Of a stretch of 64,000 bases of DNA, positions 1 to 64,000 are shown piece by piece. The DNA is from Bacillus sp. es.036. GTDB lineage: Bacteria; Bacillota; Bacilli; Bacillales; Guptibacillaceae. The stretch's first letter is position 1. Each line of letters begins with the position of its first letter. A model generated the notes under the pieces. That model had not been told where the DNA came from. It searched no databases and worked only from the letters and a program-made list of their open reading frames with translations. The stretch spans positions 3,410,001-3,474,000 of the forward strand of contig NZ_PDIZ01000001.1 in NCBI RefSeq assembly GCF_002563635.1, read 5' to 3'. The translations under genes and the position numbers were made by a program.

Positions 1-127
1 CCTTATCCTCCACTGCATTCGTGAGATCATCAATTTTCTTTTCAAGTCGAACGAGCAAATAAAGAGAGACGACAATCGGAAATCCTAAATCACCGATAAT
101 CGCGTTAATCACTGTTGTGATGCTCAT
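1..127 (-). CDS. YvrJ family small membrane protein, partial (runs off left edge)
   Basis: The first 42 codons are present, starting with MSITTVINAIIGDLGFPI and continuing through one hydrophobic segment (about residues 5-27) into a charged tail with LVRLEKKIDDL. This single-TM, charged-tail layout is that of the YvrJ family, whose function is unknown. The ATG overlaps the stop of the upstream sigma-factor gene (ATGA, positions 124-127), so the two genes are translationally coupled. YvrJ also accompanies the SigO/RsoA sigma pair in Bacillus subtilis. The C-terminus lies outside the window. Confidence 0.75.
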   Translation of the reverse strand, partial: MSITTVINAIIGDLGFPIVVSLYLLVRLEKKIDDLTNAVEDK

Positions 128-681
128 GAACTCCCCTCCTTTCCTGCAGCCTTTAACTTCTCAAGGGCTCGTTTACGCCTTCTGCTCACGGCTTGCTGTG
201 AAATACCAGCCGTTCTAGCAATCTCCGTATCAGATAGCTCGAAGCGATAAAAAAGGTCTAGAACCTCTTTCTGCTTTGAAGTTAACCTGCTAAAAGCAAG
301 ATAAAGGGATTTCTGCTGTATACTCTCTTCAAACGCTCGTTCTCCATCACTTGTCGAGCTTTCAATTAAATCAATCCAGGCAGCATCTGAGGCTCCTACA
401 GGCTGATCAAGTGTGAGAGGAAAACGAAGATGCCCAAGTCTACGCTTTCGATCAAAGTTAATGGCCGTGTAACGAATGAGCTTCGTCACATAAGCGATAA
501 ATCGGATTTCAGTGTAATACTTATGAAAAAGAGAATTGAGCCTGTTTAACGCTTCACGATCCTGCGATTCATAAGCCTCCATAAAACTTGTCCAATGCGC
601 TTCTTCTTGAATAAACGACTGAAACAAGAGATTTCCCTTTAACTCCTCCATCACTTTATCTAAACGCCATTCATTCTTCAT
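124..681 (-). CDS. Small sigma-70 family RNA polymerase sigma factor (SigO/UviA-like)
   Basis: A protein of 185 aa. The N-terminal half resembles sigma region 2 (about residues 20-80, with FIAYVTKLIRYTAINFDRKRR). The C-terminal half is a clear region-4 helix-turn-helix (LTSKQKEVLDLFYRFELSDTEIA, then ISQQAVSRRRKRALEKL). No region 1 or 3 is evident, so it is a minimal alternative sigma factor that would redirect RNA polymerase. A GTG at 687 also opens the frame, but AAAGGAG sits 8 nt before the ATG at 681, which is preferred. It is coupled to a YvrJ-like gene. In B. subtilis the YvrJ neighbour is split into SigO and RsoA; here both regions are in one chain. A LexA-like site lies about 70 nt upstream. 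The UviA/TcdR group is an alternative assignment. Confidence 0.7.
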   Translation of the reverse strand: MKNEWRLDKVMEELKGNLLFQSFIQEEAHWTSFMEAYESQDREALNRLNSLFHKYYTEIRFIAYVTKLIRYTAINFDRKRRLGHLRFPLTLDQPVGASDAAWIDLIESSTSDGERAFEESIQQKSLYLAFSRLTSKQKEVLDLFYRFELSDTEIARTAGISQQAVSRRRKRALEKLKAAGKEGSS

Positions 682-750
682 CCTCACCTCTCCTTTCTCT
701 GTCTGTAGGAATGAAAGTATGCTGAAAGATAAAAATCACAACCATTATTT

Positions 751-764
751 CGAACGTATGTTCT
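751..764. promoter_or_regulatory. LexA (SOS) box-like operator upstream of the sigma-factor gene
   Basis: The sequence CGAACGTATGTTCT fits the Gram-positive LexA consensus CGAACRNRYGTTYC at every position but the last. It lies 70 nt upstream of the sigma-factor ATG and beyond the end of the flagellar operon, so it could place that gene under SOS control. The match is visible in the sequence; regulation is inferred. Confidence 0.55.
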
Positions 765-776
765 TATTTTAATTAT

Positions 777-806
777 AGAAAAAACTCATGCAAATAACCA
801 TGAGTC
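777..806 (-). terminator. Rho-independent terminator ending the long flagellar operon
   Basis: On the minus strand a 7-bp stem ACTCATG/CATGAGT with an 8-nt loop is followed directly by a run of seven T. It lies just past the stop of the yaaR-like gene and before the sigma-factor gene. The stem is modest, so some read-through is possible. Confidence 0.6.
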
Positions 807-837
807 AATACTGCCTATTTAACATAGGTCGATCGAA

Positions 838-1275
838 CTAGAGAGAAAGATCAACAAGCAGGCCTTTTATTTCACCAACTAGCGATAATAAGGACATCCC
901 ATTCCTCTCTTTGTCTCGCATCTCTTCCTGAATTTCAATGAGCTTGTTCTCTACCGTTTCCACAAGCTTATACGTACGACTTCTTCCATAGTGATCCATG
1001 CTCTTTTTCTCGGAAAGCGTAAGGCCCTGGCTAACCGCTTCTTCAAGAAACTGTTTTACCATCCTCTTGTAGGCAGATAAGTTCTGAAACGTTCGTTCCT
1101 TTCCAAGTAGCTCACCCTGACGGTCAATTTGTTGCAGAAGACGCTGAAGTTCAGCCCCTTTCAGCTCTTTAGACGCCTCCTGAATCACAGACTGAAACGC
1201 AACCTGCTTGTTTCCTTTTGGCAAATCTAGCTTTAAAGGATCAACTGATGGTTTACCATGCTGCTGAATTTTCAT
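838..1275 (-). CDS. YaaR family protein (DUF327), last gene of the flagellar operon
   Basis: A protein of 145 aa, matching the usual length of YaaR (about 146 aa). Family-type features are the LLQQIDRQGELLGKERTF stretch, the YKRMVKQFLEEAV helix and the mid-protein RSRTYKLVETVENKL. The biochemical role of DUF327 is unknown. Its start overlaps the swrB stop by 4 bp (ATGA), so it is part of the operon. In B. subtilis yaaR sits near holB, so this is either a relocated copy or a flagellum-linked paralogue. Confidence 0.75.
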   Translation of the reverse strand: MKIQQHGKPSVDPLKLDLPKGNKQVAFQSVIQEASKELKGAELQRLLQQIDRQGELLGKERTFQNLSAYKRMVKQFLEEAVSQGLTLSEKKSMDHYGRSRTYKLVETVENKLIEIQEEMRDKERNGMSLLSLVGEIKGLLVDLSL

Positions 1276-1700
1276 CGCTGTTCAGACCTTCCATGTAAAT
1301 TGACGATCAGCTCTACTTCTCCGATCCCGCAGTTTAATATCCGCGCAATGTCCGCTACCGAAAAGCCCTGCTGGTGAAGCTGAACGGCTTTTTGGTTTCG
1401 TTCATTATGAGCGGAAGGATGCTGAACAATAACCGGTTTCGTTGCCTCCTCGACTTGAGGAGCACGAGCCTGCTCTAAAACGCGAAGGCGCGTATCCAGC
1501 TGGTTTTCGCGTTTATCGACGTAGGATTTCACTTCGTTTAAGAGACGGTCATTCTCTTCCTCAAGCTGTTCGATATAGACTTCCATACTGGCCGCGATCT
1601 CTTCTCGTCCCGCTCCCTTCGTTTGCTTTAGAAAAAGAAGCACGATACATAGAAAGCTCACAAGATGAAGCGCAATGCTAATAAAAATGAATGGATACAT
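1272..1700 (-). CDS. swrB: Swarming motility protein SwrB
   Basis: A protein of 142 aa: an N-terminal transmembrane helix (about residues 1-25, IFISIALHLVSFLCIVLLF), a coiled-coil middle (YIEQLEEENDRLLNEVKSY) and a C-terminal helix-turn-helix-like element (GFSVADIARILNCGIGEVELI). This is the SwrB architecture. SwrB promotes flagellar type III export apparatus maturation and thereby sigma-D activity. As in B. subtilis it directly follows sigD. A GTG at 1709 is possible, but CGGAG 8 nt before the ATG at 1700 favours the shorter form. Confidence 0.85.
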   Translation of the reverse strand: MYPFIFISIALHLVSFLCIVLLFLKQTKGAGREEIAASMEVYIEQLEEENDRLLNEVKSYVDKRENQLDTRLRVLEQARAPQVEEATKPVIVQHPSAHNERNQKAVQLHQQGFSVADIARILNCGIGEVELIVNLHGRSEQR

Positions 1701-1714
1701 AAGGATCACTCCGA

Positions 1715-2500
1715 TTACATTGATTGAACATGTTCTTTGTTAGCGCGGAGGACACCCTTCATCCGAAGGAGCGCTCTCGAGTGTAGCTGGGAAATTCGAC
1801 TTGTTGATAATCCTAGAATTCTTGCAATCTCAGTAAGCGTCAATTCTTCAAAATAAACGAGCGAGACGACAAGCTTTTCCTTGTCAGGTAAGCGGTCAAT
1901 CGTTTCAGCTAATAGTTCTTTAATAAAATGATTGTGTAGATGTTTTTCTGGTAAATCGGCATGCTCGTTTTCAATCACGCTATACCGTTCGATTTTTTGC
2001 TGTTCATCCTCTTGTACAGGCTCATCGACCGATACCATTGTCGATAATGATGCATCTTGAATCACGCGCTGCACTTCTTCAACTGTCATACCAAGGAACT
2101 CGGCCACATCATGGTCAGTACTGGATGTTTGATTTCGCTGTTCTAAAACTGCATAAGCTTCTTCGATTTTACGCGCCTTGTCACGTACGGAGCGTGGCAC
2201 CCAATCATTGTGACGAAGGCCATCAATGATCGCGCCTTTAATCCGCCAGCCGGCGTATGTTTCAAATTTCAAATCACGTTCTGGCTCGAACTTTTCAAGT
2301 GCATCAAGAAGCCCCTGATAGGCGAAACTCGTAAGGTCATCACGCTGAACGGTAGATGGGAGAGCGGCCGCATATCGTTGCACAGCGAAATCAACAAGCG
2401 GACGATAAAGCGAAATAAGATGGTTCCCTGCCTCTTCCTGTTTCTCCTCTTTCCACGCTCTCCAATATTCGGTTGTCTGTTTATCCATTTTGGATTTCAT
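1715..2500 (-). CDS. sigD: RNA polymerase sigma-D (FliA/SigD) for motility genes
   Basis: A protein of 261 aa with sigma regions 2 (LTSFAYQGLLDALEKFEPE, FETYAGWRIKGAIIDGLR, then DWVPRSVRDKARKI), 3 and 4 (LTLTEIARILGLSTSRISQL). DWVPRSVR is typical of the FliA/SigD group. It directs late flagellar transcription and is held inactive by FlgM until hook completion; flgM is also in this window. Two in-frame GTG codons lie upstream, but AGGTGG is 8 nt before the ATG at 2500. Three promoters matching its TAAA-N15-GCCGATAA consensus occur nearby, before hag, fliD and flgM. The gene follows flhG directly; cheB-cheD, which separate them in B. subtilis, are absent. Confidence 0.95.
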   Translation of the reverse strand: MKSKMDKQTTEYWRAWKEEKQEEAGNHLISLYRPLVDFAVQRYAAALPSTVQRDDLTSFAYQGLLDALEKFEPERDLKFETYAGWRIKGAIIDGLRHNDWVPRSVRDKARKIEEAYAVLEQRNQTSSTDHDVAEFLGMTVEEVQRVIQDASLSTMVSVDEPVQEDEQQKIERYSVIENEHADLPEKHLHNHFIKELLAETIDRLPDKEKLVVSLVYFEELTLTEIARILGLSTSRISQLHSRALLRMKGVLRANKEHVQSM

Positions 2501-2530
2501 GAAGTTCACCACCTGAAAAATTCTTCCTGC

Positions 2531-3394
2531 TTATTTATGAAACAGTATCTTCGTTAAAAACCCTTTCACGCCAAGCTTATAAACAGAAGGAAGGTTTAAA
2601 TACGATCGAACCAATTCGTCTATTGCCTTTGCCGCTTTCGAATTTGGATATTCAAGTAAATAGGGTGACTGTGCGATAACCGCTTTACGCACAAAAGGAT
2701 CATCTGGAATCGCCCCAAGTAAATCAATCGACTTATTTAAAAACTGAACAGAGGCTTTTTGGAAATTAAGGGACGTACGTTCACCCTCTTCCTTCGTAAG
2801 GGATCGATTCACGATCAGTTTGACAGAAGCTTGTTTATTTTTTTCATTGAGCGCTTTTAGAACGCTATACCCATCTGTAATCGAAGGTGGCTCAGGATTA
2901 ATGACAAGAAAAACATCATCAGCCGCTTGAAGAAACCGCATCCCTTCATAAGTGAGCCCCGCGCCTGTATCGAGAATAATGTAGTCCACTTTGCCTTGAA
3001 GCGAACCCACTTCTTTAAAAAAATGATTTAATTGCTGGCCGTCTAACGTAAGAATTTTTCCGATTCCATGACCACCTGCTAAATATTGAAGACCATTTAT
3101 CCCAGTTTCAACGACGGCTTCAAGTGGTAGCTGCTTCTCGAGCATCGTCATAATGGTTTCTTTCGGCGTAACCCCCATCAGCACATCAAGGTTTGCCATA
3201 CCGACATCTAAATCAAAAATCACTACTTTTTTATTTAACGCAACAAGACTAAGAGCAAAATTAAGCGATACATTCGACTTTCCAACGCCGCCTTTTCCAC
3301 TTGTTACAGCGATCACTTTTGTATTTCGATTACTTGAACCAGAATGAAGGCGACGTTTCACTTCTTGACGTAATTGATTCGCTTGATCAGCCAT
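2531..3394 (-). CDS. flhG: Flagellar number regulator FlhG (MinD-like ATPase, YlxH)
   Basis: A protein of 287 aa. The N-terminus carries DQANQLR, fitting the DQAxxLR motif with which FlhG stimulates FlhF GTPase activity. A deviant Walker A (SGKGGVGKSNVS) follows at about residues 32-43, then DLDVGMANLDVLMG and ILDTGAG. The C-terminal VKGFLTKILFHK is a likely amphipathic membrane-targeting helix. With FlhF it controls position and number of basal bodies. It is 1 bp from flhF. It normally precedes cheB; here sigD follows. Confidence 0.92.
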   Translation of the reverse strand: MADQANQLRQEVKRRLHSGSSNRNTKVIAVTSGKGGVGKSNVSLNFALSLVALNKKVVIFDLDVGMANLDVLMGVTPKETIMTMLEKQLPLEAVVETGINGLQYLAGGHGIGKILTLDGQQLNHFFKEVGSLQGKVDYIILDTGAGLTYEGMRFLQAADDVFLVINPEPPSITDGYSVLKALNEKNKQASVKLIVNRSLTKEEGERTSLNFQKASVQFLNKSIDLLGAIPDDPFVRKAVIAQSPYLLEYPNSKAAKAIDELVRSYLNLPSVYKLGVKGFLTKILFHK

Positions 3395-3395
3395 C

Positions 3396-4529
3396 TCATC
3401 GTCCCCCCATCACCAGATCAAGGAGGAACTCTGGTGTCGTTTTCACGAGATCATCGGGTACGTTCTGCCCAGTTGTTAGGACCGTAATCGGAAGGTTGTA
3501 ATCTTCCATAAAATTAAAAATTGGTCCTCGAACTGTCGTTTCATCCATCTTCGTCATCATCACTTCCGATACCCCGAGCGACTGAAAATTATCGGCAATC
3601 AAACTCATATCAGAATAACGATGGGTAAGGCTTAACATGAGCGTAATCGACAGTTCCTGACCGGATAAAAGCGTTTCTAGCTGTGTAATATAGCCATACT
3701 GCTGATAATTCCGTCCCGCCGTGTCCATAAGAATGACGTCGCAAGTGGAAAGGCGTTCAAGTGACTGTTCTAAATCGGCAGGAGACTGGACAACTTCCAT
3801 CGGTATTCCTAAGATATCGGCATACGTTCGAAGCTGTTCGACTGCGGCAATCCGGTACGTATCTGACGTAATAAGGCCAACGGATTGACGCTCTTTCAAT
3901 AATAAATGCCCGGCTATTTTTGCAATTGTCGTTGTTTTCCCCACTCCTGTTGGACCAACGAAGCACCGTATTTTCTTCGGTTCACTTCTTATACTAGGAT
4001 AATTCTTTATTCGTTTCGCAAATTCCTGTCTCATCCATGTAAAAGCATCTTCTTTTGTATAACTTGGATAAGATTTTGATTTAATCAGTAGTTCCGCCAT
4101 GACACCTGAGCGAATTGCCTGCGAGAATTCGTGTGCTTCTAAAAAGGCTTGTACCGGCTTTAACTGTTTCGGCAAACGCTCATTCTCCATCATTTGCATC
4201 ATGATTTCTTTCATCGATTTTAGCTCACCAAGCACCTGAGTCTCAGCTTCTGGCTGTTTGTCCAGCCCCTGCTCTTCTACTCGTTCAGGCGCCTCTTCCC
4301 GACGCTTTTTTTCTGACTGCAGTAGCGTCGCAAACTCTGTCTCTTCTTTCGCTACTTTTTCCTCATCAAGAGCAGCGAGCACTTCAAGGCGCTGTTTCTG
4401 AAATAATCCGAAAATCCCGCCTACTTTTACTTTTTTCGTATTTAAAATAACAGCATTTTGGCCGAGATCCTGCCTAATAAGGGGCATCGCTTCACGAAGG
4501 TGGATGACAACATAGCGTTTGATCTTCAT
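3396..4529 (-). CDS. flhF: Flagellar SRP-like GTPase FlhF
   Basis: A protein of 377 aa with a basic B domain (about 1-110), an N domain, and an SRP-type GTPase domain. Visible G motifs are GPTGVGKTTTIAKIA (P-loop), DTYRIAAVEQL, DTAGRN and TKMDET. FlhF binds GTP, dimerises at the membrane and marks where the flagellum is built, antagonised by FlhG. Its start overlaps the flhA stop by 4 bp (ATGA). Confidence 0.95.
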   Translation of the reverse strand: MKIKRYVVIHLREAMPLIRQDLGQNAVILNTKKVKVGGIFGLFQKQRLEVLAALDEEKVAKEETEFATLLQSEKKRREEAPERVEEQGLDKQPEAETQVLGELKSMKEIMMQMMENERLPKQLKPVQAFLEAHEFSQAIRSGVMAELLIKSKSYPSYTKEDAFTWMRQEFAKRIKNYPSIRSEPKKIRCFVGPTGVGKTTTIAKIAGHLLLKERQSVGLITSDTYRIAAVEQLRTYADILGIPMEVVQSPADLEQSLERLSTCDVILMDTAGRNYQQYGYITQLETLLSGQELSITLMLSLTHRYSDMSLIADNFQSLGVSEVMMTKMDETTVRGPIFNFMEDYNLPITVLTTGQNVPDDLVKTTPEFLLDLVMGGR

Positions 4530-6559
4530 GGTAGATTAATCACTCCTACACTTTGGACTTCAACATCAGGCTCTAGCTCGCTATAGGAAAGAATCGTGAG
4601 CTCAGGCATATAGCGCTCTAGAAATTGGCGTAAATACATGCGGATCGCAGGTGACGTTAATAGGATTGGCTGAATGCCTGACTGCTGAAGGCGGCTTACC
4701 TGCTGCAGTACTTCCTGATAAATGGTTTGCGATGTTTCAGGATCAAGCGCTAAGTAACTTCCCTGATCCGATTGCTGAACCGATTCCGCGAAGCGCTTTT
4801 CAAGTCGCGCCCCTGCTGTTAAGACTTTCACAGGCTCACCAGGTATCGCTACTTGTGACGTGATCTGGCGAGATAATGACTGACGCACATATTCCGCTAA
4901 TACATCAGTATCTTTCGTACGCACGCCGTTATCGGCTAACGATTCAAGAATCATATCCAAAGATCGAATCGAGACTTTCTCTTTCAACAGCCTCATTAGC
5001 ACTTTCTGCACATCACCGATTGTTAGGATATTCGGAATCAGTTCTTCTAGAACAGCTGGAGAGGATTCTCTGACGTTATCGAGCAAGTGCTTCACTTCCT
5101 GACGACTTAACAACTCATGCGCATGGCGCTTAATTACTTCTGTTAAGTGGGTGGAAACAACTGACGGTGGATCAACAATCGTGTAGCCCGATAGCTCGGC
5201 GCGATCTTTCATTTCTTCCGTTACCCATAGAGCTGGCAATCCGAAAGCGGGTTCTACCGTTTCAATCCCTGTAATGGTTTCATCTTCTAAACCGCTACTC
5301 ATCGCAAGGTATTGATCCAGCCGAACCTCTCCACCAGCTACGCGGTTTCCTTTTATTTTGATCACGTACTCGTTCGGTTCGAGCTGGATGTTGTCACGAA
5401 TTCGAATAACAGGCACGACAATCCCGAATTCAAGGGCGATTTGCCTGCGAATCATGATGACGCGATCGAGAAGATCACCGCCCTGTTTTTGATCGGCTAG
5501 TGGAATAAGCCCATAGCCAAACTCAAACTCAATTGGATCGACTTGAAGAAGACTCGTCACGCTTTCTGGCTTTTTCATTTCTTCGACTTCTTCGTCGCCT
5601 GCGGCTAATTCAACTTCTTTCGTTTGATCCAGATTCTTTTGCATCGTCCAGCCTCCATAGACGAGGAGCCCTGCGATTGGAAATGTGAGAAGCGGATTAA
5701 TCGGTGTCGCAAGGCCTAGGAGCGCCACAACCGCTCCAACAACGTAAAGAAGCTTCGGATAAGCAAAGATTTGCGAGGTGATATCAGATCCTAGATTGCC
5801 ATCTGATGCTGCTCGCGTTACGACAATTCCCGTCGCTGTTGAAATGAGCAGCGCAGGAATTTGACTAACAAGCCCATCGCCAATCGAGAGAAGCGTAAAC
5901 GTCGTTGCGGCATCGCCCACTGGCATCCCATGAACGACCATTCCGATAATAAGTCCACCGATAATATTAATTAACGTAATGACAATCCCGGCAATCGCAT
6001 CGCCTTTTACGAACTTACTGGCTCCGTCCATCGCCCCATAAAAGTCAGCTTCACGCGCAATTTTTTCTCGGCTTACTTTCGCCTCGCGATCTGAAATCAT
6101 ACCTGCGTTCAAATCAGCATCAATGCTCATTTGCTTCCCTGGCATCGCGTCGAGCGTAAATCGAGCAGCTACTTCAGCCACTCGTTCGGATCCTTTTGTA
6201 ATAACAATGAATTGAATAATAACAAGAATCAGGAATACAAGGAGTCCGATGACAACACTTCCGCCAACAACAAAGGAACCAAACGTTTCAATCACCTGTC
6301 CACCTGTTTTGTTCGTTAAAATAGAGCGAGTCGTCGAGACGTTTAAGCCCAGGCGGAAGAGCGTTGTTAATAACAACAGCGATGGAAAAATCGAGAACTG
6401 GAGCGCTTCTTTCGTATTCATCGCAACAAGGATGATCGTGAGCGCTAGGCTAATGTTCATCATAATGAGAAAATCGAGTAAGAGCGGAGGGAACGGGATC
6501 ACCATCATGATCACAATCATAATGACGGATACGAGCACGGCATAATCTTTTATTTTCAT
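4526..6559 (-). CDS. flhA: Flagellar export gate protein FlhA
   Basis: A protein of 677 aa, the usual FlhA length. The N-terminal 300 residues form about eight membrane helices with the FHIPEP-family region LFRLGLNVSTTRSIL and the charged loop around FTLDAMPGKQMSIDADLN. The rest is the cytosolic nonameric ring domain that docks chaperone-substrate complexes. It sits between flhB and flhF with a 2-bp gap and a 4-bp overlap, respectively. Confidence 0.96.
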   Translation of the reverse strand: MKIKDYAVLVSVIMIVIMMVIPFPPLLLDFLIMMNISLALTIILVAMNTKEALQFSIFPSLLLLTTLFRLGLNVSTTRSILTNKTGGQVIETFGSFVVGGSVVIGLLVFLILVIIQFIVITKGSERVAEVAARFTLDAMPGKQMSIDADLNAGMISDREAKVSREKIAREADFYGAMDGASKFVKGDAIAGIVITLINIIGGLIIGMVVHGMPVGDAATTFTLLSIGDGLVSQIPALLISTATGIVVTRAASDGNLGSDITSQIFAYPKLLYVVGAVVALLGLATPINPLLTFPIAGLLVYGGWTMQKNLDQTKEVELAAGDEEVEEMKKPESVTSLLQVDPIEFEFGYGLIPLADQKQGGDLLDRVIMIRRQIALEFGIVVPVIRIRDNIQLEPNEYVIKIKGNRVAGGEVRLDQYLAMSSGLEDETITGIETVEPAFGLPALWVTEEMKDRAELSGYTIVDPPSVVSTHLTEVIKRHAHELLSRQEVKHLLDNVRESSPAVLEELIPNILTIGDVQKVLMRLLKEKVSIRSLDMILESLADNGVRTKDTDVLAEYVRQSLSRQITSQVAIPGEPVKVLTAGARLEKRFAESVQQSDQGSYLALDPETSQTIYQEVLQQVSRLQQSGIQPILLTSPAIRMYLRQFLERYMPELTILSYSELEPDVEVQSVGVINLP

Positions 6560-6561
6560 CG

Positions 6562-7662
6562 TCAGTTCCCTCCTCCCGGGTAGCCTTTTATGCTATAAAC
6601 GTAAGCAAGTATTTCTGCGACAGCCTTAAATAGCTCTTCCGGTACACCATCACCAATGTCCACCTGATGATAAAGCGCACGCGCAAGCTGGACATTTTCC
6701 GTCGTAATAATCTCGTGCTCTTTCGCTTTTTCTTTAATCTTTTGCGCCACGTAATCCATCCCTTTCGCGACGACTGTCGGCTTATCCATTTCTTTCGGAT
6801 CGTACCGAAGCGCAACGGCAAAGTGCGTAGGGTTCGTGATAACGACGTCCGCGTTTGGAATTTCTGAGATCATGCGGTTCATTCCAAGCGCACGCTGCTT
6901 TTCTTTAATCTTTGATTTAATGAGCGGGTCACCCTCGCTCTTTTTATATTCATCTTTAATGTCCTGTTTTGACATACGGATGTTTTTTTCAAAGTCATAT
7001 TTCTGATAAACATAGTCTAATAGGGCTAAAAATAATAAGAGTATTCCTACAGCTAAGCCCGTTTGGACGATGAGTGAGCCTACAAGAGCAGTGGCTTCCC
7101 CAATCGACTTTTGCGAAATAAGCATCACTTCATCTCGCTTATTCCAAAGGACAATAAACGTAACGGCTGAAATAAAGGTAATCTTAATTAACGATTTTAA
7201 AAGTTCTACGAGCGTTCGAGCTGAGAAAATCCTCTTCGCTCCTTTTATCGGATCAATCCGCTCAAGTTTTGCCTGGAGCGGATCAGTAGAAACGAGAAAA
7301 CCAACCTGCATATAGTTTCCTAGCACGCCCATGATAAGGGAGATCCCCATTAGTGGTGCTGCAATCAGCGCAGCTTTCCAGACGTTTTCTTTTAACATGC
7401 GATCGACGTTTTGCTCTGTGAGCGTCCAGTTCGTGATTTGGACAAGGTTGCCTCGAATCATCGATTGAAGACTTTCAATCATCCATCCGCCAATGAACGA
7501 CATAAATAAAAAAACGCCTATCATCATAAATGCGGATGGAATCTCAGCACTTCTTGCTACCTGACCTTTTTTACGAGATTCCTGTTTCTTTTGCGGTGTT
7601 GCTTTCTCCGTCTTTTCCTGTGAAAAGAACTGAAGATCCATCTGGAAGCGATATGTTCGCAT
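6562..7662 (-). CDS. flhB: Flagellar export switch protein FlhB
   Basis: A protein of 366 aa from the ATG at 7662 (MRTYRFQMDLQFFSQEKTEKAT). The longer frame reaches back into fliR and is not credible. The protein has the conserved EKTEKATPQKKQESRKKGQVARS head, four membrane helices, and the autocleavage site NPTH (in VVITNPTHFAVALRY), which switches export from rod/hook to filament substrates. GGTGGG upstream may serve as its ribosome site. It lies 4 bp after fliR. Confidence 0.95.
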   Translation of the reverse strand: MRTYRFQMDLQFFSQEKTEKATPQKKQESRKKGQVARSAEIPSAFMMIGVFLFMSFIGGWMIESLQSMIRGNLVQITNWTLTEQNVDRMLKENVWKAALIAAPLMGISLIMGVLGNYMQVGFLVSTDPLQAKLERIDPIKGAKRIFSARTLVELLKSLIKITFISAVTFIVLWNKRDEVMLISQKSIGEATALVGSLIVQTGLAVGILLLFLALLDYVYQKYDFEKNIRMSKQDIKDEYKKSEGDPLIKSKIKEKQRALGMNRMISEIPNADVVITNPTHFAVALRYDPKEMDKPTVVAKGMDYVAQKIKEKAKEHEIITTENVQLARALYHQVDIGDGVPEELFKAVAEILAYVYSIKGYPGGGN

Positions 7663-7666
7663 CGTA

Positions 7667-8443
7667 CTACCCACCCAATAGTTGAATAAGCTGGCCCATC
7701 GTATCCAGCATCTCTTGAAACACCCCTCGTAGTAAAAAGAAAAAAGTTGGAATCGTGACAAGAATAAGGACGAAGCCGACAAAGATTTTTAACGGCAATC
7801 CGACAACAAAAATGTTTACCTGCGGGACAGCACGTGCAAGTAGTCCTAACGCCACGTCGACTAGAAATAAAGAGGCAACGATCGGAAGCGCCAGCTGAAA
7901 AGCAGAGAAAAACATCCCAGAAAATACTTCAGCGATAAAGCGAGCAAGTGGCTGACTATCCGCCTGACTAAGGAGTGCGTTAGCCGGTAAAAGCTCATAG
8001 CTTCTAACAAGTCCGTCAAGCATCATATGATGACCGTCAACAGATACGAGAAAGAGTAAGGCAAGCATGTATTTAAAGTTTCCGATAATCGGTACCTGCG
8101 TTCTCGTCTGTGGATCAATGACATTCGCAATGACAAAGCCCATCTGAAAATCGATGAAGGCCCCTGCAACTTGCACTGTATAAAGGATGAGGGAAGCAAT
8201 AAAGCCTAGCGACAGACCAATAAATAACTCTTTTAAAATGTAGATGATAAACGTCAGATCAAGTGCTAAATCTGTTTCTGCTCCTAAGCCGGCTGTTACA
8301 ATCAAAGCTATAAAAAACCCAAGTCCCACTTTAAAACGGTTTGGAACGCTTCTTGTTGAGAAAATGGGTGCTGTAATAAAGAATGACGTTGCCCTCATGA
8401 AAACGAGTAAAAACAAGGGCAGAGCGTTAACGACACTTTCCAT
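7667..8443 (-). CDS. fliR: Flagellar export apparatus protein FliR
   Basis: A protein of 258 aa taken from MESVVNALPLFLLVFMRATS, the normal FliR N-terminus; the open frame continues 24 codons back into fliQ. Six predicted membrane helices and the FliR-type segments FSTRSVPNRFKVGLGF and YTVQVAGAFIDFQMGF are present. FliR joins FliP and FliQ in the export gate core. It follows fliQ with a 2-bp gap. Confidence 0.93.
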   Translation of the reverse strand: MESVVNALPLFLLVFMRATSFFITAPIFSTRSVPNRFKVGLGFFIALIVTAGLGAETDLALDLTFIIYILKELFIGLSLGFIASLILYTVQVAGAFIDFQMGFVIANVIDPQTRTQVPIIGNFKYMLALLFLVSVDGHHMMLDGLVRSYELLPANALLSQADSQPLARFIAEVFSGMFFSAFQLALPIVASLFLVDVALGLLARAVPQVNIFVVGLPLKIFVGFVLILVTIPTFFFLLRGVFQEMLDTMGQLIQLLGG

Positions 8444-8445
8444 CT

Positions 8446-8715
8446 TTAGCCGATAAACCTGTATAAGTTTTGGTATAAGTTCGTTGTGTAATCGAGTAGC
8501 GTTGTGAGCATCCACGGTCCAAACAAAACAATCGTTAACAGTACGGCAACGATTTTTGGTATAAACGCTAGCGTCTGTTCTTGAATTTGCGTCATCGCCT
8601 GAAACACACTGACGATTAACCCCACACCAAGAGCGATTAACAGAAGTGGAGCTGAAATAATAATCACGGTATAAACTGCATCTTCTGCAAGTGAAATGAC
8701 CATATCTGGCGTCAT
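8446..8715 (-). CDS. fliQ: Flagellar export apparatus protein FliQ
   Basis: A protein of 89 aa with two membrane helices (about residues 15-38 and 50-75) and the family stretch SVFQAMTQIQEQTLAFIPKI. FliQ is a small subunit of the FliPQR export gate. AAGGAGG precedes the ATG at 8715 with good spacing. Its position between fliP and fliR is the standard order. Confidence 0.95.
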   Translation of the reverse strand: MTPDMVISLAEDAVYTVIIISAPLLLIALGVGLIVSVFQAMTQIQEQTLAFIPKIVAVLLTIVLFGPWMLTTLLDYTTNLYQNLYRFIG

Positions 8716-8726
8716 CGTCGACCTCC

Positions 8727-9410
8727 TTAGAAGCTTAATAGAAGTGATTCGACGACCAAATACCAGCCATCGACAAGCACAAATAATAGAATTTTAAACG
8801 GAAGAGAAATCATAACCGGCGGTAGCATCATCATCCCCATCGCCATGAGCGTTGAGGCTACAACCATATCGATAATGAGAAATGGAATAAAAATAATAAA
8901 TCCAATCTGAAACGCCGTTTTCAGTTCTGAAATCGCAAAAGCTGGAACGAGTGCGGTTAAGCGAATGTCTTCCACTGATTCCGGCTTCTCTAGCTCTGCG
9001 TACTTATAAAAGAGAGCAAGATCTTTTTCGCGCGTATGCCCCGCCATAAACTCTTTGATCGGCAGTTCGGCCGCATCGAGCGCTTCTTCCTGTCCGATCT
9101 CTTCATTTAAATATGGCTGTAGCGCCTCACTATTAATCTCTGAAAGGACAGGGGACATAACGAAAAAGGTTAGAAACAGAGCGAGTCCAATGAGTACCTG
9201 ATTCGGTGGCATTGACTGCGTCGCAAGGGCTGAGCGAACGAAGGAAAGAACAACAACGATTCTCGTAAAACACGTCATCAACACCAGAATTGCCGGGGCA
9301 AGCGAGAGAACAGTTAAAAGCAGGACGAGCTGAATGGTGACGGACACATCTTCTGTGGCGTTTGATCCAAAATCAAGGCCAGGAATCGTTAAGTTTATGA
9401 GCAAATCCAT
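8727..9410 (-). CDS. fliP: Flagellar export apparatus protein FliP
   Basis: A protein of 227 aa. An N-terminal hydrophobic segment is followed by the FliP signatures [37 protein letters not shown] and the C-terminal [18 protein letters not shown]. It forms the core ring of the export gate. The start codon shares a base with the fliO stop (TAATG), indicating coupling. Confidence 0.96.
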
Positions 9411-9994
9411 TACTTATCGTCCCTTTCATCGCCGTCGTCCCAATAGTTCTTCCGTTTGTTTCGCTGTTTTTTTAAACTTGCCTGAATCATCTCTTGAACG
9501 CCCGTTTGCTTTTGATTCATAAAGGAGAAGCCTGAGTTCTGCTCTTCCGCCTGCTCTAAGATGCTCTCTACTTCTTCCTTATCTTCAATTTCTTTCAGTA
9601 AATTCACGTTGTCGCCTACGCCAATCATATAGAGCGAATCGCCAACCTTCACCAGTTGAACCGATTTATTGTTACCGAGCGGCGTTCCCCCAATCGGCGT
9701 AAAAACCGAATGATGCTGAAGCTTTTGCTGCCGCTTTGATAGAAACCGAATAAGTAAATAGATCAACCCAACGACGACGATCGTATAGAAAACGAGCTTA
9801 ATAAGAAGAAAGAAAATGTTCGTGTTCGCTCCCTCTACTTCAACCGGCTCTTCTTGAGGTTCAGAAGGCTCGTCTCCATCTTCCTTTAGCCAGTCTGTTA
9901 CGCTACCGTTATTAGCAGCTGCTACAACAGGGTCAGGCAGAAAGATAACAAGGCAAAAAAGGAGTGTCATGATGCTAATCACATGCTGTCTCAT
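9410..9994 (-). CDS. fliO: Flagellar biosynthesis protein FliO (FliZ of Bacillus)
   Basis: A protein of 194 aa. A signal peptide (residues 1-26) precedes an acidic linker, one TM helix at about 60-80 ([20 protein letters not shown]) and a cytosolic FliO domain with [20 protein letters not shown]. FliO assists assembly of the FliP ring. GAAGGAG lies before the ATG. It directly follows fliY; in B. subtilis cheY lies between these two genes, and no such ORF exists here. Confidence 0.88.
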
Positions 9995-10009
9995 CTGTAA
10001 ACACTCCTT

Positions 10010-11119
10010 CTAACGCAGCTTTGACAAACGCTCGGCTGCACTTAAAATGTCTGTTACCCTGACGCCGAAGTTTTCATCAATCACGACCACTTCACCTTTG
10101 GCAATGAGTTTACTATTAATTAAAATATCGACCGGCTCTCCGGCAAGCTTATCTAGCTCTAAAATCGATCCATGGGAAAGTTCAAGTATGTCTTTTACAA
10201 TGCGCTTCGTTCGGCCTAGTTCTACCGTCACCTGAAGCGGAATATCAAGTAACATATTCAAATTGCGTTGCTCACCGTACGGATGATCTTCTTGGCTGAA
10301 ATTCGTGAACTGAACGTTTTGGATATTCGGCTCAGGTTCTTTCACGCGTGATGCAAAAGAATCAATTGGTGCCTTTTCTTCGTTAACCTTTTCAGGCTGT
10401 TTTGATTGCTGCAATTCGCCCTCCTGCTCCTTTGCCTTCTGTGTCTCTTGCTGCTCTGCTGCTTGAAGGTCTTCCGCACTGACGAGCAGTTCGCTCATTT
10501 GCTTTGCTACGCTTCCTGGCACCACATGGTGGACCACAGTTTGTACTATTGAACCGATTGAAAGCTCGAACGTAATATCGACATAAATCGGTTCTGTTCC
10601 TTTTTCGACAAGTACGGAGTTTGCTGACTCAGAGACAACCTGGAGATTTGTAAACGCCCCAGAAAATGAAGAGCCTGAAGCCATGCTCAGCCCCTTATGG
10701 ATACTGTCCATCATGCCTGTCATCACAGCGGTTAAGCTCTTATCCACACTTTCATCGCCTTCATCGCCTTTGGCTACTTGCCAAATATCAGCCATATCCT
10801 GAGCATCAGGAGGGTTCACCATCATGATCGTTTCTCCAGCCGCTGCTCCCTCATAGCGAATCGCTGCTTCTACATAAGGGAGAGACACTTCTTGAAAACG
10901 ATCTTCAGGAAGAATCTCCATCGAGACATTCGATACAAACACATCTTGCATAAAAACAGATGAAAGTGTAGTCGTAAGACTGCCAATTGCAACGCTAAAC
11001 AGCTCGCTCAGCGCTTCCTTTTCAACCTGATGAAAAGATACGACGTCTTCCTCCTTCCCTGCGGCTGCTTCATGAAATAACGCATTGATTTCTTCTTTTG
11101 AAAGGCGATCATCCGTCAT
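10010..11119 (-). CDS. fliY: Flagellar motor switch protein FliY with degenerate CheC-like domain
   Basis: A protein of 369 aa with three parts: an N-terminal CheY-binding-type peptide ([10 protein letters not shown], residues 6-15), a CheC/FliY middle domain (about 30-205), and a C-terminal FliN domain ([20 protein letters not shown] to the end). Active FliY/CheC phosphatase sites follow E-x2-N. In the first site here (from E39: ELFS) the Asn is Ser; in the second (VMTGMMDS) Glu is Thr and Asn is Met. CheY-P phosphatase activity is therefore doubtful, while the C-ring role should persist. GAGGAGG precedes the start, which overlaps fliM by 11 bp. Confidence 0.9.
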
Positions 11120-12095
11120 GCCCTATTTCCTCCTCTTCCTTCACTTCAGTAATTTGTACAGCCATTCGACCTTTTGACGTTCCAGGCTGTCCATGAAATT
11201 TCACGCGGTTATCAACTTTAACAATGAGCGGATCAGACACCGTTTGGTTTAAGCGAATGACGTCTCCATCTTCTAAATTCAAAAATTCTTCAATGGTTAT
11301 TTCAGAATGACCAAGCTCTGCAACAATGCCTAAATTGGTTTTTTTCAGTCTCTTCTCAAGTTCCTTGCTTTCCTGAGGCTCGCGATCCTTTTTTTGATTG
11401 GAAAGCCAGTGATGAGCGGAAAGTCTTGGCATGATTGGTTCAAGAACGACGTGCGGAAGGCAAAGGCGAATATTGCCACTCACTTCTCCTACTTTTACAC
11501 GTAGGGTAACGGTTACGACCGTTTCGTTTGGTGATACAATTTGAAGAAAATGCGGGTTCACTTCAAGCTCTTTTAATTCCGTTTTCAGCTTAAGAACGGA
11601 CGTCCAGGCGTCTTGAAAACTTTCTAGGATTTTACTAAAAATCCGCTCAATCACCATCGTCTCAATTTCAGTTAGATGAGAGAGCTTATCTGGTTGAACA
11701 CCTTGACCTCCAAGCATGCGATCAAGCATCGCATACGCGAGCTCTGGCGCCACTTCAAGCACCATCTGTCCTTGTAATGGTGAAGCAACAAAGAGACTAA
11801 GAATCGAGTTCTCTGTGATCGACTTCACAAATTCTTCAAATGGCATCTGATCAACAGAATGAACGGAGGCTTGAATGATCGTCCGAAGCTGAGCGGATGA
11901 ATAGGTCGTCATAAGCCGCGCATAGTTCTCATGAATACGCGTTAAAATTCGAATGTGGTCTTGAGAAAAGCGAAGCGCTCTTTTAAAATCGTACGTTTGC
12001 ACTTTTCGTTCTTTCATTGGCTTCTTCTGCCCAGGTTCATCAATAGCAGCAAGAAGCGCATCGACAGTTGCTGGCGATAGCATATCAGACAACAT
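11109..12095 (-). CDS. fliM: Flagellar motor switch protein FliM
   Basis: A protein of 328 aa from the ATG at 12095; a GTG at 12101 also opens the frame. The N-terminal peptide [13 protein letters not shown] corresponds to the CheY-binding motif, usually LSQ-D/E-EIDALL, and is altered in its acidic part. The middle domain ([32 protein letters not shown]) and the C-terminal SPOA domain ([20 protein letters not shown]) are typical. It forms the C-ring between FliG and FliY. Confidence 0.94.
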
Positions 12096-12111
12096 GGTCA
12101 CCCCCGTTCGT

Positions 12112-12306
12112 CTATTTTTTCTCTAATACGTTAATGTTACGGTAAAATTCCGTAACGAGCTGTTTCACTTCATCGATTGATTCCATCACCACATAGCGTT
12201 TTCCATTCGTTAATAGAATCATCGTATCCGGCGTTGATTCAATCGTTTCAATATAAATCGCATTCAACATCATCGTTTCTCGATTTAATTTCGTTAACGG
12301 TATCAT
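12112..12306 (-). CDS. flbD: Flagellar protein FlbD (SwrD/YlzI family)
   Basis: A protein of 64 aa, with the FlbD hallmarks LNRETMMLNAIYIETIESTPDT and LLTNGKRYVVMESIDEV. The B. subtilis homologue SwrD raises motor torque for swarming. It sits in the usual place between flgE and fliM. No good Shine-Dalgarno is visible before the ATG at 12306; a GAGGG/CCCTC hairpin lies in the 47-bp gap after flgE. Confidence 0.88.
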   Translation of the reverse strand: MIPLTKLNRETMMLNAIYIETIESTPDTMILLTNGKRYVVMESIDEVKQLVTEFYRNINVLEKK

Positions 12307-12353
12307 ATGAACAGAGCAGGCCGAGGGAAAAATAGCCCCTCAGCCCTTCCCCC

Positions 12354-13118
12354 CTATCGTTTTAAATTGACGATTTCTTGAAGGATCTCATCTGACGTTG
12401 TAATCACTCTTGAGTTCGCCTGGAAGCCACGCTGTGCTACGATCATTTCCGTGAATTCTTCGGTTAGATCAACGTTGGACATTTCGAGTTGGCCGGCGAC
12501 GACGCGCGATCCTTCTGGAAGGCCTGGTTCTGTATCTAATTCACCCGACTTGTCTGTAACTAGAAAAAGAGAGTTACCTACCTTATTAAGTCCTGCTGGG
12601 TTTGTAACTGTACCTATTCCTAGTTTGATAGGAGCCTGTGGCGTCCCATCAACATCTGTAAAAGTAATATTTCCATCTCGATCAATGCTATTAATTTGCC
12701 CAATGCCGGTGATAGGTTGATCATCCTCATCTAATACATTGTACCCTTGCGTTGTTACAAGCTCACCTGCTGCATTTAACTGGAAGGAGCCAGAACGAGC
12801 AAGGAATTCTTGGCCATCTGCGCCTGCTTTCACTCTAAAATACCCATCCCCTTGAATGCTAAGATCCGTTTGAACACCTGTCGTCATCGGTGATCCTGGG
12901 CTATCGACCATATTAATAGCAGAAACAGAAGAACCAAGCCCGACTTGCATCGAGTTAACGGAGTTTCCAGCTACGCTTTGACTAAGCATATCTTCAAACA
13001 GCACTCTACTTTTCTGGTAACCTACTGTATTCACGTTGGCGATATTATTCCCAATCACGTCTAGCTTCGTTTGAAAGCCTCTCATTCCTGAAACGCCTGA
13101 GTACATTGAATTTAACAA
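12354..13118 (-). CDS. flgE: Flagellar hook protein FlgE (FlgG-like, short form)
   Basis: A protein of 254 aa. The N-terminal rod/hook motif (MYSGVSGMRGFQTKLDVIGN, then NIANVNTVGYQKSR) and the C-terminal EMSNVDLTEEFTEMIVAQRG mark the axial family. Length and operon position match the short hook protein of Bacillus (once called FlgG). It assembles outside the membrane once FlgD caps the rod. A strong AGAGGGGG-type ribosome site precedes the start. Confidence 0.92.
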   Translation of the reverse strand: MLNSMYSGVSGMRGFQTKLDVIGNNIANVNTVGYQKSRVLFEDMLSQSVAGNSVNSMQVGLGSSVSAINMVDSPGSPMTTGVQTDLSIQGDGYFRVKAGADGQEFLARSGSFQLNAAGELVTTQGYNVLDEDDQPITGIGQINSIDRDGNITFTDVDGTPQAPIKLGIGTVTNPAGLNKVGNSLFLVTDKSGELDTEPGLPEGSRVVAGQLEMSNVDLTEEFTEMIVAQRGFQANSRVITTSDEILQEIVNLKR

Positions 13119-13191
13119 GTTGTTTCCCCCTCTAATTGTGTCGCTGCTTCAATCGGTCCACAGCGAATCGGCCTCCTGCTCGGTCCGGCCA

Positions 13192-13554
13192 CTATAAAAT
13201 AAGTGCTGAATCAATGTTCGTTACGATTTGGTTTTCCATATTGTCCTGCTTCATGGCGGTAATGACTTTGTTGTTTTTAACGCTAACAACAAATGCGAGA
13301 TCCTTCATCAGCATGAGCGATTCCTTTGATCCTTTTTCTCGCGCTTTCTCCACTCCGTTATTCAACTGTTGAAGCTGCTGATCTGAAAGCGAAATCCCGT
13401 TTTGCTCGAGTCGAACTTGAGCATGATGACTAAATGAAACGTGAGACTCAATCGTTTGTTTTAACTGATCTGCAAAAGAACTTGCTTCCTGCTTTTTAAC
13501 CGATTGAATGGGTTGCTTCGGATAATATGCCTGATTGACTTGAATATTTGCCAT
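13192..13554 (-). CDS. Flagellar operon protein, TIGR02530 family
   Basis: A protein of 120 aa resembling the TIGR02530 flagellar-operon family: FADQLKQTIESHVSFSHHAQ, then RLEQNGISLSDQQLQQL, then MKDLAFVVSVKNNKVITAM. No enzymatic motif is seen. Members lie between flgD and flgE, as here, and are thought to assist hook formation. The gap to flgD is 1 bp. The 73-bp gap to flgE on the other side holds no further gene. Confidence 0.8.
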   Translation of the reverse strand: MANIQVNQAYYPKQPIQSVKKQEASSFADQLKQTIESHVSFSHHAQVRLEQNGISLSDQQLQQLNNGVEKAREKGSKESLMLMKDLAFVVSVKNNKVITAMKQDNMENQIVTNIDSALIL

Positions 13555-13555
13555 G

Positions 13556-13972
13556 CTATTCCCTCGTTTCGATACGCTCTAAAAGGGAAACGTTTACTTG
13601 TTTTCCATTATCAAGTTCTGCGAGTACGGTGCCTTCTTTGTATAAAACGGCCTGAACCTTTCCAGAGCTAACCTCGTTATTCTCTTGCCACTGAACGCTT
13701 TTTCCAATTAAATCAGCGAAATCTGTCATCGAGCTTTGTAACTGACGATCAACGAATTTGGTCAACGATGTATTCATGTTTGTCATTTGCTCGAGTGAAC
13801 TAAATTGCGCCATCTGTCCAATGAATTCAGCGTCCTGCATCGGCTGCATCGGATCCTGATTGGAAAGCTGGGCAACGAGAATTTTTAAGAAGTCATCCTT
13901 TCCAAGCTTACCTGGCAGCTCGGTCTTTTGCGTTTGAACAGCTTGTGTGGCTGTGACGGAGCTTGTGTTCAT
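13556..13972 (-). CDS. flgD: Hook assembly cap protein FlgD
   Basis: A protein of 138 aa with the conserved FlgD N-terminal block LGKDDFLKILVAQLSNQDPM followed by DAEFIGQMAQFSSLEQM. It lacks the long C-terminal Ig-like domain of enterobacterial FlgD, which is normal for Bacillus. It caps the growing hook. It lies 10 bp after fliK. Confidence 0.93.
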   Translation of the reverse strand: MNTSSVTATQAVQTQKTELPGKLGKDDFLKILVAQLSNQDPMQPMQDAEFIGQMAQFSSLEQMTNMNTSLTKFVDRQLQSSMTDFADLIGKSVQWQENNEVSSGKVQAVLYKEGTVLAELDNGKQVNVSLLERIETRE

Positions 13973-13982
13973 GGTATCCCTC

Positions 13983-15323
13983 CTAAATGGCGTAGTTAAT
14001 TCCGCCGGACGTGCTTTCTTCTCTTTCGTTTGTTACGAGCGGATTGTCCTCTAATTCGTATTCGCCTTTTCGATCATGCCGCCGCTTTCCTTGCTGAAAC
14101 TGCCCCTGCTCTCCCCGTCCATCCTGCATGAACGTATCTGTCGAACTCTGCTGAACGACTTCCACTTTATCCAGTTGGATGCCCTGCTGAACGAGCGTAT
14201 GACGAAGCTGATGAAGCTGTGATTCGATCAATTCTTTTGCGCCTGCAGTCGCGGTCACGATATGCGCTGTCACTTTCCCATCTGATGTTGTTAACCGAAT
14301 ATCAAGCTGTCCGAGATTTTCTGGAGAAAGCTTAATTCTGATGTTTGTTTCATCACCATTTTTGGAAAGTTGCATGCGCTCCGTTATCATTTCACTTAGT
14401 TCCGTGTTCAAGTAACGAGCTTGCACAGGTGCTTCTTTAACAAGTGTCTCGCTTTGCTTTACTAGCGGAAGACCGTCTGGTTTTTCGTCCAATTGAACGT
14501 CATCACCCAACGTTTCAGTAGCTGTTTGTTCCAAGTTATCCAGTTGCTCAGTTTCCGTTTGATCAACTTGTGGCCTTGCTTTTTCCCCTTCTTCCAAGAC
14601 AGGTCTTTGCTGCTCGTCCTCCACAATCGGTTCTTGCTTTTCTAGCTGAGGAGTTTGATCGACTGTTACATCAAGATTTTTTTGGTGTGATGACTGTTCA
14701 GCTGTCAATTGCTTTATGATCTCGAGTGATTTTGTTGCCTCTTGCCCTTTCGCAACTTCAATCATCTTTACCTCTTCAAGCGGCTTCGGATTAGCTAAAA
14801 CTTCTTTTGCACCTTGCACCTTCAACCATTCTTGCTTCGAAAACTCAGGTAAAATTTCTAAGCCATTTTTTCCTTGTAACTGCAAACTTGACTCATTTAC
14901 CTTGGAAACTACTGATTCAAGAGGTTGTTGATTTCCAAACTGCTCCATGTCCATCAATTTCTGATTCGTAAAAACAGTTAGGATGAACCCTTGCTGGCTT
15001 CCACTTTTTACTTGTACGTTCTCACTGCTTTCAAGATATCCCTGAAGCTTAGGCGAACTGGACGCTTGGCTACCTTGAATGTCTAACGGATGTGCTCCAT
15101 TATTTATCATCTGAAGATTGAGCGGTAGTTCAGCTTCACCGTATGGAATTTTTCCATCACCCTGCTCCAATGCCCTCTCGCCTGCAGTTCCTTGATCTTT
15201 ACCCGCTTCTTGCTCATTCACCTTTACTCCTAAAGCACTTAACAAAGTTGAAAAGTTAGTTGAATTGGCTGTTGGCTTAGGCTGCACGATCACGCTTTTT
15301 CCAAGTGACTGGATGGCGTTCAC
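13983..15323 (-). CDS. fliK: Flagellar hook-length control protein FliK
   Basis: A protein of 446 aa: a long low-complexity Gln/Glu-rich ruler region (residues about 20-310) and a C-terminal Flg_hook domain (about 320-410) with IRIKLSPENLGQLDIRLTTS and LRHTLVQQGIQLDKVEV. FliK measures hook length and triggers the FlhB switch. The start overlaps the ylxF stop by 4 bp. Confidence 0.92.
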   Translation of the reverse strand: MNAIQSLGKSVIVQPKPTANSTNFSTLLSALGVKVNEQEAGKDQGTAGERALEQGDGKIPYGEAELPLNLQMINNGAHPLDIQGSQASSSPKLQGYLESSENVQVKSGSQQGFILTVFTNQKLMDMEQFGNQQPLESVVSKVNESSLQLQGKNGLEILPEFSKQEWLKVQGAKEVLANPKPLEEVKMIEVAKGQEATKSLEIIKQLTAEQSSHQKNLDVTVDQTPQLEKQEPIVEDEQQRPVLEEGEKARPQVDQTETEQLDNLEQTATETLGDDVQLDEKPDGLPLVKQSETLVKEAPVQARYLNTELSEMITERMQLSKNGDETNIRIKLSPENLGQLDIRLTTSDGKVTAHIVTATAGAKELIESQLHQLRHTLVQQGIQLDKVEVVQQSSTDTFMQDGRGEQGQFQQGKRRHDRKGEYELEDNPLVTNEREESTSGGINYAI

Positions 15324-16186
15324 TTTTTCACCTCCTTCGCTAGATCAGCGACGTAACTCGATGAAACCGATTCTTCCATTTCTGCGAGTAAAGCCTTACG
15401 CTTGTCATCTCCTAGTTCTTTAAGAATGGAGAGTCCCACTTCTTTCTCTTCTTCAGATTGAGACATCTTCGAAAGGATACCGGCCGCTTCTTCTTCAGGC
15501 ATTTCGGATAAGTCTTTGGCAACATCTGATGTAGAGAGCGAACTGTCTTCACGGTCAATCGCATTCATGAGAAGCGTCATTCTTTCTTGCATCGCCGCAA
15601 TCTCGGGATCTTCTGCTTTTTCAAGATCTCTTAAGGCGATAGTAAGATCCGCCGCAACAGCTGCGTTCATTTTACCGAGCACTGCCGCTTGCTCTGTACT
15701 TCCCATCGCATCGAGTAAGAGAGCAGCCTCATTTAACGTGAGATTTTCCATAATCGAAGCTGACTTTGAAGCTGACATGCCTTCATACGTATTGGCTAAT
15801 TGCTGAAGCTTCTTCTCGCGCTCCTCTTTGTCGGCTAATTCGCTTTTCATTTCTTCCGATAGCGATTCAAGCTCAGACTGCTTCTTCCCTAGCTCAATTT
15901 CTTTTTCGTCCAACTTCTTTTTTAATCCAGATATTTCGGTATCTCTCTCATCGATTTCTTTCTTAAGCAGCTCTTCTTCATTTTGATCAGTAGCTTCAGC
16001 CGTTAAATTGTTCTCAACATAAGCGATCGGCTTTTTTGTGAGTGAAGTTGCCACTGCGAACAGATCATAGCCAAGAAACGGCAGAACGACGAGCAGTACG
16101 GTCGCCATAAAGGCAAGCGGCAAAAGAAAACCGTGAATGATGCGTTCTTTCCATGAACTTTTCTGTCGCTTTCGCATCTCTCTCAC
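15320..16186 (-). CDS. ylxF: YlxF/MotE-like protein with MgtE-N-type domain
   Basis: A protein of 288 aa. A basic N-terminus and one membrane helix (about 17-45) precede a coiled coil (about 65-130, rich in KKLDEKEIEL heptads). The C-terminal half resembles the MgtE intracellular N domain (ILSKMSQSEEE, LLAEMEESVSS). Related proteins (YlxF, MotE) chaperone the stator protein MotB in some bacteria; a like role here is inferred. It is placed between fliJ and fliK, as in Bacillus. Confidence 0.8.
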   Translation of the reverse strand: MREMRKRQKSSWKERIIHGFLLPLAFMATVLLVVLPFLGYDLFAVATSLTKKPIAYVENNLTAEATDQNEEELLKKEIDERDTEISGLKKKLDEKEIELGKKQSELESLSEEMKSELADKEEREKKLQQLANTYEGMSASKSASIMENLTLNEAALLLDAMGSTEQAAVLGKMNAAVAADLTIALRDLEKAEDPEIAAMQERMTLLMNAIDREDSSLSTSDVAKDLSEMPEEEAAGILSKMSQSEEEKEVGLSILKELGDDKRKALLAEMEESVSSSYVADLAKEVKK

Positions 16187-16191
16187 TCCTC

Positions 16192-16611
16192 TTAGCCGTT
16201 TCTTGTCAGCATATACGCTCGTACAGTGTTTAAATCGTCCAGTTCATTTTGTTCGATCATTTTCATATCGTGATAAAACTCTTCTTTTCTCGTTTCTTTG
16301 ATCGATTGCCACGTTTTCTCTTCTCTTACTTTTGAAGCAAGGGTATCCTGTTGTTCGTTTACCTTATGTTCGACCTGACTCAGCTGTTTTCGCTTTTGTT
16401 CAAGCTGCTTTTCGAGATAAGCCATATGCTCTTCTTCTTTTAAAAGCTCGATGATCGGAAGGCCCTCTAACTGACGTTGTTCAAGTCGAAGTCGCTTGGA
16501 ATGAATGTCTTCTTCAAGTTGATGTGCTTCCTGCTCGAGATCAACCTGTACTTTGAGCGACTCCGCCATTTCGAGCTGAGCCTGAGACTTTTCATTTTCT
16601 TTCACATCCAA
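16192..16611 (-). CDS. fliJ: Flagellar export chaperone FliJ
   Basis: A protein of 139 aa, almost wholly coiled coil (LEQEAHQLEEDIHSKRLRLE, QLEQKRKQLSQVEHKVNEQ) and ending EQNELDDLNTVRAYMLTRNG. Size, composition and place after fliI identify FliJ, the stalk that links the FliI ATPase to FlhA. Sequence conservation in this family is low, so position carries much of the call. Confidence 0.85.
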   Translation of the reverse strand: MDVKENEKSQAQLEMAESLKVQVDLEQEAHQLEEDIHSKRLRLEQRQLEGLPIIELLKEEEHMAYLEKQLEQKRKQLSQVEHKVNEQQDTLASKVREEKTWQSIKETRKEEFYHDMKMIEQNELDDLNTVRAYMLTRNG

Positions 16612-16646
16612 AATTCGTTGAAATGGGAATTGAAAAGTTGCGATGG

Positions 16647-17966
16647 TTAGTCATCCTTTCCAAATCGAGATAGTAGCCGATCCTTACTTTCTTCAAATGA
16701 AGCCTGATCATCAATGCCCTGCTTTATATATTTTTCAATCTCTGGATGAATCGAGATTGCTTTATCGATGTTGCTGTTTGTACCGGCTTTATAGGCGCCT
16801 ATGTTAATTAAATCTTCCGATGACACATAGACGGCAAGTAGCCGCTTAAACTCTTCTGCTGATTTCATATGTGCGGGCGTTACGATTTCTTTCATAACGC
16901 GACTGACGCTTTGCGGAACGTTAATAGCTGGATACTGCCCTTTTTGCGCGAGTTTTCGATCCAGAACGATGTGCCCATCCAAAATGCCTCGGACTGCATC
17001 TGCAATTGGCTCATTCATATCATCGCCATCAACGAGAACGGTGTAGAAAGCGGTAATCGATCCCGTTTCTGCCGTCCCTGATCGCTCTAATAATTTTGGC
17101 AACAGAGCAAAGACGCTTGGCGTGTAGCCTTTACTCGTCGGCGGTTCGCCAATCGCAAGACCTACTTCTCGCTGTGCCATCGCAAATCGGGTCACTGAGT
17201 CCATCATCAGCATGACGTTTTTTCCTTGATCCCGGAAAAATTCTGCAATTGACGTTGCCGTTAGTTTACCCTTAATCCGCTGTAGCGGCGGTTGATCCGA
17301 TGTTGCTACAACGATAACGGATTTCTTTAAGCCCTCTTCACCAAGATCGCGTTCAATAAAATCTCTTACTTCACGTCCACGCTCACCGATGAGCGCAATG
17401 ACGTTTACATCCGCTTCAGAGTTTCGTGCTGCCATACCCATTAACGTACTTTTTCCAACACCGCTTCCCGCAAAAATACCGATCCGCTGCCCCTGCCCAA
17501 CTGTTAACAAACCATCAATCGCACGAACGCCAAGTTGAAAAGGCGTCGTAATCCGCGGTCTCGTCATCGGATTTGGCGGCTTTCGGTTTGTGGAAACGGC
17601 CTTTAATCCGCCTGGCAGATCTGTTTGATCAAGCGGCCTACCGCGTCCATCAAGAATCGCACCTAACAGTGAATAGCCGACCCTCACTTCAAGAGGCTGT
17701 CCTGTTGCCACCACGAGACACCCAGGGCCAATCTCCGATAAATCATGCATAGGCATAAGGAGAACACGATTTTCACGAAAGCCGACTACTTCCGCCTCGA
17801 TTGGCTCCTTTAATGGCGCTGGGTACAAGTAGCAAAGCTCACCGATCTTCACTTCTGGTCCAAGCGATTCAATTGTCAATCCAATGACCTGCGTTACTTT
17901 TCCATATTTCTGAACGGTTTCGATTGCCTGAATTTGTGATAGATAAGGTTCAACGTTCATGCTCAT
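16647..17966 (-). CDS. fliI: Flagellar export ATPase FliI
   Basis: A protein of 439 aa from the ATG at 17966, which has AGGAG 10 nt upstream; start codons at 17984 and 17960 are alternatives. It has the F1-like fold with Walker A GIFAGSGVGKSTLMG, the GERGREVRDFIERDLG block and the Walker B region NVMLMMDSVTRFAMAQREVG. It energises substrate unloading at the export gate. Its start overlaps the fliH end by 17 bp. Confidence 0.95.
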   Translation of the reverse strand: MSMNVEPYLSQIQAIETVQKYGKVTQVIGLTIESLGPEVKIGELCYLYPAPLKEPIEAEVVGFRENRVLLMPMHDLSEIGPGCLVVATGQPLEVRVGYSLLGAILDGRGRPLDQTDLPGGLKAVSTNRKPPNPMTRPRITTPFQLGVRAIDGLLTVGQGQRIGIFAGSGVGKSTLMGMAARNSEADVNVIALIGERGREVRDFIERDLGEEGLKKSVIVVATSDQPPLQRIKGKLTATSIAEFFRDQGKNVMLMMDSVTRFAMAQREVGLAIGEPPTSKGYTPSVFALLPKLLERSGTAETGSITAFYTVLVDGDDMNEPIADAVRGILDGHIVLDRKLAQKGQYPAINVPQSVSRVMKEIVTPAHMKSAEEFKRLLAVYVSSEDLINIGAYKAGTNSNIDKAISIHPEIEKYIKQGIDDQASFEESKDRLLSRFGKDD

Positions 17967-18753
17967 CGATCGTACGCTCCTCAAACATTGCTAGTAGCTG
18001 CTTTTTCATTTCAGAAAGCTGGCTGTTAATTGAAATATCGTACGACCCACTTGGCGTATGTACGAGACCAGACCCAACTTCTAAATCGATCATCGGAACG
18101 AGTTTCAGATTTGCGTTAACATCCAACTGCTTTTCTAGCTCGTCCACCATCGGCATAACGTGTTGGTAATCTTCTGTCGACACTTGAAAAACGACTTCAC
18201 CACGATCCTGCACTTTTTTCAGCGTATCCTGAACAATGCCAAGTAGCACTTCAGGACGTTGTTCTAATTCATTCATAATAATTTTTTTCGCAATGGCCGT
18301 GCTTAGTGAGAGAAGAAATGGCTCAGCGCTTTGAATTAATTCTTCTTTTTTGTCATAAGCGGCATTCACCATCTGTTCCATCTCTTTCTTTTGCTGATCG
18401 AACTCGAAATGAATTTGCTGCATGCCTGCTTCATATCCAGCCGCATACCCGCTTTCTTCCGCTTCTCGCACGGTTTTTTTCGTCATTTCCTGCCACTCGA
18501 GTTCTTTTTCCTGCTGCTTTTTCTCTAGATGGTGATGCACATTCGCTTCTTCTTCTCCAAGCCTCGTTCGAATCGTGTGATAGAGATCTTCAAGACGAAT
18601 CATCATTTCAAGAAGCTGAGATTTCTTCTCTTCTATTGTCATTGTCCTCGTCGGAAGAATACGGCTTCGTTTTGGTTCTGTCACTGTTCTCTGTTCAAGC
18701 ACCTTTGGAACGGCTCGCTTTTCGCCAGAGGTTTTTCGGATGACGTTAGACAA
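17950..18753 (-). CDS. fliH: Flagellar export stator protein FliH
   Basis: A protein of 267 aa with a long charged coiled coil (about 45-135) and a C-terminal domain related to V-ATPase subunit E, with YEAGMQQIHFEFDQQKKEM and VGSGLVHTPSGSYDISINSQ. FliH regulates FliI and tethers it to the C-ring. It overlaps fliG by 8 bp and fliI by 17 bp. Confidence 0.9.
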   Translation of the reverse strand: MSNVIRKTSGEKRAVPKVLEQRTVTEPKRSRILPTRTMTIEEKKSQLLEMMIRLEDLYHTIRTRLGEEEANVHHHLEKKQQEKELEWQEMTKKTVREAEESGYAAGYEAGMQQIHFEFDQQKKEMEQMVNAAYDKKEELIQSAEPFLLSLSTAIAKKIIMNELEQRPEVLLGIVQDTLKKVQDRGEVVFQVSTEDYQHVMPMVDELEKQLDVNANLKLVPMIDLEVGSGLVHTPSGSYDISINSQLSEMKKQLLAMFEERTIDEHER

Positions 18754-19759
18754 TCAAATCATCTCCTCCGCCGCGCGCAATCATCACATCACCTGTTTCT
18801 TCAAGGTAGCGAATGACGGAAACGATCCGCGTCTGGGCTTCTTCCACTTCACGTAGTCGAAGAGGCCCCATTAATTCGATCTCTTCTTTTACCGTATCGA
18901 CCCGGCGATTGGACATATTTCTGAAAATCGTATCCTTCACATCGTCACTTGCGACTTTCAACGCAATGGAGAGATCTTCATCCTTCACTTCGCTAATCAC
19001 AAGGCGAATCGAGCGATCATCAAGCGTCACGATATCTTCAAATACAAACATCCGCTTTTTAATCTCTTCTGCTAGATTTGGATCATCTTTTTCAAGTGAA
19101 CTTAAAATCGTTCGTTCTGTGCTTCGATCAACGCTGCTCAACACCTGAACAATCGCTTCCACTCCACCAGTAAATGTGTAGTCTTGAGAGCCCGTTGCGT
19201 TAAGTTTCCCTTCAATAATCGTCTCAAGCTGACTAATGACTTCTGGTGATGTGCTATCCATTAGTGCGATGCGGCGCGCAACATCCGCCTGACTTTCTTG
19301 CGGCAGCGAGGAAAGAATTTGAGACGATTGCTTTGCATCAAGATAGGAAAGAACAAGCGCAATCGTCTGCGGATGTTCCTGCTGTAAAATATTTAAAATT
19401 TGATCGGGATCCGCTTTTCGTGCAAACGCAAAAGGTTTTACTTTTAGGTTCGCTTTTAAGCGCGTCAAAATCTCTTCTGCCTTCTTCGGCCCAAGAGCCT
19501 GTTCAAGAACATGCCGTGCATATTCAATGCCACCGACTGCGATATAGTCTTTCGCTTTAACCATTTGAATAAACTCGTCTACAACGGCTTCACGCTCATC
19601 AGGTTCTACTTTTCGAAGTTCTGAGATCCCAAGCGCCAGCTGATCAATTTCTTTTTCCGATAAATGTTTAAAGGTTTGTACGGATAAGTCTGGTCCTAAA
19701 GAAGTAAGAAGGATTGCCGCTTTCTGAGTTCCCGTTAATTCTTCTGTCGTGCTCACCAT
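18746..19759 (-). CDS. fliG: Flagellar motor switch protein FliG
   Basis: A protein of 337 aa with N, middle and C domains. The middle domain carries the EHPQTIALVLSYL motif and the C-domain torque helix region is FVFEDIVTLDDRSIRLVISE. The charged residues expected to face the stator are present, so the motor should be active. It starts 10 bp after fliF. Confidence 0.96.
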   Translation of the reverse strand: MVSTTEELTGTQKAAILLTSLGPDLSVQTFKHLSEKEIDQLALGISELRKVEPDEREAVVDEFIQMVKAKDYIAVGGIEYARHVLEQALGPKKAEEILTRLKANLKVKPFAFARKADPDQILNILQQEHPQTIALVLSYLDAKQSSQILSSLPQESQADVARRIALMDSTSPEVISQLETIIEGKLNATGSQDYTFTGGVEAIVQVLSSVDRSTERTILSSLEKDDPNLAEEIKKRMFVFEDIVTLDDRSIRLVISEVKDEDLSIALKVASDDVKDTIFRNMSNRRVDTVKEEIELMGPLRLREVEEAQTRIVSVIRYLEETGDVMIARGGGDDLIV

Positions 19760-19769
19760 CCAACCCCTC

Positions 19770-21404
19770 CTATTCTTCTTTCATCCATAGTCTTAGTAGT
19801 TTCACAAATTCTTCTGGATCATTTTTTGCAAGACTTTCAATCTCGTCTTTTCCGACAAGTGTCTCTGGCGTCAGATCGACTTCACGCTCTTCACGCGGTA
19901 AATAATGGTCTTCCGGAACGCTGTAAGATTCTTCAAACTCCATAAAGTCATCTTCATCTTTACCTCCACGGCGTCGGAATAATAGGAAAATTCCTCCTAT
20001 AACAAGAACCCCTACTCCACCTGCAACGGTATAAAGTGACCAGGCCGGAACGCTATCCATCATCGTTGAAAAGATGCCTTCTGTTGGCTCTTCATAGTCG
20101 GCCCGTCCCTTAAATTCATTCGCAAATACCGAGATCCGCTCTTCAAGAGCCGCGTCATCAAGCGGAACTTCACTTTCACTTAACGAGGTACGGACAACAT
20201 TTTTAAGGACAGTGCGAATATCTTCTATATCAGCTGCAGTTAACGTCGTGATATCATCAGCCACAGGTGGCTCTACACCAACGTTTATCGTAATATCATC
20301 AATGAGATAAGGACTTTCTTCGATCTCCTTATGAATGCGATTCACTTCACGGTTGATGCGGTCTTCTACTTTTTCATAAGAACCGTCACCCTGGGCATCC
20401 GGATCATCTGCGTTATAGTTTGGAATTTCGCCTTCATCTGTACCTGTTCCATCCTGAGCAGCTGCTTGATCGCCAGAATACGATTCCATAATTTTTTCAA
20501 CGCTAATATCAATGCCTTCACCTGTTTCTTCATCGACAGGTTCAACAAGATCTTCGGTGCGTTTTTCTTTCGTAAAATCAACGCTAGCCATGACGGAGAC
20601 AACCACTTTATCCTGACCGAGAATCATGCCAAGCATTTGTTGGAGTTCCTGCTGCATGTCTTTTTCAATGCCGTTACGAATATCTTCTTGCTGCTGGTAA
20701 GCGGATAAAGTTGTATCAACACCGCCGCTTTCTCCGTAATCAAAAGCAGTTCCGTTCTGATCCATGATGACAATGTTTTCGACAGGGAGATTCGGAACAC
20801 TTTTACTTATAAGATGATAAAGGCCTGTAATTTGGCCCTGGTCAAGCTGAGCGCCAGGATCCCTCGTAAGGACGATCGAAGCAGAAGCTGTTTCACCTGT
20901 TTCATCAAGCCAAACACTTTCTGCTGGTAGGGTAATCATCACTTTTGATTCCTGAATACCGCCAATTTGCTCAATTAAATAACTCAATTCATTTTGCATC
21001 GCATCTCGCTCTACAACATCGAATTGGCGATCTGTCATCCCCATGCCCATATTTTCACTAAAGATGCTGTAGTTAACGTTACCGCTTTTTGGAATACCTT
21101 CAGCCGCTAGACTTACTTTTAAATCAGACGCCTGATCCTTCGGCACACTGATCGTTGTTCCGTCAGTGGAAACTTCTACGGGAATCCCCTTCTGCTCGAT
21201 GGCCCCTTTGATTTCACCAGCTTCGGTCGGCGTTAAATTAGAATAAATCGGCGTTAAATTAGGTTTAGACATCCAAAAAACAAGGAATAGAAGTAGGAGA
21301 AGAGTGACGAGAAATGTCCCTCCAATCAGCCATTTCGTTTTTGTGGAATAACTTCCCCACGTTTCCTGCCAGCGACTTTTAAAGTTCAGTAGTTGTTGGT
21401 TCAT
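19770..21404 (-). CDS. fliF: Flagellar MS-ring protein FliF
   Basis: A protein of 544 aa. The first TM helix (about 25-46, WLIGGTFLVTLLLLLFLVFW) is followed by ring-building motifs (PIYSNLTPTEAGEIKGAIEQ; NYSIFSENMGMGMTDRQFDV), a variable acidic region, a second TM helix (about 442-463) and a C-terminal cytosolic tail that binds FliG. It is the platform on which the rod and export gate assemble. Confidence 0.95.
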   Translation of the reverse strand: MNQQLLNFKSRWQETWGSYSTKTKWLIGGTFLVTLLLLLFLVFWMSKPNLTPIYSNLTPTEAGEIKGAIEQKGIPVEVSTDGTTISVPKDQASDLKVSLAAEGIPKSGNVNYSIFSENMGMGMTDRQFDVVERDAMQNELSYLIEQIGGIQESKVMITLPAESVWLDETGETASASIVLTRDPGAQLDQGQITGLYHLISKSVPNLPVENIVIMDQNGTAFDYGESGGVDTTLSAYQQQEDIRNGIEKDMQQELQQMLGMILGQDKVVVSVMASVDFTKEKRTEDLVEPVDEETGEGIDISVEKIMESYSGDQAAAQDGTGTDEGEIPNYNADDPDAQGDGSYEKVEDRINREVNRIHKEIEESPYLIDDITINVGVEPPVADDITTLTAADIEDIRTVLKNVVRTSLSESEVPLDDAALEERISVFANEFKGRADYEEPTEGIFSTMMDSVPAWSLYTVAGGVGVLVIGGIFLLFRRRGGKDEDDFMEFEESYSVPEDHYLPREEREVDLTPETLVGKDEIESLAKNDPEEFVKLLRLWMKEE

Positions 21405-21425
21405 CTTTTATCCATCCCTGATTGG

Positions 21426-21716
21426 CTACATTTGCATGCGCATGATTTCCTGGTATGATTCAATAACCTTATTTCTCACTTCAACTGTTAAATTGAGAGA
21501 AAGTGAGGCTTTTTGTGCTGCAAGCATGACTTCATGAACATCCTGAACTTCTCCAGTTACGAGCTTATTTGTCATTTCTTCCGATGCGACCTGATTATAG
21601 TTCACTTGTTTAATCGCATCCTGTAGCATTTGACCAAAATCAGCTGTTGCCTCTCCTGAAGAAACCTGAGACTTTGCCTGAGCTGGAAGTTGCTGAAGTG
21701 CACTAATTGTGTTCAT
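21426..21716 (-). CDS. fliE: Flagellar hook-basal body adaptor FliE
   Basis: A protein of 96 aa ending in the FliE motif EVMLAAQKASLSLNLTVEVR followed by NKVIESYQEIMRMQM. FliE joins the MS ring and export gate to the rod. It lies between flgC and fliF as in other bacilli. Confidence 0.95.
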   Translation of the reverse strand: MNTISALQQLPAQAKSQVSSGEATADFGQMLQDAIKQVNYNQVASEEMTNKLVTGEVQDVHEVMLAAQKASLSLNLTVEVRNKVIESYQEIMRMQM

Positions 21717-21740
21717 ATAATCCCCCTATGCTCGACATCT

Positions 21741-22190
21741 CTACTTTCCAAGCTCGAGCGCTTTCATATACATACTTTTTGTGGCGTTTAACGCCGTTAC
21801 GTTTGCTTCATATGAACGTGAGGCTGACATAAGATCAACCATTTCCTTCACCATATCGACATTCGGCATCTCTACATACCCCTCTTCATTCGCATCGGGA
21901 TGAGCGGGATTATAAACAAGCTTATTTGGCGCATTATCTTCTTGTATGTTTGATACCTTCACTCCAGTAGAAGACGATTCGTTCCCCATCGCCTTTTGGA
22001 GCTTGCTTTCAAACGAGTTTTCCTCTAGCTCTACTACTTTTCGCTTGTACGGTTGCCATTCACCATCAACAAGTTCTGAACGCGTTGTTTCGGCATTGGC
22101 GATATTGGAAGACACGACATCCATTCTAAGGCGATTTGCTGTTAACGCTGAAGCGCTCGAATTGAATCCATTAAATAAATTCATTCTCAT
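21741..22190 (-). CDS. flgC: Flagellar proximal rod protein FlgC
   Basis: A protein of 149 aa with the axial-family N-terminus (SALTANRLRMDVVSSNIANA) and the C-terminal VDLMSASRSYEANVTALNAT. It forms part of the proximal rod. The start shares one base with the flgB stop. Confidence 0.95.
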   Translation of the reverse strand: MRMNLFNGFNSSASALTANRLRMDVVSSNIANAETTRSELVDGEWQPYKRKVVELEENSFESKLQKAMGNESSSTGVKVSNIQEDNAPNKLVYNPAHPDANEEGYVEMPNVDMVKEMVDLMSASRSYEANVTALNATKSMYMKALELGK

Positions 22191-22591
22191 TAGCTCCCTC
22201 GAATTGCGGTTTGTAAGTCACGGAATTGGCTGTTCGTCTTTTCAACCATCGCATTGTACCAAAGCTGGTTTTTCGCGAGCTCTGCCATTTCAACATCCAT
22301 GTCAACATTGTTTCCATTCGATTGATTTACTGTACGTTGATCGGTCTTAACAACGGGATTTAATGAATTTTTTTCGTTACTAAAAGGGACGTGTTTGGGG
22401 TTTGATTTGTAGCTCTGCAGGTTCCTAGTAGCTTCCTGCAGGTTATCTTGAAATGAAACGGTTTGTCGTTTGTAATTAGGGGTATCAACATTTGATATAT
22501 TTGACGTAATGGTTCGCTGTTGAACGGTTGACGCATTTAATGCTTGTTCAAGCGGTTTGATCGATTGAAAAACATTCACGAAGCTTTCCAC
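22190..22591 (-). CDS. flgB: Flagellar proximal rod protein FlgB, first gene of the flagellar operon
   Basis: A protein of 133 aa with QQRTITSNISNVDTPNYKRQ and, later, DVEMAELAKNQLWYNAMVEK, both FlgB hallmarks. The open frame begins with GTG at 22591, where AAGGAG is only about 2 nt away; a second in-frame GTG at 22579 is further from it, so the exact start is unsettled. FlgB is the first rod subunit and heads the 21.7-kb operon. Confidence 0.9.
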   Translation of the reverse strand: MESFVNVFQSIKPLEQALNASTVQQRTITSNISNVDTPNYKRQTVSFQDNLQEATRNLQSYKSNPKHVPFSNEKNSLNPVVKTDQRTVNQSNGNNVDMDVEMAELAKNQLWYNAMVEKTNSQFRDLQTAIRGS

Positions 22592-22822
22592 ACTCCTTGT
22601 ATAAATGTGTTTTTATAGGTAAATATTGGTTTTAAATCCAAAAATGTACTCATTCGACATTTTTTTCGATATTGTTAGCATAGCATTGTCAAAAATAATA
22701 GTAAATGAGTGTTTTCACCTAAAAAACGACTTTTTTCACTTAATTTTCCCACATCTAAGCGGTATAATAGAGGTATAATTTTCTAAGTACACGTACGATC
22801 GTACTACGATGGGAGCGAAAAA
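22592..22822. promoter_or_regulatory. Divergent promoter region between flgB and flhO
   Basis: This 231-bp AT-rich gap is the control region of both transcripts. On plus, two TATAAT hexamers at about 22762 and 22774 lie upstream of flhO without a convincing -35. On minus, TTGGAT and TATAAA spaced 18 nt apart could be a sigma-A promoter for flgB. No good sigma-D consensus was found. A perfect 12-bp palindrome GTACGATCGTAC (22793-22804) sits just upstream of the flhO ribosome site. Confidence 0.45.
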
Positions 22823-23641
22823 ATGTTTAAAGGCATGTATACAGCTACGTCCGGCATGATGGCAAGTGAGCGAAAGCAACAGTTCTTAACGAATAATCTC
22901 TCAAATGCTGAAACACCAGGCTTTAAGCAGGATGAAGCAACTTTCCGTTCCTTCCCTGAATACTTAATGAAAGAAAGAAATACGAATACGCCCCCTAACT
23001 CTTCCATTGGCACGCTCCAATCTGGCGTCTATACGCAAGAAGGCATTCCTAACTTTTCAAGCGGTTCTCTTAAAGAAACTAGCAAACAAACAGATTTGGC
23101 GCTTATCGATGAGAATCTCCCAATCGATGCAGAAAATAGTAAAAAAGGACTACTTCTATTTGGTGTTCGTCTTGAGGATAACGCGATTCGCTACACTAGA
23201 AATGGAAATTTCTCTGTCGATGAAGAGGGTTTTCTTTCGACAAGTGAAGGCGATCAAGTAATTGGCGAAGATCTTCAGCCGATTCAACTAACGAGCGACT
23301 CGTTCACTGTGACAGACGATGGCACGATTCTCGAGGAAAATGGCAACGAACAGCAGCTATGGATTGGCTATACCGATAACCCTACTAATCTCACTCAGCA
23401 AGGAAATGGCGTTTTTGCATGGGAAGGCGATGAAGCTGATGCGCCAATCAATATTCAAACAACTGATATCACCGAATATGCTGTAAAACAAGGCTACCTC
23501 GAAGGTTCGAACGTGGATATGACGACAACAATGACGGATATGCTGAACACGTATCGTTTATATGAAGCAAATCAGAAAGTATTACAAACGTACGATCAAA
23601 GCATCGACAAAGCCGTAAATGATGTCGGTCGCGTCTACTAG
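22823..23641 (+). CDS. flhO: Flagellar distal rod protein FlhO (FlgF/FlgG family)
   Basis: A protein of 272 aa, close to FlhO of B. subtilis in length. N-terminal MFKGMYTATSGMMASERKQQ and NNLSNAETPGFKQDE, and C-terminal GYLEGSNVDMTTTMTDMLNT, mark a flagellar axial rod protein. The ribosome site is GGGAGCG. It pairs with flhP 11 bp downstream and is transcribed away from the main operon; in B. subtilis this pair is at a distant locus. Confidence 0.92.
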   Translation: MFKGMYTATSGMMASERKQQFLTNNLSNAETPGFKQDEATFRSFPEYLMKERNTNTPPNSSIGTLQSGVYTQEGIPNFSSGSLKETSKQTDLALIDENLPIDAENSKKGLLLFGVRLEDNAIRYTRNGNFSVDEEGFLSTSEGDQVIGEDLQPIQLTSDSFTVTDDGTILEENGNEQQLWIGYTDNPTNLTQQGNGVFAWEGDEADAPINIQTTDITEYAVKQGYLEGSNVDMTTTMTDMLNTYRLYEANQKVLQTYDQSIDKAVNDVGRVY

Positions 23642-23652
23642 GAGGGTTACGA

Positions 23653-24453
23653 TTGAATATACAAATGGCTACCGCATCTTCTTCACTTAGTCAGACACAA
23701 AAAAAGATGGATACGATCGCAAATAACATCGCAAACGTGAATACAGCAGGCTATAAAAGCCGAGAAGCGATGTTCCAGAATCTCTTAACCCAAACATATG
23801 CAAATCAAACTGGCGAAGCAACTGAGCCTGGAAGAGAAACGCCCGAAAACCTTCGCGTTGGTTTTGGATCAAAAGTTGGTTTAACGACTCTGCGAAATGA
23901 ACAAGGATCTGCACAAGAGACCGGCCGTGATCTGGATATGATGCTTGAAGGAGAAAATGTTTATTTTCGCGTTCAAAATGGGGATGCCGTAAACTATACA
24001 AGAGACGGATCATTTGAGATACAGAATCAAAACGGAGCGTTTTCACTCGTAACAAGCCGTGGGAACGCGATTCTGGATACGAACGGCAATGCGATTACGT
24101 TTGATCGTAATCCATCCGAAATCAGCATCACTGAAGCCGGAGAACTGGTAGCGACGGATGCGAACGGCAATAACCAAACGTTTCAGCTCAGCATCGCCAA
24201 AATCGATCGCCCTCAATCCCTTGTGAACGTTGGAGGAAATGAATTTTCTCTTCAAGAGAATGATGAGCTTGAGCTTGTCGCGCTAGATGGAGAAGAATAT
24301 AAAACAAGACAGGGCTACCTTGAAATGTCGAACGTGGATTTAACGAATGAAACAACGGAGATGATCTCCACACAGCGACTCCTCCAATTCCAAAGCCAGG
24401 CGATTAAAATGGCCGATGAAATGATGGGGCTTGCCAATACAATTAAAAGATAA
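23653..24453 (+). CDS. flhP: Flagellar distal rod protein FlhP (FlgF/FlgG family)
   Basis: A protein of 266 aa opening with TTG, preceded by GGAGGG at normal spacing. The axial motifs are QKKMDTIANNIANVNTAGYK and the C-terminal GYLEMSNVDLTNETTEMIST. With FlhO it completes the rod. The gene ends against flgL, transcribed convergently, with a strong shared terminator. Confidence 0.92.
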   Translation: MNIQMATASSSLSQTQKKMDTIANNIANVNTAGYKSREAMFQNLLTQTYANQTGEATEPGRETPENLRVGFGSKVGLTTLRNEQGSAQETGRDLDMMLEGENVYFRVQNGDAVNYTRDGSFEIQNQNGAFSLVTSRGNAILDTNGNAITFDRNPSEISITEAGELVATDANGNNQTFQLSIAKIDRPQSLVNVGGNEFSLQENDELELVALDGEEYKTRQGYLEMSNVDLTNETTEMISTQRLLQFQSQAIKMADEMMGLANTIKR

Positions 24454-24456
24454 TTC

Positions 24457-24498
24457 GATAAACAAAATCCCTCTCGCATGAGAGGGATTTTGTTTATC
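24457..24498. terminator. Bidirectional terminator between flhP and flgL
   Basis: A perfect 19-bp inverted repeat (24457-24475 and 24480-24498) with a GCAT loop. Its arms contain AAAATC/GATTTT, giving U-rich ends in both directions. It includes the flgL stop codon, so it serves both converging transcripts. Confidence 0.9.
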
Positions 24499-25369
24499 TA
24501 AGAAAGTCTAATAGAGATGGCTGAATGATCTTCGCGCTTGCAGCAAGAGAAGCCTGGTAGACGCTTTCTTCGGTTTTAAGTTTCATGATGGCTTCGGCAA
24601 AATCCACATCATCATTTTTAGAAACAAGCGTTTGTATGGAAAGGTTTTCTTCTTTCAAGCGTTGATTCATCCCCTCCACTCTCGACTGCTTTGCGCCAAG
24701 GGTAGTCCAGCTGTTTAACACTTGCTCTTTACCAGTTTCAATCTGTTCCAGTGCACTGCTAACACCTTCCTGATCCCCACTCGCTAATGCGCTTGAAAGC
24801 TGATCAAGCGTCTTAAACAGGTTTACCTTCCCATCAAACACTTCTCCCGTAACGTTCATTTCAATCGTATTGCTAGAAGACATGCGCTGCATCAGTGGCT
24901 GGTTGTTATACGTTAGATCGCCATTCTCTGCAATTTGAATCGGTTGATCTGTTTTCTGTCCATTGAAGATGTACTTTCCATCAAACTTTGTATTGGCAAT
25001 ATCCTGAATCTCAGCGCGTAATTGTTCAATTTCTTTTGCAATCGTTTGCTGATCTTCTAGTGAGTTCGTTCCGTTCGACGCTTGTAAGCCTAGCTCATTT
25101 GCCCGCTGAAGTGCATTAGAGAGGCTGTTAAGGGCCTGGTCGGTTGTTTCCATCCAGGAAAGAGCATAATCAGTATTACGTTCATATTGCTCATTATCAG
25201 CTAGCTGAGAGGCCAGTTTCAAAGATTTCTGAACACCAATAGGGTCATCAGAAGGCGTATTGATCCTTTTCCCTGTCGAAACCTGTTCATTCGCTTTTTC
25301 ATAGCGTGAGAGATTTTGCTGTAGCTGAGAGGTAATGTTTGAGCTAAGCATTTGCTGTGTAATTCTCAT
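24494..25369 (-). CDS. flgL: Hook-filament junction protein FlgL
   Basis: A protein of 291 aa with a flagellin-like N-terminus (MRITQQMLSSNITSQLQQNL; NEQVSTGKRINTPSDDPIGV) and a C-terminus ending IMKLKTEESVYQASLAASAK. FlgL is the second hook-filament junction ring. It follows flgK closely and ends the second flagellar block. Confidence 0.94.
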   Translation of the reverse strand: MRITQQMLSSNITSQLQQNLSRYEKANEQVSTGKRINTPSDDPIGVQKSLKLASQLADNEQYERNTDYALSWMETTDQALNSLSNALQRANELGLQASNGTNSLEDQQTIAKEIEQLRAEIQDIANTKFDGKYIFNGQKTDQPIQIAENGDLTYNNQPLMQRMSSSNTIEMNVTGEVFDGKVNLFKTLDQLSSALASGDQEGVSSALEQIETGKEQVLNSWTTLGAKQSRVEGMNQRLKEENLSIQTLVSKNDDVDFAEAIMKLKTEESVYQASLAASAKIIQPSLLDFLR

Positions 25370-25387
25370 ATGATGATCTCCTTTCTA

Positions 25388-26668
25388 CTAAACGCCCATG
25401 CGATTAATAATGACGTCAAGAAGCTCATCGGTCGTGCTGACATAGCGAGCCGCTGCATTATAAGCATGTTGAAATTGAATGAGGTTCGACATCTCTTCAT
25501 CAAGCGAGACGCCGCTTACTGACATCCGATTTTGATCAATCGACTTTAAGACGGCCTGGTGACTTTCCACAGATCGTTCCGAAGCCTGGGACTTTGCGCC
25601 AATTTTTGAAATAAGCATACCGTAAAAGTCGCTAACGCTAGCTTCTGCATTTACATTTGAATTTGCCACATCAAACGAAAGTGTTTCGTTTTTTAAATCG
25701 CTTATTGTAGTGGCAATATCGCCATTACTCACTTCACTATTAGTAGAAGAAGCAGCGATCGTAGCTGGATTGGCCTTTACTTCTTGATTCACACTGACTG
25801 TTTCAAGAAATGTATCGCCAGTCCCACTTGTATCAAACATCGCCTTTCCTTTTTGCATCGTACCGTTGCCATCTTTAACTAGTGAATCTCCAGTTGTCAT
25901 AAGATTATTCATACCAGATCCATTAATGAGTTGATTAAACACTTCATTTAGATCACTTTGAAAATGATCTACTTCACTTAGCGACTGCTTCAGACCTTCA
26001 AGTTTTCCAGTATTTTGTGCGTTCAGTCCTGACATTTCATCCATTAAAAGGTCACGTCGGTCCTTTAACTCGTTCGCTTCAGGTTTTAACGCAATTTCTT
26101 TGTTTAAGCTATCAATCTGTGAAGAGATGGCATTGATCTGATCGTTCACAGCTGTCATTTGGTCATTCAAACTTTTAGATAGACTCGCTAACCCATCATT
26201 TAACGTTTTCCCCTGTGATAGCAGTTCGTCTGAACGTTCCACAAGAACTGCACGAGCCGCAAGACTGTCTGGGTTTGAAGCAAGATCTTCCCACGCTGAG
26301 AAGAAGCGATCGAGGGACGCACTTAGTCCGTTGCCTGGTTCCCTCGTCATTTCTTCGATTTGTTGAAGCGTTTCAAGCTTTGTCGAATCAGCTCCTAATT
26401 GACCATTTCGCTCGCGATACTGGCTGTCCAGATATTCAGAACGAACACGTTCGATCGATTCAACACTTACACCAGTCCCAAGCTGTGAGGATGAGCTACC
26501 AGTTTGATAAGGATACGGTATGGAAGACGTTGATTGCATATCCACTCGCTGCCTCGAATATCCCGGAGTATTCGCATTTGAGATATTATTTCCTGTTGTC
26601 GTAAGAGCCGTTTGTTGCGTGTAGAGACTTCTCTTACCGACTTCTAATCCATGAAACGTAGACGTCAT
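25388..26668 (-). CDS. flgK: Hook-filament junction protein FlgK
   Basis: A protein of 426 aa, shorter than FlgK of B. subtilis (about 500), the difference lying in the variable middle. The N-terminus has GLEVGKRSLYTQQTALTTTG and NNISNANTPGYSRQRVDMQS; the C-terminus has VSLDEEMSNLIQFQHAYNAA. FlgK is the first junction ring. It belongs to the flgM-flgN-flgK-flgL run driven by a sigma-D promoter before flgM. Confidence 0.94.
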   Translation of the reverse strand: MTSTFHGLEVGKRSLYTQQTALTTTGNNISNANTPGYSRQRVDMQSTSSIPYPYQTGSSSSQLGTGVSVESIERVRSEYLDSQYRERNGQLGADSTKLETLQQIEEMTREPGNGLSASLDRFFSAWEDLASNPDSLAARAVLVERSDELLSQGKTLNDGLASLSKSLNDQMTAVNDQINAISSQIDSLNKEIALKPEANELKDRRDLLMDEMSGLNAQNTGKLEGLKQSLSEVDHFQSDLNEVFNQLINGSGMNNLMTTGDSLVKDGNGTMQKGKAMFDTSGTGDTFLETVSVNQEVKANPATIAASSTNSEVSNGDIATTISDLKNETLSFDVANSNVNAEASVSDFYGMLISKIGAKSQASERSVESHQAVLKSIDQNRMSVSGVSLDEEMSNLIQFQHAYNAAARYVSTTDELLDVIINRMGV

Positions 26669-26698
26669 TCAAATCCGTTCCTTTCTCAACCTGATCCC

Positions 26699-27169
26699 TC
26701 AGGCTTTCGTATCAAAATATCCTCGCGGTGTTTGCAGTGGCTTCTGGTTGGGCCTGCCGTAAGTGATCGATTGATTTGATGTGGTTAAATGACCAATCAT
26801 ATGATGGACAAATGCCATCCCATCCCTTAACAACTCTTCATTTACATCATTCATACGCTGAAGTTTTTCCGCTTTTTCTTTTAAATCAGCCGCTCGATTT
26901 TCAACCATTCGTTTAACAGGGGGACTTAACAAGCCTACAACGTCTTTAAGCGTTTGGTCTGTTCTACCTGCAAGCTTATGTGTAATCTGCTGCCGCTTCT
27001 CTTCACTACTACTAAGTTTTTGAAGAAGCTCCTTTTCTTTGTTCATGACTTCTGTCAATCGCTTTACGTCTCGTTCTATTAACGCTTCTTGTCTTTCTTC
27101 AGAAAGAACGATTAACTTCTCATGAAGACGAATCATTTCACCCATAACCTCTAAAAGTTCCTGTCCCAT
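26699..27169 (-). CDS. flgN: Flagellar chaperone FlgN
   Basis: A protein of 156 aa from the ATG at 27169, which has GGAGG 7 nt upstream; a GTG at 27193 gives a longer but less likely form. It is helical and coiled throughout (MIRLHEKLIVLSEERQEALI). FlgN holds FlgK and FlgL before export. Placement between flgM and flgK is the classical order and supports the call for this weakly conserved family. Confidence 0.88.
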   Translation of the reverse strand: MGQELLEVMGEMIRLHEKLIVLSEERQEALIERDVKRLTEVMNKEKELLQKLSSSEEKRQQITHKLAGRTDQTLKDVVGLLSPPVKRMVENRAADLKEKAEKLQRMNDVNEELLRDGMAFVHHMIGHLTTSNQSITYGRPNQKPLQTPRGYFDTKA

Positions 27170-27183
27170 CGGGCCGCCTCCTG

Positions 27184-27444
27184 TTAAAACCACTGATCAA
27201 ACAGCTTCTCAGCTGTCTTTTGACTGTCGACACGATACGTACCTTCTTCAATCTGCTTCTTGATGGCCGTTACTTTCGCTTCACGGTCTTGTTCGGTCTT
27301 CATGTCGTATAGTTCTCTCGCTTTGTTTGAAATTTGAAGCTCATCTTCTCGAGGAGCTTTTTTCACCTGCTCTACTTTCGTAACAGGATTATGCTTCTCG
27401 TAAGGGTTTACAATGGGTGGTGCTGATGGTTTATTAATATTCAT
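27184..27444 (-). CDS. flgM: Anti-sigma-D factor FlgM
   Basis: A protein of 86 aa with a disordered N-terminal half and the C-terminal sigma-binding helices (DELQISNKARELYDMK; KKQIEEGTYRVDSQKTAEKL). FlgM binds SigD until the hook is complete and FlgM is exported. A sigma-D promoter lies about 80 nt upstream, giving feedback control. Confidence 0.93.
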   Translation of the reverse strand: MNINKPSAPPIVNPYEKHNPVTKVEQVKKAPREDELQISNKARELYDMKTEQDREAKVTAIKKQIEEGTYRVDSQKTAEKLFDQWF

Positions 27445-27524
27445 ATCCGGTCACCTCTTTCCGATAGTTTATCATACTACTCCTATTCTATTATTCGTAC
27501 CCGAATTTGAGGATTATACCGTTA

Positions 27525-27551
27525 TTATCGGAAATTTCTTGAAAAAAGTTA
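27525..27551 (-). promoter_or_regulatory. Sigma-D promoter of flgM-flgN-flgK-flgL
   Basis: On the minus strand TAAC, 15 nt, then TCCGATAA fits the sigma-D consensus TAAA-N15-GCCGATAT with few mismatches. It lies between fliL and flgM and explains separate late expression of the block downstream. Confidence 0.7.
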
Positions 27552-27556
27552 ACCGC

Positions 27557-27988
27557 TTATTGAATTTTAAAGTCCGTGACGAGAACGCGTTCTACCTTTC
27601 CGTCATGCAGCACTTGATTCACTTCGTTTTTGATCGATTCTTCAAACGTTTTAAGACCTTCAGATCCTTTCAAATCTTCTTTTGTAAGACCGGCTAACGT
27701 TGAGATCACGATCGCTTTTAATTCGGGATTACGAACTTCAAGTTCTTTATAGCTCTTCTCATGATCAGCTAGCAAGTTCAGCTGCACAATCGCAAAATGA
27801 TCTGATGATAAATTTGTTGTGAGTGGTTCCATCGTAAAGCTTCTTGCGGCAAGCTCTTCCGCTGTTGGTTCTTTCTCTTCCTGCGCCACCACTTTTTTTA
27901 AGTCAATATCGAGAAAAAACACGGCTGCAGCAGCCCCAGCCCCGACAATACCAAGAGCTGTTAGGAAGATTATTAGAATCCGTTTCAT
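27557..27988 (-). CDS. fliL: Flagellar stator-associated protein FliL
   Basis: A protein of 143 aa with one N-terminal TM helix (about 4-26) and a periplasm-side FliL domain (MEPLTTNLSSDHFAIVQLNL; RNPELKAIVISTLAGLTKED). FliL surrounds and stabilises the stator. In B. subtilis it lies in the main operon before fliM; here it follows motB by 16 bp, so it is co-transcribed with the stator genes. Confidence 0.88.
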   Translation of the reverse strand: MKRILIIFLTALGIVGAGAAAAVFFLDIDLKKVVAQEEKEPTAEELAARSFTMEPLTTNLSSDHFAIVQLNLLADHEKSYKELEVRNPELKAIVISTLAGLTKEDLKGSEGLKTFEESIKNEVNQVLHDGKVERVLVTDFKIQ

Positions 27989-28004
27989 TCTTTCACCTCT
28001 TATT

Positions 28005-28781
28005 CTAGTTTTCTACGTTGTATGGAAGAATGAGCACTTCAACTCTGCGGTTCTTTGCCCTGCCTTCTTCCGTTTTGTTCGAATCGATCGGGCGATATTC
28101 CCCGTATCCTGTAAAACTAAATAACTTTGGATCAAGCTTCTTGTTATTCAATAGCTCTGTCATAAAATTAAGCGCGCGCTCAGAACTTAAGTGCCAATTC
28201 GATGGATACTGTGACGTTTTAATCGGGCGATCATCCGTATGACCGGTAACCGTAATCCGACGCGGTGGATCCGTAACGAGAAGATCTGAAATTTGCTTGG
28301 CCAGTGGCTTCGCATCTCCTGTTAACACGGCTTTTCCGCTTTGAAACAGCGCTGCTTCTTTTATCGTAATTAAAAGTCCTTCTTCCGTTAACTTCGTTTT
28401 TAAATAAGAGTCAAGATCTTGATCGGCGATATATTCATCAATACGACCCTGTAATTTCTGAAGCTTATTCTGATCCTGTTCCAACGCTTTTTCTTCCGGA
28501 TCGTCCTCTTGTTCCTCTTCTTTTTCAGACTCATCCGTCATGCCTACAAAGGAACCATCTTCTGGGTCGAGCATGGCAGGTTCGCCTTCTAAAATTCCGG
28601 TGCCCCCACTTAGCACTTCTTGAAAGGATTGTGTAATGGCTTCATACTTTTTTACATCAACCGTGCTTGCCGCAAAAAGAACGATAAAAAGAGCAAGTAG
28701 AAGCGTTAACATATCGGCATATGGAATGAGCCAGCTTTCGTCGACGTGATCCTCATGCTCCTCATGTCTCTTCTTACGCAT
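28005..28781 (-). CDS. motB: Stator protein MotB
   Basis: A protein of 258 aa. HVDESWLIPYADMLTLLLAL holds the ion-binding aspartate (D23) in the single TM helix. The C-terminal OmpA-like peptidoglycan-binding domain contains ITVTGHTDDRPIKTSQYPSN and GYGEYRPIDSNKTEEGRAKN. It anchors the stator to the wall. The coupling ion cannot be settled by eye, but overall similarity is to MotB rather than MotS. Its start overlaps motA by 8 bp. Confidence 0.94.
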   Translation of the reverse strand: MRKKRHEEHEDHVDESWLIPYADMLTLLLALFIVLFAASTVDVKKYEAITQSFQEVLSGGTGILEGEPAMLDPEDGSFVGMTDESEKEEEQEDDPEEKALEQDQNKLQKLQGRIDEYIADQDLDSYLKTKLTEEGLLITIKEAALFQSGKAVLTGDAKPLAKQISDLLVTDPPRRITVTGHTDDRPIKTSQYPSNWHLSSERALNFMTELLNNKKLDPKLFSFTGYGEYRPIDSNKTEEGRAKNRRVEVLILPYNVEN

Positions 28782-29589
28782 CAGCGCCTACTCCTTCTAC
28801 CTCTGATTGACTTGATTTCTTTTCAGTGTCAAGGTTTCGTTCCTTACTTGGCAAGTAGACGAGAAGCTTGTCTTCTACCATGCGGGGCGATGCGCCTGAC
28901 TGAACTGCCAGAAGACCTTCAAGCATAATCATTTTAATACGGGCCTCAGCGTTGGATTTACGCTTCAACTTATTTGCGAACGGATGCCAGAGAACGTAAC
29001 CTGTGAAAATCCCAAAAAGCGTGGCGATAAACGCCGCCGCAATCGACTTTCCAAGGAGCTCCATATCACCTAGATGACTGAGTGCTGCAACAAGACCAAC
29101 AACCGCTCCAAGAACACCGAGCGTCGGGGCATACGTACCAGCCTGAGTAAAGATCCCCGCTCCCATCCTGTGACGTTCTTTCATCGCTTCAATATCTTCT
29201 ACTAAAATTTCCTCAATCGCTTCATGTGAATGACCATCAATCACCATTTGGAAGCCACCTTTTAGAAAATCATCATCAATCTCTTCAAGATTATTTTCAA
29301 GGGAAAGGAGGCCTTCACGACGAGCAACGGTTGCCCATTCACGAAACATCGGGATTAGCTCTTTTTCGGTAAGAAGCTTCTGATTGGAGAAGATAATTTT
29401 TAATAATGTTGGGAATTTCTTAATCTCGTTAAATGGAAATGCGATAAGTAGTGCTGCCGCTGTCCCAACAAAAATAATCACGAGGGCAGCGGGATTTAAT
29501 AGAGCAGCCGGATTTGCACCTTTGAGAATTAATCCGCCAACTAGGACGAAAAAACCGAGGAGCACACCGAACAGAGATGTTTTTTCCAT
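28774..29589 (-). CDS. motA: Stator protein MotA
   Basis: A protein of 271 aa from the ATG at 29589 (MEKTSLFGVLLGFFVLVGG); a GTG at 29598 lies inside the ribosome site. Four TM helices and the MotA signature AGTYAPTLGVLGAVVGLVAA are present. LWHPFANKLKRKS matches MotA rather than MotP. It forms the pentameric ring of the proton-type stator. motA-motB-fliL follow fliS directly, an uncommon arrangement for Bacillus. Confidence 0.94.
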   Translation of the reverse strand: MEKTSLFGVLLGFFVLVGGLILKGANPAALLNPAALVIIFVGTAAALLIAFPFNEIKKFPTLLKIIFSNQKLLTEKELIPMFREWATVARREGLLSLENNLEEIDDDFLKGGFQMVIDGHSHEAIEEILVEDIEAMKERHRMGAGIFTQAGTYAPTLGVLGAVVGLVAALSHLGDMELLGKSIAAAFIATLFGIFTGYVLWHPFANKLKRKSNAEARIKMIMLEGLLAVQSGASPRMVEDKLLVYLPSKERNLDTEKKSSQSEVEGVGADA

Positions 29590-29612
29590 TGCTTTCACCC
29601 TCTTTGTTTAAC

Positions 29613-29987
29613 TTACTTCTTGGCCTGTTCCATCGCTTGCTTCCACGTATTTCGAAACTCTTCCGCAAGGCCTTCGACTTCTTTTAAAATGCTCGTATCA
29701 TTTTGAATATTCGCCGTTACAAGCTGTGAAATCATATACTCATAGAGCGCATCCATCGTTTGGGAGAGCTCCACCTCCATATTTAAGGACGAACGCAATT
29801 CATAAAGGATGTTTTGCGCTTTAATGATATTCGTGTTCTTCGCTTCCATATCGCCTTTTTCCATCGCGATATTGGACAAACGGATAAATTTGATACAGCC
29901 GTTATAGAGCATTAACGTTAATTCCTGAGGCGATGACGTTGCGACCGCATTAGTTTGATACATTTGATATGGATTTTTCATAGCCAT
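29613..29987 (-). CDS. fliS: Flagellin export chaperone FliS
   Basis: A protein of 124 aa with MKNPYQMYQTNAVATSSPQE then LTLMLYNGCIKFI, the FliS family start. FliS binds the C-terminus of flagellin and, in Bacillus, FliW competes in the same homeostatic loop. Since FliS contacts the flagellin C-terminal D0 helix, the odd flagellin tail in this window is relevant to it. AGGAGG precedes the start. Confidence 0.94.
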   Translation of the reverse strand: MAMKNPYQMYQTNAVATSSPQELTLMLYNGCIKFIRLSNIAMEKGDMEAKNTNIIKAQNILYELRSSLNMEVELSQTMDALYEYMISQLVTANIQNDTSILKEVEGLAEEFRNTWKQAMEQAKK

Positions 29988-29998
29988 AAAAATCCCTC

Positions 29999-30382
29999 CT
30001 ATTTACGCTGATCGAAAAAGGCGCCGTCCGTATATGCAGCTGTCTTTGACTTATAATTATTAGATGCTGCTTTTCCTTGCTGGAAACGTCTCATTTGATC
30101 CGAAAAAGCTGAATAAAGCTCCGACAACTTAGGTTGAATCATTTCTTCAAGAGCGCTTAGCTGTTGTAATAGTCCTTGCTCATCTTCCGTCCAATCCTTG
30201 CCTTCTGTCTCCATCGCTTCGTCTAATAGTTTAATTGTTTCCTCACGACGTGTGATCATATGATTAATACCGTCAAGCTTTTCTGTACCATCTTCATTCA
30301 TGGATGGATTGATTTCACCAAGTGATTTTGCAATTTGATTTGTCACCACATGCAGTTGATTTAACGCATCAATTCTTCTCAT
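29999..30382 (-). CDS. fliT: FliT-like flagellar chaperone
   Basis: A protein of 127 aa taken from MRRIDALNQLHVVTNQIAKS; the longer frame extends into fliD. It is predicted helical, with no catalytic motif. Position between fliD and fliS and its size suggest the FliD chaperone FliT, although order is reversed relative to fliD-fliS-fliT. Sequence similarity is not strong enough to be certain. Confidence 0.6.
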   Translation of the reverse strand: MRRIDALNQLHVVTNQIAKSLGEINPSMNEDGTEKLDGINHMITRREETIKLLDEAMETEGKDWTEDEQGLLQQLSALEEMIQPKLSELYSAFSDQMRRFQQGKAASNNYKSKTAAYTDGAFFDQRK

Positions 30383-30383
30383 T

Positions 30384-31856
30384 TTACATCCCCCCAAGTA
30401 AGTTTTGTTGTACCCATGCACTTTGCTGATTAAGTTGACTCATCGCCGTTTCAAGCGCAGAGAACTGTTTCCAATACCGATCTTCAATCGTCACGAGCTT
30501 ATCTTCCCAGTTTTCCATCTGTTCATCTAAATCTTTTAATCTCGTTGAAAGAAAGCTACTATCGACAAGCGTTCCTGGCGTACCTGCTTTTTTTCCTAGC
30601 TGATCGATCCCTTTGTTCACGGAATCGTAAAGACGATCGCCAATTCCATCTGTGCCGCTCGTAAACAGATTCATGACCTGATCTGGCTTTTGCTCCAGAG
30701 CACTTTTAAGTTTCGCTTCATCAATAAAGAGCTTGCCTCCATCCTGATAAGAACCGGTATTGATCCCAACTTGCGAAAGCATGCTAAGCTCACCTGCCGG
30801 AATTCCGCTAACCGGTGACATCCAGGCATTGCGGAGATCACTCACAATCCCTCGAACCGTCGCATCACTTTGAAGCATCCCACTCTTCGCCTTTTCTTCC
30901 CAAAGCTCAATCTCTTTCTCACTAAGGTCTTCTCTTTGTGCATCTGTGAGCGGTGGAAAATCGCGATTTCGCTTTTCAGTCAGCATCCCCTGCGCTTTAT
31001 CAATGAACTCGTTGTATTTCTCAACAAAATTCTTAATCATGTCAAAAGGAGCCTGAACATCACTTTGAACCGAAACGGTGGAAGTCCCTTTTTGAACGAA
31101 ATCAAGCTTTAGATTATTGATCGTTGTGGTATTCGTTTTCAAGTTATCAACAACAATCCCATCAAACGTCACAGAACCATACTTCCCTTGTGCAGTGTTG
31201 GCAGCGCCTCCGAGAATACGACTTTCTACCGTTGGATCACTGAATCCGAGCGAAAAGGACTCATCTCCGCCCATTGCTTTCGATGAAATGAAGAAGCGAG
31301 AGATCGTGTCATCGAAGCTTGCTCGTAAGCCAAGTGATTCACCAGTCGTACCATCTGTCGCACCGGCTATTTTTTCTGCGAGACTTTTAAATGTGTCTGA
31401 CGCAGTGATCGTAATGGAAGCCGTTTGCCCTTTGCTATTTGTAAGCTGAAGCGTCGTATCCGCTTCACCTGTTTGAAGCAATTTATCTGTTCCCTTCGCC
31501 GCACTGCCCGCTTCGTTTTGAATGGCCTGTCCAGATGTAAACTTGGCGCTTTGAGCGAGTTCGTTAACGGTAACCGAATAAGAACCTGGGACAGAGGTAG
31601 ATGTCGTTGTAGCAGTAACCGCTCCTGTGTTAGATGAAACGGTTTTAAAAGCATTGTAACCAGACTGCAACCGCATCGATGAAGCCATGCTTCGCATATC
31701 CGACATCATCGTATTTAATTCACGATAAGATTCCTTCTGCCATTCCATCGTTTGCTTCTTTTGAGACAATTTATCGAGCGGAATTCGCTCCGCCATCATG
31801 AGATCCTTTACCATCTGATCTGTATCCATCCCCGTCGCTAACCCGGAAATTCTCAT
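30384..31856 (-). CDS. fliD: Filament cap protein FliD
   Basis: A protein of 490 aa. The ATG at 31856 (MRISGLATGMDTDQMVKDLM) has GGAGG 8 nt upstream, whereas the ATG at 31862 touches the ribosome site. The C-terminal FliD_C region has VGINTGSYQDGGKLFIDEAK and the coiled end. FliD folds exported flagellin at the filament tip. A sigma-D promoter lies directly upstream. Confidence 0.93.
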   Translation of the reverse strand: MRISGLATGMDTDQMVKDLMMAERIPLDKLSQKKQTMEWQKESYRELNTMMSDMRSMASSMRLQSGYNAFKTVSSNTGAVTATTTSTSVPGSYSVTVNELAQSAKFTSGQAIQNEAGSAAKGTDKLLQTGEADTTLQLTNSKGQTASITITASDTFKSLAEKIAGATDGTTGESLGLRASFDDTISRFFISSKAMGGDESFSLGFSDPTVESRILGGAANTAQGKYGSVTFDGIVVDNLKTNTTTINNLKLDFVQKGTSTVSVQSDVQAPFDMIKNFVEKYNEFIDKAQGMLTEKRNRDFPPLTDAQREDLSEKEIELWEEKAKSGMLQSDATVRGIVSDLRNAWMSPVSGIPAGELSMLSQVGINTGSYQDGGKLFIDEAKLKSALEQKPDQVMNLFTSGTDGIGDRLYDSVNKGIDQLGKKAGTPGTLVDSSFLSTRLKDLDEQMENWEDKLVTIEDRYWKQFSALETAMSQLNQQSAWVQQNLLGGM

Positions 31857-31889
31857 GAACATCTCCTCCGTTCATACCTTCTATTGATA

Positions 31890-31916
31890 CTATCGGCAGG
31901 GGGAGTGAATTGTTTA
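31890..31916 (-). promoter_or_regulatory. Sigma-D promoter of fliD-fliT-fliS-motA-motB-fliL
   Basis: On the minus strand TAAA, exactly 15 nt, then GCCGATAG: a near-perfect sigma-D promoter. The expected start of transcription is about 25 nt before the fliD start. It separates late fliD expression from flaG, which has its own terminator just upstream. Confidence 0.85.
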
Positions 31917-31932
31917 AGGTGTAAAAAGACCT

Positions 31933-31957
31933 AAAAAGAACCCTCCACAGAGAGTTC
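31933..31957 (-). terminator. Terminator after flaG
   Basis: On the minus strand an 8-bp stem GAACTCTC/GAGGGTTC (one G-U pair), loop TGTG, followed by five T. It begins 7 bp after the flaG stop. Confidence 0.85.
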
Positions 31958-31963
31958 AACCAG

Positions 31964-32302
31964 TTAGATTTTCTGATCGACCATAAAGCCCAACAGCTCA
32001 GCCGTTGCCGCGTAGCGATCAAGGAACTTTTTTGAAGGGATTTCTTTAATGATTTCATCTGTCTTTGTGTCTATAATCTGGACGTAGTATTCGTTTAGTT
32101 TGTCGTGGAGTTGGAATTTGAGTGAGGTTTGAGATGGTTCGAGGTAGTTATTTAGGGAGTTGATGTGGTGCTCGACGATTTCTTTTGATAAAACTTTTTC
32201 TACTACCTCATGTTTTTCGACCGTCTTATTCATTTCAGTATTCTTTATTTGAGTTAATTTAGTTGGTCCAATAGGTGTGATTGAAACGTCTCTTAGTTCC
32301 AT
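31964..32302 (-). CDS. flaG: FlaG family protein
   Basis: A protein of 112 aa with a FlaG/YvyC domain in its second half (LKFQLHDKLNEYYVQIIDTK and EIIKEIPSKKFLDRYAATAE). FlaG influences filament length in some bacteria; its mechanism is unclear. GGAGAG precedes the start. It lies between the hag terminator and fliD, with no obvious sigma-D promoter of its own, so it may depend on read-through. Confidence 0.85.
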   Translation of the reverse strand: MELRDVSITPIGPTKLTQIKNTEMNKTVEKHEVVEKVLSKEIVEHHINSLNNYLEPSQTSLKFQLHDKLNEYYVQIIDTKTDEIIKEIPSKKFLDRYAATAELLGFMVDQKI

Positions 32303-32335
32303 CAGCTACTCTCCAATTCCGTATCAATTTGTTTT

Positions 32336-32367
32336 AAAAAAGGTGGCCTTCAATTGAAGACCACCTT
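32336..32367 (-). terminator. Terminator of the hag transcript
   Basis: A long hairpin on the minus strand (AAGGTGG-T-CTTCAA mirrored by TTGAAG-G-CCACCTT, one G-U pair) followed by six T. It stands 10 bp after the second flagellin stop codon, so the hag primary transcript should include the intron and the second C-terminus. Confidence 0.92.
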
Positions 32368-32376
32368 GTGAGTAAA

Positions 32377-32426
32377 TTAACGTAGAAGTTGTAGTACAGC
32401 TTGTGGCTGTTGGTTGGCTTGCTTTG
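32377..32426 (-). pseudogene. Second flagellin C-terminus downstream of the intron (3' exon or remnant)
   Basis: Read on the minus strand this encodes KQANQQPQAVLQLLR and a TAA stop, the classical flagellin end. It is homologous to the end of the complete hag gene (AQANQSSSAVLQLLR) but with different codons (for example CTACAACTTCTACGT against CTTCAGCTGCTAAGA), so it is not a recent copy. The frame stays open upstream to 32454, inside the intron's 3' part. It may be the 3' exon of hag joined by splicing, or the remnant of a lost tandem flagellin gene. Confidence 0.75.
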
Positions 32427-32746
32427 CCGCTGTTCCTTTCGGAGACAGAATAGACTATATCTTCACCTCTCGTGTTCGAAAGGGCCGGGCACTTCGAATG
32501 GCGTTTGCCACCCTACGGATTTCATCACCATAGCTTTCGCCTTAGATGGTTTATCCTAGTCGTTGAACCTTCTCCACTCTTTCGAGACAGGAGCTTGGCT
32601 GCTGATTATCCAATCTTGATTCTTTTCAACCCTTCACGCTCACCGTTTCCAGTCACGTTGTGGGGAATCAAGCTTCAGGAAGTTCCAACAATTCACCCGG
32701 TTATGCTCTTACCCGTTACCAGATAAGACGCCCTGTTCAATCAATT
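32427..32746 (-). ncRNA. Group I self-splicing intron at the 3' end of hag
   Basis: The four conserved group I core elements occur in order on the minus strand: P (AATTGTTGGAA, ending 32678-32693), Q (AATCAGCAGCCAAG, 32590-32607), R (GTTCAACGACTAGG, 32555-32568) and S (AAGATATAGTC, 32453-32463). R and S pair as P7 (GACTA with TAGTC). A P1 helix is available: TAAGAT at the hag end (32747-32752) with GTCTTA (32724-32729), including the required U-G pair, which puts the 5' splice site after the T of the hag TAA. A P9 hairpin with a GAAA loop (32430-32448) precedes the likely 3' end. About 320 nt, no homing endonuclease gene. The core is secure; both borders, especially the 3' one, are inferred. 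Confidence 0.85.
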
Positions 32747-33587
32747 ATCTTAGCAGCTGAAGCACTGCAGAAGAACTTTGATTAGCTTGAGCCAACATTG
32801 CTTGTGACGCCTGGTTAAGGATGTTGTTCTTAGTGAAGTCCATCATTTCTTTTGCCATGTCTACGTCGCGGACACGAGATTCAGCAGCAGTCAAGTTTTC
32901 AGAACTTGTGCCAAGATTATTGATAGTGTGTTCAAGTCGGTTTTGATAAGCTCCAATTTGAGAACGACCAGCACTTACGTCTTGGATAGCTGTTTCGATA
33001 GCTTGAAGAGAAGCATCAGCATCAGTGGATGTTGCAACAGATAAACCTGTCAAATCAGTTCCTACAATTTCAGTTAGGTTAATACCTTTTTTAGAAAAAT
33101 CCATAACCATTGTCTCTGTAGTGTTAGCTCCAACCTGTAGAGTTATCTGCCCATCAGTAGCAGATCCGGAAGAAGCATCAAGGAGGTTTTGCTTGTTAAA
33201 TGCAGTTCGAGTATTAATATTTCCTAGTTCTGAAGTAAGCTCATCTAATTCAGTTTGAATTGCGGCACGATCTTCACTAATGTTAGTATCATTAGTTGCC
33301 TGTACACTCAATTCACGCATACGCTGAAGAATAGAATGCGCTTCATTCAATCCACCTTCTGCTGTTTGCAATAGGCTTATTCCATCTTGAGCATTACGTG
33401 AAGCTTGATCAAGCCCACGAATTTGTGCGCGCATTTTTTCAGAAATTGAAAGCCCGGCTGCATCATCTGCTGCGTTATTGATTCTTAGTCCTGAAGAAAG
33501 TTTCTCCATGTTCTTAGATGCGTTCAATTGGTTCGCACCCATCTGATTGTACGTGTTCATTGCTGCTAAGTTGTGATTAATAATCAT
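32745..33587 (-). CDS. hag: Flagellin Hag
   Basis: A protein of 280 aa from the ATG at 33587 (MIINHNLAAMNTYNQMGANQ), which has GGAGG 11 nt upstream; 15 further codons are open but lie in the leader. N-terminal D0/D1 (SSGLRINNAADDAAGLSISE) and C-terminal D1/D0 (MLAQANQSSSAVLQLLR) are complete, with a short variable middle. The stop TAA coincides with the start of a group I intron: if splicing occurs as modelled, the frame may read on to a second flagellin C-terminus. The leader has several GGA motifs, fitting CsrA control, and a perfect sigma-D promoter. Confidence 0.95.
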   Translation of the reverse strand: MIINHNLAAMNTYNQMGANQLNASKNMEKLSSGLRINNAADDAAGLSISEKMRAQIRGLDQASRNAQDGISLLQTAEGGLNEAHSILQRMRELSVQATNDTNISEDRAAIQTELDELTSELGNINTRTAFNKQNLLDASSGSATDGQITLQVGANTTETMVMDFSKKGINLTEIVGTDLTGLSVATSTDADASLQAIETAIQDVSAGRSQIGAYQNRLEHTINNLGTSSENLTAAESRVRDVDMAKEMMDFTKNNILNQASQAMLAQANQSSSAVLQLLR

Positions 33588-33652
33588 CCCTAAATCTACC
33601 TCCATGTAATTGGTTTTATCAAGAAAATCCACATCCGTTTGGACTTCCTAAC
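33588..33652 (-). promoter_or_regulatory. hag 5' leader with GGA motifs (likely CsrA target)
   Basis: Within about 65 nt of leader the minus strand carries GGA in TAGGAAG, ACGGATG, GTGGATT and in the Shine-Dalgarno TGGAGGT. CsrA of B. subtilis represses hag by binding two GGA motifs, one at the Shine-Dalgarno site. csrA and fliW lie directly upstream in this window, which supports the same control here. Binding is inferred. Confidence 0.55.
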
Positions 33653-33659
33653 ACCACTA

Positions 33660-33686
33660 TTATCGGCAGGCATTTTAGGATGTTTA
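33660..33686 (-). promoter_or_regulatory. Sigma-D promoter of hag
   Basis: TAAA, exactly 15 nt, then GCCGATAA on the minus strand, a textbook sigma-D promoter. It starts hag transcription about 65 nt before the start codon. Confidence 0.93.
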
Positions 33687-33812
33687 ATAGTTATCTGAAA
33701 AATATTTAGAAAAACTTGGATTTATCTCAAGCTCTAGCGATAATTATCGTTTTGCTTATAATTCAGGTTAAGAAGGATACACCTTCTCGGAGGACAAAAA
33801 AGAACCTCCGTC

Positions 33813-34061
33813 TTATGACTTCGGTCCCTTTGAACTGTTACTCTTCTGAAACTCCTTCAAATCCTCCAGGCTAAACTCCTGCATCGCCGCAAGCTTATTC
33901 TCTGACTGAATGGCTTCATACACTTCTTTTCGGTGGATGGCAATGTTCTTCGGCGCTTCTACACCAAGCTTAACGGTGTCACCATCAATGCTAATAATCT
34001 TAAGTTCAATTTCATCATTAATCACAATCGATTCGCCTTTTTTACGTCCAAGTACGAGCAT
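33813..34061 (-). CDS. csrA: Translational regulator CsrA
   Basis: A protein of 82 aa beginning [20 protein letters not shown], the CsrA family start, with [20 protein letters not shown]. It binds GGA motifs in RNA; in Bacillus its main target is hag mRNA, and FliW antagonises it. The stop of fliW and start of csrA are adjacent. The 150 bp between its end and the hag promoter hold a CGGAGG/CCTCCG hairpin without a clear T-run and no gene. Confidence 0.95.
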
Positions 34062-34511
34062 TTACTCCGCCTCCTCTGTGTTCACTTGCTTTAAGAGAGG
34101 TTCTTTGATGCCATACTCCTGTTTTAAGACAAGTTGTTTTCCAGTATGTTTTTCGGTGTTAAATATAAGCGGTGCTTTTAAATTCATTGTCGCTTCTTTT
34201 AATGAACCCTGAACAGTAAGAATGGAAAGAACGAGCGCATGGGCTGGATCGGTTAAATTAAGCTGGGCAAGCGTGCTATCGTCAAGGTTTACTTCATAAT
34301 TTGGATAAAAGGAAAACGGATCTGCGAGGAAAAAGCACAGGCCGCTTTCTTCTGTTGATTGTAAAAAGTAAAAAGGAGACTCATCATTGTCATCGGCGGG
34401 TAATAGACAGTAAGTTGTAAAGTGCTCAAGGCCAGGGATGCCACTTTCAAACGTGACGAGACGTTCTTCGGTGACGTCCATTTCTCCAAAGCGTGCAGTA
34501 TGTAATTTCAT
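34062..34511 (-). CDS. fliW: Flagellar assembly factor FliW
   Basis: A protein of 149 aa with the FliW signatures VTFESGIPGLEHFTTYCLLP, FYFLQSTEESGLCFFLADPF and TMNLKAPLIFNTEKHTGKQL. FliW binds free flagellin or CsrA, linking flagellin secretion to hag translation. It leads the fliW-csrA pair; AAAGGAG precedes the ATG. Confidence 0.95.
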   Translation of the reverse strand: MKLHTARFGEMDVTEERLVTFESGIPGLEHFTTYCLLPADDNDESPFYFLQSTEESGLCFFLADPFSFYPNYEVNLDDSTLAQLNLTDPAHALVLSILTVQGSLKEATMNLKAPLIFNTEKHTGKQLVLKQEYGIKEPLLKQVNTEEAE

Positions 34512-34544
34512 AGCGATCTCCTTTGTTGATCAGTGTGTACCTTC

Positions 34545-34573
34545 ATTATAAAGCCTATAGCGCTTTTTTCCAT
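34545..34573 (-). promoter_or_regulatory. Possible sigma-A promoter of fliW-csrA
   Basis: A perfect TATAAT (34545-34550 on minus) lies 33 nt upstream of the fliW start; the -35 (ATGGAA at 17 nt) is poor. No sigma-D consensus is visible, so fliW-csrA may be expressed independently of SigD. Confidence 0.35.
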
Positions 34574-34698
34574 GGATAATTTGTTGTCTTTTTGAAATTT
34601 CGGTAAACTTAAAGTAACAGACAACCGCTGAAAAAGCAGAATTGTGTCGAAGTTTTATTCTTAATCACATAATGATCAACATGAAAGGAGAAAGCGTC

Positions 34699-35421
34699 AT
34701 GAAGATCACCTTTTATCCGCTCGGTGAAGCAGCTGTGAAATGCTGTTTTCATGAAGACATTTCAACTGCCCTTACGAATAAAATTCAATCGTTTTGTCAA
34801 AAGCTACACCACCATCATACTGGCATTACGGAATGGGTACCTGCCTATGACTCTGTCGCCGTTTACTATGATCCGTGGAAGCTTTCGTATGAAGAAATGA
34901 CTAACGTCCTTCAACCTATCGCGAACGAAATTGACGCAAATGAACAGAAAACGAATACAGTGATTACCATTCCAACCGTTTACGGAAGCGACTATGGTCC
35001 GGACCTTGAAAATCTCGCAGCTGCCAACAACCTTTCCAACAAAGAAGTGATCGACTTACATACAAAGCTCCACTACCTCATTAACATGATCGGCTTTTTA
35101 CCAGGCTTTCCTTACTTAAGCGGAGTTGATGAACGACTCGCGATGACGCGCCTTGAAAATCCAAGGAAGTCTGTTCCGGCTGGATCGGTTGGTATTGCTG
35201 AAAGTCAGACTGGGATATATCCGCTCGATTCACCTGGCGGCTGGAATCTTATCGGGCGCACGCCGTTAAAGCTTTTTGATGCGGAAAAAGAAGAGCCATT
35301 TCTGTTTGAGCAGGGTGATTATTTGCGGTTTACATCGATTACTGAAGATGAATTTAAGCGCATTCAACGAGAAATTGAGGATGGCACGTACGAACTTGAA
35401 CGCAGGGAGGACTCCGAATGA
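34699..35421 (+). CDS. pxpB: 5-oxoprolinase subunit PxpB (KipI family)
   Basis: A protein of 240 aa from the ATG at 34699, which has AAAGGAG 8 nt upstream; the open frame begins earlier at 34642. Family motifs are MIGFLPGFPYLSGVDERLAM and SVPAGSVGIAESQTGIYPLD then SPGGWNLIGRTP. With PxpA and PxpC it forms the ATP-dependent enzyme that opens 5-oxoproline to glutamate. It overlaps pxpA by 4 bp. KipI of B. subtilis also inhibits the sporulation kinase KinA. Confidence 0.93.
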   Translation: MKITFYPLGEAAVKCCFHEDISTALTNKIQSFCQKLHHHHTGITEWVPAYDSVAVYYDPWKLSYEEMTNVLQPIANEIDANEQKTNTVITIPTVYGSDYGPDLENLAAANNLSNKEVIDLHTKLHYLINMIGFLPGFPYLSGVDERLAMTRLENPRKSVPAGSVGIAESQTGIYPLDSPGGWNLIGRTPLKLFDAEKEEPFLFEQGDYLRFTSITEDEFKRIQREIEDGTYELERREDSE

Positions 35422-36185
35422 CATTTCGCATTGATTTAAACAGTGACCTTGGGGAAAGCTTTGGTACTTATGTTGTTGGTCAGGATGAACAGGTGCTTGA
35501 GCTCATTTCTTCCGCCAACATTGCATGTGGCTATCATGCCGGTGACCCGCATATTATGAATAAAACGGTGGAATGGGCGAAAGAGCATCATGTTGGTATC
35601 GGGGCGCACCCCGGATTTCCTGATTTAGTTGGTTTTGGCCGTCGCAATATGAACATTACACCAGAGGATACGTACTCGCTCGTTCTTTATCAAATCGGAG
35701 CCCTGCACGGGTTCTGCAGCGCACATGAAGTTCCCCTTCAGCACGTCAAACCGCACGGTGCGCTTTACAATATGGCATCTAAAGATCCCGAACTCGCAAA
35801 CGCCATTGCGCAGGCCGTAAAAGATTTTAATTCAGAGCTGATTCTATTCGGCCTTGCTAATTCAGAGCTTATTCGCGCTGCGCAGGATGCTGCACTTCCT
35901 TATGCTTCAGAAGTGTTTGCCGACAGAACGTATCAGCCTGATGGTTCGCTTACCCCACGTGTTGAAAAAAATGCGATGATTCGAGATGAGCAAGCGGCGA
36001 TCGAACAGGTGATTCAAATGGTGAAAGAAGGAACCGTAACAGCCGTGGATGGCTCGATTATTTCAATTGAAGCGGATACGGTTTGTGTGCACGGAGACGA
36101 GTCGTCAGCGCTTGCGTTTATTAAGGCGCTTCGGAAACGGTTGACGGAAGAAAATATTGAGATGGAAAGGGTCGGAAACCGGTGA
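35418..36185 (+). CDS. pxpA: 5-oxoprolinase subunit PxpA (LamB/YcsF family)
   Basis: A protein of 255 aa with IDLNSDLGESFGTYVVGQDE, ANIACGYHAGDPHIM and VKPHGALYNMA, all invariant LamB/YcsF motifs. It is the subunit that carries out oxoproline ring opening. It is coupled to pxpB and pxpC through 4-bp overlaps. Gene order pxpB-pxpA-pxpC. Confidence 0.95.
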   Translation: MTFRIDLNSDLGESFGTYVVGQDEQVLELISSANIACGYHAGDPHIMNKTVEWAKEHHVGIGAHPGFPDLVGFGRRNMNITPEDTYSLVLYQIGALHGFCSAHEVPLQHVKPHGALYNMASKDPELANAIAQAVKDFNSELILFGLANSELIRAAQDAALPYASEVFADRTYQPDGSLTPRVEKNAMIRDEQAAIEQVIQMVKEGTVTAVDGSIISIEADTVCVHGDESSALAFIKALRKRLTEENIEMERVGNR

Positions 36186-37105
36186 AATTATTTTCAGTCG
36201 ATAAACCAGGATTGTATACAACCTATCAAGATTTAGGTCGTGTCGGGTATTTGAAGTACGGGGTTCCGGCATCTGGAGCGCTTGACCGCTTCGCACTTCA
36301 GGTTGGTAATCTTTTGGTTGGCAACGAACGAGGTGCGGCGGGTCTTGAAGTGACGATGCAGGGGCCAGAATTAATTGCACAAGAATCTTTTGTGATCGCT
36401 GTAACGGGAGGCGATTTATCTCCGATGATCAATGGAAAGCGGATTCCGCTATGGAAATCCTTACTTATAAAAAAAGGACAGGTGCTTGAGTTTGGAAAGC
36501 CGCGCACTGGCGTTCGCGCTTATCTCACCGTTTCAGGAGGATTTCAATCATGTCGCTATATGGGGAGTCGCTCCGTTTATGAACCAGCTGGACTTGGACG
36601 CCCGCTTCAGAAGGGTGATGAACTCGTAGGTGAGCCTAGAAAACAAAAAGCAGGAACCGGGCTCTTTTTCACCGAGATTCCTGATTATGATCGTGATGTT
36701 GAAGTTCGCGTTGTGAAAGGACCTCATCATGAGCAAATCTCGGATAAGGTCGTTTCGGATTTTTTCGCTATGACTCATGAAGTGTCGCCGCAATCAAATC
36801 GTATGGGCTACCGCCTTCAATCTGAGCTTAAAACGCATCATGAGGCGAACGTTGTTTCAGATGCAGTTCCGCTTGGCGGCATCCAGCTCCCTGGGAACGG
36901 TCAGCCGATTATCCTGCTTGCAGATCGGCAAACGACAGGTGGATACACGCGGATCGGAACAGTGATTGGTCCTGATTTGCCACTCATTGCCCAGCTTCCT
37001 CCTGGTGGGAAAATTCGTTTTAAAGAAGTAACGGTAGAAGAAGCTCAAGAAGCGTCGAAACAGGTTGAACAGAAGCTCCGTATTTGGGAGCGAATCCAGC
37101 GCTAA
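36182..37105 (+). CDS. pxpC: 5-oxoprolinase subunit PxpC (KipA family)
   Basis: A protein of 307 aa starting with GTG at 36182. It has the biotin-dependent carboxylase-related fold: DLGRVGYLKYGVPASGALDR, VSPQSNRMGYRLQ and the C-terminal GYTRIGTVIGPDLPLIAQLP. It completes the oxoprolinase complex. Its end overlaps the convergent 37102-37371 gene by 4 bp and no terminator separates them. Confidence 0.94.
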   Translation: MKLFSVDKPGLYTTYQDLGRVGYLKYGVPASGALDRFALQVGNLLVGNERGAAGLEVTMQGPELIAQESFVIAVTGGDLSPMINGKRIPLWKSLLIKKGQVLEFGKPRTGVRAYLTVSGGFQSCRYMGSRSVYEPAGLGRPLQKGDELVGEPRKQKAGTGLFFTEIPDYDRDVEVRVVKGPHHEQISDKVVSDFFAMTHEVSPQSNRMGYRLQSELKTHHEANVVSDAVPLGGIQLPGNGQPIILLADRQTTGGYTRIGTVIGPDLPLIAQLPPGGKIRFKEVTVEEAQEASKQVEQKLRIWERIQR

Positions 37106-37371
37106 TGCAGGCGGAGGTAGCTGTGAAGCTCGTCCTTCACAACCTCCCCTTGATCTTGTTCGGTCATTTGCAGGTGATAATGATCGCCTTCAGCTTCAGC
37201 CTGGAAATTGTAGAAACCTTTACTATTTAAATAGTCGCTCAGATCTTCAATCTTTTCACACTGAGAGAACAAAATTTTATTGCCCACATAATCGTCATTC
37301 ACATAAACGTTATACGTATGTGCATTTTTCAACTCTTCCCCTTGATTAAAAAACGGGAATGGTTCCGGCAT
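37102..37371 (-). CDS. Conserved-looking hypothetical protein, 89 aa
   Basis: I do not recognise this protein. It is acidic and soluble, without TM segments or signal, and contains TYNVYVNDDYVGNKILFSQC and a terminal HYHLQMTEQDQGEVVKDELH stretch. GAAAGGAGGGAG lies before the ATG and codon use is like its neighbours, so it is likely real. It is divergent from the aldehyde dehydrogenase gene and convergent with pxpC. Confidence 0.65.
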   Translation of the reverse strand: MPEPFPFFNQGEELKNAHTYNVYVNDDYVGNKILFSQCEKIEDLSDYLNSKGFYNFQAEAEGDHYHLQMTEQDQGEVVKDELHSYLRLH

Positions 37372-37459
37372 TCTGTCTCCCTCCTTTCTTTAGGGATTAC
37401 TATCAATTTGTCCTTCCCTGCCGTTTTTATGTTGGAAAAACATTCATGTGCGCTAGTAT

Positions 37460-37485
37460 GTTTAATCCTTTAAGCATTCGGGAAT
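37460..37485 (+). promoter_or_regulatory. Sigma-B (general stress) promoter of the aldehyde dehydrogenase gene
   Basis: GTTTAA, 14 nt, GGGAAT matches the sigma-B consensus GTTTAA-N12-14-GGGTAT with one mismatch. It stands 33 nt before the start codon. Confidence 0.75.
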
Positions 37486-37517
37486 CTTCTTTAACGTACA
37501 CTAAAGGAGGATGACTC

Positions 37518-38975
37518 ATGGCTAACACATATACGAAGCAATATATTAACGGTGAATGGGTTACGGGTTCTAGTGACAAAACTGTAACAAATTATAATCC
37601 ATTTTCCGGTGAGGAAATTTTTACATTAAACTCAGCATCTGAAGAAGATCTTGATAAAGCTTACAAAACGGCAAAAGAAGCACAAAAATCATGGGCACAG
37701 ACGACACCAGGAAAGCGTCAGCAAATTCTCGATAAAGTAGCGGCGCTTATGACGGAACGTAAAGAAGAAATCGTTGACTGGCTTGTGAAAGAATCAGGCA
37801 GTACGAAGATCAAAGCGAACGTTGAATGGGCGGCAGCCACTCGTGTTGTGAAAGAGTCGGCATCGTTCCCTTATCGCATGAAAGGGCAAATCGCCCCTTC
37901 TGATACGCCAGGGAAAGAAAACCGTATTTATAAAAGCCCTAAAGGCGTGATCGGTGTCATCGGACCGTGGAACTTCCCACTTCATCTTTCTATGCGTTCG
38001 GTTGCTCCAGCCATCGCAACTGGTAACACGGTTGTTCTTAAACCAGCATCTGAAACGCCTGTTACAGCAGGCTTCCTAATCGCTGAACTATTTGAAGAAG
38101 CAGGACTTCCAAAAGGCGTGCTAAACGTCGTTGCAGGACGTGGTTCTGAGATAGGCGATGCGTTCGTCACACACCCAATTCCAAAGTTGATTTCCTTCAC
38201 AGGTTCAACGGAAGTTGGTCAACATATCGGCGAACTAGCAGGTAAGAACATTAAAGAAACGGCACTAGAGCTTGGCGGTAACAACGTGTTTATCGTGCTT
38301 GATGATGCCGATATCGATCAGGCAGCTGAATCAGCGGCGTTCGGTAAATTCTTGCATCAAGGTCAAATTTGCATGGCGATCAACCGCATTATCGTGCATG
38401 AAAGCATTCACGACAAATTCGTGGAAGCATTTAAAGAAAAAGTCGCTTCCCTTCAAGTTGGCGATCCGTCTGACGCGAAAACAGCTGTTGGTCCACTGAT
38501 CAACAAAGATGCTGTTGAACGTATTCAAGAATCGCTTAACACGTCACTTGAGCAAGGCGCTGAGAAAATTCTTGGTGGCGAAGTCGAAGGTAATGTGATG
38601 CATCCGGTTATTTTAACGAACGTAACGAATGACATGCCAATTGCGAAAGATGAAATTTTCGGTGCCGTTGCGCCAATCATTAAATTTAGTACGGTAGACG
38701 AAGCGATTGAAATTGCAAATGGTTCTCCATACGGCCTTAGTGGCTCTGTTCATTCTCGTGACTTAAACCGCGGTGTTCAGGTTGCGCATCAAATCGAAAC
38801 GGGCATGGTACACATTAATGACCAGCCGGTAAACGATGAAGCGCACATGGCCTTCGGTGGCGAAAAAGAATCAGGCCTTGGCCGTTTTGGCGGCGAATGG
38901 GCTCTTGATAAATTTACAACTGTGAAATGGATATCTGTTCAGCAAGAACGTCGTCAATATCCATTTTTCCAATAA
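37518..38975 (+). CDS. NAD(P)-dependent aldehyde dehydrogenase (AldY/YfmT-like)
   Basis: A protein of 485 aa. It has the ALDH core: IGPWNFPLHL, FTGSTEVGQHI, the catalytic Glu in ELGGNN and the nucleophilic Cys in GQICMAINR. It oxidises aldehydes to acids; aromatic aldehydes are likely by resemblance to the AldY/YfmT (benzaldehyde/vanillin dehydrogenase) group, but the substrate is not proven. AAAGGAGG precedes the ATG. The sigma-B promoter suggests a role in stress-linked detoxification; AldY of B. subtilis is also in the sigma-B regulon. Confidence 0.88.
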   Translation: MANTYTKQYINGEWVTGSSDKTVTNYNPFSGEEIFTLNSASEEDLDKAYKTAKEAQKSWAQTTPGKRQQILDKVAALMTERKEEIVDWLVKESGSTKIKANVEWAAATRVVKESASFPYRMKGQIAPSDTPGKENRIYKSPKGVIGVIGPWNFPLHLSMRSVAPAIATGNTVVLKPASETPVTAGFLIAELFEEAGLPKGVLNVVAGRGSEIGDAFVTHPIPKLISFTGSTEVGQHIGELAGKNIKETALELGGNNVFIVLDDADIDQAAESAAFGKFLHQGQICMAINRIIVHESIHDKFVEAFKEKVASLQVGDPSDAKTAVGPLINKDAVERIQESLNTSLEQGAEKILGGEVEGNVMHPVILTNVTNDMPIAKDEIFGAVAPIIKFSTVDEAIEIANGSPYGLSGSVHSRDLNRGVQVAHQIETGMVHINDQPVNDEAHMAFGGEKESGLGRFGGEWALDKFTTVKWISVQQERRQYPFFQ

Positions 38976-38980
38976 GTAGT

Positions 38981-39012
38981 AAAAAGCCCTCGATGCGTTC
39001 GAGGGCTTTTTT
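38981..39012 (+). terminator. Terminator after the aldehyde dehydrogenase gene
   Basis: AAAAAGCCCTCGA and TCGAGGGCTTTTTT form a perfect stem with a 5-nt loop and a T-run, 6 bp after the stop codon. Confidence 0.92.
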
Positions 39013-39129
39013 CGTGCGCTCCCTTTACTTAAATAAAATGAGTTACCCGGGAAATAGTGGGAGAACGACTATATTGTTGCTTTTTATTTTCATTTTTGAA
39101 AAAATAGATAGAGAAAAGGAGATGGAAAC

Positions 39130-39642
39130 ATGATTGAAGTTCGTGAAGAGAAGTTACAGGATCATGAGGAAATCTCAACCATTTTACAAAAAGCGTTTGG
39201 TGGAGAAGATGAAGTAACGCTGGTTAAAGAGATTCGGGATTCTGCATACTTTGTCCCGGAGCTTTCTCTTGTGGCGCTACATAATCGACGTGATCCAGTC
39301 GGCTACATTCTTTTTAGTGAAATCACCATTTCAACAGAAAAAGAAAACCTCACGTCCCTTGCGCTTGCTCCTGTCGCAGTCGTGCCTGAGTTACAGCAGG
39401 AAGGAATCGGGAGCATGCTCATTCAAGATGGTTTGATGAGAGCAACTTCGCTCGGATACCGACACGTTATGGTCCTTGGTCACAAGGAATATTACCCGCG
39501 ATTCGGTTTCGTTCCTGCTTCTGAAAAGAACATCTCGGGGCCGTTTGATGCAGGAGATGCTTTTATGGTGAAAGAACTTAAAAAGGATGCGCTTAAAGAG
39601 ATTAGCGGAGAAGTGGTGTATCCGAAAGCGTTCGGCGTCTAA
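39130..39642 (+). CDS. GNAT family N-acetyltransferase (YhbS-like)
   Basis: A protein of 170 aa. The acetyl-CoA-binding motif A is LAPVAVVPELQQEGIGSMLI (QxxGxG), followed by YRHVMVLGHKEYYPRFGFVP, typical of the YhbS branch. The acceptor is unknown. AAAAGGAG precedes the ATG. It is a single-gene unit bounded by terminators on both sides. Confidence 0.88.
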   Translation: MIEVREEKLQDHEEISTILQKAFGGEDEVTLVKEIRDSAYFVPELSLVALHNRRDPVGYILFSEITISTEKENLTSLALAPVAVVPELQQEGIGSMLIQDGLMRATSLGYRHVMVLGHKEYYPRFGFVPASEKNISGPFDAGDAFMVKELKKDALKEISGEVVYPKAFGV

Positions 39643-39653
39643 AACGGCACACA

Positions 39654-39677
39654 AAAAGCCGCTCATGGGCGGCTTTT
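39654..39677. terminator. Bidirectional terminator between the GNAT gene and the ywdI-like gene
   Basis: AAAAGCCGC / GCGGCTTTT with a 6-nt loop, with T-rich ends in both directions; the two flanking genes converge on it. Confidence 0.88.
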
Positions 39678-39679
39678 CG

Positions 39680-39970
39680 TTAAAAGTCAAAGATTGAATC
39701 TTCGTTCGCATTATCGTCTTTCATCGGTTTTGATGCAAGAGATTGTTGAACGGGTGCGGCTTGTTGGAGCGGCTTAGGGGCAGGTGCAGAAGGAGTCTTT
39801 GGACGACTGCTTCCAGATGCCTGCAGTAGCATGTCGCAGTACGTTTTAATCGCAATGAGCTCTTCACGAATGCCGTTTACATCCGCATCATTTTCTTCAA
39901 CGTTATAAGTAAGCTGTTTCATACGCGTATTCATTTGCTGAATCAGCTGATCAATCGGGATATCTTTCAT
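39680..39970 (-). CDS. YwdI family protein (DUF5327)
   Basis: A protein of 96 aa. A helical N-terminal half (IDQLIQQMNTRMKQLTYNVE; IREELIAIKTYCDMLL) precedes a Pro/Ala/Gln-rich linker and an acidic end DSIFDF. This matches YwdI/DUF5327 in length and layout; function unknown. AAGGAG lies before the ATG. Confidence 0.75.
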   Translation of the reverse strand: MKDIPIDQLIQQMNTRMKQLTYNVEENDADVNGIREELIAIKTYCDMLLQASGSSRPKTPSAPAPKPLQQAAPVQQSLASKPMKDDNANEDSIFDF

Positions 39971-40063
39971 ATCAGTAAACTCCTTTTAGTGAAGGATCTT
40001 TTATCCCTAGTGTACCAAACTACAAACGAAATGAAAAAAATTAGTTAAGAAGGAGATTAACCA

Positions 40064-40612
40064 ATGGATACTCTTCATGAAGTACTGAAATTTAATGAGG
40101 AATTTGTAAATAACAAGGAATATGTTCCGTTTGAGACAACTGGCCTGCCAGACAAAAAAATCGTCATTCTTTCTTGCATGGATACGCGTCTTGTGGAACT
40201 TCTTCCACGCGCAATGAATTTAAAAAATGGTGACGTGAAAATTGTAAAAAACGCTGGCGCTGTGGTGAGTCACCCATTCGGTAGTATTATGCGCAGTATT
40301 CTTGTAGCGGTCTATGAACTTCAGGCTGAGGAAGTATGGGTCATTGGCCACCACGACTGTGGCATGGGGAAAGTTAATCCAGATGAGCTTCTTCATAAAA
40401 TGGAAGATAGCGTAACAAAAGAAGTGGTCGCTTCCATGAAACACGTTGGAATCGATCTTCATTCTTGGCTCCAAGGTTTTACAACGGTTCAAGACGGCGT
40501 ACGCGATAGCGTTTCGATGATCCAGAATCATCCACTACTTCCAAAAGACCTTCCTGTTCACGGACTTGTGATTGACCCTGCAACTGGAAAGTTAGATCAA
40601 GTGACAGAATAA
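40064..40612 (+). CDS. Beta-class carbonic anhydrase
   Basis: A protein of 182 aa. Zinc ligands and the catalytic dyad are seen in SCMDTRLVELLPRAM (Cys, Asp-Arg) and VIGHHDCGMGKV (His, Cys). It interconverts CO2 and bicarbonate. The short type II-like form fits the YtiB/YvdA group of bacilli. GAAGGAG precedes the start. Confidence 0.92.
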   Translation: MDTLHEVLKFNEEFVNNKEYVPFETTGLPDKKIVILSCMDTRLVELLPRAMNLKNGDVKIVKNAGAVVSHPFGSIMRSILVAVYELQAEEVWVIGHHDCGMGKVNPDELLHKMEDSVTKEVVASMKHVGIDLHSWLQGFTTVQDGVRDSVSMIQNHPLLPKDLPVHGLVIDPATGKLDQVTE

Positions 40613-40616
40613 TATT

Positions 40617-40650
40617 AAAAGCGCGCGCCTCAATTGAGACGCGCGCTTTT
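40617..40650. terminator. Bidirectional terminator after carbonic anhydrase
   Basis: AAAAGCGCGCG / CGCGCGCTTTT, an 11-bp stem with an inner CTC/GAG pairing, lies between two converging genes. Confidence 0.92.
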
Positions 40651-40656
40651 TCACTA

Positions 40657-41178
40657 TTATTTCGCTAAAAGGTCAGCAAAGGCTTTTCCGTACTGTGGAA
40701 GATCCGGCGGGCGACGCGCAGATACAAGATGACCATCAACAACAACAGGCTCATCAATCCACGTAGCGCCGGCATTTTCCATATCATCACGGATGCCTGG
40801 CGTACTCGTTACTTTCTTTCCTTCTAACACCTTAGCAGAAATTAAGACCCATCCGGCATGGCAAATCTGGCCGATTGGTTTCTTATTTTCTTCCATATGC
40901 TGTACCATTTTTAATACTTCCGGGAAACGGCGGATTTTATCTGGTGCCCAGCCACCTGGAACAAGAATCGCGTCGTAGTCTGCAGGGTTAATATCTGCAT
41001 AAGCATAATCGGAAACGACCGGTACACCGTATTTTCCAACATACTTCTCTCCTGCTTTCTCACCAACGTAATGAACCGTTGCGCCTTCTTCAATAAGACG
41101 ATAATAAGGATAGGTTAGCTCTAGATCTTCATATTCATGATGAACAAGACTAATGATTTTCTTATTTTCTAAACGCAT
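40657..41178 (-). CDS. PfpI/DJ-1 superfamily protein (deglycase or protease-like)
   Basis: A protein of 173 aa from the ATG at 41178 (MRLENKKIISLVHHEYEDLE), with GGAGG upstream; the open frame extends 21 codons further. The nucleophile elbow is IGQICHAGWVLISA (Cys-His) and the conserved ILVPGGWAPDKIR precedes it. Members were first called proteases; YraA-type members act in stress or glyoxal defence. The substrate is not determined. Confidence 0.88.
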   Translation of the reverse strand: MRLENKKIISLVHHEYEDLELTYPYYRLIEEGATVHYVGEKAGEKYVGKYGVPVVSDYAYADINPADYDAILVPGGWAPDKIRRFPEVLKMVQHMEENKKPIGQICHAGWVLISAKVLEGKKVTSTPGIRDDMENAGATWIDEPVVVDGHLVSARRPPDLPQYGKAFADLLAK

Positions 41179-41353
41179 ACTTCCACCTCCACTCCTTACC
41201 TTATACCATTTTTCTTCGATTTCAAAACGATTAACGTTCATCTTTATCAGAACTGAATCCTACTCAGGATAGATCTCCCTTTTTAAGCATGTATTCTCTA
41301 GTATGGTCCTGTCCATCTGGGAATACTAATGAGAAGGTAAAGGAGAGATAACC

Positions 41354-42175
41354 ATGGATGTTGGTCTTTTACTGGAATATGCCTGGGTGCTACTCGTTTT
41401 AATCGGTCTTGAAGGGGTGCTAGCAGCAGACAATGCACTCGTCATGGCCATTATGGTAAAGCACCTTGATCCCAAAAAGCGCAAAAAAGCCTTGTTTTAT
41501 GGACTTGGCGGAGCATTTGTCTTTCGCTTTGGCTCTCTCTTCATCATTTCTTTTCTCGTCGATATTTGGCAGGTACAGGCCATTGGCGCCATTTACTTGC
41601 TGTTTCTCAGTTTAAATCATCTTGTTAAAAAGTTTTTCTTAAACGATCGAAAAGAAAGCAAAAAGGAAAAGAATTCTCAGCAAGGGGCTGGCTTTTGGAC
41701 AACCGTTCTAAAAGTAGAGCTTGCTGATATTGCTTTTGCAGTTGATTCCATTTTGGCGGCCGTCGCCTTAGCATTAACGCTTCCAAATACAAATTTACCT
41801 CGAATTGGTGGCATGGATGGTGGTCAATTCCTTGTGATCTTAACAGGAGGAATTGTTGGGCTGATTATTATGCGATTCGCTGCAAATTATTTTGTGAGGC
41901 TTTTGCATCGTAAGCCTGGGTTAGAAACCGCAGCGTTTGCGATTGTCGGCTGGGTTGGTGTAAAGCTCGCTGTCTATACGCTTGCGCATCCAAACCTAGG
42001 CATCCTCGCAGAAGATTTCCCGAAAGAAACAGCGTGGAAAATCACGTTCTGGGGTGTCCTAGTTGCCATTGCCCTTGGCGGCTGGTTTTTATCTTCAGAA
42101 CGTAAGGAAACAGAACGAGAAGACGAGAATGAAGATACGCTTGAAGAAGAAAATGAGGAAGCGAATGATTTTTAA
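41354..42175 (+). CDS. TerC family integral membrane protein
   Basis: A protein of 273 aa with about seven TM helices. TerC motifs are LIGLEGVLAADNALVMAIMV and KVELADIAFAVDSILAAVAL, with intramembrane Asp residues that probably bind metal. Bacillus TerC proteins are linked to manganese export. The acidic C-terminal tail is cytosolic. AAAGGAGAG precedes the ATG. No yybP-ykoY riboswitch was recognised in the 170-bp upstream gap. Confidence 0.88.
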   Translation: MDVGLLLEYAWVLLVLIGLEGVLAADNALVMAIMVKHLDPKKRKKALFYGLGGAFVFRFGSLFIISFLVDIWQVQAIGAIYLLFLSLNHLVKKFFLNDRKESKKEKNSQQGAGFWTTVLKVELADIAFAVDSILAAVALALTLPNTNLPRIGGMDGGQFLVILTGGIVGLIIMRFAANYFVRLLHRKPGLETAAFAIVGWVGVKLAVYTLAHPNLGILAEDFPKETAWKITFWGVLVAIALGGWFLSSERKETEREDENEDTLEEENEEANDF

Positions 42176-42186
42176 TTAAAAAACAA

Positions 42187-42208
42187 CAGGTGCCTAACTT
42201 GGCACCTG
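42187..42208. terminator. Bidirectional terminator between the terC-like and DUF1499 genes
   Basis: CAGGTGCC / GGCACCTG with a 6-nt loop, flanked by A-runs on the left and a T-run on the right, between converging genes. Confidence 0.85.
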
Positions 42209-42214
42209 CTATTT

Positions 42215-42610
42215 TTATGCATTCTGAAACGCTTCTCTTATTTCATTCATCCGCTTTTTATTAACACCCATATCTGAGTAGCCGGTCCGAGAAGCGGAAC
42301 GAAAATGAATATTTTCGCTTGCTGTATCAATGTAAAATTCGATATCATCAACGAATTTAAACAGTTTTGACTTCTCCTCCGCACGTATGTAGTGTGTATC
42401 AGCTTCTACAATTTCAGTGCGCTTTCGATTGGTTAGGATTGTTTTTAACTTTGTTAATGCTTCTTCTGCCGTCCCGTTATACGGAATTGGCTTCATCCCA
42501 TGTTTCTCGTCAGTACTTTGACTCGATACGCAGTTTGGTTTATCTGGACAGGGAGCAAGTTTCCCTTCTTTCACGCCTAATTGTTCTGAACTCACTTTGA
42601 TCGCCTCCAA
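42215..42610 (-). CDS. DUF1499 domain protein
   Basis: A protein of 131 aa. LAPCPDKPNCVSSQSTDEKH is the conserved DUF1499 entry motif, and FVDDIEFYIDTASENIHFRS and RTGYSDMGVNKKRMNEIR complete the domain. No signal peptide. Function unknown. A plausible GGAGG-type site lies before the ATG at 42610. Confidence 0.85.
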   Translation of the reverse strand: MEAIKVSSEQLGVKEGKLAPCPDKPNCVSSQSTDEKHGMKPIPYNGTAEEALTKLKTILTNRKRTEIVEADTHYIRAEEKSKLFKFVDDIEFYIDTASENIHFRSASRTGYSDMGVNKKRMNEIREAFQNA

Positions 42611-42711
42611 TAATCTTTTTCTATTCTATCTATACCCTATCACTTCACCATTTGAACTTATTATGCCTTACTATATCTTAAAAAAGCAGCACATTGATGT
42701 GCAAATTTCTC

Positions 42712-42737
42712 GTTTAGAACTCTCTTATAGCGTGAAT
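42712..42737 (+). promoter_or_regulatory. Possible sigma-B promoter of the yflT-like gene
   Basis: GTTTAG, 14 nt, GTGAAT: the -35 is close to sigma-B consensus, the -10 less so. The downstream gene belongs to a family under sigma-B control in B. subtilis, which supports the call. Confidence 0.45.
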
Positions 42738-42790
42738 AGTACTCGTGTAATCAAAAAAACAGGATTTTAATCTTTGAAGGAGGCAATATT

Positions 42791-43138
42791 GTGAGTAGAC
42801 CAGTAGTACGTGAATATCAAAACGATGAGAAACTAAAAAGTGATATCGAGGAGCTAAGCAATATCGGCGTCTCAAAAGATGACATCTACGTGCTTTCCCA
42901 TGACGATGACCGCACAAATCGCGTTGCAGACGGTGTTGATGCAAACACGATCGGTAAAAAAGAAATGGGGCTTAGCAGCCTGAAGAACGTATTTAGTAAA
43001 AAAGGCGACGAACTGCGCAGCAAAATGCAAGAAATCGGATTTTCGAAAGAAGAATCTGAGCGCTATGAAGACGAAATGGACAAAGGTAAGATCTTCATGT
43101 TCGTGACAGATACAGATAAAGTAACAGAGTGGAAGTAA
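42791..43138 (+). CDS. General stress protein, YflT/GSP17M family
   Basis: A protein of 115 aa starting with GTG, preceded by GAAGGAGG. It has the GSP17M domain: VVREYQNDEKLKSDIEELSN, KDDIYVLSHDDDRTNRVADG and DEMDKGKIFMFVTD. Role unknown; in B. subtilis this family is induced by general stress. It is followed by a strong terminator. Confidence 0.85.
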   Translation: MSRPVVREYQNDEKLKSDIEELSNIGVSKDDIYVLSHDDDRTNRVADGVDANTIGKKEMGLSSLKNVFSKKGDELRSKMQEIGFSKEESERYEDEMDKGKIFMFVTDTDKVTEWK

Positions 43139-43154
43139 GGAATAAAGAATAAGG

Positions 43155-43193
43155 AAAAGCCGCTGATTCGGTGTTGAATCAGCGGCTTTTTTT
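43155..43193 (+). terminator. Terminator after the yflT-like gene
   Basis: A perfect 15-bp stem (AAAAGCCGCTGATTC and its complement) with a 6-nt loop and seven T. Confidence 0.93.
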
Positions 43194-43205
43194 GCGGTGG
43201 TGCGC

Positions 43206-43239
43206 CGGTAGGGGTCAGGTACGAGCCTGACCCCTACCG
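43206..43239. repeat. GGGGTC palindromic repeat, copy 1
   Basis: A perfect 14-bp inverted repeat around CGGTAGGGGTCAGG with a TACGAG loop. It is very similar to the element at 44423-44453, on the other side of the ECF-pentapeptide gene. It has no T-run and looks like a dispersed intergenic palindrome rather than a terminator. Confidence 0.7.
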
Positions 43240-43304
43240 CTTTAAAGTGTTGCACTACATCCTTATTATTTACTTCGCCTTTATGATCCTAACTAATAAG
43301 CAGC

Positions 43305-44300
43305 TCACTCACTCTTTTTCTCCTTATAAACTTTCAACAATTCTTCCACCGAAATCCCGTCAATCGTCATGCCTTCCACTTCTGACTTCTCCACCTTCAC
43401 ACCTTTTAAATTACAACCTGTCAATGTGCTCCCATGAAGGTCACATTTCTCAAAAAGAATCGGCATGTGCTCTTCTCTTCTTCCCGCTGCAAAATGATCT
43501 TTAGGTGGTAACCCAATATTTCGAAAAACCGCGCCACCCATTTGGGCATCCTCGACTTTTAGGTCACTAAGATCAATATCTCGAAATGAAATTCCGCACA
43601 TATTCATATTTGTAAACGTCGCTTCTACCATATAAGCATCAGTAAATATCGATTGAGCTAAGTTTGAATTCATGAAATTAGCGTTCGTTAACTCCACTTG
43701 ATCGAATAAGGCACTGCGAAGACGCAGTTCTTTAAATACTTTTCGCTCAAATTCTTCCCCAACGTTTTGCTCACTTAAATTCTTTTCAACCATCTCATTC
43801 ATCTCCTTTTTCATCTTTGCTCTAGCTCTTCGAATTCGACTCTCAATTGCAGAGGTGGAGCAAGCTAACATGGAAGCAATCTCTGCCATCGAATACCCTC
43901 CCATGTAATGAAGAACAACAGAAGTTCGAACATCTTCTTTCAGTTCATATAGCGCTTGCCAAACAAGGTCGCTTGTTTCTACTTCTTTCGTTTCAAGCAA
44001 CTGAAAAATTGCCTTTTCTTGAAACGACTGCTCCACCACTTGTACCATCCGCTTTCGTTTTCTTTTTAAATCCAGACTTAGATTTCGAGCAATACTCGTT
44101 AACCAGCTTCCTATCTTCTCTGGATTGTCCAGTGAATGGCGCTTCAAGTAGGCTTTTATAAATGCTTCTTGCGCAACATCTTGGGCGAGATGGTAGTCCC
44201 CAAGAACACTATAAGAAACGGCATAGAGTGCATTTGCATAGCGACTTACCACCTCTCGAAACCCTTCTTCTGTCTGCCATTCTACAATTGATTCCGTCAA
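43305..44300 (-). CDS. ECF-type sigma factor fused to a pentapeptide-repeat domain
   Basis: A protein of 331 aa starting with TTG at 44300, preceded by GAGGTG at 7-nt spacing. Residues about 1-90 are sigma region 2 (YSVLGDYHLAQDVAQEAFIK; IGSWLTSIARNLSLDLKRK). Residues about 115-170 are region 4 (VRTSVVLHYMGGYSMAEIAS; SAIESRIRRARAKMKKEM). From about 190 to 315 the chain carries pentapeptide-like repeats (LTNANFMNSNLAQSIFTDAY; CDLHGSTLTGCNLKG). No anti-sigma gene is adjacent, so the repeat domain may regulate the sigma part in cis or bind a partner; this is inference. Bounded by two GGGGTC palindromes. Confidence 0.85.
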   Translation of the reverse strand: MTESIVEWQTEEGFREVVSRYANALYAVSYSVLGDYHLAQDVAQEAFIKAYLKRHSLDNPEKIGSWLTSIARNLSLDLKRKRKRMVQVVEQSFQEKAIFQLLETKEVETSDLVWQALYELKEDVRTSVVLHYMGGYSMAEIASMLACSTSAIESRIRRARAKMKKEMNEMVEKNLSEQNVGEEFERKVFKELRLRSALFDQVELTNANFMNSNLAQSIFTDAYMVEATFTNMNMCGISFRDIDLSDLKVEDAQMGGAVFRNIGLPPKDHFAAGRREEHMPILFEKCDLHGSTLTGCNLKGVKVEKSEVEGMTIDGISVEELLKVYKEKKSE

Positions 44301-44363
44301 CTTGTTTCACCTCACTAGCTCTTTCACTTATATAGACGTTTCCCATCCATTGATTCCGTCAAC
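44287..44363 (-). repeat. Pair of 15-bp direct repeats at the ECF gene start
   Basis: GTTGACGGAATCAAT occurs at 44287-44301, covering the TTG start codon, and again at 44349-44363 (minus strand), 62 bp upstream. The copies are exact over 15 bp. They may mark a local duplication or a binding site; no known operator was recognised. Confidence 0.6.
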
Positions 44364-44422
44364 AAAACGAAAATTTTCTCTTATTTTGGACTTTGTCTTT
44401 TGTAGGAGGACAAATGTATGTG

Positions 44423-44453
44423 TAGGGGGTCAGACAGGAGCCAGACCCCCCTA
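44423..44453. repeat. GGGGTC palindromic repeat, copy 2
   Basis: TAGGGGGTC pairs with GACCCCC(C)TA, one bulged C, enclosing a CAGGAG-containing loop. Aligned with copy 1 it shares TAG-GGGGTCAG, GAGCC and GACCCC. It lies in the 232-bp gap between the ECF gene and the next plus-strand gene, in which no other gene is seen. Confidence 0.65.
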
Positions 44454-44532
44454 AAAAATTAGTTCTTCGCTCGTCTCCCTCCGCATATATTTGTAGGGCA
44501 ATAAAAATATTTCTTTCAAAGGGAGTGCTGAT

Positions 44533-44724
44533 ATGTTGGATCGAACATTGCTTTTCGTAGCCGCTATGATTGCTGGGTTTGCATTACTTCGTTTGTCTGA
44601 AGCAGATTCATTCCTCGAGAGTCTTAATCCGGTCTTCGAAGTTGTTGGCTTTCTAGCAGCGCTGCTATTTGCACTTGTCTTGATCTACAAAGGCATCATG
44701 GCCATTTTACCCCGGAAAGTGTAA
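44533..44724 (+). CDS. Small membrane protein, 63 aa, unknown
   Basis: Two hydrophobic helices (about residues 5-22, LLFVAAMIAGFALLRL, and 35-58, VVGFLAALLFALVLIYKGIM) and a short basic end PRKV. AAAGGGAG lies 7 nt before the ATG and a strong terminator follows, so it is a real single-gene unit. I do not recognise the family. Confidence 0.65.
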   Translation: MLDRTLLFVAAMIAGFALLRLSEADSFLESLNPVFEVVGFLAALLFALVLIYKGIMAILPRKV

Positions 44725-44749
44725 CCGCTTTCCACTCCTGAAAGAAACG

Positions 44750-44779
44750 AAAAGCGGGATCACTGGGATCCCGCTTTTT
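44750..44779. terminator. Bidirectional terminator between the small membrane protein gene and fumC
   Basis: AAAAGCGGGATC / GATCCCGCTTTT, a 12-bp perfect stem with a 5-nt loop between converging genes. Confidence 0.93.
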
Positions 44780-44782
44780 GAT

Positions 44783-46171
44783 TTATTCTTTTGGTGCAAT
44801 CATATCTTCAGGACGAACGATCTCATCGAACTGCTCCGCTGTCAGAAGGCCGCTCTCAAGAGCTGATTCACGTAGCGTTGTACCATCTTCATGCGCTTTT
44901 TTCGCAATTTTTGCCGCATTTTCATAACCGATATGCGGGTTCAAAGCTGTTACAAGCATAAGCGAATTTTTCAAGTAATCTTGAATGACTTCTTTATTCG
45001 GCTCAATACCTACTGCACACTTATCATTAAAGGACTTCATTCCGTCTGCGAGTAAACGCGATGACTGCAGGAAGTTATAAATAATAACTGGCTTAAAGAC
45101 GTTTAATTCAAAGTTCCCCTGACTCGCTGAAAAACCGATTGTTGCGTCATTCCCCATCACTTGAGCCGCTACCATCGTAAGCGCCTCACTCTGTGTAGGG
45201 TTTACTTTTCCTGGCATGATGGAGCTTCCCGGCTCATTCGCTGGAATTGTCAGTTCACCAATTCCACAGCGTGGGCCACTTGCAAGCCAGCGCACGTCGT
45301 TTGCGATTTTCATTAGATCCGCCGCAAGCGCCTTTAGCGTACCATGTACGTGGACAATTTCATCGTGACTTGTAAGCGCATGGAATTTATTTTCAGCTGA
45401 TGCGAACGTCTTGTCCGTCATTTTGCTAATTTCTTCCGCTACCATGTCTCCGAACTTCGGATGGGCATTTAGTCCAGTTCCTACCGCTGTTCCACCAATC
45501 GCAAGCTCCTTCATGTATTTCACACTTTCAAGAAGCATATTCTCACACTTCACAAGCATACGATGCCAGCCACTAATTTCTTGACCGAGCGTAAGTGGCG
45601 TTGCATCTTGAAGGTGCGTACGTCCAATTTTAATAATATGTTCATTGTCCTGCATTTTTTGATAGAGCGTTTCTTTCAGCTCAATAAGAGCTGGATAAAG
45701 ATGATCCTCAACAGAAAGAACAGCCGCAACGTGCAGCGCTGTTGGGAACGTATCATTGGAAGATTGGGACTTGTTCACGTCATCATTTGGATGAATACGT
45801 TCTTCACTCCCCTGTTCCTGTAAAAGTTCATTCGCACGAAATGCGAGCACTTCATTCATATTCATGTTGGACTGCGTTCCACTTCCAGTCTGCCATACAA
45901 CGAGTGGGAAGTGTTCATTATGATCCCCATTAATGACTTCATCCGCTGCCTTCACAATGGCTTCAGCTTTCACATCTTCAAGCTTACCAAGACGCTGATT
46001 TGCGAGTGCTGCGCCCTTTTTCAACATTGCAAATGCTTTTACTACTTCAAGCGGCATTTGCTCATTGCCGATTTTAAAGTTCTGCTTGCTTCGTTGCGTC
46101 TGTGCACCCCACATTTTATCTGCTGGTACTTTGATTTCTCCAATTGTGTCTCGTTCAATTCGATAATCCAT
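44783..46171 (-). CDS. fumC: Class II fumarate hydratase FumC
   Basis: A protein of 462 aa. The superfamily signature [20 protein letters not shown], the active-site region [20 protein letters not shown] and [16 protein letters not shown] are all present. It hydrates fumarate to malate in the TCA cycle, without iron-sulfur clusters. GAAGGAGG precedes the ATG. A terminator-like hairpin stands 45 nt upstream in its leader. Confidence 0.96.
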
Positions 46172-46215
46172 TGTGATCCTCCTTCAGAGTATAAGCTAAC
46201 AGGTTCCACTTCGAT

Positions 46216-46241
46216 AAAAAGAAGAGAAGTCCTTTCTCTTC
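46216..46241 (-). terminator. Terminator-like hairpin in the fumC leader
   Basis: On the minus strand GAAGAGAA / TTCTCTTC (8 bp, 5-nt loop) is followed by TTTTT. It lies upstream of fumC in its own orientation. The preceding gap (46242-46326) holds no gene in this orientation, so the hairpin may be an attenuator rather than the end of another transcript. Confidence 0.5.
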
Positions 46242-46326
46242 AATAAAATTCTATTTATGACGACGCTTTCATCATAACACACTCTCCCATTACCGGGAAT
46301 CAGGAGATACGAGCATTTTTACATAG

Positions 46327-46353
46327 AAAAAGCCGCTCATACGCTGAGCGACT
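46327..46353 (-). terminator. Terminator of the TAXI-TRAP operon
   Basis: AGTCGCTCA / TGAGCGGCT on the minus strand, followed by a T-run, 3 bp after the permease stop codon. Confidence 0.85.
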
Positions 46354-46355
46354 TC

Positions 46356-48350
46356 TTAAGCATTCGCAACTTCTTTTTTCTCATCTTGCTTAATCAACAG
46401 TTGAAGTGCAAGGAGGGCAATAAAGAGTCCAAGTCCAACAAGGTCTGTTGAACCTTCCGGATAGATGAGCATCACACCTGCCGCTACAGCTGCGATCCGC
46501 TCAACAATATGTGTACGACGGTACCAGTAACCAATCATACCAGCGCCAATACTAATCATGCCCGTTAAGGATGTAAAGAGCACCCAGAGAAGGCTTTGCC
46601 ATGTCGTATCAATCATCATGAGCTCAGGTGAGAGCACGAAAATGTATGGAATGATAAACGCGGCGATTGCTAGCTTGGCGGATTGCACCCCTGTTCTAAG
46701 CGGCTCTCCTCCCGACACCCCTGCTGCCGCAAATGCTGCGAGCGCAACTGGCGGTGTAATATCAGCGACTATTCCGAAATAGAACACAAACATATGCGCT
46801 GAAAGCTCAGGTACAGATAATACGATTAAAGCCGGGGCCGCAATCGTCGATGTAATCACATAGTTTGCCGTCGTGGGTGATCCCATTCCGAGAATAAGCG
46901 AGGCGATCATTGTGAAGAAAAGCGTGAGCAGTAAATTTTCCCCCGAAAGAGAAACGAGGCTATTCGCGAGCTTTAATCCGAGTCCGGTAAGCGTCACGAC
47001 ACCAACAATCATACCCGCTGCAGCCGTTGCAGCCGCTACACCTAAGGCCGTTCGCGCACCGTTCGCAAGAGCATCAATAAAATCACCAATTCCCATGCGC
47101 GTCTCTTTATTAATCGCTCCTACAATAATCGCAGATAAGATCGCATAAAGAGCCGCACGCGTCACGGACGTACCTGACATTAAAAAGAAGATAACGGCGA
47201 CGATTGGAAAAAGAAGATAGATCCTAGCAAGCACGGCTTTTCGGTTTGGCATTTCATCTTCCGTTAATCCTCGTAATCCAATCCGCTTTGCTTCAAAATG
47301 AGTCATAATCCAGATTCCTGTAAAATAAAGCAAGGCAGGAATCGTGGCCGCTTTCGCAATTTCCCAGTACGTTATGCCTCCGATAAATTCCACCATAAGA
47401 AACGCCGCAGCGCCCATAATCGGTGGCATAAGCTGGCCACCTGTCGAAGCCGCTGCCTCAACACCACCAGCGAACTCTTTTCGATAACCGAGGCGCTTCA
47501 TCATTGGGATTGTAAATGATCCAGACGTAACAACGTTCGCAACCGAGCTTCCGCTAATCGTTCCTTGAAGCGCACTTGAGAAGATCGCTACTTTTGCAGG
47601 ACCACCAACACGCTTTCCTGCAATGACTAAGGCGAGATCATTGAAATACTGCCCAACCCCCGTTTTGACGAGAAAAGCGCCAAAGAGAAGGAAGAGGAAA
47701 ATGAAGGTTGAAGACACCCCGAGCGGCGTCCCTAAAATTCCTTCTGTCGTATAGTACATGGAGCGAATAATTCGGTCGAGGCTTAACCCGCGATGCTGTA
47801 GAAATCCAGGCATATAAGGGCCAAGGTAAGCATAAAGCAAAAAGATTGATGTAATGATTGTGATTGGCAAGCCTACAACGCGACGAGTGGCTTCTAGCAC
47901 GAGTACGATCGCAAGAAAACCGACGATTAAATCGAGCGTTGTTAAACGCCCAACTCTGAAAACAAGTTCTTCGAAGTTTAGCGGCCAGTACATTCCCACG
48001 TACACGCCAATAATCGCAAGAAGCCCATCGTACCAGGCTACTTGAAACCTTCCTTTTGTTTTATCACGTAGCTTCTTTTTGGAAGCTGGGAATAAAAGAA
48101 AAATAAGGCCGAGCGCAAATGCTAAGTGAATGGAGCGCTGCAGCTGGGCTGTAAAGACGCCAAATATGGCCGTATAAAGCTGAAATACAGAAAAACCTAC
48201 AAGCCCGGCAAGAGCGATCCATCCAAGAATACCCGTCAGCCTTCGATGCCCTGCTTCAGGATCGAATTTCGCCATTAGTTCCTGCGTTTGTTCGTCTGTC
48301 ATCTGCTCTTTATCTTGCTTCGTTTTCGGAGGCTGATCTTTCTCACTCAA
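46356..48350 (-). CDS. TAXI-type TRAP transporter fused permease (4TM/12TM)
   Basis: A protein of 664 aa with about 16-18 TM helices. It fuses the small (DctQ-like) and large (DctM-like) TRAP permease subunits; the DctM part contains FSSALQGTISGSSVANVVTS and LILGMGSPTTANYVITSTIA. It imports an organic acid with a cation gradient together with the TAXI binding protein. The substrate is unknown, though this family often carries dicarboxylates or glutamate. It overlaps the DUF1850 gene by 8 bp. Confidence 0.93.
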   Translation of the reverse strand: MSEKDQPPKTKQDKEQMTDEQTQELMAKFDPEAGHRRLTGILGWIALAGLVGFSVFQLYTAIFGVFTAQLQRSIHLAFALGLIFLLFPASKKKLRDKTKGRFQVAWYDGLLAIIGVYVGMYWPLNFEELVFRVGRLTTLDLIVGFLAIVLVLEATRRVVGLPITIITSIFLLYAYLGPYMPGFLQHRGLSLDRIIRSMYYTTEGILGTPLGVSSTFIFLFLLFGAFLVKTGVGQYFNDLALVIAGKRVGGPAKVAIFSSALQGTISGSSVANVVTSGSFTIPMMKRLGYRKEFAGGVEAAASTGGQLMPPIMGAAAFLMVEFIGGITYWEIAKAATIPALLYFTGIWIMTHFEAKRIGLRGLTEDEMPNRKAVLARIYLLFPIVAVIFFLMSGTSVTRAALYAILSAIIVGAINKETRMGIGDFIDALANGARTALGVAAATAAAGMIVGVVTLTGLGLKLANSLVSLSGENLLLTLFFTMIASLILGMGSPTTANYVITSTIAAPALIVLSVPELSAHMFVFYFGIVADITPPVALAAFAAAGVSGGEPLRTGVQSAKLAIAAFIIPYIFVLSPELMMIDTTWQSLLWVLFTSLTGMISIGAGMIGYWYRRTHIVERIAAVAAGVMLIYPEGSTDLVGLGLFIALLALQLLIKQDEKKEVANA

Positions 48351-48873
48351 GTACGTTCACTCCTTTCATCCACTGCCATAAACTAATGTTTTCTGATTCA
48401 AGATGAAGCCATGATCCTGGTTCGATAATCCGACTTAATTCAATTTCTTTATCTTGTACAAGAAGGACGTGGTTGGCTACAACCTGTCCCGTTCTAAGAT
48501 CAATAAACGGAAACTTTCGGTTCATATCTTTGATTTTATATCCCTCTTCATCTTGGACAAAACGCTCTCCTGCATCTGCATGAGAAGGCATCCCGATCGC
48601 AAAATTCTCATACGCCAGTTCATACTGCACGATTTCACCTGATTCCGATACATAATACGATTCCTGCACCGGCGTTTTGTGAACGGAGTGTGTGTAGCGA
48701 ATGTCAAAGTTCGCTGGATTATCTTCAAATGGCACATATGCAATCACTTTGCCGGACTCTCCTTTTTCAAGAGCCACTACGGGAAAAAACGGATAAAGAA
48801 AAACGATTAAGATGAGTACAAGGGCGATCGACGTTTGATACATAAACTGTTTTGTTGAATCAGAAGGTTTCAT
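48343..48873 (-). CDS. DUF1850 domain protein of the TRAP operon
   Basis: A protein of 176 aa from the ATG at 48873; a GTG at 48897 would add 8 residues but lies in a hairpin, and neither has a good ribosome site. One N-terminal TM/signal helix is followed by the DUF1850 core: FDIRYTHSVHKTPVQESYYV and the C-terminal half with DAGERFVQDE. DUF1850 proteins accompany TAXI-TRAP permeases, probably as an extracytoplasmic accessory; the role is unknown. Confidence 0.82.
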   Translation of the reverse strand: MKPSDSTKQFMYQTSIALVLILIVFLYPFFPVVALEKGESGKVIAYVPFEDNPANFDIRYTHSVHKTPVQESYYVSESGEIVQYELAYENFAIGMPSHADAGERFVQDEEGYKIKDMNRKFPFIDLRTGQVVANHVLLVQDKEIELSRIIEPGSWLHLESENISLWQWMKGVNVLE

Positions 48874-48881
48874 CGTAAGAA

Positions 48882-48904
48882 GACGCAGGCTTTTCACCTG
48901 CGTC
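48882..48904 (-). promoter_or_regulatory. Intercistronic hairpin between the TAXI and DUF1850 genes
   Basis: GACGCAGG / CCTGCGTC, a perfect 8-bp stem with a 7-nt loop, followed on minus by TTCTT. It could partly stop transcription or shield the upstream mRNA, raising binding-protein output above that of the permease. Confidence 0.6.
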
Positions 48905-48933
48905 CGTCACATCCTTTTTTTATAGATTCTTGC

Positions 48934-49908
48934 TTACTCGACACCTTTTTCATCAAAATATTTCTTAGCACCAGGATGAAGATCAATGCCAACACCCTCT
49001 AGTGCGGAATCAGCTGTAATGAACTCCCCTTTTGCATGGGTGATTTTATCAGAGTTATCAAAGATCGCTTTCGTCACTTGATACACGTAATCTTCATCAA
49101 GATCGGAACGAGCTACAAGCATCGCAAGAACGGCAACTGTTTTTACATCGCTCTCTAGGCCATAAGTTCCGCTTTTCACCGTATCTTCTGCATAGTACGG
49201 GTGCTCTTCAATCAACTTATCGATTTTATCTTGTTCGATTGGTAGGATTGTTACCTGCTTTTGTGCAGATAGTCCTTCGACTGCGCCTGTCGGTGTACCT
49301 GATGTAATAAAGGCAGCGTCAATTGTACCGTCTTGAATACCTTCTGTTGACTCATCAAATGCTAGGTGCTGCGCATCGATATCATCCATTGTGATGTCAT
49401 GAGCTGCGAGCACTTGCTCCGCATTCGCGTATGTTCCACTTCCTGGTGCTCCAACCGATACTTTCTTTCCTTTTAATTCATCTACAGAGGCAATGCCGCT
49501 TTCCTCAAGCGTTACGATTTGAATTGTTTCAGGATAAAGCGTTCCAATTGCCTGGATATTGTCTACTTTTCCATCTTCAAACATCAGTTCACCGTTTGTT
49601 GCATAAGCTGCGATATCTGTTTGCGTAAACGCAACGTCTGCATCGCCATCTTGGAGAATCTGCATATTTTCAACAGAAGCACCAGAGGACTGAGCATTTG
49701 CACTTTCAATATCTGTTTCATCTTGAATAATATTCGCAAGCTCACCACCTAAAGGAAAATAAGTTCCTCCCGTACCACCAGTTAATAAACTTAGCTCTGA
49801 AGGGGATCCGTTCGCTTCTCCTTCTGAATCAGACCCTCCACAAGCACCGAGTATCATTGCCATCGATAGCACGACGACAAACAAACTCATCAACTTTTTC
49901 TTTCCCAT
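48934..49908 (-). CDS. TAXI family TRAP transporter substrate-binding lipoprotein
   Basis: A protein of 324 aa from the ATG at 49908, which has GGGGGAG upstream; a TTG at 49926 opens the frame further. The signal peptide ends in a lipobox (MAMILGACGG). TAXI motifs include LLTGGTGGTYFPLGGELANI and QDGDADVAFTQTDIAAYA. It delivers its ligand to the fused permease encoded downstream. Confidence 0.92.
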   Translation of the reverse strand: MGKKKLMSLFVVVLSMAMILGACGGSDSEGEANGSPSELSLLTGGTGGTYFPLGGELANIIQDETDIESANAQSSGASVENMQILQDGDADVAFTQTDIAAYATNGELMFEDGKVDNIQAIGTLYPETIQIVTLEESGIASVDELKGKKVSVGAPGSGTYANAEQVLAAHDITMDDIDAQHLAFDESTEGIQDGTIDAAFITSGTPTGAVEGLSAQKQVTILPIEQDKIDKLIEEHPYYAEDTVKSGTYGLESDVKTVAVLAMLVARSDLDEDYVYQVTKAIFDNSDKITHAKGEFITADSALEGVGIDLHPGAKKYFDEKGVE

Positions 49909-50021
49909 GCCATTCTCCCCCTTCAATAATTAGAAAATTTCAAATTTACTATACCATATTGTTCCTGCAATTGGTACAGGCTGTTAAATTACAACGCCTC
50001 ACACGAAATCTGTACTAATAC

Positions 50022-50120
50022 AAAAAAATCCACGTTTCTACTTCATTCGTTTTTTTTCGACTAGAAATCTTGGTTCAAGTCCTGTCGAAAGAACACGAAA
50101 TCGCATAAAAACATGGATTT
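50022..50120. repeat. Nested 95-bp imperfect palindrome between SLAP and TAXI genes
   Basis: Three nested stems are visible: an outer 12-bp pair (50026-50037 with 50109-50120, one wobble), a middle 16-bp pair (50046-50061 with 50084-50099, two mismatches) and an inner CTTG/CAAG. On the minus strand the outer stem is followed by seven T, so it can end the transcript of the two genes upstream. It is far larger than the other terminators here and may be a miniature element or structured RNA. The rest of the 49909-50142 gap shows no gene. Confidence 0.7.
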
Positions 50121-50142
50121 CAATTTGTGGTTTTTTATCAAT

Positions 50143-50505
50143 TTAATCAGAAATTTCCCAGTTTTGCAGTGTTGCTTGTCGAACCATCGTCTCAGGGGTA
50201 AAAATAAATGTCCATGGTACAGCTGTGTTCGCTTGCACCGTTAGCTCGTGAGTAAAACGCTTCTCCGCTATAAGCGTATTCTGTTCAAAATAAGACAGCA
50301 AACGGTCTTCGAGCTTCCAGTCATCTCTGCCATTTACGATACAGACAGAAGCGAGTAAGTCATTCCGGTGGTTGAACGCGATCCGAACCGGAATAAACTG
50401 TAACTTTCCCTCTTGTATCGGATGCTTTGCATAAATGTCCTGATACATTCTACGATCGCGCTCCGCAATCGTACGATCCCACTTTTCCTCAAAGATCAGC
50501 GTCAC
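50143..50505 (-). CDS. SLAP domain protein
   Basis: A protein of 120 aa. IPVRIAFNHRNDLLASVCIV, then FEQNTLIAEKRF and VPWTFIFTPETM, resemble the SLAP domain found in S-layer assembly and related Bacillus proteins, including its PW-x-F-x-F end. No signal peptide is seen. The start overlaps the exporter-like gene by 17 bp. Function unknown. Confidence 0.6.
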   Translation of the reverse strand: MTLIFEEKWDRTIAERDRRMYQDIYAKHPIQEGKLQFIPVRIAFNHRNDLLASVCIVNGRDDWKLEDRLLSYFEQNTLIAEKRFTHELTVQANTAVPWTFIFTPETMVRQATLQNWEISD

Positions 50506-51550
50506 GTTTATCCCCCCTACTTTTGTACCTTTTCTCTTTCTCCACTAAAATTGAAAGATCATCAATCACATCATTTAAAGATAATAATTCAAAGATCACA
50601 ATCATCTTTCCGGTAAAATGATGACGCGGATCAGTTGTTTCATCCCTTGTGTCATCCAGATCGTGAAACAACTGATCAAGTTTTTCAATGCTTTCCAAAT
50701 GCGCTTCTGAATTCTGGACAGAAGGATTATGAAACGCTTTTGAAATCGAACGACCTGCTTCAATAATAATACGATGATCGTCTTGATCAATTGTGTTTTT
50801 CGTATCGGTAAACAACATATTGCCAAGATGGTAAAGGATCTTCTGTAAGTATTCGAGCTTTTTTAGAACAACTGAAAAATTACGCACTTCATGAATGCTG
50901 TGCCTGCGATATTTCCACTCTTCTCGCTGATATGAAATCAATTTATACGTTCGTTCAAGATCGCGACTTAATCGCTGGTAAACAAGTGTCTGTCTTTTGG
51001 CATGGGGCAGGTCAATGATAATTTGGTCTAATAAATCACCTGCATTCTTGTACAGACGCTTAACAGCCTGATTGATCATCGTATGGAATTTAGGGGGCAT
51101 CACAAAATAGTTAACAGCCGTTGAAACGACAATGCCGATTAACGTCGTACTGAGTCTGCCCACAAAAGAGGTCATGTAATCGCCTGTTGTATCTGGAATC
51201 ATCGCCACAGCTGTGAGCGTTGCGACGAGCATCCCGTCATCAAGCCCAAGCTTATGACAGGCGATTAGCGTGAAGGTTGCGGCTAACGCAAACGTGAAGG
51301 GCGATTGATGTAAAAAAGATTCAAACAGCATCGCAAATCCAGCGCCGATCGCCGCGGCAGGAAAGCGCACAAGTCCTTTTTTAATGGAATCAGATGCCGT
51401 CGGTTCAACTGTTACAATCGCGGTTATGACCGCAAAAAGAACAGGTAGTCCAAGCGCATCACAAATCCAGGCGGTCAGAAATGCCGCCAGTCCTGTTTTT
51501 AAAATACGTCCACCAACAAATTTAAATACTTTATGCTTAATGTCTATCAT
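50489..51550 (-). CDS. Aromatic acid exporter (ArAE/FUSC) family membrane protein
   Basis: A protein of 353 aa. Residues 1-160 contain about six TM helices with TGLAAFLTAWICDALGLPVL and AAIGAGFAMLFESFLHQSPF, as in the ArAE_1 family; the rest is a helical cytosolic domain. Such proteins are assigned as exporters, but the substrate here is unknown. It is followed by the SLAP gene. Confidence 0.8.
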   Translation of the reverse strand: MIDIKHKVFKFVGGRILKTGLAAFLTAWICDALGLPVLFAVITAIVTVEPTASDSIKKGLVRFPAAAIGAGFAMLFESFLHQSPFTFALAATFTLIACHKLGLDDGMLVATLTAVAMIPDTTGDYMTSFVGRLSTTLIGIVVSTAVNYFVMPPKFHTMINQAVKRLYKNAGDLLDQIIIDLPHAKRQTLVYQRLSRDLERTYKLISYQREEWKYRRHSIHEVRNFSVVLKKLEYLQKILYHLGNMLFTDTKNTIDQDDHRIIIEAGRSISKAFHNPSVQNSEAHLESIEKLDQLFHDLDDTRDETTDPRHHFTGKMIVIFELLSLNDVIDDLSILVEKEKRYKSRGDKRDADL

Positions 51551-51654
51551 TCGTATCAGTCCGTTTCTATTCCTTCATTATAACGTACGCTCATGGTTTA
51601 CACGAACCCATTTTCCACTTATGTTTAATTAAATCGGATAGAAGGAGAGCGGTT

Positions 51655-52278
51655 ATGAATCAGTATGCTGGCATTGACTTATCAGGACCATCAAACACGA
51701 AAGATACGTCACTAGCGATTTTCGAGGGGAACGCTGCACAGCTTTCGTTTGTGCAGTTATTTGAAGGCGCTACGGATGAAAAAATCTACGAACAATTCAG
51801 AGGCAAAAAAGATGTAACGATCGGAATAGATGCGCCACTTTCCTATCAACCAGGTGGCGGCGATCGTCCATCCGACCGTGCCCTCAGACAGCGGATTTTG
51901 AAAGCCGGGATGCGAAGCGGCTCAATTATGACACCGACGATGACGCGGATGGTGTATTTAACATTAAGAGGGATTTCGCTCTCCAGAGGTCTTGAAGCGA
52001 ATGCCCATATCGTTGAGGTTCATCCTGGAGCTGCGATTGGATTACGCGCGCGTTTGGAAGCCGTTCTCGCCTACAAAACAGACATTGATTCACGCTATGA
52101 GCTAAGAAACTTTCTCGAGAGCGAAGGGATGACCGGAATTCCAGAAAAAGCGCTTCAGTCCTCGCACTCTTTTGATGCCTGCCTGGCTGCGTATGCCGCC
52201 TGGAAATGGCATGAAGGAAAATCAGAGTTTCTCTATCAAGCGGAACCCCCGTTTCACCCATTTGATATGAGTTGTTAA
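51655..52278 (+). CDS. DUF429 family protein (predicted RNase H-like fold)
   Basis: A protein of 207 aa. YAGIDLSGPSNTKDTSLAIF and VTIGIDAPLSYQPGGGDRPS, with R-x-C-D-like residues replaced by SDRALRQRIL, are DUF429 features, as are VEVHPGAAIGLRAR and HSFDACLAAYAAWKWHEG. These Asp residues suggest a nuclease-like active site. Role unknown. AAGGAGAG precedes the ATG. Confidence 0.8.
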   Translation: MNQYAGIDLSGPSNTKDTSLAIFEGNAAQLSFVQLFEGATDEKIYEQFRGKKDVTIGIDAPLSYQPGGGDRPSDRALRQRILKAGMRSGSIMTPTMTRMVYLTLRGISLSRGLEANAHIVEVHPGAAIGLRARLEAVLAYKTDIDSRYELRNFLESEGMTGIPEKALQSSHSFDACLAAYAAWKWHEGKSEFLYQAEPPFHPFDMSC

Positions 52279-52300
52279 CATAAGAAGCTTTTGACATAAG

Positions 52301-52331
52301 AAAAAAACCCTGCGTACTAGTTACGTAGGGT
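52301..52331. terminator. Terminator between the DUF429 and small membrane protein genes
   Basis: ACCCTACGTA / TACGCAGGGT on minus with a 5-nt loop, followed by seven T; the last codons of the small membrane protein gene lie within it. It may also stop the plus-strand DUF429 transcript. Confidence 0.8.
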
Positions 52332-52511
52332 CTCATCAAAGACTTTTGGAACGACGTCGCGAACGACAATATAAAATATTCCTATAAAAAATGCTGTAAT
52401 TGCCATCGCAAATGAAGGAAACACATCCCACTCACGGTCCATGCCCCACCCACTGAGCATCGCTCCTGAAAACGTGCCAATCATATAGCAAAACGGAATC
52501 CACCATTTCAT
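52317..52511 (-). CDS. Small two-helix membrane protein, unknown
   Basis: A protein of 64 aa from MKWWIPFCYMIGTFSGAMLS; an ATG four codons upstream is also possible. Two hydrophobic helices (about 4-20 and 33-52) enclose a polar turn GMDREWDVFPS, and the end is charged. I do not recognise it. Its terminator overlaps the stop. Confidence 0.55.
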   Translation of the reverse strand: MKWWIPFCYMIGTFSGAMLSGWGMDREWDVFPSFAMAITAFFIGIFYIVVRDVVPKVFDETLRN

Positions 52512-52566
52512 TTTGATTATCACCTCAGAAATGATATACCCCGTTTCGACAATTTCCGAACCTTGT

Positions 52567-53040
52567 TTAGAGCATTTCCTCGATATCTTCCTTTAGCTCA
52601 CCCGGCTCAGTCTTAGGTTCATAGCGTTTTACAACCTCACCATTTTGATTTACGAGAAACTTCGTAAAGTTCCATGGAATATCACCGTGTTCGATCCCTG
52701 GCGCTTCCTGCGTTAAATACTTGTATAAAGGATGAGCATTTACGCCGTTCACATCGATTTTAGCGAACATTGGAAAACTGACGCCATAGTTTATTGAACA
52801 GAATTCCTCAATATCTTCCTTCGATCCAGGTTCCTGCTCGCCAAACTGGTTACAAGGAAATCCTAGAATTTCAAAAGGCTTGTCTTCAAGCGACGTATAC
52901 AGCTCCTGGAGCCCTTCATATTGTGGGGTTAACCCACATTTGCTTGCCGTATTGACAATAAGAAGAACCTTTCCGCTATATTCTGAAAGCGGCATTTCTT
53001 TCCCTTGAAGTGTTTCTGCAGTGAATGAATGGACACTCAT
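52567..53040 (-). CDS. Glutathione peroxidase family protein (BsaA-like)
   Basis: A protein of 157 aa. The peroxidatic Cys is in VNTASKCGLTPQYEGLQELY; FPCNQFGEQEPGS and WNFTKFLVNQNGEVVKRY give the Gln and Trp of the catalytic set. In bacilli, which mostly lack glutathione, these enzymes probably use thioredoxin to reduce peroxides. A GGAGGGG-type ribosome site precedes the ATG. Confidence 0.92.
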   Translation of the reverse strand: MSVHSFTAETLQGKEMPLSEYSGKVLLIVNTASKCGLTPQYEGLQELYTSLEDKPFEILGFPCNQFGEQEPGSKEDIEEFCSINYGVSFPMFAKIDVNGVNAHPLYKYLTQEAPGIEHGDIPWNFTKFLVNQNGEVVKRYEPKTEPGELKEDIEEML

Positions 53041-53103
53041 GTTACCCCTCCTAGTAATTGTCTCACCCCACTTTTATCATAGTTCTGAATAGAGTGCTAG
53101 CAT

Positions 53104-54159
53104 TTAGCGCGCTCGTGCAATAATCCCATTATGCACCTTAATATAGCCGTGTCTAACAATATCCATCCCGTTCTCATAAGCATAGAGCCCCATCTGACGG
53201 ATATCCATAAGCTCACGATACGTATGATTCATCATATCGGCCATGACGTGATAATATATACGCGACTTCATCTGGTTGCGAGGCGTCGTCATGATCACAT
53301 ACCCATTATCCTTCACAAACTTTCGATGCCAGTCTAGTATCGCTGGTTTATGCTCATCAGGTACATGCTCAAGCAAACCAACGCTCAACACAATATCAAA
53401 CTCTTTATGAAAATCGAGGTCGCGGATATCTTTTACAAGATAGCTAATATTCATCTGATCTTTGTACCAAACTTTCGGACCGCCGGTTTGTGGATTTGTA
53501 CCGAGAAAAGGATACGAATTTGGAAAATGACCAAAACGATCCGTTTTACAAAACGCATCATAATCGACCATGACAACTTCTCCACCTGGATACATCGCAT
53601 GAAGCTGCATCGCCTCATATCCTTCCGCAGCGCCAAGAAAGAGAATACGAGGGTTTTTCACATCAAGCCCTTCAAAAAGAGCTCGCTTTCCTCTCGGATC
53701 CCAGATTCCATCTTCAATTCGGTGCACATAGTTCCAAAGAGACAGGCGAACCATCTCCCCTAGCCCATGCTTCACATCGCGAAGATGAAAGCCTTTGAAA
53801 TTATCTTTCAGAGAAGTTTTTAACCGCTGCTGTTCAGCTGGAACATCCTGCATGAAAAGGTTATGGAACGAGCGGTTAAAGTACTCCCAAGACGTTTTGA
53901 CCGGCATATCCTGCTCATGCTCCGCTTCCCAATCTTTCCGTTCTTTTGCAAGCTTCTTTACTTCAAATGGCCTTCCTACCTGTTTCCATGACAGTTCTGA
54001 CCAGTCACGAACAACATTGGCATTTACAAAACGATCCAACTGTTCATTACGAGGATTTCTTAAATCAACGCGATAGGTTGGCATGAGCGCTGTGTACTCA
54101 AAGTCCTGTTCAGAAAAAGGGTGTTCGGGCGTTATTGAAGCAAGTTCCAATTGCGTCAC
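53104..54159 (-). CDS. Class I SAM-dependent methyltransferase with extra N-terminal domain
   Basis: A protein of 351 aa. The Rossmann fold starts at about residue 170 (RILFLGAAEGYEAMQLHAMY), with motif II VVMVDYDAF and post-I EFDIVLSVGLLEHVPDEHKP. The first 165 residues (for example SWEYFNRSFHNLFMQDVPAE) are not a domain I know. The substrate is unknown. The stop lies 63 bp beyond the divergently placed gpx start region; no operon partner is evident. Confidence 0.75.
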   Translation of the reverse strand: MTQLELASITPEHPFSEQDFEYTALMPTYRVDLRNPRNEQLDRFVNANVVRDWSELSWKQVGRPFEVKKLAKERKDWEAEHEQDMPVKTSWEYFNRSFHNLFMQDVPAEQQRLKTSLKDNFKGFHLRDVKHGLGEMVRLSLWNYVHRIEDGIWDPRGKRALFEGLDVKNPRILFLGAAEGYEAMQLHAMYPGGEVVMVDYDAFCKTDRFGHFPNSYPFLGTNPQTGGPKVWYKDQMNISYLVKDIRDLDFHKEFDIVLSVGLLEHVPDEHKPAILDWHRKFVKDNGYVIMTTPRNQMKSRIYYHVMADMMNHTYRELMDIRQMGLYAYENGMDIVRHGYIKVHNGIIARAR

Positions 54160-54297
54160 TCCCCAGTTTTTATTTATTTTCTCACGAAAGCGCTTTCATT
54201 TCAAATATTTCGCGAATGGTCAAACGTATTTTTCTTAAGAAAAGAACCCATTCTGGTGATATAATAAGAAGATTAACAATGCAGGAGTTGGAAAATA

Positions 54298-56043
54298 ATG
54301 AAGATTGTTGTAAGTACGTTAAATGCGAAGTTTATTCACACATGTCTCGCATTGCGTTACCTAAAAGCCTCCGCTGCCCCTGACTACGATGTACAGATGG
54401 CAGAATATACGATTAAAGATCCCATTATGAATATCGTTAGTGATCTTCACAGTATGAAAGCTGATGTGATTGGTTTTAGCTGCTACATCTGGAACATTGA
54501 GGAGACCATTCCCGTCATTGAAATGTTAAAAAAAGTGAATCCTTCCCTTACGATTGTACTTGGCGGACCAGAAGTGTCATATGATGTGTATGAGTGGCTT
54601 GATCGCATTCCACAGGCCGACTACATTGTTATGGGAGAAGGAGAAGTGACGTTTAAAGAACTTCTTCACTCTATTGAAACGGGCAGCTCTGTTGAAAATG
54701 TAAAAGGCATCGCTTATCGAAAAGATGGAGAAAACCAGATTAATCCACCAGCACCAAAGCTTAGCCTAAGCGAAATTCCATCTCCGTTTCGATTCGAAGA
54801 GGATCTTGCTGATCTCGGTCGTCGCGTCACCTATGTGGAAACGAGTCGCGGATGCCCGTACTCCTGCCAGTTCTGTTTATCTTCAATTGAAGTCGGCGTT
54901 AGATACTTTCCTGTCGAAAGAATGAAGGAAGAGCTGCGGTTCTTAATGGACAACGGCGCAAAGACGATTAAATTCGTGGATAGAACCTTTAACATTAGAC
55001 GAAATTATGCAATCGATATGTTCCAATTTCTGATTGATGAGCATCGCCCTGGCTGCGTCTTCCAGTTTGAAATTACCGCTGACATTATGCGTCCTGAAGT
55101 ACTCGAATTTCTCAACCGCGAAGCTCCGCCCGGTCTCTTTCGCTTTGAGATCGGAATTCAGTCAACAAATGACGCAACAAATGAACTCGTCATGCGGAAA
55201 CAAAATTTTGAAAAGCTCGCTAGAACGGTGACGATGGTAAAAGATGGGGGTAAAATTGATCAGCACCTTGATTTAATCGCTGGCCTTCCCGAAGAAGATT
55301 ACGCTTCGTTTCGTAAAACATTTAACGACGTCTTCTCATTTCGCCCTGAAGAGCTTCAGCTCGGCTTTTTAAAAATGTTGCGTGGCACCGGTGTACGACT
55401 GAGTGCTGAGAAACACGGCTATCTTTACATGGACAATGCCCCTTATGAAATTCTCGGTAATAACGTTCTTTCTTTTGATGACGTTATTCGCATTAAACAG
55501 GTTGAAGATGTGCTCGAAAAATACTGGAATGATCACCGAATGGATGCAACGATTGAATATCTTGTAACTGAGGTTTTTTCATCGCCATTTGATTTCTTTC
55601 AGGCATTTGGTAACTATTGGGAAGGAAAAGGCTGGTCTCGTATCGGCCATCAGCTTGAAGATCTTTTCCGACGGCTCGCTGATTTTATTAAGATGCATGC
55701 GCCTCATCACCATGAACATTTATCCACACTAATGAAAATCGATTATTTATCAAACTCAAAGCAAAAACCGCGAACCGTTTGGTGGAGCGACCGGTTAGAA
55801 AAAGAGTCAGAAGCTGCTTTATTGAAGCTTGTTAGCGAACAACCCGCTATCCTTGGCTCTTCTTACCAATCAGTAAGTCTATCAGAGCGAGAGCTTCATA
55901 AGCACACTGTCATTGAACTTTTACCTCGTTCTATAAATGGGCAAGCAGAGAAAACAATTTTACTTGTTCACTATCATCCAAAGACGAATGAACGGAACTT
56001 ATTTTATGGAAAACTTCCTGCCGATTCTTCTATTGCGATGTAG
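54298..56043 (+). CDS. B12-binding radical SAM protein (DUF4080)
   Basis: A protein of 581 aa. An N-terminal cobalamin-binding Rossmann domain (about 1-150; VLGGPEVSYDVYEWLDRIPQ) precedes the radical SAM domain with the CxxxCxxC cluster in ETSRGCPYSCQFCLSSIEVG and a C-terminal DUF4080 region (about 370-581). Such enzymes use a 4Fe-4S cluster and SAM to make radicals, often for methylation; the substrate is unknown. GCAGGAG precedes the ATG. Confidence 0.9.
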   Translation: MKIVVSTLNAKFIHTCLALRYLKASAAPDYDVQMAEYTIKDPIMNIVSDLHSMKADVIGFSCYIWNIEETIPVIEMLKKVNPSLTIVLGGPEVSYDVYEWLDRIPQADYIVMGEGEVTFKELLHSIETGSSVENVKGIAYRKDGENQINPPAPKLSLSEIPSPFRFEEDLADLGRRVTYVETSRGCPYSCQFCLSSIEVGVRYFPVERMKEELRFLMDNGAKTIKFVDRTFNIRRNYAIDMFQFLIDEHRPGCVFQFEITADIMRPEVLEFLNREAPPGLFRFEIGIQSTNDATNELVMRKQNFEKLARTVTMVKDGGKIDQHLDLIAGLPEEDYASFRKTFNDVFSFRPEELQLGFLKMLRGTGVRLSAEKHGYLYMDNAPYEILGNNVLSFDDVIRIKQVEDVLEKYWNDHRMDATIEYLVTEVFSSPFDFFQAFGNYWEGKGWSRIGHQLEDLFRRLADFIKMHAPHHHEHLSTLMKIDYLSNSKQKPRTVWWSDRLEKESEAALLKLVSEQPAILGSSYQSVSLSERELHKHTVIELLPRSINGQAEKTILLVHYHPKTNERNLFYGKLPADSSIAM

Positions 56044-56049
56044 GTTCAC

Positions 56050-56081
56050 AAAGGCATTTCGATGTTTTCGAAATGTCTTTT
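56050..56081 (+). terminator. Terminator after the radical SAM gene
   Basis: AAGGCATTTCG / CGAAATGTCTT with a 7-nt loop, ending in TTTT; 7 bp after the stop. Confidence 0.8.
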
Positions 56082-56181
56082 CCATTGAGTAGATACCCCA
56101 AATAAAGGATTTTATCTGTTCAAGACGAATAGGATAACTAACCAAGCCGGAGGATAGGCCGGTAAATAATGGAGGGATAGC

Positions 56182-57633
56182 ATGAGACTATTAGAAATGG
56201 ATGCCCTGTCCCTGTCGAAGAAGATTTCCAGACGCGAAATTTCGTCGTACCATGCTGTTCGAACGTATATTGATCATTTAAATACGATTAACCCTATCCT
56301 GAATTGTCTTGTAGAAGATCGCTTTAATGAAGCGATTGAAGAAGCAAAAAAGGCCGATTATACCCTTACGACTGGAGAAGCCAAAGGCCGATTATTCGGC
56401 GTTCCAATTAGCGTCAAAGAATGTTTCCATGTCAAAAACATGGCGACAACGGGTGGCCTGAGCTATCGAGCAGGCTCACGAGAAAAGGAAGATGCTGAAG
56501 TGGTGAAACGCCTTCGGACAGAAGGGGCCATCCTATTAGGAAAAACGAATACACCTGCCCTTTGTTTTTGTCAGGAAACCGATAACAAGCACTACGGTCG
56601 AACGAATAATCCGTGGGACGTGACTAGAACCGCTGGGGGATCAAGTGGTGGAGAAGGTGCTTTAATCGCATCAGGTGGGGCCGCAGTTGGACTTGGAGCT
56701 GATATTGGCGGTTCAATTCGATTCCCGTCTCACTTTAATGGCATTGTCGGCTTTAAATCCGGCAATCGCCAGGTATCACAGGAAGGAAATTTTCCTTACA
56801 TCGATAAGCCCGAGCAAGAGCGCATGCTTGGCATCGGTGCCATGAGTAAGTCCGTCCAGGATGCAAGGTTAATTAATGAGATTATTGCTTACGAACCGCC
56901 ATCAGCGCGAAATCTCGATGATTTTAAGCTTGTCTATCCTGTTCCTCATCATCGCTATCCAATTAATCGAGAAACCTTTCAGTTGATTGCTAGCATCAGA
57001 GACGCATTCGATGGAGAACTTGCTGAGGAACAGGCAAATCCTCCTTTTTTTGAAGAAGCGGCTCATATGTGGCAACAAATGATGTCCGTTGACGGTGGAG
57101 CCGATATGGCTAAACTCATGTCAGACAATGAGAAAGCTAGTCCGTTCAGTGAGTTTATGAAAGAAAAGCTCTTCCGAAGTTCAGATGTCCATTCTTACCT
57201 TTCCTGGGCACTCATCGGCACAAAACTTTTTAAACCGAATCAAAAACAAATGAAACAAATTCATGCTTCACTAAAACGTGGAGATGAACTACTAGACGAT
57301 TACTTGGATGACCGCATTTTAATTATGCCTGTTTATCATTCTCCAGCCCCCCTTCATGGAGAGCTATATCAAGAGCTGTTCTCTATTCGGAAAACATTCT
57401 TAAACTACATGCCATACATTGCTTATGCGAATGTATGGGGCCTTCCTTCCCTGACCATACCAATTGGAATGAGCAAGGAAGGGCTCCCGATTGGTGTACA
57501 GCTCGTAAGTCGGGTTGGTCATGAAGAGGCGCTCTTTCAGCTAGGTGAACAGATTGAGCAGCGCATCGGTGGTTATCAACGCTGTCAGAAACACGATTCT
57601 AAAAAAGAAGAGGTTGAGGCAGAACTCGTTTAA
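56182..57633 (+). CDS. Amidase signature family hydrolase
   Basis: A protein of 483 aa. The catalytic Lys is in GVPISVKECFHVKNMATTGG, and the Ser-Ser pair is in GGSSGGEGALIASGGAAVGL and GADIGGSIRFPSHFNGIVGF, completing the Ser-cisSer-Lys triad. The C-terminal half has NVWGLPSLTIPIGMSKEGLP. It is not the GatA subunit by context (no gatB/gatC). The substrate is unknown. GGAGGG precedes the ATG. Confidence 0.9.
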   Translation: MRLLEMDALSLSKKISRREISSYHAVRTYIDHLNTINPILNCLVEDRFNEAIEEAKKADYTLTTGEAKGRLFGVPISVKECFHVKNMATTGGLSYRAGSREKEDAEVVKRLRTEGAILLGKTNTPALCFCQETDNKHYGRTNNPWDVTRTAGGSSGGEGALIASGGAAVGLGADIGGSIRFPSHFNGIVGFKSGNRQVSQEGNFPYIDKPEQERMLGIGAMSKSVQDARLINEIIAYEPPSARNLDDFKLVYPVPHHRYPINRETFQLIASIRDAFDGELAEEQANPPFFEEAAHMWQQMMSVDGGADMAKLMSDNEKASPFSEFMKEKLFRSSDVHSYLSWALIGTKLFKPNQKQMKQIHASLKRGDELLDDYLDDRILIMPVYHSPAPLHGELYQELFSIRKTFLNYMPYIAYANVWGLPSLTIPIGMSKEGLPIGVQLVSRVGHEEALFQLGEQIEQRIGGYQRCQKHDSKKEEVEAELV

Positions 57634-57657
57634 GTTGTCGGGAGGATTGACTACGAA

Positions 57658-58551
57658 TTGTTTACGAATCAACACACAAAGCCTTATTTTGCAATTATGA
57701 TCGCTATTTTATTTATTTCCACTTCCGCTGTCATCGTAAAGCTCGCTTCAGCACCAGCTTCAGTCATAGCGATGTACCGTCTTGCTTTCGCGATTCTGAT
57801 CATGTTGCCACTTGTGCTACGAAATTATCGTGATTCATTTAGACAAATTAAAAAGTCAGATTGGGGGTTTGGTAGTCTTGCGGGCATCAGTCTCGCATTT
57901 CACTTTATCCTCTGGTTTGAGTCATTAAATTACACGTCTGTCGCAAGTTCGGTCGTTCTTGTTACACTGCAGCCACTGTTTGCCTTTATCGGAACGTATT
58001 TGTTCTTTAAAGAAAAACTCACCCTTCTAGCGATTGCTGGAGGGGTGACAGCTGTGGCAGGATCGATTGTTATAAGCTGGGGTGACTTTCGAATTAGTGG
58101 AATGGCCCTATGGGGAGATCTTCTTGCCCTTACTGCTTGTGCAATGGTTACCGGCTACCTTCTATTTGGACAAAACATTCGCAAGCGTTTGGACCTTATT
58201 CCCTATACGTTCATTGTTTATGGAATCGCAGCACTGACCCTTATACTCTATAACATACTATTACACTACCCTTTCTTTTCGTATCCTTCTTCAGACTGGG
58301 GATACTTTCTTTTACTCGCCATCTTCCCTACGTTGCTTGGGCATTCACTCCTGAATTGGGCAGTAAAGTGGGTAAGCGTGAACGTGATTTCAATGAGCAT
58401 TCTATTTGAACCAATCGGCGCTAGTATTCTCGCGTATTTTATCCTGGGCGAGAAACTGCACACCATGCAATGGATCGGTGGCGGGATTATCATTACAGGT
58501 CTCTATCTTTTTATTAGAAGCTATAAAACCAAAAGAAAACCGAAAAAATAG
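57658..58551 (+). CDS. EamA/DMT family transporter
   Basis: A protein of 297 aa with ten TM helices in two EamA repeats (first about 5-140, second about 150-290; YTSVASSVVLVTLQPLFAFI and VSVNVISMSILFEPIGASIL). TTG is taken as start with GGAGG 12 nt away; the first ATG would cut the first helix. It probably exports a small metabolite; the cargo is unknown. It follows the amidase by 24 bp and may be co-transcribed. Confidence 0.88.
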   Translation: MFTNQHTKPYFAIMIAILFISTSAVIVKLASAPASVIAMYRLAFAILIMLPLVLRNYRDSFRQIKKSDWGFGSLAGISLAFHFILWFESLNYTSVASSVVLVTLQPLFAFIGTYLFFKEKLTLLAIAGGVTAVAGSIVISWGDFRISGMALWGDLLALTACAMVTGYLLFGQNIRKRLDLIPYTFIVYGIAALTLILYNILLHYPFFSYPSSDWGYFLLLAIFPTLLGHSLLNWAVKWVSVNVISMSILFEPIGASILAYFILGEKLHTMQWIGGGIIITGLYLFIRSYKTKRKPKK

Positions 58552-58583
58552 CCAGGCGCCCCTCATGGGCGCGCCTGGCTATT
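58547..58583. terminator. Bidirectional terminator between the EamA and fhuF-like genes
   Basis: AATAGCCAGGCGC and its exact complement form a 13-bp stem, with A- and T-rich ends, between converging genes. Confidence 0.9.
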
Positions 58584-58617
58584 TCGACATCATTCGAGCT
58601 AAAGCGGGCAGTGCCTG

Positions 58618-59352
58618 TCACTGCGCCTTTGGACACGTCTTACAGCATGCGCCGCCTTCTGAGATTTGATCATACAAGCAGCACGTGCGGCGGAAGCGGA
58701 TTGGTCCGTCATCTCGCTCTACTTTTTCTGAATAATACGGCATGAACGGGTTCGCACCGCAAGTAAAACTTGTGCAGTTAAACTCTTTCAGCAGGTAATG
58801 AAAGTCTTTTTTCGCTCGACTTACCTGCTCCGCATTCCCTTCGGATGGAATGAGTGTTTCATAGACCCAAAAAAGGTAAATCGCCGCATTCTCCCAAAGA
58901 ATCGCTGCGGATAGTTTCGTTGCTTTCACCATCGTTTCTACGAATGGAGCAAGGTTCTCATTAATGAGCTTATTCGCAAGCTCTGCTCTAATATCCACCC
59001 GCTCCTTTTCACTTCTCTTCAACGAATTCGGAACCGTTACCTGCATCACCGCCGCCTGCGTATTCATGGCAATCTCCAGCTCATCAGGTCCGGCAAGGAT
59101 CGGTTTATCCCACATCGTAAAGGCGTATAGAATCGGCGCTAATGTCATAAACCCATATCGCTTCATGAACTGTGACCCTGCGACAATCACCGATGGAAAA
59201 TGGCCTTCTGACACAAGTCGTTCAAGTAATGCTTTTAACTGTTCGGAATCCAAAAGTTGTTGAGCAGTGTGTTCCCCTTTTCCACCAAACGTAAGGCGCA
59301 GTTGCTCTAACTTCTCTTTCTCCTCTCTGCTAAATACCAGTTGCTCTTGCAC
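58618..59352 (-). CDS. FhuF-like ferric siderophore reductase (2Fe-2S)
   Basis: A protein of 244 aa. GTG at 59352 is chosen because AAGGGAGG lies 10 nt before it; the open frame reaches back to 59460 inside the ATPase gene. The C-terminus has the FhuF-type cysteines in RRTCCLYDQISEGGACCKTC, which bind a 2Fe-2S cluster. It likely releases iron from imported siderophore by reduction. It overlaps the ATPase gene by 23 bp and is last in the uptake operon. Confidence 0.85.
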   Translation of the reverse strand: MQEQLVFSREEKEKLEQLRLTFGGKGEHTAQQLLDSEQLKALLERLVSEGHFPSVIVAGSQFMKRYGFMTLAPILYAFTMWDKPILAGPDELEIAMNTQAAVMQVTVPNSLKRSEKERVDIRAELANKLINENLAPFVETMVKATKLSAAILWENAAIYLFWVYETLIPSEGNAEQVSRAKKDFHYLLKEFNCTSFTCGANPFMPYYSEKVERDDGPIRFRRTCCLYDQISEGGACCKTCPKAQ

Positions 59353-60145
59353 GATTAACCTTCCTCCCTTTACCATGTGGCACACAAAGCGGCGTCCCAA
59401 ATAGTGGATCTTCAATAATGTCACACTGAAGGCCAAATACACGTTCCACAAGATCAACATTTACAATGTCTTCAGGCTTCCCCTGGTCATAAATGCCTTT
59501 ATCTTTTACTGCAATAACATGATCCGCATAGCGACACGCCAGATTTAAATCGTGTAGCACCATCAAAATTGTCCGGTTATCTTCTTTATTTAATTCAAAA
59601 AGTAAATCGAGTACTTCTACTTGATGCGCGAGATCGAGATATGTTGTCGGTTCATCTAGCAAAATAATGTCCGTATCTTGAGCAAGGGTAAGGGCAATCC
59701 ACGCACGCTGACGCTGGCCTCCGGATAGTGAATCGACATCGCGCTCTGCAAAGTCTTCCATATGCGTCGCCTTAAGTGCTTTTTGCACAGCGGCTTCATC
59801 GTCTTCTGACCACTGACTGAACCAGGATTGATACGGATAACGACCCTGTTTCACGAGCTGCAGAACCGTCAGTCCTTCAGGGGCGACAGGGGATTGGGGA
59901 AGAATGGCCATTTTCCGGGCAATTTCTTTCGTTGGCTTATTTGAGATCGCCTCTCCATCCAGAACGATGCCACCTGAATGCGGCTTTAATAGACGGGCAA
60001 GACTTCGTAAAAGCGTTGATTTTCCGCAGCCATTCCCACCAATTAAAACGCTCATTTCTCCTTTTGGGATGAGTAAGTTCAGCTGATCAATGACCGTTTG
60101 TTCTCCATATCCAAGCGTTAAATCTTTCGTTTGCAGTGCGTACAT
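59330..60145 (-). CDS. Iron-siderophore ABC transporter ATPase (FecE/FhuC family)
   Basis: A protein of 271 aa. Walker A GGNGCGKSTLLRSLARLL, signature LSGGQRQRAWIALTLAQDTD and Walker B IILLDEPTTYLDLAHQ are intact. TYLD rather than SALD is typical of siderophore importers. It drives the two FecCD-type permeases encoded just upstream. Confidence 0.94.
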   Translation of the reverse strand: MYALQTKDLTLGYGEQTVIDQLNLLIPKGEMSVLIGGNGCGKSTLLRSLARLLKPHSGGIVLDGEAISNKPTKEIARKMAILPQSPVAPEGLTVLQLVKQGRYPYQSWFSQWSEDDEAAVQKALKATHMEDFAERDVDSLSGGQRQRAWIALTLAQDTDIILLDEPTTYLDLAHQVEVLDLLFELNKEDNRTILMVLHDLNLACRYADHVIAVKDKGIYDQGKPEDIVNVDLVERVFGLQCDIIEDPLFGTPLCVPHGKGRKVNRARATGI

Positions 60146-60157
60146 GCCGCCACCTCC

Positions 60158-61207
60158 TTATTTGTTTCTCGAACGATACAATAAATAGATAAAATACGGT
60201 GCGCCAATCGCTGCCGTAAACACACCTGCTGGAACTTCAAGCGGTGAAAAAAGCGTGCGTCCAATTAAGTCTGCGATCATGACAAGCATGCTGCCGACAA
60301 GGGCTGAAACAGGAACAAGCACACCAAAAGAAGAGCCCACTAACTTTCTTGCAATATGAGGTGCCATTAAGCCAACAAAGCCAACGCCACCTGCGAATGC
60401 AACAGCCCCTCCTGCAAGTGCCGTACTGATTAAAAGGAGAACGATGCGGTCTTTTAAAAGCATAGCGCCTGCTCCTTTTGCCACATCGTCACCAAGCTCT
60501 TGTAAGTTCACACTTCTAGAGTAAACCATGAGCAGAATCATCAGGATGACAACCCACGGTAAGAGCGTAAGCACATCCTGTCCATTAGTTCCATGAACGC
60601 TCCCCGTAATCCAAATATTAGCATCAGATGCTCGATAAATTGGTCCAACGATCATTAATAGCGTTGTTAGTGCCTGCAGTAACGCCGTTAAGCCAATTCC
60701 AATCAGGACTAATCGAATCGGTGAAATGCCGTTTTTCCAGGATAAAATAAATACGAGAAAACCTGCTAAAACCGCTCCAGTAAAGGATGCAAGCGGCATC
60801 CACTGAATGCTGACTGTTAGCGCATTCGCCTTATCACTAAACACTGTTAAAAAGCCAATTGTCGCAAGCGCACCGCCCCAAGTGATACCGAGAATATCAG
60901 GAGAAGCAAGCGGATTTCGAATCATCCCCTGTAGGATCGCTCCTGACACGGCAAGAGCAGCTCCTGCTAAAATCGCCATGGCAATCCTCGGGAAGCGAAA
61001 CTGTTTTACGACAAGCTTATTCATTTCATCACCATACCCAAACAGCGCCTTAACCACTTGGTCTGGTGTCATAAAAATCTCACCAAGACCGATACTAAGG
61101 AGCGCAGTTACGATAACCGCACCAACGAGTCCAGCGATCACCCATAATGCACGGCGATCGAGTAAAAAAGAAATAGCTTTCATTCGAAAGGAAGTGTATT
61201 TCATCAT
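60158..61207 (-). CDS. Iron-siderophore ABC transporter permease (FecCD family), second
   Basis: A protein of 349 aa, about nine or ten TM helices, with the family stretches GMIRNPLASPDILGITWGGA and AGGVGFVGLMAPHIARKLVG (coupling helix). It overlaps the first permease gene by 4 bp, so the pair is probably a heterodimer. Confidence 0.93.
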   Translation of the reverse strand: MMKYTSFRMKAISFLLDRRALWVIAGLVGAVIVTALLSIGLGEIFMTPDQVVKALFGYGDEMNKLVVKQFRFPRIAMAILAGAALAVSGAILQGMIRNPLASPDILGITWGGALATIGFLTVFSDKANALTVSIQWMPLASFTGAVLAGFLVFILSWKNGISPIRLVLIGIGLTALLQALTTLLMIVGPIYRASDANIWITGSVHGTNGQDVLTLLPWVVILMILLMVYSRSVNLQELGDDVAKGAGAMLLKDRIVLLLISTALAGGAVAFAGGVGFVGLMAPHIARKLVGSSFGVLVPVSALVGSMLVMIADLIGRTLFSPLEVPAGVFTAAIGAPYFIYLLYRSRNK

Positions 61208-62214
61208 AGCTGTTTAAACTCCCTTCGAGCAATATATATAAAGAACGGTGTACCGATCACAGCTGTTAATACGCCAACAGGCGCTTCAAGCGGCAAAATA
61301 ACATAACGCGCCGCAATGTCTGCAGATAGCAGTAGTATTGCGCCTAGTATCGCACTATAGGGAATGACCCAGCGGTAATCTGGGCCAGTAAAAAAGCGAG
61401 CCAGGTGCGGCACCACAATGCCGATAAATCCAATAGGCCCTGCTACGGCTACAGAACCGCCTGCAAGAAATACAATGAAAAGTGCAGCACCCGCTTTTAC
61501 AAGAAGCGTACGTTGGCCTAGCCCTTTTGCGACATCTTCTCCGATGACGAGCGTATTAATTTTTGTACTGATAAGAAGTGCACCAATTAAACCGATTCCA
61601 ATATACGGGAGCACCGAATAAAGCATGGCTAGACTACGTCCTTCAATAGACCCAGCAAGCCAAAAGAGAACGTCTTCAAGAGCCTTTTCATTTAAAACGA
61701 GCATACCCTGCGTTAACGAGGAAAACATCGCTGCCATCGCTGCACCAGCAAGCGTCAGCTTCATCGGCGTAAGTCCTTCTCTTCCAAGTGAGCCAAGTAC
61801 ATAAACGAGGATTGAGGCAAACGCCGCTCCAAGAAACGCTAACCAGCTAAACGTCGTAAGTGAGGAAACGGAAAAGAACGTAACGGCAATTACAATGACA
61901 AAACTCGCCCCTGCATTTACGCCTAGTATTGATGGTGATGCGAGAGGGTTACGTGTAATTGCCTGCATAAGCGCACCCGCAACAGCGAGACTTGCACCTA
62001 CAGCGGCGCCAATTAACGCTCGCGGTACGCGATTTTCAATAATAATAATATGGGCATTGCTTCCATCAAATTGCGTAAACGCCCGCCAGGCGGTTGACCA
62101 GGTAATGCTCGTTAGTCCATATACAACGCTTGCCACCATCAACATCATGACAAGCAGTAAGCCAATCACAATCCCGAACCATTTTCTATTTACTGAATGT
62201 AATTTATGTGTCAT
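61204..62214 (-). CDS. Iron-siderophore ABC transporter permease (FecCD family), first
   Basis: A protein of 336 aa with the same layout: ALMQAITRNPLASPSILGVN and AVAGPIGFIGIVVPHLARFF. It leads the minus-strand uptake operon. Its promoter and a Fur-like site lie in the 166-bp gap to the divergent binding-protein gene. Confidence 0.93.
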   Translation of the reverse strand: MTHKLHSVNRKWFGIVIGLLLVMMLMVASVVYGLTSITWSTAWRAFTQFDGSNAHIIIIENRVPRALIGAAVGASLAVAGALMQAITRNPLASPSILGVNAGASFVIVIAVTFFSVSSLTTFSWLAFLGAAFASILVYVLGSLGREGLTPMKLTLAGAAMAAMFSSLTQGMLVLNEKALEDVLFWLAGSIEGRSLAMLYSVLPYIGIGLIGALLISTKINTLVIGEDVAKGLGQRTLLVKAGAALFIVFLAGGSVAVAGPIGFIGIVVPHLARFFTGPDYRWVIPYSAILGAILLLSADIAARYVILPLEAPVGVLTAVIGTPFFIYIARREFKQL

Positions 62215-62247
62215 AAAGGTTAATCCCTTTCTTCATCATCCTTTATA

Positions 62248-62276
62248 AGTGTAAAAAAAGAATGAAAACGTGTCAA
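62248..62276 (-). promoter_or_regulatory. Sigma-A promoter of the permease-ATPase-fhuF operon
   Basis: TTGACA, 17 nt, TACACT on the minus strand: perfect -35, 4/6 -10. It is about 35 nt upstream of the first permease start. Confidence 0.7.
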
Positions 62277-62282
62277 TGAATT

Positions 62283-62297
62283 TGAGAATCAATCTCA
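62283..62297. promoter_or_regulatory. Fur-box-like site 1
   Basis: TGAGAATCAATCTCA fits the 7-1-7 Fur box TGATAATNATTATCA at 11 of 14 positions. It lies between the two divergent -35 elements, where bound Fur could repress both. Confidence 0.65.
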
Positions 62298-62305
62298 TTT
62301 AACTA

Positions 62306-62334
62306 TTGACTCTTGTGTGACAATTCAGTATGAT
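62306..62334 (+). promoter_or_regulatory. Sigma-A promoter of the siderophore-binding lipoprotein gene
   Basis: TTGACT, 17 nt, TATGAT: a strong vegetative promoter 46 nt before the start codon. Confidence 0.82.
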
Positions 62335-62345
62335 TACATCGTAAA

Positions 62346-62360
62346 TGAAAACGATTATCA
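62346..62360. promoter_or_regulatory. Fur-box-like site 2
   Basis: TGAAAACGATTATCA matches 12 of 14 positions of the 7-1-7 Fur box, with one half-site perfect. It follows the -10 element, in the start-site or leader position where Fur binding blocks transcription. Confidence 0.75.
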
Positions 62361-62380
62361 CTAATAAGGAGGAAATACAT

Positions 62381-63337
62381 ATGTTCAAAAAAAGTTGGCT
62401 CATCGTTTGCCTCGCAGCATTTATGATTCTAGCTGCTTGTGGAACGAACGGAAATAATGAAAATAGCAGCTCAGGTGAAAAACAGGAAGAGGAAACAACC
62501 CGAACAGTCAAGCACGCGATGGGGGAAACAGAAGTTCCACAGAATCCTGAAAAAGTTGTTATTTTAACAAATGAAGGAACGGAAGCTTTACTTGCTATGG
62601 ATGTAAAACCTGTCGGTGCAGTGCAATCATGGCTCGGTGATCCGTGGTACGATCATATTTCTGACGACATGAAAGACGTTGAAGTTGTTGGAACGGAAAG
62701 TGAAGTAAACCTTGAAGCTGTTGCCGCATTAAAACCTGATCTCATTATCGGAAATAAGCTTCGTCAGGAAGACATTTATGATCAGCTTAGTGCAATCGCT
62801 CCAACGGTTTATTCCGAAACGTTAAAAGGTGACTGGCAGGAGAACTTCGAATTTTATGCCAAAGCACTAAACAAAGAAGATAAAGGCGAAGAAGTAATGA
62901 ATGCCTATAGTGATCGCATTGATTCAATGAGCGAGGAGCTAGGTGATCAGCTAGACAAAAAGGTCTCCGTTGTACGTTTCCTAGCTGGCCAAACGAGAAT
63001 TTACTACAAAGACTCTTTCTCAGGGGTTATTCTTGAGCAGCTCGGCTTTGCTCGTCCAGAATCTCAGCAAAAAGATGACTTTATGGCAGAAGCAACAAAA
63101 GAACGCATCCCAGAAATGGATGGCGACGTCCTTTTCTACTTCACATATGAAGCTGGAGACGGTGAAGCGAATTCCACTGCTGAAGAATGGACGAATGATC
63201 CGCTTTGGAACAATCTACAGGTTGTAAAAGACGGAAATGTTCATGAAGTAAGTGATGCGATTTGGAATACGTCTGGTGGCGTACTTTCCGCTAACTTGAT
63301 GCTCGATGATATCAAAGACGTCTTTTTAGGTGAATAA
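62381..63337 (+). CDS. Iron-siderophore ABC transporter substrate-binding lipoprotein
   Basis: A protein of 318 aa. ATG at 62381, preceded by AAGGAGG, opens a lipoprotein signal (MFKKSWLIVCLAAFMILAAC, lipobox LAAC). The type III binding-protein fold shows in NPEKVVILTNEGTEALLAMD and VAALKPDLIIGNKLRQEDIY. It captures ferric siderophore for the divergent permeases. The ligand cannot be named; similarity is to the FecB/YfiY-type group. Confidence 0.92.
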   Translation: MFKKSWLIVCLAAFMILAACGTNGNNENSSSGEKQEEETTRTVKHAMGETEVPQNPEKVVILTNEGTEALLAMDVKPVGAVQSWLGDPWYDHISDDMKDVEVVGTESEVNLEAVAALKPDLIIGNKLRQEDIYDQLSAIAPTVYSETLKGDWQENFEFYAKALNKEDKGEEVMNAYSDRIDSMSEELGDQLDKKVSVVRFLAGQTRIYYKDSFSGVILEQLGFARPESQQKDDFMAEATKERIPEMDGDVLFYFTYEAGDGEANSTAEEWTNDPLWNNLQVVKDGNVHEVSDAIWNTSGGVLSANLMLDDIKDVFLGE

Positions 63338-63346
63338 ATTTTAATG

Positions 63347-63375
63347 AAAGCTCGGCTAATGCCGGGCTTTTTTTT
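63347..63375 (+). terminator. Terminator after the binding-protein gene
   Basis: AAAGCTCGGC / GCCGGGCTTT (one G-U pair) with a TAAT loop and a long T-run. Confidence 0.9.
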
Positions 63376-63499
63376 GATTATCCTTTCACAAAAAAGGGAA
63401 TTGGATCAGGAGAAGGTTTTCTTTTCATAAGAAAGTGGCAAGAAGACAGGTTCTCATCAGGTATACTAGTAGAAAGACACATAAGGAGGGGATCAATCG

Positions 63500-64000
63500 A
63501 TGCCAAATGTCTGGACACATATTTTATTCGGTGAAGAAGCTGCGATGGAAGCCGGCATATGGAACACGATCAAAGGTGACCTGCCTTACTTTCGACTTGG
63601 TGCTCAGGGACCTGACCCTTTCTTTTACCATAATTTCTGGCCGTGGAAAAAAAATAAGCCGGTGCAGGAAGTTGGTTCTGCTCTTCATCAAGATCATTGC
63701 GGCCCATTCCTCATGGAAATGATTGAATATGGAAAGCAAGATGATCCGATGCTGCGAGCTTATATTCTTGGCTTTGTGACGCATCATATTCTGGATCGAA
63801 ACACTCACCCCTATATCCACTACCGTTCTGGCCTTGAAGGCAACAGACATCAGCAGCTTGAAATTATTATTGATACCATTTTGATGAAAGAATATAAAGA
63901 TGTGGAAACTTGGAAAACCCCCGTTTATCAAGAAATCCAAATTGGAAAATCACTCTATCCTCCCATTGAGCTGATGCTTTATGAATGTATTCAATCCTTT
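63500..64000 (+). CDS. Zinc-dependent phospholipase C family protein, partial (runs off right edge)
   Basis: The first 167 codons are open from the ATG at 63500 (MPNVWTHILFGEEAAMEAGI), with AAGGAGGGG before it, to the window end without a stop. Metal-ligand-like histidines occur in SALHQDHCGPFLM and FVTHHILDRNTHPYIHYRSG, as in PF00882 proteins. No signal peptide is seen, as is usual for the cytosolic Bacillus branch. The substrate is unknown. ORFs in other frames here are shadows. Confidence 0.82.
   Translation, partial: MPNVWTHILFGEEAAMEAGIWNTIKGDLPYFRLGAQGPDPFFYHNFWPWKKNKPVQEVGSALHQDHCGPFLMEMIEYGKQDDPMLRAYILGFVTHHILDRNTHPYIHYRSGLEGNRHQQLEIIIDTILMKEYKDVETWKTPVYQEIQIGKSLYPPIELMLYECIQSF

Follow-up and report, generated by a model that had tools for sequence, protein, structure and literature searches.

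The flagellin gene hag in the stretch of Bacillus sp. es.036 DNA analysed here (64,000 nt, hereafter the window) is interrupted close to its 3′ end by a real group I intron, whose 5′ end copies the downstream exon and very probably acts as a fail-safe, such that complete flagellin would be produced from spliced and unspliced transcripts alike. According to the mechanism we propose, a self-splicing intron would have entered the flagellin gene at the junction of MLA and QANQQPQAVLQLLR, with its first 45 nt forming, within the P1 loop, an in-frame copy of exon 2 (14 codons and a stop). Where splicing occurs, the tail would be supplied by exon 2; before splicing, or when it does not take place, ribosomes would enter the intron, end on the mimic tail and release a complete flagellin. 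As either route would yield flagellin of the same length, a splicing failure would cost the gene little.

A search of positions 30000-36000 with the Rfam model RF00028 (Intron_gpI) returned a match at 32430-32748 of the minus strand, on which all intron and exon features given below lie, with 77.9 bits (cut-off 50; E = 4e-19) and with the model covered over positions 1-253 of 253. Genome-wide (4.34 Mb), no other Intron_gpI match reached E ≤ 0.001. The group I intron which the initial annotation of the sequence had recognized at the end of hag, with an Infernal search against this model named as a check, was hence corroborated; regarding its position, 37 nt at the intron start (32789-32753) had been missed. 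As in group I introns, the 5′ exon ends in a U paired with a G of the guide, and the terminal G is preceded by a P9.0 strand. The Rfam alignment also located the 3′ strand of P7 together with what we take to be the S element (GATATAGTC, 32453..32461), and showed an insertion of about 60 nt between P7 and P3, the place where a P7.1/P7.2 insertion defines group IA2.

Computation of the anatomy of the gene gave the following arrangement. Exon 1 (32791..33632, with its last base, T, at 32790), defined by its open reading frame, Pfam Flagellin_N and Flagellin_C, intron-less relatives and pairing, runs to ...SQAMLA, and is followed by an intron of 368 nt (32422..32789; GCT|CAA ... AAAG|CAA), which was placed by RF00028, intron-less relatives and the P1 and P9.0 pairings. 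The intron starts 14 codons ahead of the annotated hag stop, a stop codon that is intronic in genomes of this kind: the hag open reading frame (32745-33632) has the C-terminus SSSAVLQLLR-stop, and its last 14 codons and stop constitute tail 1 (QANQSSSAVLQLLR-stop, 32745..32789), a mimic exon sitting in the P1 loop. Beyond the intron core, the sequence encodes KQANQQPQAVLQLLR and a stop, finishing at 32377; within it, exon 2, or tail 2 (QANQQPQAVLQLLR-stop, 32377..32421), was identified as the original flagellin end by comparison of the tails and of the 3′ flank of intron-less relatives. Both in-frame C-termini pointed out in the initial annotation are thus real flagellin tails.

The comparison with intron-less flagellin genes that had been suggested there was informative, since two relatives of the same genus (G005 and G006) carry a single tail, equal to tail 2, with a 3′ flank resembling that of the window. 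Both read ...SQAMLS|QANQQPQAVLQLLR, encoded as ATG-CTC-AGT|CAA-GCC-AAT-CAA-CAG-CCG in G005 and as ATG-CTA-AGC|CAA-GCC-AAC-CAA-CAG-CCA in G006 (MLS|QANQQPQAVLQLLR in each case), which identifies tail 2 as the original exon and places the insertion before QANQ. The base preceding the insertion point was U in 89/89 gene ends with the intron vs 54/95 without it.

The splice sites, GCT|CAA at the 5′ side (32790|32789) and AAAG|CAA at the 3′ side (32422|32421), follow from these relatives, from covariation in P1 and P9.0, and from a homologous sister intron. Thus, the internal guide sequence GGGC (32730..32733) and its exon-intron partner GCU|C pair in all 54 introns with a located 5′ site at the position of the window's intron (type 2). 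Both P9.0 pairs, formed in the window by UU (32449..32450) and by AA (32423..32424), which the terminal G at 32422 follows, were also present in all 54, as UU/AA in 49, CA/UG in three and AC/GU in two. In the sister intron (type 1), P9.0 forms in 63/63 cases (GU/AC in 60, GU/GC in three), and hence all 117 introns of both types are paired; its guide pairing GAU|U × AGUC is complete in 62/63, with three of four pairs in the remaining one. The patterns employed for these counts, which located the 5′ site in 63/64 sister introns and in 54/55 type-2 introns, prescribed the G preceding exon 2, two guide bases out of four and the initial letters of the exons; they imposed nothing on the third codon position ahead of the 5′ site, on P9.0, on the remaining guide bases, on the length and sequence of tail 1 or on the leader sequence. 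With these results, the sites assigned in the initial annotation had to be abandoned, both the 5′ one inside the hag stop codon (T|AA), given that exon-guide pairing and the P1 extension indicate GCT|CAA, and the 3′ one after G32427 or G32435, since P9.0 covariation and the intron-less relatives indicate G32422. G32430, where the Rfam match ends, was similarly discarded as a 3′ splice site, because P9.0 and the sister intron place this site 8 nt further. A terminator-like hairpin with a T run was observed after tail 2 (32330-32376), and is near-identical behind the single tail of the intron-less relative L028.

The exon-guide part of P1 comprises only 4 bp. It is accompanied by an extension, supported by covariation and by the predicted fold, in which codons 2-4 of tail 1 (5′ strand AAUCAA, 32778..32783) pair with the bases between the tail-1 stop and the guide (3′ strand UUGAUU, 32739..32744, adjoining that stop). 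This helix varies by species yet stays paired: the mean score over 49 distinct introns was 13.3, compared to 11.8 when partners were swapped (0/1000 as high) and 8.7 when letters were shuffled (0/300 as high). The minimum-energy fold of the window's sequence contained the P1 extension and lacked the 4-bp guide helix. The helix of TAAGAT with GTCTTA, on which the former 5′ site had been based, does exist in the window; its 6 bp, however, are not kept across relatives, since contiguous pairing extends over 6 bp in 18 of the 54 introns and over 4 bp in 23, falling to 3 bp in 10 and to 2 bp in three. The two stretches concerned, 32745-32750 and 32724-32729, often pair, although a site there has no splice support.

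With the splice sites as mapped, splicing would replace a 14-residue tail by an equally long one and would add none. The predicted spliced mRNA ends in ...QAMLA-QANQQPQAVLQLLR and the unspliced one in ...QAMLA-QANQSSSAVLQLLR; both isoforms have 280 residues, counted from MIINHN, and their predicted C-terminal peptides are ...AQANQSSSAVLQLLR and ...AQANQQPQAVLQLLR. It had been anticipated correctly that the two mRNAs differ in the D0 tail, whereas the double-tailed spliced product described alongside is not compatible with tail 1 lying inside the intron. Complete Flagellin_N and Flagellin_C domains were found in both isoforms, with Pfam Flagellin_C matched over 1-86 of 86 positions at 102.3 bits (unspliced) and 108.4 bits (spliced), while a protein cut at MLA matched over 1-73 of 86 with 86.2 bits. 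The two filament structures whose alignments were compared (8jmv and 6t17) have the tail-2 type QANQQPQ. We infer that splicing takes place in vivo, that useful amounts of flagellin are translated from unspliced transcripts and that both isoforms may be assembled.

In order to place these counts, the underlying sample is described here. Of the 397 genomes of the order that were searched, 165 had a group I match (E ≤ 1e-14) irrespective of the gene, and 112 regions were fetched from the matches listed, in addition to loci found earlier, so the relatives do not represent a census. Ten short matches (< about 270 nt), a longer one in G334 and three repeats in G017 were left out, as were weaker matches from an earlier search that came without loci. 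Among the matches listed, 158 distinct cores were classified into 64 of type 1, 55 of type 2 and 39 of other kinds; on a rough reading of the latter, L044, L060 and L069 seem to be variants of the sister intron, and L102, assigned by the script to the class "other", is a type-2 intron with an intact tail-1 copy. The 54 type-2 introns with a located 5′ site represent, within the matches listed, at least 50 genomes, belonging to 30 genera and 22 family codes; in 29 cases a type-1 intron precedes the type-2 intron within the same gene. In every one of these 54, tail 1 consists of exactly 14 codons and a stop, and an intact 14-residue mimic tail was present in 55/56 introns examined at the site among the matches listed. 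The remaining one, L145, harbors a decayed, frameshifted tail-1 copy that ends in QLSNFIKKKLNFLSKMETGRLTW (about 2700-2760 and 3019), a natural case which indicates that the mimic is not indispensable. In the genus of the window, 7/14 genomes contain the intron. A second core, behind decayed tail-like sequence and near the end of the fetched stretch, was observed in L096 (about 2440-2901) and was left out of the counts.

Tail 1 is conserved as protein. Pairwise dN/dS was 0.099 for tail 1 and 0.083 for tail 2, compared to 0.267 over the final 30 codons of exon 1, with synonymous change in tail 1 near saturation (pS 0.64). Within a gene, both tails share 84% of their residues and 67% of their nucleotides, and different codons are used in 355/635 of the identical residues, which indicates that the copy is old. 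Gene conversion between tails as the source of the matching residues is unlikely for the same reason, and also in view of L069, where both tails have Arg at residue 5 via CGG and AGA. Changes in the two tails run in parallel: the last residue is identical in 54/54 (R in 49, Q in three, G in two) although the intron tree implies four changes of it in either tail, and residue 8 agrees in 52/54, with three changes in tail 1 and two in tail 2. Codons 9-13 of tail 1 encode VLQLL in 54/54, with much synonymous change. In most introns at the site the tails differ at two residues only, QSNQMPQG vs QANQQPQG, and the commonest tail in genes without this intron, QANQQPQGVLQLLR (52/95), is tail-2-like. 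Tail 1 combines a low dN/dS with changes that parallel those of the real exon, L145 being the exception. Since related sequences were counted here as separate cases and support is weak for 26/51 inner branches of the intron tree, the evidence for the mimic is strong while its cases are not independent. The parallel change is difficult to account for unless cells produce and use flagellin with tail 1 at its end.

Several other readings of the region were weighed against the fail-safe one. If splicing used T|AA together with G32427 (or G32430), flagellin with two consecutive tails would result. The 6-bp pairing in the window, and one of at least 4 bp in 41/54 introns, speak for such a layout, yet the drop to 2-3 bp in the other 13 marks this helix as common but not kept; the intron-less relatives and P9.0 lead to G32422, T|AA combined with the Rfam 3′ end would rebuild a TAG stop in the relative L010, and the pairing of tail-1 codons 2-4 in the P1 extension assigns these codons to the intron. 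Taken together, this makes the two-tail layout scarcely credible. Joining T|AA to G32435 would instead rebuild the stop and leave the intron in the 3′ untranslated region, with tail 2 as an unused relic. The base arithmetic fits in the window, but of the three stretches compared none is better conserved than tail 2, which also matches the tail commonly found in genes lacking the intron, so that this reading has next to no likelihood. It might also be supposed that the intron is dead, or the spacer unrelated, with tail 2 derived from a deleted tandem flagellin gene and tail 1 alone in use. Decayed copies of the region do exist (L096); nevertheless, the core, the guide and the P9.0 pairing have been kept over 50 genomes, which calls for selection on splicing, and tail 2 is under strong protein constraint, and we regard this possibility as very unlikely.

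With regard to tail 1 itself, it could have been retained for RNA only, as part of the P1 extension, with its coding capacity incidental. The fact that codons 2-4 pair and covary with the stretch after the stop agrees with such a role, which nonetheless fails to account for VLQLL at codons 9-13 of all 54 introns despite much synonymous change, for the fixed length and stop, or for a last residue that tracks the host exon; a purely structural tail 1 is accordingly most improbable. Rather unlikely, too, is a regulated switch in which splicing, perhaps in dependence on temperature, would choose between isoforms with different properties. Passages of PMC4853749 describe flagellin intron splicing in thermophilic bacilli as temperature-dependent and as a possible means of regulating flagellin. 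Moreover, in 7/7 genomes of the window's genus, three consecutive residues distinguish the tails, SSS in tail 1 vs QPQ, and the isoforms may be non-equivalent there. Against a switch in general stand the two-residue difference in most introns and the parallel change of the last residues, which point to equivalent tails.

The sister intron interrupts flagellin genes at RDVD|MAKEMM, a site upstream of the type-2 position that has no repeated tail; it was absent from the window's genome. It was seen at loci L004-L006, L020, in part of L037-L143, and at L179-L296; in L067, three consecutive flagellin genes each have it, with the leader YDLIAA in all three. Among the matches listed, the 5′ site was found in 63/64 type-1 introns, always as GAT|, with a 3′ end G|ATG and the same geometry as in type 2. 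In 156 distinct introns, including named records from genera such as Halobacillus, Rossellomorea, Sporosarcina and Planococcus, the read-through leader from RDVD had five residues in 136, six in 19 and eight in one; it was YALAA in 85 and ended in AA in 147, the rest ending in VA (five), AS (two), AV (one) or TA (one). The AA end was retained in leaders with an extra codon (YDLAAA, YVLSAA, YDLIAA) and in one that had lost the usual stop (YALAASAA). The AA codons lie in an RNA hairpin, in which at least one of the first two bases of the penultimate codon is paired in 156/156, and the hairpin alone would keep some of their letters. Where the first two bases of the last codon were both unpaired in the fold, however, that codon was Ala in 20/20, and this favours, short of proof, the view that AA has been kept for protein reasons.

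Whether the leader acts as a degron of the tmRNA (ssrA) type is less certain. AA-ending tags, and variants such as LVA, route proteins to ClpXP. ARAGORN predicted tmRNA tags at 14/30 loci, from 14 genomes, all with AA as the last residues (ALAA or AVAA in most, AFAA and SLAAA as well); the tag of G031 ends in NNYALAA. The remaining 16/30 were obtained with a pattern in which an AA end was prescribed, and they do not count as independent evidence. The likeness thus resides in the YALAA end and its variants, whereas the leader, in contrast to ssrA tags, is encoded in the mRNA's own intron and would be added by ordinary translation instead of trans-translation. An unspliced sister intron would, on this model, lead to release of a truncated flagellin with a degron-like end, which would then be destroyed. 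We lean, with less assurance than for the fail-safe itself, towards a common principle ("translation-safe introns") in which the leaders of flagellin group I introns would set the fate of the protein made from unspliced RNA, by the copied tail in the window's intron and by the YALAA degron upstream. If this is true, these introns would handle their own splicing failures at the protein level: the spare protein end would make non-splicing harmless, while the sister intron would perhaps tag failures for disposal, and the persistence of introns in a highly expressed, assembly-sensitive gene would be explained.

Flagellin group I introns as such are already known, from thermophilic Bacillaceae (Hayakawa and Ishizuka 2009, 2012, cited in PMC3984707 and PMC4853749). 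These citing papers agree, in the passages concerned, with the mention of such introns in the initial annotation, and one of them (PMC4853749) classifies the flagellin intron as group IA2. The same gene and the same kind of ribozyme are involved, but the citing passages mention neither a spare tail nor a degron-like leader. No description of either was found among the openly licensed papers covered by the searches. Introns in bacterial protein genes are presented in a passage of PMC3984707 as costly, with ribosomes trailing the polymerase and translating unspliced RNA, and splicing-based regulation is treated in general in part of PMC8987985. The intron in a surface-layer gene of Clostridium tetani, as outlined in PMC3919590, is likewise a ribozyme intron that gives several variants of an abundant surface protein, although it belongs to group II and undergoes four alternative splicing reactions. 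The window's intron, by comparison, would have one splicing reaction, its alternative tail coming from unspliced RNA. Certain mobile elements of fungal mitochondria contain a duplicate of the 3′ end of their host gene. There, too, an inserted element provides a replacement C-terminus, but the copy permanently replaces the original end, whereas the window keeps both and splicing would decide between them.

Group I introns were further observed near VEQGGSR in a putative ribonucleotide-reductase-like gene (L002, L011, L065, L072, L088, L091, L105, L114, L131 and L141). In L011, L072, L088, L091, L105 and L131, the frame stops directly after GGSR, with neither a mimic nor a degron-like end. HNH-like frames were noticed at some of the neighbouring loci.
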